Shown piece after piece: positions 1 through 32,635 of a stretch of DNA of 32,635 nt (position 1 is its first letter; the number at the start of each line of letters is the position of its first letter). The DNA is from Chryseobacterium sp. Lineage in GTDB: Bacteria > Bacteroidota > Bacteroidia > Flavobacteriales > Weeksellaceae. Location: positions 1-32,635 of the forward strand of contig JADMKO010000053.1 in the NCBI GenBank assembly GCA_015478785.1, in the 5' to 3' direction. The notes under the pieces are model-generated. The model worked only from the letters and a program-made list of their open reading frames with translations, had not been told where the DNA came from and did not search any database. Made by a program: the position numbers and the translations under genes.

Positions 1-1181
1 CCCAAGTGAATGGCCATCCATTAATTTATCTCGATAATGCCGCCACTTCTCAAAAACCAGCTTCCGTTATTGGAACTGAAAAAAAATATTATGAAGAACT
101 GAATGCCAATGTTCACAGAGGAATACATTCGCTGAGCCAACTAGCAACAACAGAAATGGAAAATGCGAGAAAAAAGATTCAAACTTTCATTAATGCACAA
201 CACGATTACGAAGTCATCTTCACCCGCGGAACGACAGAAGGAATCAATCTTTTGGCCTATGCAGTCTCCAATTCCCGGCTTTTGAAGGAAGGCGACGAAA
301 TTATCATTTCACATCTGGAGCACCATTCTAATATTGTTCCCTGGCAAATGTTATGCGAGAGAACTGGTGCTGTTCTGAAGGTAATTCCAATGGATGAAAA
401 CGGAATACTACAGTTGGATTTCTTAGAAAAAAACCTCAGTGAAAAAACAAAAGTAGCTTCTTTCAATTATGTTTCCAACGCCCTTGGAATCGTGAATCCA
501 ATAAAAGAAATGATTTCAATGATCCGGAAAAATTCGGGGGCTTTCATTATTATTGACGGAGCACAGGCGGTTCCTCATTTTAAAATTGATGTTCAGAAAA
601 TGGACTGCGATTTTTTCGTGTTTTCCGGACATAAAATGTACGCACCTACAGGAACCGGAATCTTGTATGGAAAGGAAGAAATTCTGAATTCTCTTCAGCC
701 TTTTCATGGTGGTGGCGAAATGATAGAAACCTGTTCTTTTACCAAAACCAGCTATGCCGCTTTGCCTTTTAAATTTGAAGCAGGGACGCCAAATATCGCC
801 GGGAACATTACATTGGGCGCTGCTGTAGATTTCATGAACTCAGTAGGTATTGAGAATATTCAAACGCATGAAAATAAATTATTAGCGTATGCTCAGCAGA
901 AACTTCTGGACATCGGAAATTTAAAAATATATGGCAAAAAAGCTCCCCGAACCGGAGTAGTTTCCTTCACGCTCAATAGCGCAGGAATCGCTTCCGATGC
1001 CGGAATGATCCTGGATAAACTGGGAATTGCCGTTAGAACCGGGCATCACTGTACGCAACCCATTATGGATTTTTATAATATTGCCGGAACCATTCGGGCG
1101 AGTTTTGCAGTTTACAATACGCTGGAAGAAATTGATATTTTCGCTGAAGGAATCGTAAAAGCCCAAAGAATGTTAAGTTAA
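1..1181 (+). CDS. sufS: Cysteine desulfurase, SufS/CsdA class; 5' end truncated by the window
   Basis: Frame is open upstream (...Q-V-N-G-H-P-L-I-Y-L-D-N-A-A-T-S-Q-K-P), so the track's GTG at 6 is probably internal. PLP-Lys motif FSGHKMYAPTG and active-site RTGHHCTQP are present. Confidence 0.95.
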   Translation, partial: QVNGHPLIYLDNAATSQKPASVIGTEKKYYEELNANVHRGIHSLSQLATTEMENARKKIQTFINAQHDYEVIFTRGTTEGINLLAYAVSNSRLLKEGDEIIISHLEHHSNIVPWQMLCERTGAVLKVIPMDENGILQLDFLEKNLSEKTKVASFNYVSNALGIVNPIKEMISMIRKNSGAFIIIDGAQAVPHFKIDVQKMDCDFFVFSGHKMYAPTGTGILYGKEEILNSLQPFHGGGEMIETCSFTKTSYAALPFKFEAGTPNIAGNITLGAAVDFMNSVGIENIQTHENKLLAYAQQKLLDIGNLKIYGKKAPRTGVVSFTLNSAGIASDAGMILDKLGIAVRTGHHCTQPIMDFYNIAGTIRASFAVYNTLEEIDIFAEGIVKAQRMLS

Positions 1182-1187
1182 AAAGAA

Positions 1188-2417
1188 TCAAACCAATGAA
1201 TTGCGGTCGTTGTAATTCAATTTAAAAAATATAAAAGCCATAATAGAAAACGCCAGAAGCGAACTTCCACCATAACTGAAATACGGCAGCGGAATTCCTA
1301 CAGTTGGAAAAAGTCCCATGACCATTCCGATATTAATGGCGAAATGCACGAAAAGAATGGAAGCGAAACAGTATCCAAACACCCGATTGAAAGCCGTTTT
1401 CTGCTTTTCAGCAAGATAATAAATGCGGGCAATAAAAATAGTGTACGCCAGAATCAACAAAGTGCTTCCTACAAATCCCCACTCTTCTCCCACGGTACAG
1501 AAAATGTAATCGGTTTCCTGTTCAGGCACAAATTTTCCCTGGGTTACAGAGCCTTGCTGATATCCTTTTCCGGAAAAACCACCGGAACCGATAGCGGTTT
1601 TGGAATACAAAAGATTATATCCTGAAGTATCCCGAAATGCTCTTTCGCCTTTGTAAAGAACTTCAATCCGTTCCCGCTGATGCTTCGGAAGTTTCTCCAG
1701 AATTACAGGCCCGGCAAAAGCAATACCGCACAATATTCCTAAAGATCCCACCAACATTCCGATGCTGATGACATTCCATGAGATTTTCCGATAATTCATA
1801 AAAACAAAAATCCCACCTATTAACAAGACAGTCAGCGCAATATAGAGCGGATTTATAGCCAACGAAAGCGAAAAAATGCTTACCAGCAAAAGACCAATAC
1901 CGAAAAACCAACCGCTCAGCCCTTCTCTATATAACGCAATAAGAAAAGCGGAAAACACGAGCAGTGAACCCACATCGGGAATGGCCAACACAATAATCGC
2001 CGGAATACCAATAATAAAAAAAGCGGTTCGCAGTGATTTTTTATGTTTCAGATTAAAATCGGGGCCGGAAACATAGTTGGAAAGCATGAGGGCTGCTCCG
2101 ATTTTAGCAAACTCTACAGGCTGCATCGTGAAACCACCGAATTTATACCAATTTTTTTGTCCGAGAATCTCCGTTCCGAAAGGAAATAATCCTAATAACA
2201 ATAACACCCCGAGAATATAAAATATCCCTGAAAAATTTTCAAAAAAATTACTTCTTGAAAGAAAAATAACAATTCCTACAAAAAGAGAAATCATAAAAAA
2301 GAAGAACTGTTTCTGCCCCAAAGCCTGATCCACACTATAGATATTCGCTACAGCAAAAGAACAGATGAGCAGATACAGCCCCAAACTTAATTTATCTATT
2401 CCCGCGGCCCACTTCAT
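1188..2417 (-). CDS. rodA: Rod shape-determining protein RodA (SEDS family)
   Basis: 409 aa polytopic protein with SEDS features (GSGGFSGKGYQQGSVTQGKFVPEQETDYIFCTVGEEWGF; GIPLPYFSYGGSS). ATGA overlap with the upstream PBP2 gene. Confidence 0.96.
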   Translation of the reverse strand: MKWAAGIDKLSLGLYLLICSFAVANIYSVDQALGQKQFFFFMISLFVGIVIFLSRSNFFENFSGIFYILGVLLLLGLFPFGTEILGQKNWYKFGGFTMQPVEFAKIGAALMLSNYVSGPDFNLKHKKSLRTAFFIIGIPAIIVLAIPDVGSLLVFSAFLIALYREGLSGWFFGIGLLLVSIFSLSLAINPLYIALTVLLIGGIFVFMNYRKISWNVISIGMLVGSLGILCGIAFAGPVILEKLPKHQRERIEVLYKGERAFRDTSGYNLLYSKTAIGSGGFSGKGYQQGSVTQGKFVPEQETDYIFCTVGEEWGFVGSTLLILAYTIFIARIYYLAEKQKTAFNRVFGYCFASILFVHFAINIGMVMGLFPTVGIPLPYFSYGGSSLLAFSIMAFIFFKLNYNDRNSLV

Positions 2418-4432
2418 TGGTTTTGTTGTTTAGTTTTTGTATTCCTCATTTTCGATTGGAGAGAATCTCTTTTCTGAAGAAGTTTGTTTCTCACCGGTTC
2501 ACTTTTGATGAATCTCAGGCTGTCCTTTATTTCCAAAAGCCGAATCGAATCTTTGTCAGGTTCCTTATACAAGCCTTTTCTTTTTAAATCTGCAATCCAT
2601 TGTCTTCGATATTCGGGCATAAAACTGGCGTTGACAAGCTTATTATAAAGATGTTCCCGTTTCAGATCCCCGGTCAGATATTTTTCCGCAATTACCGTAG
2701 CAGCCGGGCCTGCCCAAGTGGATCCGAAACCTGCATGTTCCATCAAGGCAACCACAACAATTTTAGGTTTATCAGCAGGCGCAATGAGTACAAAAACCGA
2801 ATTGTCTTTTCCCTGCGGAACCTGTGCTGTACCCGTTTTTGCCAATTGAGTAAAATCGTTGGATTTCAGTCCACGCGCTGTTCCGGCGAGTACTACCGCT
2901 TCCATACCCTTCAAAATAGGTTCGTAATGTTTTGCATCAACCAGTGTTTTATGCTTCACCTTAAATCTGGGATCCGGATTGGGTTTTCCATCGATTAGTT
3001 TTACAATATGGGGAGTATAAAACCAGCCTTTATTGGCAATTGCCGCAACACCATTGGCCAATTGTAACGGTGTCAGCATCACATCACCCTGTCCCATTCC
3101 ATTGAAAACGGAGCCGTTTCTGGTAATATCAGAAAACCAGTCTTTTTTTCCGCTTCTTTTTTCATAAAATTTTCCATCAGGAATTCTGCCTCTCACTCCT
3201 GTAGCCAAGTCATTATTCAGAAAAACACCGAACCCGAAACTTTCCATAATAGCTTTCCATTCGTCAATAGCTTTGGAAGGATTTCCCGGATATTTGTTCA
3301 TAATGGCAATAAATGCATATGAAAAATAGCAGTTGCTGGAGACCCGTATTGACGGAACCAGCGGATCTGCTCCGCCATGTCCTTTTATTCGCAATCCTTT
3401 ATAATTAAATCCACGTCCGCACGGGAAAATGGTATTTTCATCCATCACGCCCATCTGCATTCCGGCAAGTGCCGTAAACATTTTAAAGGTGGAACCGGGC
3501 ATGTGAGCAGACTGTATCGACCGGTCGAACATCGGCATATTAAACAAATCTTTCTGCAGATTGTAGAGATTTTTAGATTTGTCGGGGCCGGTAAAAAGAT
3601 TAGGATCGATATCGGGACCGGAAGCTAACACCAGAATTTCGCCCGTATTGGGGTCCAATGCTACAATGCCACCTCTTTTATTGACCATCATTTCCTCGGC
3701 CATTCTCTGCAAATCATAGTCAATGGTTAGGGTAATATCTTCTCCCGAAACTTCTTCTTTGTCCAGTTTTCCATCCTTGTAAGAACCGATGCTTCTCAAC
3801 TTGATGTCTTTTTGGATGTATTTCAGCCCTTTTTCGCCTCGAAGATGTTTTTCGTAAGATTTTTCAACTCCGGACTTTCCAATAAAATCTCCGGGAAGAT
3901 AATAGAGTGAATCTTTTTTGATGTCATTTTCGTTTACTTCATTGGTATATCCCAACAGGTTGCCCGATGTAGAAACTTCGTACTGTCGTTGTGGCCTGGA
4001 AACAATACTGAACGCAGGATATTTAAAGATAATTTCCTGAATTTTAGCCATTTTCTCGCGACTGAGATTCTTTACAAAAGTCATCGGTGTAAGGCGGGAA
4101 TAATATTTTTCCTTGCTGATTTCTTCGATACGTTTTACAAAGTCACTTTTACTGATTTCCATTAAATTGCAAAAACCGATGGTGTCAAAATCCGGGCGCA
4201 TCAGAGCTTGTGTAAAAGAGATTTCATAAGCCGGCTGATTTCCTACCAAAATTCTTCCGTTCCGGTCAAAAATAACGCCTCTCTGTGGAATGACATATTC
4301 TATTTTTATGGAAGTATTGGCTGCGTTCAGCGCATAACGGTCTGTAAACAACTGCAAATACGCCAGCCTTGCTATAAAAATTACAGCAAGAATTCCTAAA
4401 ACGATGATTATTTTTAAAAATTGTGGTTTCAA
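2414..4432 (-). CDS. mrdA: Penicillin-binding protein 2 (peptidoglycan D,D-transpeptidase)
   Basis: Transpeptidase motifs STFK, SSN and KTGTAQ; N-terminal TM segment; position between mreD and rodA. Confidence 0.95.
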   Translation of the reverse strand: MKPQFLKIIIVLGILAVIFIARLAYLQLFTDRYALNAANTSIKIEYVIPQRGVIFDRNGRILVGNQPAYEISFTQALMRPDFDTIGFCNLMEISKSDFVKRIEEISKEKYYSRLTPMTFVKNLSREKMAKIQEIIFKYPAFSIVSRPQRQYEVSTSGNLLGYTNEVNENDIKKDSLYYLPGDFIGKSGVEKSYEKHLRGEKGLKYIQKDIKLRSIGSYKDGKLDKEEVSGEDITLTIDYDLQRMAEEMMVNKRGGIVALDPNTGEILVLASGPDIDPNLFTGPDKSKNLYNLQKDLFNMPMFDRSIQSAHMPGSTFKMFTALAGMQMGVMDENTIFPCGRGFNYKGLRIKGHGGADPLVPSIRVSSNCYFSYAFIAIMNKYPGNPSKAIDEWKAIMESFGFGVFLNNDLATGVRGRIPDGKFYEKRSGKKDWFSDITRNGSVFNGMGQGDVMLTPLQLANGVAAIANKGWFYTPHIVKLIDGKPNPDPRFKVKHKTLVDAKHYEPILKGMEAVVLAGTARGLKSNDFTQLAKTGTAQVPQGKDNSVFVLIAPADKPKIVVVALMEHAGFGSTWAGPAATVIAEKYLTGDLKREHLYNKLVNASFMPEYRRQWIADLKRKGLYKEPDKDSIRLLEIKDSLRFIKSEPVRNKLLQKRDSLQSKMRNTKTKQQNQ

Positions 4433-4935
4433 ATCCTTTGTTTGATTTTAAAAATCAAAGCATACAAAACGATAAATATAAAAGAAATAATGCTGGAAAT
4501 CAACACATTCAGCAATATATCGAAAATACGGCTGAGTTTGAAGAACTCAATAAACTGAACCAGAAGCTGATAAAAGAAAATACTGGTAAGGATAAACAAT
4601 AAAAATCGTGGCCATTGCAACGAACTGAAAGAGAAAAAATCGGTCGTGGTATCAGTTGACGTTCTGAAAATAAGAGTCCTGAAATAAGCAATAGCGGTGG
4701 TAGCAAATGCATTGATTCCCCAGGTTCCTAAAAAAGCGTCGATACAAAGCCCAAGCAAAAAACTGAGCGCCAAAAATTGATACCTGTTTCTGAAAAAAGG
4801 ATAGAACATGACAAAAACCGGATACAGCACCGGCGTATATTCTCCGGAAAGGGTAATTCTGTTCAGCACGAAAACCTGAAGAGCCACCAAAAAGGCGATC
4901 AGTAAAAAATCAGTAAAAAGTGTTCTGCTAATCAT
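4429..4935 (-). CDS. mreD: Rod shape-determining protein MreD
   Basis: 168 aa multi-TM protein between mreC and PBP2; overlaps both neighbours by a few bp. Confidence 0.88.
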   Translation of the reverse strand: MISRTLFTDFLLIAFLVALQVFVLNRITLSGEYTPVLYPVFVMFYPFFRNRYQFLALSFLLGLCIDAFLGTWGINAFATTAIAYFRTLIFRTSTDTTTDFFSFSSLQWPRFLLFILTSIFFYQLLVQFIEFFKLSRIFDILLNVLISSIISFIFIVLYALIFKIKQRI

Positions 4936-5782
4936 TCTCTCGATCTATCGTAGCTTGCAACGTATCCTGAATTTTTTGGATTTCCAATTTTTTCAGATTT
5001 TTCACTACATATATTTTGCTCAATGTTCCCATTTTCTCACTCAGTTCCACGGAAATATCCCAAAACCCGGTTTTGCTGTCTACTTCATATCCGGCAACAG
5101 TTCCAATCATAATCCCCTGAGGGAAAATAGCTGATTTCCCGTCTGTTACTACGGTATCACCTACATTCAGCGGAACATATTTTGGAATATCGGCAAGATG
5201 CATAATTCTGGAATTTTCACCCTTCCAAATCAGCGTACCGAAATAACCGGAATTCTTCAGTGAGGCGTTCAGTCTTATTTTATTGGTACTCAAAACCGAT
5301 TGTACAAGAGCGTAATTATTGGTCGTATTGATGATAATTCCTGCAATTCCGTTTGGGGCAATAACGCCCATTTTAGGAAGTACGCCGTCTCTTTTTCCGC
5401 GGTTGATAGTAAAATAGTTGTCTTTTCTGTTGATGCTATTGAAAATGATTTCACCGTCAACGAAAGTATAAATCTGTCCGCCCCCTAGGGTATCATGAAC
5501 TTTTCTGAATTTAGGTTTTTCATGACCCTCTTTTCCATAAAGTTCCTCCATAAGAACTTTATTCTGAGCTACCAGATCCTCGTTAATTTGCTTCAGTTTC
5601 AGATAAGAAGTTCCTTCATCAATATATCCGGACACCCAGGAATTGAATGCCGCTGTTTGTGCAGCAAACCACGATTGTTGCATTGAATTTCGGGTGAAAA
5701 TGAGAATCAATGCAATAATTTGCAATAGTAAAAAGAACATGAAAAAACTGTTCTTTGAAAATAATCTCATCAAAAACCCCAT
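4928..5782 (-). CDS. mreC: Rod shape-determining protein MreC
   Basis: N-terminal TM plus coiled coil, then an MreC-like core (NRGKRDGVLPKMGVIAPNGIAGIIINT, VGDTVVTDGKSAIFPQGIMIGTV). Confidence 0.94.
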   Translation of the reverse strand: MGFLMRLFSKNSFFMFFLLLQIIALILIFTRNSMQQSWFAAQTAAFNSWVSGYIDEGTSYLKLKQINEDLVAQNKVLMEELYGKEGHEKPKFRKVHDTLGGGQIYTFVDGEIIFNSINRKDNYFTINRGKRDGVLPKMGVIAPNGIAGIIINTTNNYALVQSVLSTNKIRLNASLKNSGYFGTLIWKGENSRIMHLADIPKYVPLNVGDTVVTDGKSAIFPQGIMIGTVAGYEVDSKTGFWDISVELSEKMGTLSKIYVVKNLKKLEIQKIQDTLQATIDREND

Positions 5783-5806
5783 TCCCTAAAACAACGAAAT
5801 TTAAAC

Positions 5807-6832
5807 TTATTTAATAAGGAAATTGAATTTATCCATGTTTTTAAGCGCAATACCTGTACCACGAACTACCGCTCTCAGTGGATCTTCCGCAACAAATACT
5901 GGAAGCCCCGTTTTTCTGTGAAGCCTGTCGGACAATCCTCTCAGCAGTGCACCGCCGCCGGCAAGGTAAATTCCGGTTTTATAAATATCTGCGGCCAATT
6001 CCGGTGGTGTCAGTGAAAGCGTTTCCATTACGGCATCTTCAATTCTGATAATAGATTTGTCCAATGCTCTTGCAATTTCCTTGTAGCCCACCATAATTTC
6101 TTTTGGTTTTCCTGTGATCAGGTCGCGTCCCTGAACCGGGATATCCTCAATGTCCACATCCAATTCTTCCACGGCAGATCCAGCTTCAATTTTCACTCTT
6201 TCCGCAGTTCTTTCTCCGATATAAAGATTGTGATGGGTTCTCAAATAATAGGCAATATCACTGGTAAACACGTCTCCTGCAATTTTCACAGATTTGTCGC
6301 AAACGATACCTCCCAAAGCTACGACTGCGATTTCTGTAGTTCCGCCGCCGATGTCAATAATCATATTTCCCTCAGGTTTCTGAACATCAATGCCAACTCC
6401 TATTGCCGCTGCCATTGGCTCATAAATAAGACGGACTTCTTTCGCATTCACTTTTTGGGCACTGTCCCGAACGGCACGTTTCTCAACTTCTGTAATTCCT
6501 GATGGAATACAAATCACAATTCTGAGTGCAGGCTGTATCAATTTTCCTTTAATTCCGGGGATCTGTTTGATAAATTCCTTGATCATGTGTTCCGAAGCGT
6601 GAAAATCTGCAATAACTCCGTCCTTCAGCGGGCGGATGGTTTTAATATCTTCGTGGGTTTTTCCCTGCATGTGCTTTGCCTGTTCACCAACCGCGATGGG
6701 TTTTCCTGTGGAGCGTTCGATGGCGACAATAGAGGGCTGGTCTATAACGATTTTATTATTGTGGATAATCAATGTGTTAGCTGTTCCGAGGTCAATCGCG
6801 ATTTCCTGCGTGAACATATCAAATAAACCCAT
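5807..6832 (-). CDS. mreB: Rod shape-determining protein MreB (actin homologue)
   Basis: Actin-fold motifs EIAIDLGTANTLI, IDIGGGTTEIAV and LAGGGALLRGL. Confidence 0.97.
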   Translation of the reverse strand: MGLFDMFTQEIAIDLGTANTLIIHNNKIVIDQPSIVAIERSTGKPIAVGEQAKHMQGKTHEDIKTIRPLKDGVIADFHASEHMIKEFIKQIPGIKGKLIQPALRIVICIPSGITEVEKRAVRDSAQKVNAKEVRLIYEPMAAAIGVGIDVQKPEGNMIIDIGGGTTEIAVVALGGIVCDKSVKIAGDVFTSDIAYYLRTHHNLYIGERTAERVKIEAGSAVEELDVDIEDIPVQGRDLITGKPKEIMVGYKEIARALDKSIIRIEDAVMETLSLTPPELAADIYKTGIYLAGGGALLRGLSDRLHRKTGLPVFVAEDPLRAVVRGTGIALKNMDKFNFLIK

Positions 6833-6867
6833 ATTTTTTTTTGATTTTTAAGTAGAAATTAAGTTTA

Positions 6868-6875
6868 CAAAGATA
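6868..6875 (-). promoter_or_regulatory. Bacteroidota -7 element (TATCTTTG) for the mreB operon
   Basis: CAAAGATA on + is TATCTTTG on -, matching TAnnTTTG, 35 nt upstream of the mreB ATG. No good -33 TTTG found. Confidence 0.55.
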
Positions 6876-6952
6876 TAAATTTAGAAACATCTCAGGGATT
6901 TAAGTATCTTGAAATTTGGTTAAAGTTTTATTAAATTTACCTTGCTGAAAAC

Positions 6953-7013
6953 AACATCAATTTTAAACCGGAAACCAGAAGATTTTCCCGAAAAAAAGGT
7001 TCTTTTTGATGTT
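6953..7013. repeat. Nested inverted-repeat element in the mreB/hemA intergenic region
   Basis: AACATCAA (6953-6960) pairs with TTGATGTT (7006-7013). Inside it AACC pairs with GGTT, and inside that GGAAA pairs with TTTCC. Confidence 0.45.
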
Positions 7014-7077
7014 TTATGGACAACAGGCTTAGGTTTTATGAATGACTTTAATCATAGGCCTTTAAATTAAAAATCAG

Positions 7078-7085
7078 TACTTTTG
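7078..7085 (+). promoter_or_regulatory. -7 element TACTTTTG for the hem operon
   Basis: TAnnTTTG match; ends 8 nt before the hemA ATG. Confidence 0.5.
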
Positions 7086-7093
7086 CGTCTGCT

Positions 7094-8368
7094 ATGAAAC
7101 AGCATCCTGAAATACACAAAACTGCTAATTTTGCCGTGTTAAGCGTGAGCTACGAAAAAGCTGATGCAGAGACCCGGAGCAAGTTTGCGTTCTTTGATGA
7201 ACACATCAAGGATTTTGTACACTCCATTCATGCCGGAAATATGGGAGACGCTTTTGTGGTTTCCACGTGTAACCGTACCGAAATTTATACAACTTCGCAC
7301 AATTATCTGTTGGTAGCCGAAGAGTTCTGCAAAACTACAGGCGTAGCCCTGACGGATTTTATCAAATATGCCAATATCTTCACGAGAGAGGAAGCTCTGA
7401 ACCATCTTTTTCGGGTAGCTGCCGGACTGGAAAGCCAGATTATCGGTGATTTCGAAATTATTGGACAGATCAAAAACGCTTACAACAGGTTCAAAAAAGA
7501 GAAAAAAAACAGCAATCCCTATCTGGAACGGGCCATCAATTCTTCCATTCAGATTTCTAAAAAAATAAAAAACGAAACCGGGATTTCCAATGGAGCAGCC
7601 TCTGTTTCTTACGCTGCGGTACATTATATTCTGAATCATCAGAAACAGATTTCCGATAAAAACATTCTTCTTCTCGGAACCGGCGAAATTGGCCAGAATA
7701 CAGTAGAAAATTTGGTAAAGCACATCTACAAGCCGAGAATAAAAGTGATGAACCGTACTTCAGAAAAGGCGGAGAAAATTGCAGAAAAATATAAAATTCC
7801 TCACATTGCTTTTAGCGATTTGGAAACTGAACTTAAGAACACCGATATTCTGATTGTCGCAACCGGAGCGGCACATCCTATCATTCATCAAAATCATTTC
7901 CCGAACGGAAAAGAGACTCTTGTGATAGATCTTTCTATTCCTAATAATGTTGAAAAAAATATTACCACAAACCCTAATGTAAACCTGGTAGACGTAGATG
8001 AACTTTCCGCACATATCAGCAATACAATGGAACAGCGGAAAAAAGAAATTCCGAAAGCCGAAAAAATCATTAAAGAAATGACCAAGGATTTCACGGAATG
8101 GGAAAAGAAAAGGAAACTGGCTCCGAAAATTCATCATTTTAAAGCTGTTTTAAAGAATATGGAGCGAAATGAAATGCACAATATTCACAAAAAACACAAG
8201 TATGTGGATGTACATGATATGGTACTTTCAGAAAAACTGGTGCAGAAAATTACCAATCGATTTGCAAAATATATTATCGATCATCCCTGGAAAGCAGAGG
8301 AAATCAGCCAGTTGATGCACGAGATTTTAGTAGAACACCCCAATAACGAATTTAATGAAAAGCATTAG
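7094..8368 (+). CDS. hemA: Glutamyl-tRNA reductase
   Basis: VVSTCNRTEIY active-site Cys motif, GLESQIIGDFEIIGQIKNAY, Rossmann segment LLLGTGEIGQNT; followed by hemC-hemD-hemE. Confidence 0.96.
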   Translation: MKQHPEIHKTANFAVLSVSYEKADAETRSKFAFFDEHIKDFVHSIHAGNMGDAFVVSTCNRTEIYTTSHNYLLVAEEFCKTTGVALTDFIKYANIFTREEALNHLFRVAAGLESQIIGDFEIIGQIKNAYNRFKKEKKNSNPYLERAINSSIQISKKIKNETGISNGAASVSYAAVHYILNHQKQISDKNILLLGTGEIGQNTVENLVKHIYKPRIKVMNRTSEKAEKIAEKYKIPHIAFSDLETELKNTDILIVATGAAHPIIHQNHFPNGKETLVIDLSIPNNVEKNITTNPNVNLVDVDELSAHISNTMEQRKKEIPKAEKIIKEMTKDFTEWEKKRKLAPKIHHFKAVLKNMERNEMHNIHKKHKYVDVHDMVLSEKLVQKITNRFAKYIIDHPWKAEEISQLMHEILVEHPNNEFNEKH

Positions 8369-9266
8369 AATCGGCACCCGAAATTCACCTTTGGCACTAT
8401 GGCAAGCCCGTGAAGTGGCAAGACATCTTCAGAATCTGAATTATACTACTGAAATTGTCCCCATTATTTCTACCGGCGATCAGAACCTGACCCAGCCTTT
8501 GTATGCCATGGGAATCACCGGGATTTTCACCAAAGATCTGGATATTGCCCTTTTAAACAAAGAAATAGATATTGCAGTTCATTCTCTGAAAGACGTTCCT
8601 ACACAATTGCCCGATCAAATAAAAATCGTCAGTTATTTACAGAGAGATTTTCATCAGGACGTTCTGGTGAGAAAACAATCTGCACAAACCCTTGACTTAA
8701 AAGATCTTAAAATTGCCACGAGCAGCCTTCGCAGAAGAGCTTTCTGGCTGAAAGAACTTCCGGATACTGAATTTTCAGATATCCGCGGCAATGTCCAAAC
8801 CCGTCTTCGGAAATTGGAAGAACAGGATTTTGATGCTACAATTTTCTCTCTGGCCGGACTTAAAAGAATCAATATTAATATTTCTCACGAGGAAATTCCG
8901 GGTATGATCTCAGCTGCATCGCAAGGCGTTGTAGCCGTTGCTGGACATGAAGAAAATGCGGAAATTAACGAAGTTCTGACACGAATCAACCATCGGGAAA
9001 CCCAAATATGTGTAGAAATAGAACGTAATTTCCTGAAAACTTTAGAAGGTGGATGTACGGCTCCTATCGGTGCTTTTGCTGAGTATGAAGATGAAAAAAT
9101 CCGCTTCATCGGAAGACTATGTTCTCTGGACGGCAAAAACTGTATTCAAACAGATGAAATTTTTGATTACGAAGAAAACAGAAACTTCGGCGAAGAACTG
9201 GCGCAAAAAATCCTGAACAACGGCGGAAAAGCCGTAATGGAAGAAATAAAACAACAACTGGGCTGA
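8355..9266 (+). CDS. hemC: Hydroxymethylbilane synthase (porphobilinogen deaminase)
   Basis: IRIGTRNSPLALWQA, HSLKDVPTQLP, cofactor Cys in EGGCTAPIGAFA; overlaps hemA by 14 bp. Confidence 0.97.
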   Translation: MKSIRIGTRNSPLALWQAREVARHLQNLNYTTEIVPIISTGDQNLTQPLYAMGITGIFTKDLDIALLNKEIDIAVHSLKDVPTQLPDQIKIVSYLQRDFHQDVLVRKQSAQTLDLKDLKIATSSLRRRAFWLKELPDTEFSDIRGNVQTRLRKLEEQDFDATIFSLAGLKRININISHEEIPGMISAASQGVVAVAGHEENAEINEVLTRINHRETQICVEIERNFLKTLEGGCTAPIGAFAEYEDEKIRFIGRLCSLDGKNCIQTDEIFDYEENRNFGEELAQKILNNGGKAVMEEIKQQLG

Positions 9267-9271
9267 AGACA

Positions 9272-9964
9272 ATGAAGGTTCTGTTCACAAAAAATAATCT
9301 GGACACCGAAATTATTTCTGAAAAAATCGGAGACCAATTTTCTTATGATTTCGTGGAAGTAATCGAGATAAAGCCTTTGTTTGTCCCGCATTTTGACCTG
9401 AAAGATTCTTCGCTTATATTCACCAGTGTCAATGCTGTGGAAAGTTTTTTCCAAAACGGATTCCTTCCTAACGAAGATTTCACCAGCAAGAATTTCAACA
9501 AAATATATTGTGTAGGACAGAAAACAAAAAAACGGATTCGGGATTATGGTTTTGGAACTTTCAAAGTGAAAAAACACGCCCGCGAACTCTGTGATTTTAT
9601 CATCGAACATTCCGCAAAAGAACGCTTTCTGCACTTCTGTGGAAATCTGGCGCTGGATGTTCTGGACAAAGCGCTTCCGTTGCAAAACATTTCTTATCGG
9701 AAGATTTTCATGTATGAAACTACGCTGCTCTACCCAAAAATTGAGAACAATTACGATGCTGTTGTTTTTTTCAGCCCGAGTGGCGTGCGAAGTTTTATAA
9801 AACACAACAGTTTAGAAAATAAAAAGATATTTTCTATCGGATTGACCACTTCCGAAGAAATTGAAAAACACACCGACAGCAAAATAATTACCAGCAAGGA
9901 AATCAGCCTGGATGATGTTTTGAGACTGATTTCAAAAGAAGCTGAAAAGCAAAACAAAAATTAA
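9272..9964 (+). CDS. hemD: Uroporphyrinogen-III synthase (divergent HemD family)
   Basis: 230 aa between hemC and hem[14 protein letters not shown] and [12 protein letters not shown] motifs of the HemD fold. Confidence 0.85.
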
Positions 9965-9966
9965 TT

Positions 9967-10992
9967 ATGATTAAAAACGATTTATATTTACGGGCGTTAA
10001 AAGGAGAGACTGTAGAACGTCCTCCCGTTTGGATGATGCGTCAGGCAGGACGCTATCTTCCTGAGTTCATGGAAATTAGGAAAGAATATGATTTTTTTAC
10101 CCGCTGCCAAACTCCTGAACTGGCCTCAGAAATCACCGTACAACCGATCCGGAGATTTCCTCTGGATGCGGCCATTTTGTTTTCAGATATTCTCGTGGTA
10201 CCACAAGCGATGGGAATTGATTTTAAAATGAAAGAAAATATCGGTCCTTGGCTTGATGATCCAATTCGTACGGCGGAGCAGGTTCAGAACGTTATTGTTC
10301 CGGATGTAAATGATACTTTAGGCTACGTTTTTGATGCCATCGAACTTACTTTGAAAAAACTGGACAACGAAATTCCGCTGATCGGATTTGCCGGTTCTCC
10401 CTGGACAATCCTTTGTTATTGCGTTGAAGGAAAGGGCTCCAAAGCTTTTGATATTGCCAAATCTTTCTGCTTTCAACAGCCGGAAGCAGCACATCAGCTT
10501 TTACAGAAAATTACCGATACTACGATTGCTTACTTGAAAAGAAAGGTAGAAAAAGGCGTTTCAGCTGTTCAGATTTTTGACAGTTGGGGCGGAATGCTTT
10601 CACCGGAAGATTATCAGGAATTTTCATGGAAATATATCGACCAGATCGTTGAAGCTTTAAGCCCGCTTACTCATGTTGTGGTTTTCGGGAAAGGATGTTG
10701 GTTTGCGCTGGAAGAAATGAGCCGTTCCAAAGTATCCGCTTTGGGTGTCGACTGGACAGTTTCTCCGGAATTTGCAAGAAAAGCCACCGGAGGAAAAATG
10801 ACGCTGCAAGGGAATTTTGATCCTGCAAGATTGCATTCATCGCCCGAAATCATCAGAAAAATGGTTCATGAAATGATTAACAGATTTGGAAAAGACCAAT
10901 ATATTGTGAATTTAGGCCATGGAATATTGCCCAATATTCCTGTGGAAAATGCGGAAGCTTTCATCCGCGCCGTTACAGAATGGAAAGGATAA
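9967..10992 (+). CDS. hemE: Uroporphyrinogen decarboxylase
   Basis: [43 protein letters not shown]. Confidence 0.97.
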
Positions 10993-10998
10993 AAAAGG

Positions 10999-11032
10999 AA
11001 ACCGTCTCAAAAAAACTTGAGGCGGTTTTTTA
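10999..11032. terminator. Rho-independent, probably bidirectional terminator between hemE and the OsmC-like gene
   Basis: AACCGTCTCAA-aaaaac-TTGAGGCGGTT stem (one G-T wobble) followed by TTTT; A-tract on the other side; the genes converge here. Confidence 0.85.
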
Positions 11033-11434
11033 TTTTCCGAATTTAAACCTCATCGTTTGTTTCAGATCGGGATGCAGGCTTTTTGCTACCGGACAGTTCT
11101 GAGCTGTGGTTACGATAAATGCTTTCTCATCATCAGAAAATTCACCCGGAAAATCAAAATAACAGATAATTTCCCCAATTCTTCTGGGTTCTGAAAGCAT
11201 GATTTTTTGAAGTTCACAAGTAGCTCCTTCGATGTTTAAATCCTGAGATTTCCCTAAAATGGCAATTGTGGTGAGTGCACATTCTGCCAAAGATGTGGCA
11301 CATAAATCCGTCGGAGAGAATTTCTCGCCTTTCCCGTGGTTATCGGTGGGCGCATCCGTCATCATCACAGTTCCGCTTTGCAGATGTTCCGCTTCACATC
11401 TGAGATCTCCAATATATTTTATTTTTGATGTCAT
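11030..11434 (-). CDS. OsmC/Ohr-family peroxiredoxin-like protein
   Basis: 134 aa with two conserved Cys contexts (SLAECALTTIAI and TAQNCPVAKSLHPDL). Confidence 0.88.
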   Translation of the reverse strand: MTSKIKYIGDLRCEAEHLQSGTVMMTDAPTDNHGKGEKFSPTDLCATSLAECALTTIAILGKSQDLNIEGATCELQKIMLSEPRRIGEIICYFDFPGEFSDDEKAFIVTTAQNCPVAKSLHPDLKQTMRFKFGK

Positions 11435-11453
11435 ATTTTAGATTTTAATTTAT

Positions 11454-12302
11454 TTAGAAATTAAATATTCTTTTCGCCTGATTGTATGCACTTTCAAAAT
11501 TGAGAAGGTGAAGACGATGCGGAATTTTTTCTGAAGCCATAAAATTAATCACCTGTTCTGTCGGCATATTTCCAACCAGTTCGTCCTTCGCCATCGGGCA
11601 ACCGCCTATTCCTTTTATTGCGCTGTCAAAACTTCTGCATCCGCTGTCGTAAGCCGCTTTCAGTTTCCCATAGCTGTCTTCATACCGGTTGTGAAAATGG
11701 GCGCCAAAGATAATTTCCGGATATTTAGGAGGAATTTCTTCAAAAATCCGGGTGATCAGATCCGGCGTTGCGACTCCCGTTGTATCAGAAAGCAAAATAT
11801 TCCGAATGCCTATTTCACTAAAACGCTGTGCCCAATATCCAACCTCTTCCAGACTCCACATTTCTCCATACGGATTCCCAAAAGCCATTGAGAAATAGAC
11901 ATTTAAGGCTTTATTCTGACTTTTGGCCAATTCAAAAATCTCTAATATTTCATTAAAAGCTTCTTCTCTCTTTTTATTGGTATTACGGTATTGAAAAGTT
12001 TCAGAGATAGAAAACGGAAAGCCCAGAATATCGACATTGTCGTGTTTCAAAGCCAGTTCGGCACCCAAAACATTTGCCACTATAACCGACAATTTCGTAG
12101 AGGAAAGTGATTTATCAATATGATCCAGAACTTCGCCACTGTCAGCCATTTGAGGAATTGCTTTCGGGGAAACGAAACTTCCACAATCCAGGACATCAAA
12201 ATTCACTTCCATCAGCGCATTGATGTAATCAATTTTTGTTTGCGTCGGGATCATTTCGCCCCAACCTTGCATCGCATCCCGCGGACATTCGGTGAGAAAC
12301 AT
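11454..12302 (-). CDS. Hydroxymethylglutaryl-CoA lyase-like DRE-TIM metallolyase
   Basis: ECPRDAMQGW N-terminus, GAHFHNRYEDSYGKLKAAYDSGCRSFDSAIKGIGGCPMAKDELVGNMPTE. Confidence 0.87.
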   Translation of the reverse strand: MFLTECPRDAMQGWGEMIPTQTKIDYINALMEVNFDVLDCGSFVSPKAIPQMADSGEVLDHIDKSLSSTKLSVIVANVLGAELALKHDNVDILGFPFSISETFQYRNTNKKREEAFNEILEIFELAKSQNKALNVYFSMAFGNPYGEMWSLEEVGYWAQRFSEIGIRNILLSDTTGVATPDLITRIFEEIPPKYPEIIFGAHFHNRYEDSYGKLKAAYDSGCRSFDSAIKGIGGCPMAKDELVGNMPTEQVINFMASEKIPHRLHLLNFESAYNQAKRIFNF

Positions 12303-12321
12303 TTTAAAATTTTTGGTTGTT

Positions 12322-12329
12322 CAAATATA
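12322..12329 (-). promoter_or_regulatory. -7 element TATATTTG for the HMG-CoA lyase/OsmC-like operon
   Basis: CAAATATA on + reads TATATTTG on -, 19 nt upstream of the start codon. A TTTC at -33-like spacing (12349-12352) is a weak second element. Confidence 0.5.
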
Positions 12330-12457
12330 AGTTTTTTGATCGGAAGCCGAAAACACGCTTTATTGATGATTCTAAAATGAAAGTAAAATTCGTTTATTAT
12401 TTGTGAAACATAGGAAATGTAGAGTCAAATCTCTTTTCCCGTTTCCGACTGAAACCG

Positions 12458-12465
12458 TATCTTTG
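12458..12465 (+). promoter_or_regulatory. -7 element TATCTTTG for pepT
   Basis: TAnnTTTG match 22 nt upstream of the pepT ATG; TTTC at 12435-12438 gives a 19-bp spacer. Confidence 0.55.
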
Positions 12466-12487
12466 TTACAATCAAATATCCTACAAA

Positions 12488-13747
12488 ATGCAGACAATAG
12501 AATTCAATCTGGAATGGAAGTTAAAACTTCAGAACCGTTTCCTGAATTACGTAAAAATATATTCTACCAGTGATCCTGAGAGCGAAAGCACGCCTTCCAC
12601 AGCACAACAGTGGAATATTGCCAAATATATTTTTGAAGAACTTCAAAACTTAGGATTGGAAAACGTAGAACTGGACGGCAATGGTTATATTTATGCATTT
12701 ATTCCTTCCAATCTGGAAAATGATGACGAACCTACCATTGGATTTATTGCGCATTATGATACTTCTCCTGATTTTAACGGTGAAAATGTAAAACCGCAGA
12801 TTTGGGACGATTATGACGGTGGCGATCTTGTTTTGAATAAAGAAACCGGATTCACTCTTTCTCCTTCCAAGTTTGAAAATCTGAAACAATATGTTGGGAG
12901 AACCCTGATTACCACTGACGGAACCACACTTTTGGGAGCTGATGATAAAGCTGGAGTTGCAGAAATTGTAACAGCAGCAGAATACCTTTTGGCACATCCG
13001 GAAATAAAACACGGAAGAATTGCCATTGGTTTTACACCGGATGAGGAAATCGGAAGAGGCGCCCATAAATTTGACGTAGAAAAATTCGGTGCTGAATGGG
13101 CTTATACGATGGACGGCAGCGAGGCCGGCGAACTGGAATACGAAAATTTCAATGCTGCAGGTGCCGTGGTGAAAATTCATGGTTTGAGCGTACACCCTGG
13201 ATATGCGTTCGGCAAAATGGTGAATGCAGGCCTTTTGGCTGCAGAATTTGCGAACATGCTTCCACCAAATGAAACACCTTCTACCACAAAAGGTTACGAA
13301 GGCTTTTATCATCTGACCGAACTTCAAGCCAATGTTTCTGAAGCCAAACTTCAGTACATTATTCGTGATCATGATGCAGAAAAATTTGAAGCCAGAAAAC
13401 AATTGATGGTCAGCAAAGTTGAAGAACTGAACGAAAAACACGGTTCTGGAACTGCCGAAATTGAAATCAAAGAACAATACCGCAATATGAAGCAGCAGTT
13501 TGAAGGAAAAATGCACATCATTGATATTGCAGCACAAGCGATGCGGGACGCCAATGTAGAGCCGAAAATAAAAGCCATCCGCGGTGGAACTGACGGTGCA
13601 CAACTTTCTTACATGGGACTTCCCTGCCCTAATATTTTTGCGGGAGGAATGAATTTCCACGGACCTTATGAATATGTTGCTTTGGAAACTATGGAGAAAG
13701 CAGTAAAAGTAATTATCAATATTGCCAAAGCAGTAAAGAAAAAATAA
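12488..13747 (+). CDS. pepT: Peptidase T (tripeptide aminopeptidase, M20B)
   Basis: GFIAHYDTSPDFNG, TLLGADDKAGVAEI, GFTPDEEIGRGAHKFD, IRGGTDGAQLSYMGLPCPNIFAGG. Confidence 0.96.
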   Translation: MQTIEFNLEWKLKLQNRFLNYVKIYSTSDPESESTPSTAQQWNIAKYIFEELQNLGLENVELDGNGYIYAFIPSNLENDDEPTIGFIAHYDTSPDFNGENVKPQIWDDYDGGDLVLNKETGFTLSPSKFENLKQYVGRTLITTDGTTLLGADDKAGVAEIVTAAEYLLAHPEIKHGRIAIGFTPDEEIGRGAHKFDVEKFGAEWAYTMDGSEAGELEYENFNAAGAVVKIHGLSVHPGYAFGKMVNAGLLAAEFANMLPPNETPSTTKGYEGFYHLTELQANVSEAKLQYIIRDHDAEKFEARKQLMVSKVEELNEKHGSGTAEIEIKEQYRNMKQQFEGKMHIIDIAAQAMRDANVEPKIKAIRGGTDGAQLSYMGLPCPNIFAGGMNFHGPYEYVALETMEKAVKVIINIAKAVKKK

Positions 13748-13862
13748 CAGCCATTTTGTCATTTCATTTTTGTTGGAATGATATTGATGCAGCTATATAA
13801 GACTTTAACATCCTTTTTAAAAAGACAGAATTAATTTATTTTTAAACTAAAATCGAAATATT

Positions 13863-14273
13863 ATGTATCCAGAAGATTTAGTAATGCCGATGAAGGCTGA
13901 ACTTACCGATAAAGGTTTCCAAGACCTTACAACTCCTGAAGAAGTAAGCAGTGCAATAAAGAAAGAAGGAACCACGCTGGTGATGGTGAATTCCGTGTGC
14001 GGATGCGCCGCTGGTGCAGCCAGGCCAGGCGTTGTTTTTTCACTTACAGGAGATAAAAAACCGGATCATCTTGTCACCGTGTTTGCAGGATATGATGGCG
14101 ATGCTGTAGCTGAAGCAAGAAAATATATGGCTCCTTTTCCTCCGAGCTCTCCAAGTATCGCACTTTTCAAGGACGGCGAACTGGTGCACATGTTGGAAAG
14201 ACACCATATTGAAGGAAATCCTGCAGGTGCAATTGCTGCAAACCTTCAGGCTGCTTATAACGAATATTGCTAA
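13863..14273 (+). CDS. Bacilliredoxin, BrxA/BrxB (YphP/YqiW) family
   Basis: 136 aa; signature VNSVCGCAAGAARPG with a CGC redox motif; PPSSPSIALFKDGELVHMLERHHIEG. Confidence 0.92.
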   Translation: MYPEDLVMPMKAELTDKGFQDLTTPEEVSSAIKKEGTTLVMVNSVCGCAAGAARPGVVFSLTGDKKPDHLVTVFAGYDGDAVAEARKYMAPFPPSSPSIALFKDGELVHMLERHHIEGNPAGAIAANLQAAYNEYC

Positions 14274-14294
14274 AATTTAACATTTAGTAGATCT

Positions 14295-14327
14295 AATTCC
14301 GTTCAGAGTCTGAGCGGAATTTTTTTG
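14295..14327 (+). terminator. Rho-independent terminator after the bacilliredoxin gene
   Basis: ATTCCGTTCA-gagtc-TGAGCGGAAT (one wobble) followed by a T-tract. Confidence 0.85.
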
Positions 14328-14354
14328 TTTTTCTGGAACGAATTACTATTTTTG
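14324..14354 (+). promoter_or_regulatory. Promoter of the GH3-family gene: TTTG (14324-14327), 19-bp spacer, TATTTTTG (14347-14354)
   Basis: Both Bacteroidota elements at expected spacing; ATG at 14361 begins 6 nt after the -7 box. Confidence 0.6.
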
Positions 14355-14360
14355 CTTTCG

Positions 14361-15881
14361 ATGGCGAACAAACCTTTTTTTAATTCTTTAGTCAACTGGT
14401 TTATTAAACAAAGGATCAGTCAGATTCAGAATTTTATCAATGAGCCGATCAACACTCAGAACGGAATTCTTTTTTCGCAACTGTTTCATGCAGAAACCAC
14501 AGAGTACGGGAAAATTCACGGCTTCAGCTCCATTTCTTCGTATCAGGATTTCAAAAATAGGGTTCCCATCACAACGTATGAAGATTTCGAACCTTATATT
14601 GAAAGAGCAAGGAAAGGCGAAAAAGATGTATTCTGGCCCGGACAAATTCGCCATTTTGCCAAATCCTCCGGAACGACGAATGCAAAAAGTAAGTACATCC
14701 CTATTACAGACGATAGCCTGAACGATTGCCATTTCAAAGCCGGCAAAGATTTAATTTCTATTTACGCCAATAATCATCCTGATAATCTGCTTTTTTCCAA
14801 CAAAAACCTCCGTTTGGGCGGAAGTGCAGAAATGTATGAACAATTCAACACCAAATTTGGCGATCTTTCAGCAATATTGATTGACAACCTTCCTTTTTGG
14901 GTAGAACTTACCACCGTTCCCAGCAGAAAAGTTTCGTTGATGTCGGAATGGGAAAGAAAGCTGCAGGCAATCGTTTCAGAAGTAAAAAATGAAGATGTCG
15001 GCAGTCTTACCGGAGTTCCGAGCTGGATGATGGTACTGTTGCAAAGAGTACTGAAAGAAACCGGTGTAGGTACTATTTCGGAAATCTGGCCTCATTTGGA
15101 AGTGTTTTTTCACGGCGGGATCAGTTTCAAACCTTACAGGGAACAATATCGGGAAGTTATTGGAAAAGACATCAATTATTACGAAATATACAATGCTTCT
15201 GAAGGCTTTTTCGGAATACAGGACCGAAGCGACAGCGATGAAATGCTGCTAATGCTGGATTATGGTATTTTCTATGAATTTATTCCAATGGATACTTTCG
15301 GAAAGGCGGAACCGAATGCTATTCCGCTGGAAGAAGTACAAAAGGGAGTGAACTATGCCGTTGTGCTGACAACCAACGGTGGATTGTGGCGTTACCTAAT
15401 TGGCGATACAGTGATCTTTACTTCCCTGGATCCTTTCAGAATAAAAATCTCAGGACGAACTAAACATTACATCAATGCTTTCGGCGAAGAACTGATGATC
15501 GGGAATGTAGAAACGGCAATTACACAAGCGTGTCAGGCCAGCAACGCAAGTGTTGGTGATTTTACAGGAGCTCCGGTTTTTATGAAAGGAAATGAAAGCG
15601 GCGCGCACGAATGGATTTTTGAATTTAATAAATTCCCATCCGATCTTGATCTTTTCGTTGATACTTTTGATAATTGCCTGAAATCTATTAATTCCGATTA
15701 TGAAGCCAAACGTTACAATAATATGACCCTAAAAAGACCGATTGTACATTGTGCAAAGCCCAATCTTTTTTATCACTGGATGGAATCCCGGGGCAAATTG
15801 GGCGGACAGAATAAAGTTCCGAGACTCAGCAATGACAGGGAATATATTGATCCGCTTCTGGAACTCAATCAGAATCTTTAG
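14361..15881 (+). CDS. GH3 auxin-responsive-promoter-family protein (ANL-like acyl-adenylating enzyme)
   Basis: Start moved from the track's 14325 to MANKPFFNSLVNWFIKQRISQ. Motifs: KSSGTTNAKSKYIPIT, YNASEGFFGIQD, GLWRYLIGDTVIFTSLDPFRIKISGRTKHYINAFGEELM. Confidence 0.9.
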   Translation: MANKPFFNSLVNWFIKQRISQIQNFINEPINTQNGILFSQLFHAETTEYGKIHGFSSISSYQDFKNRVPITTYEDFEPYIERARKGEKDVFWPGQIRHFAKSSGTTNAKSKYIPITDDSLNDCHFKAGKDLISIYANNHPDNLLFSNKNLRLGGSAEMYEQFNTKFGDLSAILIDNLPFWVELTTVPSRKVSLMSEWERKLQAIVSEVKNEDVGSLTGVPSWMMVLLQRVLKETGVGTISEIWPHLEVFFHGGISFKPYREQYREVIGKDINYYEIYNASEGFFGIQDRSDSDEMLLMLDYGIFYEFIPMDTFGKAEPNAIPLEEVQKGVNYAVVLTTNGGLWRYLIGDTVIFTSLDPFRIKISGRTKHYINAFGEELMIGNVETAITQACQASNASVGDFTGAPVFMKGNESGAHEWIFEFNKFPSDLDLFVDTFDNCLKSINSDYEAKRYNNMTLKRPIVHCAKPNLFYHWMESRGKLGGQNKVPRLSNDREYIDPLLELNQNL

Positions 15882-16098
15882 TTAAATGACGACCTTTTTT
15901 CTTTAAAGAATCAGAAAGAAGGGTTTTCGGTTTCGTCAAAACTGAAGAAGACGCACCGACAGAAAAGGAATCGATTGCCACGGTATCATAAGGCGCAGGA
16001 AGATCTGCATTAGTTTCCGGTTGCGATTTTCGGTTGCTTTTCTCACAGGAATATATCATAAAAAGAATCAACAAAAAGAAAATGACTTTCAATCTCAT
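15865..16098 (-). CDS. Small putative lipoprotein of unknown function
   Basis: 77 aa; hydrophobic signal with lipobox-like FMIYSC; ATGA overlap with the upstream EEP gene; 17-bp convergent overlap with the GH3 gene. Confidence 0.65.
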   Translation of the reverse strand: MRLKVIFFLLILFMIYSCEKSNRKSQPETNADLPAPYDTVAIDSFSVGASSSVLTKPKTLLSDSLKKKGRHLTKDSD

Positions 16099-17078
16099 GG
16101 ATTTTTGATTTTAAATTCTGCAATAACAGGATAATGGTCTGAAAGCTTTACAGAACGGTCGATTTGGTAACTGACCGGTTGCAAACTTTCTGACGCAAAG
16201 ATATAATCTATTCTTATCGGAATTTTATAATCATGAAAACTGGTACCGTTTCCGTTTCCAACAGCCACGAAAATATCCTGTAATCCGCCTGAAAGTTGGT
16301 AATATTCATAAGAATTCGGAACTGCATTAAAATCTCCGGTCAAAATGACAGGATAAGGCGAATTCTGAATCACTTCCCGAATTTTTTCTACCTCGTCCTG
16401 ATGCCTTTTGAAATTCGGAATCAGCTGTTTCAAAATATATTTTGATTTGGCTTTATTTTCTTCAAAATCATCTGCCGGTTTTACTTTCTGTTTCTCAAAA
16501 GAAAAAGGATGCAGATACACGGTTATAAAACGGATGGTTTGTCCTTTAATTTTAATATCTGCAAAAAGTGCACTTCCCGGATAAGAATCCATTTCGATAT
16601 TTCCATGACGGAGAATTTCTGATTTAGAAGTCACAGCCACAATATTATGATGGGCTGAATAGTCATATCCATTCACAGGAAACTCACCGCCAAATTCCTG
16701 AACTAAAATCACATCAGCATCCTGAGCTTTAAGATAATTCCGAGTTTCAATTAACCCGTAATCTGTTCCTTTTACATTGAGTGTGAGTACTTTCAGGTTT
16801 CCATTTTCTGTTTTTTCACTTGTAAAATTCATCCATCTTTTGGCCGGTTGTAAAAGAAAAAGCGTAAAAAATAAGAACAAAAAAGCCCTTTTTTTCCAGC
16901 TGATAATCCATACGATACACATTAAAAGATGAAGAATAAACAACCCGGGAAATGCCAGTGACAGCAGATTGAGATAAGGAAAAATTCGTGGCGGAACGTA
17001 GGCATTCAACATGGTTCCGAAAAGCAACAGCACCACTGCAAGATGACCAAACATCAACATTGCCCGGAAAATCCTCAT
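16095..17078 (-). CDS. Membrane-anchored endonuclease/exonuclease/phosphatase (EEP) family protein
   Basis: N-terminal TM segments, then EEP motifs LTLNVKG, LVQEF, ILTGDFNAVP, RIDYIFAS, LSDHYPVIAEF. Confidence 0.9.
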   Translation of the reverse strand: MRIFRAMLMFGHLAVVLLLFGTMLNAYVPPRIFPYLNLLSLAFPGLFILHLLMCIVWIISWKKRAFLFLFFTLFLLQPAKRWMNFTSEKTENGNLKVLTLNVKGTDYGLIETRNYLKAQDADVILVQEFGGEFPVNGYDYSAHHNIVAVTSKSEILRHGNIEMDSYPGSALFADIKIKGQTIRFITVYLHPFSFEKQKVKPADDFEENKAKSKYILKQLIPNFKRHQDEVEKIREVIQNSPYPVILTGDFNAVPNSYEYYQLSGGLQDIFVAVGNGNGTSFHDYKIPIRIDYIFASESLQPVSYQIDRSVKLSDHYPVIAEFKIKNP

Positions 17079-17806
17079 CTGAATCTGTTAAAATTTTGCT
17101 TGTTCTTCCAGTTTCTTATCCAGAGAAATCCGATCAATGCGCCGCCAAGATGAGCAAAATGGGCAATATTATCGCCTTCAAACTGCCTGAATCCTAAGAA
17201 TAACGATCCTAAAATAATGACGGGCAAAAGATATTTTGCTTTCACCGGAAAAGGGATGAACATGAAAAAGAGCTCCGCATTGGGAAACAATATCGCAAAT
17301 GCCGTAACCACTCCGAAGATAGCGCCTGAAGCTCCCACCATGGGTGTAGAAAGCAAATTAAAAAGATGTTGCTCTGCGCCGGAAAGTGAATTATAATAGG
17401 CTGGATTAAAATTAAAAAAATCGGCATTGGCAAAAATCGCTGCCGGATTGATTCCCGATTCCAATAATGCATTTGCCGCTTCCTGAACCAGAAAATAATT
17501 CCAGATATTGTAGATGACAAAGGAACCAAGGCCACAAATCAGGTAAAAACTTATAAACTTCCGGTCTCCAAGAACTTTTTCCAAAACAGGACCGAAACTC
17601 AGTAAAGTGAACATGTTGAACAGCAAATGCATCCAGCCACCATGAGCAAACATATGGGTAATGATCTGCCATATTTTAAAACTTTGGGAAAAAGGATAAT
17701 AAGCCGCCAAATGATACATCAAATTCGGCAACATAAAAGAAAGCAAAAAAACAATTACATTGATAATGATGATTGTTTTCGTAACAGGAGTGATATTTTG
17801 AAACAT
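17075..17806 (-). CDS. Rhomboid family intramembrane serine protease
   Basis: HLLFNMFTL, GASGAIFG (catalytic Ser) and AHFAHLGGALIG (catalytic His). Start set to MFQNITPV (17806) because the track start overlaps mutL. Confidence 0.92.
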   Translation of the reverse strand: MFQNITPVTKTIIIINVIVFLLSFMLPNLMYHLAAYYPFSQSFKIWQIITHMFAHGGWMHLLFNMFTLLSFGPVLEKVLGDRKFISFYLICGLGSFVIYNIWNYFLVQEAANALLESGINPAAIFANADFFNFNPAYYNSLSGAEQHLFNLLSTPMVGASGAIFGVVTAFAILFPNAELFFMFIPFPVKAKYLLPVIILGSLFLGFRQFEGDNIAHFAHLGGALIGFLWIRNWKNKQNFNRFR

Positions 17807-17813
17807 ATTTTTT

Positions 17814-19583
17814 TTAAAATTTATTTTTGAGTTCGTCCAGTGGAAGTTCCGAAAAACATCTTTTACCATTGGGAAGGTATTCCGGGAAACCCAGTTCAGA
17901 AAATTCACGAATCAGCTGTTCTGCATCAATTTTGTAGATAAAATCAAACCGCGACTTGCTCTGCATCTTATTCCATTGGTTTACATAGAAATTCATAAAA
18001 TCATCCTCGGTCCGGTATTCCAGAATTTCAAATATATTTTCAAAAAATTTCATTACCTGAGTCTCTTTCAAGCCTTCCGGTACTGCATCAATCCTGAGAA
18101 CATTCTCATGAGCGATTTTGATATCAAAGCCCAAATCCGGCAGAAACTTTTTGATAGATCGGTATTTATTTTTCTCAATTTCATTCATATGATATTCCAG
18201 TGAGAAAAGGAGTGCGCTGGAGTTTTTACTCTTGTTTTTATTTTTATTTTGTTCTGAAACAATCAACCGGTGCATTCTTCCTAAATCCAGCATCAACGTT
18301 TTTTCACCTTTGTTGAAGAGCCAATATCCGTTCGGAAGCCTCATCAGGTCTTCATCAAAATCTTCATCTTCAAACAAATTAATTTTGGAAGGAGCAGCTG
18401 AAATATTCTGATGGTACATTTCGGAAAGATTCTGAATTTCCGCTTGTTTCACCGTTTTTTCTTCCAGAAAAGGATTGTAATTTCTATCAACCACCACTTC
18501 AGGCATTTTGAAACTTCCTCCATTATTCGCTTTTGAGGCTTTAAACATTTCATCCATCTGCGGATCCCGATCAAAATCCAGACTTGGTGCAATGTTATAA
18601 ATTCCCAGAGATTTTTTAATGGTAGAACGGAACAATGCAAAAATAAGATGTTCATCCTCAAACTTCACTTCTGTTTTCTGAGGATGAATATTGACGTCAA
18701 TCTTACCCGGATCCAACTCCAGATACAGGAAAAATGTAGGAATATATCCGGGTAGCAGCAAGCCTTCAAACGCTTCCTGAACCGCCTTATTCAGATACGG
18801 GCTCCGGAAAAATCTTCCATTCACAAAAAGAAATTGTTCGCCACGCACTTTTTTGGCGCCTTCCGGTTTTGCTACATAACCGTTCAGTTTTACCCAACCC
18901 AAATCTTCTTTAATCGGAATGAGAAGTGGCTGCAATTTCCTGCCGAAAATCTCTAAAATCCGTTGAATTTGTGTTCCTTTTCTCAACTTGAAAATAGGTT
19001 CATCATCATGGAATAAAGAAAACTCAACATTTTCATGAGCAAGCGCAACCCTTTGAAATTCATCAATAATATGTCGAAATTCTACATTGTTATTTTTCAA
19101 GAATTTTCGTCTTGCCGGAACATTATAAAAAAGATTTTTGACCTGAAAATTGGAACCTTCGGCCGTTTGCACAGGTTCCTGAAATTGCAATCCGCCACCT
19201 TCGATATAGATGTTGGTTCCAATGACAACTTCGCTTTTCCGCGTTTTCAGCTCTACCTGCGCTACGGCAGCAATGGAAGCCAAAGCTTCTCCACGAAAAC
19301 CTTTGGTTGCAATTTTGAAAATATCTTCTGTAGTTCGGATTTTAGAAGTAGCATGCCGTTCAAAAGCCATTCTGGCATCGGTTTCAGACATTCCGATTCC
19401 GTCATCCACTACTTGTATTAAATTTTTTCCTGCTTCCCGAACGATGAGTTCAATTTTTTGCGCCTTAGCATCTATGGCATTTTCCAACAGTTCTTTTACG
19501 ATAGATGCAGGCCGCTGCACCACTTCGCCGGCGGCGATCTGATTGGCGACATGATCCGGTAAAAGCTGAATAATATCTGACAT
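17814..19583 (-). CDS. mutL: DNA mismatch repair protein MutL
   Basis: N-terminal GHKL motifs IVKELLENAIDA, VDDGIGM, TKGFRGEALASI; FLFVNGRFFRSP and KIDVNIHPQKTEVKF. Confidence 0.96.
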   Translation of the reverse strand: MSDIIQLLPDHVANQIAAGEVVQRPASIVKELLENAIDAKAQKIELIVREAGKNLIQVVDDGIGMSETDARMAFERHATSKIRTTEDIFKIATKGFRGEALASIAAVAQVELKTRKSEVVIGTNIYIEGGGLQFQEPVQTAEGSNFQVKNLFYNVPARRKFLKNNNVEFRHIIDEFQRVALAHENVEFSLFHDDEPIFKLRKGTQIQRILEIFGRKLQPLLIPIKEDLGWVKLNGYVAKPEGAKKVRGEQFLFVNGRFFRSPYLNKAVQEAFEGLLLPGYIPTFFLYLELDPGKIDVNIHPQKTEVKFEDEHLIFALFRSTIKKSLGIYNIAPSLDFDRDPQMDEMFKASKANNGGSFKMPEVVVDRNYNPFLEEKTVKQAEIQNLSEMYHQNISAAPSKINLFEDEDFDEDLMRLPNGYWLFNKGEKTLMLDLGRMHRLIVSEQNKNKNKSKNSSALLFSLEYHMNEIEKNKYRSIKKFLPDLGFDIKIAHENVLRIDAVPEGLKETQVMKFFENIFEILEYRTEDDFMNFYVNQWNKMQSKSRFDFIYKIDAEQLIREFSELGFPEYLPNGKRCFSELPLDELKNKF

Positions 19584-19599
19584 ATACTCCTAATTGCTA

Positions 19600-19607
19600 C
19601 AAAAATA
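19600..19607 (-). promoter_or_regulatory. -7 element TATTTTTG for mutL
   Basis: CAAAAATA on + reads TATTTTTG on -, 16 nt upstream of the mutL ATG. Confidence 0.5.
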
Positions 19608-19640
19608 CTCGAATTTTTTGGAAGTATTGTATTTGCCCAA

Positions 19641-19677
19641 AATAACAAAACGCAGCCAATCCATGATTGCTGCGTTT
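19641..19677 (-). terminator. Rho-independent terminator of the tRNA operon
   Basis: On -: AAACGCAGCAATC-atg-GATTGGCTGCGTTT (one bulged G) followed by TGTTATTTT, between tRNA-Leu(TAA) and mutL. Confidence 0.75.
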
Positions 19678-19681
19678 CGAG

Positions 19682-19765
19682 TACCCCAGACGGGACTTGA
19701 ACCCGTACGTCCTTGCGGACACAGGATTTTAAGTCCTGCGTGTCTACCAATTCCACCACCAGGGC
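19682..19765 (-). tRNA. tRNA-Leu (anticodon TAA)
   Basis: On -: GCCCTGGTGGTGGAATTGGTAGACACGCAGGACTTAAAATCCTG...GGGTTCAAGTCCCGTCTGGGGTA. Cloverleaf with long variable arm; anticodon loop CTTAAAA. Confidence 0.96.
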
Positions 19766-19777
19766 AAAGTAGAACAG

Positions 19778-19850
<73 letters not shown>

Positions 19851-19886
19851 GAAAATTTCTGAATTCATATTCAGAAATATAAGATG

Positions 19887-19968
19887 TGCGGATGAAGGGA
19901 CTCGAACCCCCACGCCTCTCGGCACCAGATCCTAAGTCTGGCGTGGCTACCAATTACACCACATCCGC
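19887..19968 (-). tRNA. tRNA-Leu (anticodon TAG)
   Basis: On -: GCGGATGTGGTGTAATTGGTAGCCACGCCAGACTTAGGATCTGG...GGGTTCGAGTCCCTTCATCCGCA; anticodon loop CTTAGGA; long variable arm. Confidence 0.96.
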
Positions 19969-20003
19969 AAGTGATAAAGAACTACTTTTCTTTTTTGTGA
20001 GTG

Positions 20004-20011
20004 CAAATATA
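20004..20011 (-). promoter_or_regulatory. -7 element TATATTTG of the tRNA operon
   Basis: CAAATATA on + reads TATATTTG on -, about 35 nt upstream of tRNA-Leu(TAG). Confidence 0.55.
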
Positions 20012-20112
20012 ATATAATTTTAGCTTTAGGAACGAATTAAACCCGAAAAATATTTTTTTGTGATAATTGTAAGTTTTCATTCGCTTACTATTTTTCATTT
20101 TATTACTTTTAC

Positions 20113-20130
20113 ACCTTTAATAATAAAGGT
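20113..20130 (+). repeat. Perfect 7-bp inverted repeat (ACCTTTA-ataa-TAAAGGT) abutting the DUF3127 start codon
   Basis: ACCTTTAATAATAAAGGT is immediately followed by ATG at 20131; its right arm contains AAAGG, an SD-like sequence. Confidence 0.7.
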
Positions 20131-20514
20131 ATGGAATTACAAGGAACAGTAAAGAAAGTGTTTGAAACTCAAACTTTTGCAAGTGGATTTCAGAAAAGGG
20201 AAATGATTCTTCTTACCCAGGAGCAATATCCCCAGCCCATCAGCATCGAGTTTCTTTCTGAGAAAATAAATCTTCTTGATAATGTTTCAGAGGGCGAACA
20301 AGTGAAAGTAGGCATCAATATACGGGGAAGAGAATGGACTGCGCCAGACGGTGTAACCAAATATTTTAACAGCATTGCCGGTTGGAGACTGGAAAAAGTT
20401 CACGAAAATAGCAATGCAGAGCCTACGCAAGCCTCACCATCCTCCCAACCTTCCGCTTCATCCAGCAATGAAAACCCATTCTCCGAGGACGAGGATGATG
20501 ATTTACCATTTTAA
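20131..20514 (+). CDS. DUF3127-family protein with SSB-like acidic C-terminal tip
   Basis: MELQGTVKKVFETQTFASGFQKREMILLTQEQYPQPISIEFL...REWTAPDGVTKYFNSIAGWRLEK core, disordered Ser/Pro/Asn linker, terminal NPFSEDEDDDLPF. Confidence 0.88.
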   Translation: MELQGTVKKVFETQTFASGFQKREMILLTQEQYPQPISIEFLSEKINLLDNVSEGEQVKVGINIRGREWTAPDGVTKYFNSIAGWRLEKVHENSNAEPTQASPSSQPSASSSNENPFSEDEDDDLPF

Positions 20515-20534
20515 TTCATGCACACAACAATTTC

Positions 20535-20573
20535 AAAATCCTGCTTTTTCAAAAAAAGTAGGATTTATTTTTC
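20535..20573 (+). terminator. Rho-independent terminator between the DUF3127 gene and aat
   Basis: AAATCCTGCTTTTT-caa-AAAAAGTAGGATTT hairpin followed by ATTTTT. Confidence 0.65.
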
Positions 20574-20576
20574 GCC

Positions 20577-21221
20577 ATGATTCAGCTTCAGAAGGATGAG
20601 ATTTCATTTCCCGATCCTGCTTTCTATCATCCTATGGGTGGATTGATTGCGCAGGGTGGCGACTTATCTGTGGATCGCGTTCTTTTGGCGTACCAACATG
20701 GCATTTTCCCTTGGTACAATCCGGGTGAAGAAATTCTGTGGTGGTGTCCCGATCCGAGATTTGTACTTTTCCCTGAGGAATTAAAAATATCCAAATCGAT
20801 GCGGAAAATAATGGCAAAAGATATTTTCCGGTTTACTGAAAACATGTGTTTTGCAGAGGTAATGCAACAATGTAAAAACACCAATCGAAAAGATCAAAAT
20901 GATACTTGGATTTCTGATGAGCTGATCGAAACTTTTATCCAGTTGCACAACAAAGGAATTGCGAAAAGCGTAGAGGTGTGGCAGAATGACGAATTGGTTG
21001 GTGGATTTTATGGGTTGCAAATCGGAGATGTTTTCTGTGGCGAAAGCATGTTTTCACACGTGAGCAATGCTTCCAAAGCGGGATTTATCTATTTTGTGTC
21101 AGAACATCAGCACGAATTGAGCCTGATTGACTGTCAGGTGTATACCGACCATTTGAAAAGCCTTGGCGCAAGAATGATTTCCAAAACTGATTATTTACAT
21201 TATCTCAAATCTACGCTATGA
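20577..21221 (+). CDS. aat: Leucyl/phenylalanyl-tRNA--protein transferase
   Basis: FPDPAFYHPMGGLIAQGGDLSVDRVLLAYQHGIFPWYNPGEEILWWCPDPRFVLFPEELKISKSMRK; GGFYGLQIGDVFCGESMFS. Confidence 0.95.
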   Translation: MIQLQKDEISFPDPAFYHPMGGLIAQGGDLSVDRVLLAYQHGIFPWYNPGEEILWWCPDPRFVLFPEELKISKSMRKIMAKDIFRFTENMCFAEVMQQCKNTNRKDQNDTWISDELIETFIQLHNKGIAKSVEVWQNDELVGGFYGLQIGDVFCGESMFSHVSNASKAGFIYFVSEHQHELSLIDCQVYTDHLKSLGARMISKTDYLHYLKSTL

Positions 21222-22099
21222 ATCCTGAAAAAGAAAAATGGATTTTGCTTATTGTGCTGACGCTTATCTGGGGTTCATCTTTTATTCTGATCAAAAAAGG
21301 ACTGGAACATTTTGACCCTTATCAAGTAGGAGCTTTGCGCGTGCTGATTGCGGGAGTGTTGCTTTCGCCATTAGCTATTATTCACAGGAAAAAATTCCCG
21401 AGAAAAAGAATAAAATGGCTGGTTTTGGCGGCTTTTTCCGGAAACTTCATCCCGATGTTTCTTTTTCCCATTGCGGAAACCCAGATCAGCAGCAGTGTTG
21501 CGGGAATCATCAATTCCATGATGCCTATTTTCGTGATTATTGTGGGCGGATTATTCTGGAAATCTGCAACTACCGGAAGACAGATCTTGGGAGTCAGCAT
21601 CAGTTTCGCCGGAGCTTGTCTGCTGATGTTGGGTTCGCAGGGAGAAACCGGAATCAAGTTTTTTCCCATCCTTTTATTGTTGATCGCTACTTTTCTTTAC
21701 GCCATAAGTATGACTACGGTAAAAGCCAAGCTGAATGACATATCGTCTCAGGTGCTATCTGGATTTGTGTTTTTCTATGTCCTTTTTCTGCCTTCTCTTT
21801 TGGCTCTTATATCGACAGGATTTTTCGGTGAATTTAAAGGAACATCTTCTGAATTTATAGGATTGGGATATGTGAGTTTGCTTTCTATCTTCGGAACCGG
21901 ACTGGCCATGCTGCTGAATTACCGGCTTTTGAAAATTTCAAGTCCATTATTCGCTTCTACCGTTACTTTGCTGATGCCAATAGTTGCGGTACTTTGGGGT
22001 GTTTTAGACGGTGAAAGACTTACTACAATTCAGTTTACCGGCGGACTGATCATCATTGGCGGACTGATATTTTTGAGGAGCAAACCAAAAAAACATTGA
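21218..22099 (+). CDS. EamA-family (DMT superfamily) transporter
   Basis: 293 aa, about 10 TM segments; TLIWGSSFILIKKGLEHFDP and duplicated EamA repeat; ATGA overlap with aat. Confidence 0.92.
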   Translation: MNPEKEKWILLIVLTLIWGSSFILIKKGLEHFDPYQVGALRVLIAGVLLSPLAIIHRKKFPRKRIKWLVLAAFSGNFIPMFLFPIAETQISSSVAGIINSMMPIFVIIVGGLFWKSATTGRQILGVSISFAGACLLMLGSQGETGIKFFPILLLLIATFLYAISMTTVKAKLNDISSQVLSGFVFFYVLFLPSLLALISTGFFGEFKGTSSEFIGLGYVSLLSIFGTGLAMLLNYRLLKISSPLFASTVTLLMPIVAVLWGVLDGERLTTIQFTGGLIIIGGLIFLRSKPKKH

Positions 22100-22110
22100 G
22101 GAAGAAAAAC

Positions 22111-22145
22111 AAAAAACCGAAGCACAAATACTTCGGTTTCAATTT
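22111..22145. terminator. Bidirectional terminator between convergent EamA and TPR genes
   Basis: AAACCGAAG-cacaaata-CTTCGGTTT flanked by A and T tracts. Confidence 0.85.
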
Positions 22146-22157
22146 ATAAAATAAAAT

Positions 22158-23528
22158 TTATTTCTTTTTAGTCTTAGATTTCTTCACCGCTTCTTTAATG
22201 TAAGGGTATTTCTTTCCCATATCTTCCACGATGGTAGCGTCTAATCCCAAGGCATGATCTAAGAATTTCTTGCCTTTTGCTGAATCTTTCAGATGGTACC
22301 AGCAGTTGCTCATTTGGTAATATAATTCCGCTCTGTGATGCAGGATCACGGCTTCTTGCAAAACCTCCAGTGCATCACTGAATTCACCCAAAATCATGAG
22401 AATTTCAATGTACGCATACCAGTTGTAGAACAAATCGGGTTCTTTCTGAACCATTTTTCTCAGGCACTGTTCGCTTTCTTCCATTTCTCCCATCTGAATA
22501 CTGAGATAGGCCAGACGTTTCAGAAATTCAACATTATTCTCGTTGTAAGAAGCCGCTTCTTTTGCAAAATATAAAGCCTCTTTCATTCCACCAAGCTCTT
22601 CATACACAATACTTTGCTCTACCATCGCATGATAAAACTGCGGATCTTCAATCAGCGTTTTCTGGAAATGGGCCAGTGCAGGAACCAGTTGTTTCATTTC
22701 TTTGTAACACAGTCCTATTTTATAAAATGTGAAAGCTTTGGTATGTTCCAGCTCCAACATTTCTTCATACACTTTTATCGCTTTCTCCCAGTCTTTCAGT
22801 GCTTCGTAACAAGCTGCCTTATTTCCGTAAACGCCAACTGCACCGGAATTGATGGCCAGCAAATAATCAAATCCCTTGATGGCTTCTTCGTAATTTTTTC
22901 GGTTGTAAAAATATTGTCCGTATTCGTACCACGCTGTTTCAGAGAAAGGAAACTGATCCAGATAATTGTTCAGAAAGCTCAGCGCTTCTTCATATTTTTT
23001 CAAACTATAGAAACAATGAAGGCAGTTTTCAAATGAATATTCATCATTCGGATCAAACTTCAATGCTTTTTTGTAGTTTTTTAAAGCGTTAAACGGGTCG
23101 CCCAGATTGACATATTCATCTGCAATAAAATTGTGCAGGAAATTTTCCTCTTCTCCTAATGCCAAAGCTCTTTCGCAATAAGCAATTGATTTTGCAGGAT
23201 TTCCAAGATTAGAATAATATTTGGCACAACACACCAGGAAATCGGTATGTTCTTCAGAAGCATGTTTCAGTTCATCAATAAGCTGTTTAGCCTGATGATA
23301 GTCTTCCAATTCCAAAAGGACTTCCAGCTTTTTAATTTTAATTTCGGTAGACTGAGGATGGATTTTCAACCCATATGTCACCGCAAGATCTGCGTAGGAA
23401 ATATCTCCCAGCTCCAGATAATAGATAATGATGTCTTCTAATTCTTCGGTATCGAAATAAAATTCATCATTGTTTTCAATCATTTCCTCGAACTTTTTAG
23501 CAAGTTCATTTTCAAAAAAATCTTCCAA
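22158..23528 (-). CDS. Tetratricopeptide repeat protein
   Basis: 456 aa of degenerate 34-residue TPRs (YEEAIKGFDYLLAINSGAVGVYGNKAACYEALKDWEKAIKVYEEMLEL). Start codon is TTG. Confidence 0.92.
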   Translation of the reverse strand: MEDFFENELAKKFEEMIENNDEFYFDTEELEDIIIYYLELGDISYADLAVTYGLKIHPQSTEIKIKKLEVLLELEDYHQAKQLIDELKHASEEHTDFLVCCAKYYSNLGNPAKSIAYCERALALGEEENFLHNFIADEYVNLGDPFNALKNYKKALKFDPNDEYSFENCLHCFYSLKKYEEALSFLNNYLDQFPFSETAWYEYGQYFYNRKNYEEAIKGFDYLLAINSGAVGVYGNKAACYEALKDWEKAIKVYEEMLELEHTKAFTFYKIGLCYKEMKQLVPALAHFQKTLIEDPQFYHAMVEQSIVYEELGGMKEALYFAKEAASYNENNVEFLKRLAYLSIQMGEMEESEQCLRKMVQKEPDLFYNWYAYIEILMILGEFSDALEVLQEAVILHHRAELYYQMSNCWYHLKDSAKGKKFLDHALGLDATIVEDMGKKYPYIKEAVKKSKTKKK

Positions 23529-23592
23529 TATTGTATCTCAAAGTCTCTTCAATGCAGGAAAAATATATCCCAACTTTGAAAAAACATATAAA

Positions 23593-23781
23593 TTATAAAT
23601 TATCCTTTAGCATTCTTCTTCCATCGAAAAAAGAAGCAATTTTAATATTTTCTTTGTCGACTTTATAAGTCATCGAGTTTCTTGGAATAAGACTTTTAAT
23701 ATACTCGTGTAATTCTTCCAAACGATTCAAAGCAACGTTTTTAATTTCTTCTAAAATTGTATTGAAATTTGTCTTATCCAA
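23593..23781 (-). CDS. Small hypothetical protein (62 aa), possibly an orphan antitoxin-like protein
   Basis: ATG-initiated ORF just downstream of glmM on the same strand, helical N-terminus (NFNTILEEIKNVALNRLEELHEYIKSLI) with a short C-terminal tail. Family uncertain. Confidence 0.4.
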   Translation of the reverse strand: MDKTNFNTILEEIKNVALNRLEELHEYIKSLIPRNSMTYKVDKENIKIASFFDGRRMLKDNL

Positions 23782-23819
23782 TTGTTTTAAATAATTTGAT
23801 TAAATATAATAAAATCAAC

Positions 23820-25202
23820 TTAAATCAAACTTTTTATTTTTGCAATCATATCATCGCCTAATTGATCCGCTTCTTCCTGAGATTTCGCTTCAGTATAAAT
23901 CCTGATGATCGGTTCAGTATTTGATTTTCTAAAATGAACCCAGCTTTCAGGGAAATCAATTTTCACGCCGTCTACGGTAGAAATCTCTTCATTTTGATAT
24001 AGGTTTTCCATTTCGGTTAAAAGCTCATCTACATTAATCTCAGGCGTCAATTCTATTTTCTTTTTACCCATGAAGTAGGATGGATAGGAAGCCCGAAGCT
24101 CGGAAACAGTCTTGTTTTCATGAGCTAAATGCGTTAAGAAAAGTGCAGCTCCCACCAAAGAATCTCTTCCGTAGTGAAGGTCAGGGTAGATAATTCCTCC
24201 GTTTCCTTCGCCGCCGATAACGGCATTTTTCCCTTTCATGAGGGTTACTACGTTCACCTCGCCTACAGCACTTGCAAAATATTCGGAATTGTGCTTTTCA
24301 GCGACATCCCGCAACGCACGACTGGACGAAAGATTGGAAACAGCAGCACCTTTTTTATGTTTCAAAAGATAGTCTGCCACCGCAACCAGAGTGTATTCTT
24401 CACCGAACATTTCTCCGTTTTCATCAATGAAAGCCAACCTGTCCACATCGGGATCCACCACGATTCCAAGATCAGCTTTTTCTTTTTTCACGAGTTGACA
24501 AATGTCTGAAAGATGCTCCTTCAGCGGTTCCGGATTGTGGGGAAAATGGCCGTTGGGTTCACAATATAATTTTACAACTTCACAACCCAACTGTTCCAGA
24601 AGCGGCGGAATAGAAATTCCTCCAGTTGAGTTCACAGCATCCAGCACTACTTTGAATTTCTTCGCTTTCACGGCTTCAGCATCCACCATCGGCAATGCGA
24701 GGATTTTGCTGATGTGGATATCGAACCCATCCGTACGGGTTTCATATTTTCCTAAATCATCAACTTCAGCAAATTCAAAGTCTTCATTATCTGCAATTCG
24801 CAACACTTCCGCACCATTTTCGCCATTGATGAATTCGCCTTTTTCGTTCAGGAGTTTCAGCGCGTTCCATTGTTTTGGATTATGGGAAGCAGTAAGAATA
24901 ATTCCACCGTCTGCATTCAGTTCCGGTACCATCACTTCTACTGTTGGCGTTGTAGAAAGTCCGAGATCAATAACATTTATTCCCAAACCCTGAAGCGTAG
25001 CTGTCACCAGAGAGTTCACCATTTCACCCGAAATTCTCGCATCGCGTCCAATGACCAAAGTAAGATTTTTTCTGTGATGATTCCGCTGAAGCCACGTTCC
25101 GAAAGCTGCAGCAAATTTTACCACATCTACGGGAGTCAGGTTATCATTTACTTTTCCGCCAATGGTTCCGCGGATGCCTGAAATGGATTTAATTAATGAC
25201 AT
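23820..25202 (-). CDS. glmM: Phosphoglucosamine mutase (alpha-D-phosphohexomutase family)
   Basis: SISGIRGTIGG, phospho-Ser loop LTASHNPKQWNALK, metal-binding VDPDVDRLA, GGEGNGGIIYPD, FRKSNTEPIIRIYTEA. Confidence 0.92.
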   Translation of the reverse strand: MSLIKSISGIRGTIGGKVNDNLTPVDVVKFAAAFGTWLQRNHHRKNLTLVIGRDARISGEMVNSLVTATLQGLGINVIDLGLSTTPTVEVMVPELNADGGIILTASHNPKQWNALKLLNEKGEFINGENGAEVLRIADNEDFEFAEVDDLGKYETRTDGFDIHISKILALPMVDAEAVKAKKFKVVLDAVNSTGGISIPPLLEQLGCEVVKLYCEPNGHFPHNPEPLKEHLSDICQLVKKEKADLGIVVDPDVDRLAFIDENGEMFGEEYTLVAVADYLLKHKKGAAVSNLSSSRALRDVAEKHNSEYFASAVGEVNVVTLMKGKNAVIGGEGNGGIIYPDLHYGRDSLVGAALFLTHLAHENKTVSELRASYPSYFMGKKKIELTPEINVDELLTEMENLYQNEEISTVDGVKIDFPESWVHFRKSNTEPIIRIYTEAKSQEEADQLGDDMIAKIKSLI

Positions 25203-25242
25203 ATTTCTCTCAAATTTAGTTAGTAGTTTTTTTTAATTGCTG

Positions 25243-25250
25243 CAAAAATA
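25243..25250 (-). promoter_or_regulatory. -7 element TATTTTTG for glmM
   Basis: CAAAAATA on + reads TATTTTTG on -, 40 nt upstream of the glmM ATG. Confidence 0.5.
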
Positions 25251-25265
25251 CGAATTAATCCGTTT

Positions 25266-25415
25266 CTACGAACAGCATTTGCTGCTACAGCCATTGTCAT
25301 TATCCTTAAATTTCTTCGGTGAAAAATTCTTTTTGAAGATTTTGAAAATGGAATAGCAAGCTGCCAAAACCAAAACCGCTATAATGATATATTGTATTAA
25401 AAGTGATGTGTCCAT
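25266..25415 (-). CDS. FeoB-associated Cys-rich membrane protein (49 aa), absent from the supplied ORF track
   Basis: Manual translation: MDTSLLIQYIIIAVLVLAACYSIFKIFKKNFSPKKFKDNDNGCSSKCCS*. One TM helix plus Cys-rich C-terminus, directly downstream of feoB. Confidence 0.88.
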   Translation of the reverse strand: MDTSLLIQYIIIAVLVLAACYSIFKIFKKNFSPKKFKDNDNGCSSKCCS

Positions 25416-25430
25416 TTCATTGAATTTTGA

Positions 25431-27467
25431 TTATTTAAAAAACTGGTAAACTAAAAAAGCTGCGAGATAGGCCAGTCCGGTCATTCCGATCAGCTGAAGG
25501 GTAGTCCATTTGATGCTGCGGGTTTCGCGATAAACGACAGCAATAGTAGAGACGCACTGCATGGCAAATGCATAATATACCAATACGGAAAGTCCCGTCG
25601 CGAGCGTAAAAACTTTCTCGCCATTAGGTTTCACGTCGTTTCTCATTTTTTCTACAATCGGGCCTTCTTCCACATCATCATCCAAACTGTACAAAGTGGC
25701 CATTGTTCCTACAAAAACTTCCCTTGCTGCAAAACTTGAAATAATAGATACTCCCATTTTCCAGTCGTAGCCTAAAGGTGCCACAATAGGTTCAATCGCT
25801 TTACCCATTTTTGCCAGGTAAGAATCATGAAGATGAACACCGGTTGCCACGAACTGATCGGGATTTTGTTTCGGGCCTAAATAACTCAGGAACCACAGAA
25901 TAATACTCACTGCCAAAATCACCCTTCCTGCTCCGTTGATAAATTCCCACACTTTTCCCAACATCAGCTTGAAATCATATCCGAAAAGCGGTTTTTTGTA
26001 AGGCGGAAGTTCCATAATCAGGAAACTTTTGGTTTTTTGCTTAATGGTTTTTTTCAGAATTAATGCAGAAACCAGTGCCGTAACGAATCCCAGCAGATAC
26101 ATGCCTAATAATGCAATGGCTCGATAATCAATACCCATAAATTTCTTCGCGGGGATGACCAAAGCGATGATGATGGTATACACCGGAAGCCGCGCTGCAC
26201 ACGTCATAAAGGGTGTTACCAGAATGGTAATGAGTCTTTCTTTTACATTTTCAATATTTCTGGTGGACATAATCGCCGGAATAGCACACGCTACTCCGGA
26301 AATTAACGGAACAATACTTTTTCCGTTCAGTCCAAAAACCTTCAGCCAGCGATCCATTAAAAAAACTACTCTCGCCATATATCCTGAATCTTCCAGCAAA
26401 TAAAGGAAATACAACAGTATCCCGATTTGCGGAGCGAAGATGACGATACCGCCAATTCCCGGAATAATTCCGTCGCCAATGAGGCTTCCGAGCGGACCTT
26501 CAGGAAGTATGCTTTTTACATTTTCAGCGAGCCAAGCAAATCCCGCATCGATCCAGTTCATTGGATATTCTGCCATGAAAAACACCATCTGGAAAATAAA
26601 CAGCAAAATAACCGCAAAGAAGACATATCCCCAGAAAGGGTGAACTAAAAGTTTGTCTGCTTTTTCGGTAAGAAGCTCTTTGAACTGAGGTTTTTTCGTA
26701 ATTACTTTAGGAAGAATTTTATCAATTTCCTGATACCTTCTGATGGTTTCCTGGGTTTGAAGCCTTTTCGGAACAATACATTTTCTGTCATGATCCGTCA
26801 GCTGTTCATGTACCGATTCGAGTTTTCCTAAGTATTTTTCAGACGATAGAAGTGTCCAGACTTTGTAAGGGTTTTTCTCATTTGCCTGAGAAGAAATCCG
26901 GTGTACAATTTCTTTTTGCTCCAATGGAATTTCAAAAGAAATACTTTCAGATTTTGTAAAGCAATTTTGGTGAACTGCGTCGCGCAATTCGTCCAGGCCT
27001 ATTTTTTCTTTGGCATTGGTCCGGATTATTTCGGTATTCAGTTGTTGTGAAAGAAGTTCAAAATCAATATGAACACCTCTTTTTTCCGCTTCATCAATCT
27101 GATTTACCACCAATAAAAGCGGTGTTCCCAAATCCTGAATTTGCTGGAAAAGCAACAAACCTCTTTTCAGGTTCATAGCATCCAGAATATAAATCGCACC
27201 TGAATATTGATTTTGCTCCTGTATCAAGAATTTTGAAAAAATCGCTTCGTCTTCGGAGTCGGGATAAATGCTGTAAGAACCGGGAAGGTCTATAATTTCT
27301 ATCTCGCGCTCTCTATAAACATACGTCCCGGAATGGCTGGCCACAGTAACACCGGCGTAGTTTCCGGTTTTCTGTTTCCTGTTGCAAAGGGCGTTGAAAA
27401 TTGTTGATTTTCCTACATTGGGATTTCCTACCAGAAGGATCTGGGTATGGTTTTTTGCCATTTTCAT
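25431..27467 (-). CDS. feoB: Ferrous iron transport protein B
   Basis: G1 GNPNVGKST, G2 NYAGVTVA, G3 DLPGSYS, G4 NQID; polytopic Gate domains (GVACAIPAIMSTRNIENVKERLITILVTPFMTCAARLPVY). Confidence 0.97.
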   Translation of the reverse strand: MKMAKNHTQILLVGNPNVGKSTIFNALCNRKQKTGNYAGVTVASHSGTYVYREREIEIIDLPGSYSIYPDSEDEAIFSKFLIQEQNQYSGAIYILDAMNLKRGLLLFQQIQDLGTPLLLVVNQIDEAEKRGVHIDFELLSQQLNTEIIRTNAKEKIGLDELRDAVHQNCFTKSESISFEIPLEQKEIVHRISSQANEKNPYKVWTLLSSEKYLGKLESVHEQLTDHDRKCIVPKRLQTQETIRRYQEIDKILPKVITKKPQFKELLTEKADKLLVHPFWGYVFFAVILLFIFQMVFFMAEYPMNWIDAGFAWLAENVKSILPEGPLGSLIGDGIIPGIGGIVIFAPQIGILLYFLYLLEDSGYMARVVFLMDRWLKVFGLNGKSIVPLISGVACAIPAIMSTRNIENVKERLITILVTPFMTCAARLPVYTIIIALVIPAKKFMGIDYRAIALLGMYLLGFVTALVSALILKKTIKQKTKSFLIMELPPYKKPLFGYDFKLMLGKVWEFINGAGRVILAVSIILWFLSYLGPKQNPDQFVATGVHLHDSYLAKMGKAIEPIVAPLGYDWKMGVSIISSFAAREVFVGTMATLYSLDDDVEEGPIVEKMRNDVKPNGEKVFTLATGLSVLVYYAFAMQCVSTIAVVYRETRSIKWTTLQLIGMTGLAYLAAFLVYQFFK

Positions 27468-27487
27468 CTTTTAAAAACCTCCGTATT

Positions 27488-27751
27488 TTATCGGATATGT
27501 TCTACAATTAAATATTCTGCTTCTTCTTTCCGAAGCGCAATTCTGCTATTTTCTTTACCGAACTCAATATATAACGGCCCGCCGAAAGGAGCCTGATACA
27601 AAATTTTAAAAATGGTTTCCGGCAACAGCCCCATTTCGATAATCTTGTTGGGCATCATTAGCCTATTGTTATCGTAATCCAGAATTTTTCCAGATTGGTT
27701 CAGTGGAAACCTGCTCATTTTAATGAAGTTACTTCTTTTCACATCGTGCAT
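27488..27751 (-). CDS. feoA: Ferrous iron transport protein A (FeoA domain)
   Basis: 87 aa SH3-like FeoA domain (MPNKIIEMGLLPETIFKILYQAPFGGPLYIEFGKENSRIALRKEEAEYLIVE) immediately upstream of feoB. M12 at 27718 is an alternative start. Confidence 0.88.
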   Translation of the reverse strand: MHDVKRSNFIKMSRFPLNQSGKILDYDNNRLMMPNKIIEMGLLPETIFKILYQAPFGGPLYIEFGKENSRIALRKEEAEYLIVEHIR

Positions 27752-27761
27752 TTTTCATTGG

Positions 27762-27769
27762 CAAATATA
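27762..27769 (-). promoter_or_regulatory. -7 element TATATTTG for feoAB
   Basis: CAAATATA on + reads TATATTTG on -, 10 nt from the annotated feoA ATG. Confidence 0.5.
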
Positions 27770-27825
27770 CGTTATTTAAATTGAATCTAAATAAGATTTC
27801 AGCGAATAAATCACTGTTTTACATA

Positions 27826-27862
27826 TCAAAAAGAGGCGTCCGAATTGGCAGCCTCTTTTAAT
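27826..27862 (-). terminator. Rho-independent terminator of the TonB-receptor/GLPGLI operon
   Basis: AAAAGAGGC (27829-27837) pairs perfectly with GCCTCTTTT (27851-27859); on - the second arm ends in a T-tract. Confidence 0.8.
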
Positions 27863-27883
27863 AATATAATTAAATATGGAATA

Positions 27884-28765
27884 TTATTTCTTTTTCTTTG
27901 TACCCTGAATCTCAATGGGATTATTATTGCTTCCAAAGAAATCCTTTAACAATTTCTCCTGTTCTTTCATCATTTCGCCAAACGTTCGGCTGGATCCGGG
28001 CATGGTTCTGTTCAGGAATTCGGGTGTCATGTAAGGCCGAGCTTCCGCTAATGGATCTGCCTTGAAATTCTCGTAGGATTTAGTAAATTTTTCTTTTGTG
28101 GTGGTTACCGCAGTGTTGCTCATGCCATATTTGGTATTGGCTTTCTCTGCGAAAGAAAATTCTTCCCAGTTTTCTACATTTTTATTTCCCTGTAAGGTCC
28201 ATGAATAATTTTTTCCATCATCCTCTATTTTCACGATAAGGCCGGGAAGTCCGTGAAATTTGTAAGGCCCGTCCTGAAAAGGCAGTTCCGTAGAGAACCA
28301 CGCAGTCCATTTTCTGCCACCAAATTCAGTGGTTGCTTTTTGAGTATTATAAGCACCAATTTTTTCTTTATCAGGAAGTATTTTCCAATTAAAAGTAACA
28401 GGATCGTCATATTTGAACAGTTTCATGCTGATTCTGTCCATATAACTAACCGTCATATCCGGATACGTTTTATAAATTTTAAAAGAAAACTTCGGCATCT
28501 TAATGCTTTTGGACATGTCTTTCCAGGTGCCGCTTTTCTCCATGGCTTCTATTTCCATTTTGATGATCGAATCCTGTGCTGGAACGGTGAAATCCTGATA
28601 AATGGATTTATCCTTGGTAATATCCAGGCTTGTCATTACTTTTTCGGTTTCCGGCTTTTCTTTTTTCGGCTTAAAAGTAAGTTCATAGAAAAATCTGTTT
28701 GCTGTTTGCTGGGCATTCAGTGCTAAAAATGACAAAACAAGGAATGTAGAAAGGTATTTTTTCAT
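27884..28765 (-). CDS. GLPGLI family protein (Porph_ging), secreted/periplasmic
   Basis: Signal peptide MKKYLSTFLVLSFLALNAQ; WTAWFSTELPFQDGPYKFHGLPGLIVKIED. Confidence 0.95.
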   Translation of the reverse strand: MKKYLSTFLVLSFLALNAQQTANRFFYELTFKPKKEKPETEKVMTSLDITKDKSIYQDFTVPAQDSIIKMEIEAMEKSGTWKDMSKSIKMPKFSFKIYKTYPDMTVSYMDRISMKLFKYDDPVTFNWKILPDKEKIGAYNTQKATTEFGGRKWTAWFSTELPFQDGPYKFHGLPGLIVKIEDDGKNYSWTLQGNKNVENWEEFSFAEKANTKYGMSNTAVTTTKEKFTKSYENFKADPLAEARPYMTPEFLNRTMPGSSRTFGEMMKEQEKLLKDFFGSNNNPIEIQGTKKKK

Positions 28766-28823
28766 TGAATTTTTATGTTGAGTTCTTTCAATTAGTACGT
28801 TATTTTATGAATTTGTTACACTA

Positions 28824-29708
28824 TTAATAGAGATTGAGCTCTATTCTGTTGTTGTTCTTTTTTTCGTTTTCCTTCACAGATTTCTCCATCATTTTTGCCA
28901 TTTCATTCATATCCGAAATTTCTCTCCCATCGGCAGTTCTCATACGGATGACTGTGCTTACGTTGGAGCCTGCATTATTCATCATTTGCCGCATATTTTT
29001 AGCGGGATCTTTCACATAATCGCGATAAACCTTGGTAAACTGTGTTTTGGATACCGGTATTTCCTTTTCCATGAGAATGGGAATTTCACTATTATTATCT
29101 GAAATCTGAGTCTGAGGCAGCGTTTTATTTCCGACCAATGTCATGATATGAGAACCCGTATTGTCTTCTACATGCACAATAAGACCCGGCAAACCATAAA
29201 ATTTATAGGGTCCATCCTGAAATGGTAAGTCCTGAGAAAACCACGCAATCCAACTTCTTCCTCCAAATTCAGCAATTGCTTTTTGGGTTTTATACTTTCC
29301 AATCTGTTTCACTTCAGGTTCTATTTTCCAATTTATTTTTTCATTTTCAGAAATTTTATACCGGTCTCTTCCCACTCTTTCATGAAGAAAAATAGTAAAT
29401 TCGGGATATTCTTTGGTCACTCTATAACCGATACTGTTTCTTAAATTACCTCTGCTGGTAAAATTAAAATTACCGCCACGCCTTCCGGACATTTTGCTGA
29501 TTTCGGCCTGCATAATAGAATCCGCCTCAAGTTTTCCCATACTTTGATATACAGATCCTTTGGTATCTATGTCCAAAGCCATCAGTTCTTTTTTAATAGA
29601 ATCTTTCTCGTGGATATTAGGAGTAAAGGTGTATTCGTAAATAAAACGGTTCATTTGAGCGAAGGCCAGCATAGGAATACACAATAACAGCATGAGGAAA
29701 ACTTTCAT
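28824..29708 (-). CDS. GLPGLI family protein (Porph_ging), secreted/periplasmic
   Basis: Signal peptide MKVFLMLLLCIPMLAFAQ; WIAWFSQDLPFQDGPYKFYGLPGLIVHVED. Confidence 0.95.
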   Translation of the reverse strand: MKVFLMLLLCIPMLAFAQMNRFIYEYTFTPNIHEKDSIKKELMALDIDTKGSVYQSMGKLEADSIMQAEISKMSGRRGGNFNFTSRGNLRNSIGYRVTKEYPEFTIFLHERVGRDRYKISENEKINWKIEPEVKQIGKYKTQKAIAEFGGRSWIAWFSQDLPFQDGPYKFYGLPGLIVHVEDNTGSHIMTLVGNKTLPQTQISDNNSEIPILMEKEIPVSKTQFTKVYRDYVKDPAKNMRQMMNNAGSNVSTVIRMRTADGREISDMNEMAKMMEKSVKENEKKNNNRIELNLY

Positions 29709-29747
29709 ATCGTACGGTTTTTAGGATTACGGATTGGATCTCAAGGA

Positions 29748-32408
29748 TTATTTAAAGTTAAATTTCACGGTGAACATTACTTGGCTTGGTCGAATTTTAA
29801 TGCGTTGTAAGGTAATATACGTTGCACTGTCGTTCAGCGTTTCAAATGTTTTCTGATTGGCGATATTCATCCATTTCAGTTCAAAATCGATTTTCTTAGA
29901 AGCCCATGCAAACTGATACGTCAGGTCATAAAACCCATTATTATACTGCTCTCCCGCCTGCGAATAATTAATCTGATCCCAGTTCAGCGCAATAGAGTGA
30001 TTTTCAACAGGGAAGAGTGTCAATCCCAGATTATGGTTGTACTGCGATGACGTCGTTTTCCCGAAAATACTGGTGTTGGAACTCCATCCTTTTGTGAAAT
30101 TATAATCCAGTGTCATCCAGGAAAAAAGCGCATTATTCAGTTTGAAAGAGAGATTTTGTGCATCATTTTCGTTCACGAAGAAAGTTCCGTTTCTGAAGTT
30201 ATCGGAAGAATTATCAGAATTTCGGAAGGAAACCGAAGCGTTGGATTTGAACTTAGGAAAGTATTTTCCAATCTCCACACTTGCGGTATTTCCTGTGCTG
30301 GAATTGTCCATCAGCCTGTATTTCATTCCTCCGAAGCCGGTTCCGTCATCTTCAAAATCTTCGATCAAGTTTCTGGTAGATCCCGATAAACTATAATTTA
30401 CGTTAAAGAAAAGATTGTTCAGCGGATTCCGGTATTCTACACGGGCTCCCACTCTTCTGGCTTCCCTTTCCAAAATAGGATTATCAGCATCCATCGCATT
30501 CAGGAAGGTAGGATTGGTCATAATAAATCCTGAATACAGATTATCAACAGATGAAAAACTGTTGTTCATATTTCCTGAAATCGCCGCTTTCCAGAAGGAA
30601 GCGAAGGAATACTGGATAAAACCTGACGGTTCAAACGTCACTTTTGTGAAATCCTGATTCACCATTCTTTCTTGGTCTTCAGCCCGAATGTTGTTCAAAT
30701 TAACAGGCAACTGTATTCCTACCGACCAGTTTTCGTTCTTGAAATTCAAGCCCAATCCCGCATAAGGAACCGTATTGATGAATTTCAGATCATTACGAAA
30801 TTGATTTCCGAATGGGCTTACAGAACTATTCTGAACTCCAAAAAGCTCCGAATCCAATCTGTTTCTGGAATATTTCAAACCAATTTCCGGGGTGAAAGTC
30901 CAGAACTTTTTGGTAAAGCCCATGGTTGCAGAATGATTGGCTTCAAAAGTGGTCAGGTTGAATTTCTGTCGCACTTCATCAAATCCCGGTGCAAGTCCGG
31001 TAAAATACGAAGCAGGAATCAGGCGCAGTTCCTGATGATCGTCCTGATAACCGATATAGGACATCACATTTACCATTCTGGATTTCCAGGGAATAATGGT
31101 GCTGAGAGAGTTGGCAAAACTTGTTGTGGGCGATTCCAGTGACTGTCCGGAATTCCGGCCAGCAGCACCTACAGCGATATTGGTAGTGGCGCGATCTGCA
31201 TTCCAGAACTGATTGAATGTTGTCGTGTTTTTGAAAAATCCCTCTTTGGCATTCTTACTGAAAACCATCTCACCCTTTGCGCGGTTAGTGTACAGCCGAT
31301 TGTCTCTATATACTGTGGAACGAATATCCAGTTGCTTATTATATTGCTCGCTGTACGATTCCCTTTCAACAGCATTATTCGTATAACTGGCGTTGGCTTT
31401 CAGTTCCCATTCTTTATTTTTAAAAGGATTGGTCAAAATATTGGCAGACAAAAAATGTACATTGTTCATTAAATATCTTTTTTCCGGAAGATTCGGAACA
31501 GAGGCTCTTTCCACGCTCAGCCAATCTGCTTGCGATGCATTGCTTCTTCTGCCTTCCCAGCGGTTTCCGAAAGCAAAAATATTGCCTTCGTTTTCTACCG
31601 TTTCGCCCATATTATTGGTCTTATAATTGACGACCCACTGATTTTTTTGCCCGAAAAACATGGGAGTAAGTTTTATATTCCACAAGGCTGGATCTGCAAT
31701 TCCGCCGCCTACTTCTCCTCTGCCCGTCATGGTGACTTGCTTTTTCAGTTTAATATTAATTGCTGCCTGATCTGACGGAACTTTATCCTGAAGGATTTTC
31801 ACAGGCTGGTGATTTTCCAAAACCTCAACTTTTTGCACAGCATCTTTGGGCAAGGCATTATTCACCACACCATATCCGCCTTCCATAAGGTCCTTCCCGT
31901 TCACATAAAATTTGGAAAGTGGCTGTCCCTGATACAGAATAGAACCGTCTTTGTTCACTTCAATTCCAGGCATTCTTTTCAAGACGTCGGCCAAAGTACG
32001 GTCGTTTTTCGTATCAAATGACTTCAGGTCATAACTGATGGTATCACCTTTTTTGGTAATCAGTCTCGTTTTTAAGCGCACTTCCTCTATTTCGGTGGCC
32101 TGTAATGAAAGCGTGAAATCCAGGTTTTGCGTGCTGTTTTTGATACTTTTGGTTGTTGTTTGATGATTGAATGCTTTAACCTTCAGATCTACCTGCGCTT
32201 CAGAACTCGTAAAAGTTACTTTATATTCGCCTTTTGAATTGGTAATGGCATAGGCAATGATGGCATCTTTGCCGGGCTCTTCCACGGTTACACTGGCATT
32301 AGCAACCCATTCTCCTTCGGTGTTTTTTACTTTTCCAGAGACGCTTTGTTGCGCATATACGAAAGAAGCGAGAATAAAAAGAATAAGAAAGGAAAGTCTG
32401 GTGATCAT
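29748..32408 (-). CDS. Outer-membrane beta-barrel / TonB-dependent-receptor-like protein with N-terminal carboxypeptidase-regulatory-like domain
   Basis: Signal peptide; VSGKVKNTEGEWVANASVTVEEPG domain; plug-like DVLKRMPGIEVNKDGSILYQGQPLSKFYVNGKDLM; terminal aromatic strand VMFTVKFNFK. Confidence 0.92.
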   Translation of the reverse strand: MITRLSFLILFILASFVYAQQSVSGKVKNTEGEWVANASVTVEEPGKDAIIAYAITNSKGEYKVTFTSSEAQVDLKVKAFNHQTTTKSIKNSTQNLDFTLSLQATEIEEVRLKTRLITKKGDTISYDLKSFDTKNDRTLADVLKRMPGIEVNKDGSILYQGQPLSKFYVNGKDLMEGGYGVVNNALPKDAVQKVEVLENHQPVKILQDKVPSDQAAINIKLKKQVTMTGRGEVGGGIADPALWNIKLTPMFFGQKNQWVVNYKTNNMGETVENEGNIFAFGNRWEGRRSNASQADWLSVERASVPNLPEKRYLMNNVHFLSANILTNPFKNKEWELKANASYTNNAVERESYSEQYNKQLDIRSTVYRDNRLYTNRAKGEMVFSKNAKEGFFKNTTTFNQFWNADRATTNIAVGAAGRNSGQSLESPTTSFANSLSTIIPWKSRMVNVMSYIGYQDDHQELRLIPASYFTGLAPGFDEVRQKFNLTTFEANHSATMGFTKKFWTFTPEIGLKYSRNRLDSELFGVQNSSVSPFGNQFRNDLKFINTVPYAGLGLNFKNENWSVGIQLPVNLNNIRAEDQERMVNQDFTKVTFEPSGFIQYSFASFWKAAISGNMNNSFSSVDNLYSGFIMTNPTFLNAMDADNPILEREARRVGARVEYRNPLNNLFFNVNYSLSGSTRNLIEDFEDDGTGFGGMKYRLMDNSSTGNTASVEIGKYFPKFKSNASVSFRNSDNSSDNFRNGTFFVNENDAQNLSFKLNNALFSWMTLDYNFTKGWSSNTSIFGKTTSSQYNHNLGLTLFPVENHSIALNWDQINYSQAGEQYNNGFYDLTYQFAWASKKIDFELKWMNIANQKTFETLNDSATYITLQRIKIRPSQVMFTVKFNFK

Positions 32409-32490
32409 ATAATTGTTTCAAAGATTAGTAACTTCCGCAGCTGAATTGTTACAGCATTACAATCCGTCATCAGTGTAGTGAAAAAAAACA

Positions 32491-32508
32491 AGTATTAATC
32501 TTGATACT
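32491..32508. promoter_or_regulatory. Imperfect palindrome AGTATTAA-TC-TTGATACT between divergent genes; candidate operator
   Basis: 8-bp arms match at 7 of 8 positions with a 2-bp spacer, in the TonB-receptor/cupin divergent intergenic region. Confidence 0.4.
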
Positions 32509-32524
32509 GATGGAAATAAATTAA

Positions 32525-32532
32525 TAATTTTG
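32525..32532 (+). promoter_or_regulatory. -7 element TAATTTTG for the cupin-like gene
   Basis: TAnnTTTG match 17 nt before the ATG at 32550; a CTTG at 32500-32503 is a weak -33 candidate (21-bp spacer). Confidence 0.45.
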
Positions 32533-32549
32533 CTCTTAAATTTTAATAA

Positions 32550-32635
32550 ATGGGTATCATCCTTAAGCCAATTGATGTAGTGGAAGACATTTCCAAAGAA
32601 GATTTCTACCAGAATTACCTGAAGAAAAGAAAGCC
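32550..32635 (+). CDS. Start of a probable cupin-like (JmjC-related) protein, truncated at the window edge
   Basis: MGIILKPIDVVEDISKEDFYQNYLKKRKP...; only 28-29 codons visible; resembles N-termini of cupin-like domain proteins. Confidence 0.45.
   Translation, partial: MGIILKPIDVVEDISKEDFYQNYLKKRK

Follow-up and report, generated by a model that had tools for sequence, protein, structure and literature searches.

The window analysed in this study, a 32,635-nucleotide stretch of contig JADMKO010000053.1 from Chryseobacterium sp., contains on its forward strand an open reading frame (20131-20514, stop codon included) that starts with ATG, ends with TAA and encodes a 127-residue DUF3127 protein resembling single-stranded DNA-binding proteins (SSBs). 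All parts of this protein lie on the same strand: an OB-fold domain (residues 1-90; 20131-20400), delimited by AlphaFold2, Foldseek and conserved aromatic residues; a low-complexity linker rich in Ser, Pro, Gln and Asn (residues 91-119; 20401-20487), which has low pLDDT and differs between species; and an acidic tip of the SSB type, DEDDDLPF (residues 120-127; 20488-20511), recognised by its sequence and conservation. The C-terminus of the protein reads NPFSEDEDDDLPF. The gene and its division into domain, linker and tip, as described in the original prediction, were thus confirmed.

The downstream neighbour on the same strand is aat (20577-21221), which encodes leucyl/phenylalanyl-tRNA transferase. 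This arrangement is conserved within the order: the two genes adjoin in the same orientation in 78 of 80 named loci, as well as in 44 whole-genome loci. Because it is usually located beside aat within the order, the DUF3127 gene is a resident chromosomal gene and not a recent phage insertion. The terminator-like stem-loop between the two genes (20536-20566, forward strand) is a consensus match only, with one such structure found against 1.5 expected in shuffled sequences. The proximity to mutL mentioned in the original prediction does exist (17814-19583, reverse strand), but it is not conserved, and mutL was rejected as a meaningful neighbour in favour of aat. Three tRNA genes (Leu-TAA, Gly-GCC and Leu-TAG; 19681-19968, reverse strand) separate mutL and the DUF3127 gene.

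The proposed family assignment was borne out by Pfam, in which DUF3127 (PF11325) matched residues 2-88 with an E-value of 4.8e-27 (94.4 bits versus a cut-off of 27; model positions 1-85 of 85). The whole protein (residues 1-127) also matched the complete profile (1-117 of 117) of PHROG 4932, annotated as 'single strand DNA binding protein', with an E-value of 4e-37. The Pfam SSB model (PF00436) gave no match to the window protein even at E ≤ 10. In NCBIfam, the library by which NCBI names bacterial proteins, there was no confident match and the SSB models reached a best E-value of 0.16, while a sequence search of the PDB gave nothing significant (best E-value 0.62, to an SSB). A Pfam match to IF3_C at 0.03 was rejected as chance level. 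When profiles were compared, hhalign aligned DUF3127 with Bacteroidota SSBs at an E-value of 1.7e-7, in an alignment that takes in the tip; the DUF3127 HMM found canonical SSB at 5e-4, and the SSB profile found DUF3127 at 1e-5.

The protein was modelled as a single chain by AlphaFold2 from a 100-sequence alignment. The mean pLDDT was 85 overall, about 96 over residues 1-90 and 55-65 in the linker. Predicted strands (residues 2-10, 21-29, 36-42, 57-70 and 76-89) and one helix (residues 43-51) follow each other in the order beta-beta-beta-alpha-beta-beta. Among the best 50 Foldseek matches of this model in the PDB, 49 were bacterial SSBs and one was PriB; the top match was 3tqy (E-value 9e-7, probability 1.00). 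In a viral library, DUF3127 proteins and SSBs ranked best. Structure prediction and fold search, which had been suggested as a check, therefore returned an SSB-type OB barrel for the predicted model, with SSBs as its best matches. Aromatic residues at positions 20, 33, 69, 78 and 85 are retained in at least 99% of 100 homologues, and position 69 lies in a stretch for which phmmer gave an alignment with the RKW segment of enterobacterial SSB. It is possible that these aromatics stack on bases.

To assess the tip, we gathered DUF3127 proteins across the phylum and reduced them to 100 sequences under 80% identity. An ending of the type xPF was present in 95 of these 100 Bacteroidota-wide homologues, so that tip conservation, the other check suggested, was borne out as well; the remaining five were three proteins of phages and two additional copies whose genomes also hold another DUF3127. 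Averaged over the OB domain, the majority residue had a frequency of 0.52; the average for the linker was 0.20, and at the last five positions (DDLPF) the values ranged from 0.81 to 0.96. Hence, DUF3127 has the linker and the conserved acidic tip D-[DE]-[LIV]-P-F of canonical SSB, and the suspected copy of the SSB layout was recovered as an OB-type domain, a variable linker and the tip EDEDDDLPF. As a control for chance, we examined the other closed ORFs in the fetched loci that reach 120 aa or more, 2089 in total. Eleven of them end in [LIMV]PF, six with an acidic pair preceding, and at least four of these six are DnaB genes, which had been fetched for a matching tip. The tip of DUF3127 is far above chance. 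A conserved tip on a nearly unconserved linker is what would be expected of a docking peptide that functions at the end of a free tether. In E. coli, RecO, PriA, PriC and the chi subunit dock on the terminal acidic tip of SSB (PMC7145534), and by analogy DEDDDLPF would be the equivalent of this tip in DUF3127. Second DUF3127 copies without linker or tip were observed in two genomes (L268 in G318 and L274 in G311), an SsbB-like parallel inside the family.

Phage relatives within PHROG 4932, such as Nonlabens phage P12024L gp21 and a protein of Flavobacterium phage Fpv5, share 37-58% identity with the window DUF3127. Some RefSeq phage records name such relatives SSB, and other records of the same phages name them 'hypothetical protein'. 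The gene order in P12024L is Erf annealase, YqaJ exonuclease, DUF3127 and primase; in Bacteroidota phages, DUF3127 is also found near NinG or downstream of a gene for a RusA resolvase, with a few genes in between. The guess that DUF3127 has SSB activity is not new, since phage annotation already suggests it. In the open-access literature searched, we found no report of bacteria exchanging their housekeeping SSB for DUF3127, and a literature search found neither biochemical nor genetic data on DUF3127, transposon-essentiality data included.

The sole PF00436 gene of the window genome encodes 109 aa and stops right after the OB fold. Because this only SSB gene is tail-less, the occurrence of SSB and of DUF3127 was compared at both phylum and family level. 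In a sample of 297 genomes of the phylum, PF00436 was present in 294 and DUF3127 in 172, the latter being distributed in most sampled families of the class and order and many others of the phylum. Among near-complete Weeksellaceae genomes, the family being assigned on the basis of named relatives, DUF3127 was detected in 150 of 150 and PF00436 in 144 of 150. Such universality of DUF3127 is at most suggestive of essentiality.

By their sequences, the PF00436 genes of Weeksellaceae sort into four kinds: (a) canonical SSB (MNGT.NKVILIGNLGDDVK...DDLPF), with the tip complete in the majority of members of four genera, G343 and the fragmentary G376 being exceptions; (b) canonical SSB with a degenerate tip (endings include TSEHSEEI, IIQNDF and NSMDLDD), in genera g164 and g174, in G343 and in G304, which is 83% complete; (c) a paralogue of 107-111 aa without a tail (MSLRNKVTLIGHTGKEVE...), located near hisS in G210; and (d) sporadic, divergent tailed genes (MNI.GR.T..AE), probably from mobile elements. 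An estimated 114 of the 150 near-complete genomes, counted by genus from sequences or from frame lengths where shown, belong to genera showing only kinds (c) and (d), in which canonical SSB has apparently been lost. A single PF00436 match was present in 57 of these 114, belonging to kind (c) in nearly all cases seen; the exception is G298, where it is of kind (d). One PF00436 gene, tail-less, was found in Chryseobacterium indologenes AA5 (complete genome), C. rhizoplanae, C. lacus and Amniculibacterium aquaticum, and no PF00436 gene in Bergeyella sp. STEG19. In many Chryseobacterium-type genomes, the tail-less paralogue (e.g. L002 and, on the reverse strand, L277:2986-3318) is the one SSB of chromosomal type. 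In all 12 fetched genomes with degenerate canonical SSB ends (g164, g174 and G343), DUF3127 has kept DDLPF. These genomes look like intermediate stages of a hand-over to DUF3127.

In Bacteroidota, canonical ssb is near-universal and is located at mutY-ssb-gld, the outgroup order being mutY-ssb-gldD in G306 and G348 and mutY-ssb-gldE in G021. In the window genome and eight others (G297, G210, G394, G355, G319, G321, G318 and G282), mutY is followed by gldD and ssb is missing between them. Since these mutY-gldD junctions are contiguous, assembly gaps were rejected as the reason for the missing SSB. DUF3127 does not occupy the ancestral position, and the junction is empty in the window genome. 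In a MutY tree of 18 genomes, a tree limited by long branches and by its basis in a single gene, the 14 SSB-loss genomes formed one clade (100/100), which is consistent with a single loss of canonical ssb.

Absence of SSB was called on draft and complete assemblies, using a sensitive search with a profile built from 36 Bacteroidota SSBs and a threshold of E ≤ 10. For G299, G318, G334, G382 and G302, this search returned DUF3127 loci only; in G319, and in the PF00436-negative G315 of the same order outside Weeksellaceae, it returned no match at all. Of the seven PF00436-negative family genomes initially taken as SSB-free, G302 was dropped because it is 79% complete, and G321 because it encodes a divergent tailed SSB-like protein missed by Pfam, probably from a mobile element. 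Thus, five near-complete genomes (G299, G318, G319 and G382, each 99% complete, and G334, 93%; the window genome is 92.6% complete) keep DUF3127 and are missing every other SSB-like gene, including the tail-less one, which other members of the genus of G382 have. The divergent protein of G321 (L371, contig C9 near 66017) ends in DDEDDDLPF and is invisible to the Pfam SSB model. In a scan for genes ending in [DE][DE]-hydrophobic-PF, only DUF3127 was found in G334, G302, G315 and G355. Chance hits in very short ORFs and at TGG (Trp) codons were rejected, and the hits examined were judged by reading frame.

The same scan revealed an SSB-type acidic tip on DnaB (e.g. SSMNDFDDDDDFPF) in seven SSB-loss genomes, G299, G319, G305, G430, G387, G210 and G394 (loci L357, L359, L365, L368, L374, L461 and L462). 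The scan detected no DnaB tip in G324 and G348, which keep SSB, or in G349 and G373, whose SSB tip is eroded, and the DnaB tip is possibly linked to SSB loss. An unrelated 147-aa protein ending in KTEDDDLPF was observed in G305 (L364, contig C1 near 2512982), a possible further mimic of an SSB partner-docking tip.

We propose from this computed evidence, with a probability of roughly 0.75, that DUF3127 is a diverged SSB that took over the tailed-hub role of the housekeeping SSB and probably ssDNA coating as well. Its OB barrel would coat ssDNA through the conserved surface aromatics, probably as a multimer presenting several DDDLPF tips, and the flexible linker would offer the tip to the usual SSB partners, such as RecO, PriA, RecJ and RecQ. 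Canonical ssb would have been deleted from mutY-ssb-gldD in the ancestor shared by the Chryseobacterium-type Weeksellaceae, and DUF3127, already present phylum-wide, would have taken over. We also consider it probable that this entire clade has given up its housekeeping SSB and uses a DUF3127-family protein in its place to replicate the chromosome, and that intermediate stages have been preserved, which would run from a tailed canonical SSB through erosion of the tip and deletion of the gene to deletion of the tail-less paralogue as well. Where canonical SSB survives, DUF3127 would probably be an additional SSB; within the Chryseobacterium-type clade, it would serve as the principal tailed SSB, whether or not the tail-less paralogue assists it. 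The competition for SSB docking sites suggested in the original prediction does not fit, because the window genome appears to have no tailed canonical SSB. The protein looks like a replacement for SSB and not a competitor.

On the other hand, the tail-less PF00436 paralogue of most clade genomes could do the ssDNA coating, and mobile-element SSBs with tips are present in many of them. E. coli does not survive deletion of the SSB tip, but the B. subtilis ssb-delta-35 strain is viable though sick (PMC3000357), so loss of the tip alone is no proof of replacement; the stronger argument comes from the five genomes in which every other SSB-like gene is absent. These five also bear on a division of labour in which bulk coating of ssDNA would fall to the 109-aa paralogue, with DUF3127 as an accessory partner contributing the docking tip, both proteins perhaps mixing on the same ssDNA. 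One tail-less SSB does occur in nearly all Chryseobacterium-type genomes, including the window genome, but G299, G318, G319, G334 and G382 have DUF3127 and neither a tail-less nor any other SSB-like gene, G382 in this respect differing from the rest of its genus. We therefore regard such a division as unlikely.

Two further explanations appear less probable still. DUF3127 might be an SSB specialised for recombination or competence, as in phages, with replication in the clade served by an unrecognised SSB. The position of the P12024L gene in a recombination operon points in this direction, and, since canonical SSB and DUF3127 occur together in many of the phylum's families, a specialised role is likely to have been ancestral. 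As a description of the present clade, however, this is quite improbable: all 150 near-complete family genomes have DUF3127, the 36-SSB profile found no other SSB-like gene in the five genomes, and the plausible tip proteins there are DUF3127, DnaB and mobile-element SSBs only. It is very improbable that the OB fold of DUF3127 binds RNA or protein and that its tip titrates SSB partners. OB folds do bind many ligands, and DnaB and other proteins of the clade carry such tips, but the closest folds are specifically SSBs, homology to SSB is evident at profile level, and one conserved aromatic of DUF3127 aligns with the Trp-88 region of E. coli SSB.

In bacterial DNA metabolism, SSB counts as a universal and essential hub. 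If DUF3127 has indeed replaced it, a large and common group of genera has deleted SSB, and a function can be assigned to DUF3127. The group would then offer a natural experiment on swapping a hub protein without breaking its many partnerships, with the tip as the part kept by necessity, and SSB-targeted inhibitors or SSB-based annotation may misjudge Chryseobacterium-type bacteria.

Compared with canonical SSB (PF00436; E. coli, Flavobacterium), DUF3127 shares profile-level homology, the predicted OB fold, the disordered linker and an acidic tip ending in D-L-P-F. Canonical SSB works as a homotetramer with four OB folds and binds ssDNA with high affinity whatever its sequence. It differs in its shorter domain (about 90 aa versus about 105), in its locus upstream of aat instead of mutY-ssb-gld (e.g. 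in Flavobacterium) and in being unmatched by PF00436, and both proteins coexist in most of the phylum. The tail-less paralogues (SsbB-like, 102-111 aa), one of which was remarked on in Psychroflexus torquis but not considered further (PMC3991886), are also OB-fold SSBs of the same genomes, but they belong to PF00436, have neither linker nor tip and lie at another locus. The PHROG 4932 phage SSBs belong to the same DUF3127 family by full-length match; unlike the window gene, they are phage-encoded in recombination or replication operons, and some have lost the tip. Pantoea phage AAS23 gp25, reported as an SSB of a gammaproteobacterial phage, is comparable by its domain hits to both PRK09010 (SSB) and DUF3127 (PMC8004638). 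No other paper in the open-access literature searched mentions DUF3127. The nearest precedent for an exchange of SSB is its absence from an archaeal lineage, the Thermoproteales, many of which have no SSB homologues (PMC3984812). Like these, the Chryseobacterium-type clade is a lineage without the standard single-strand binding protein. The two differ in the substitute, which in the present clade would be a distant SSB homologue with the tip retained. In Thermoproteales, SSB is replaced by ThermoDBP, a protein of unrelated fold.
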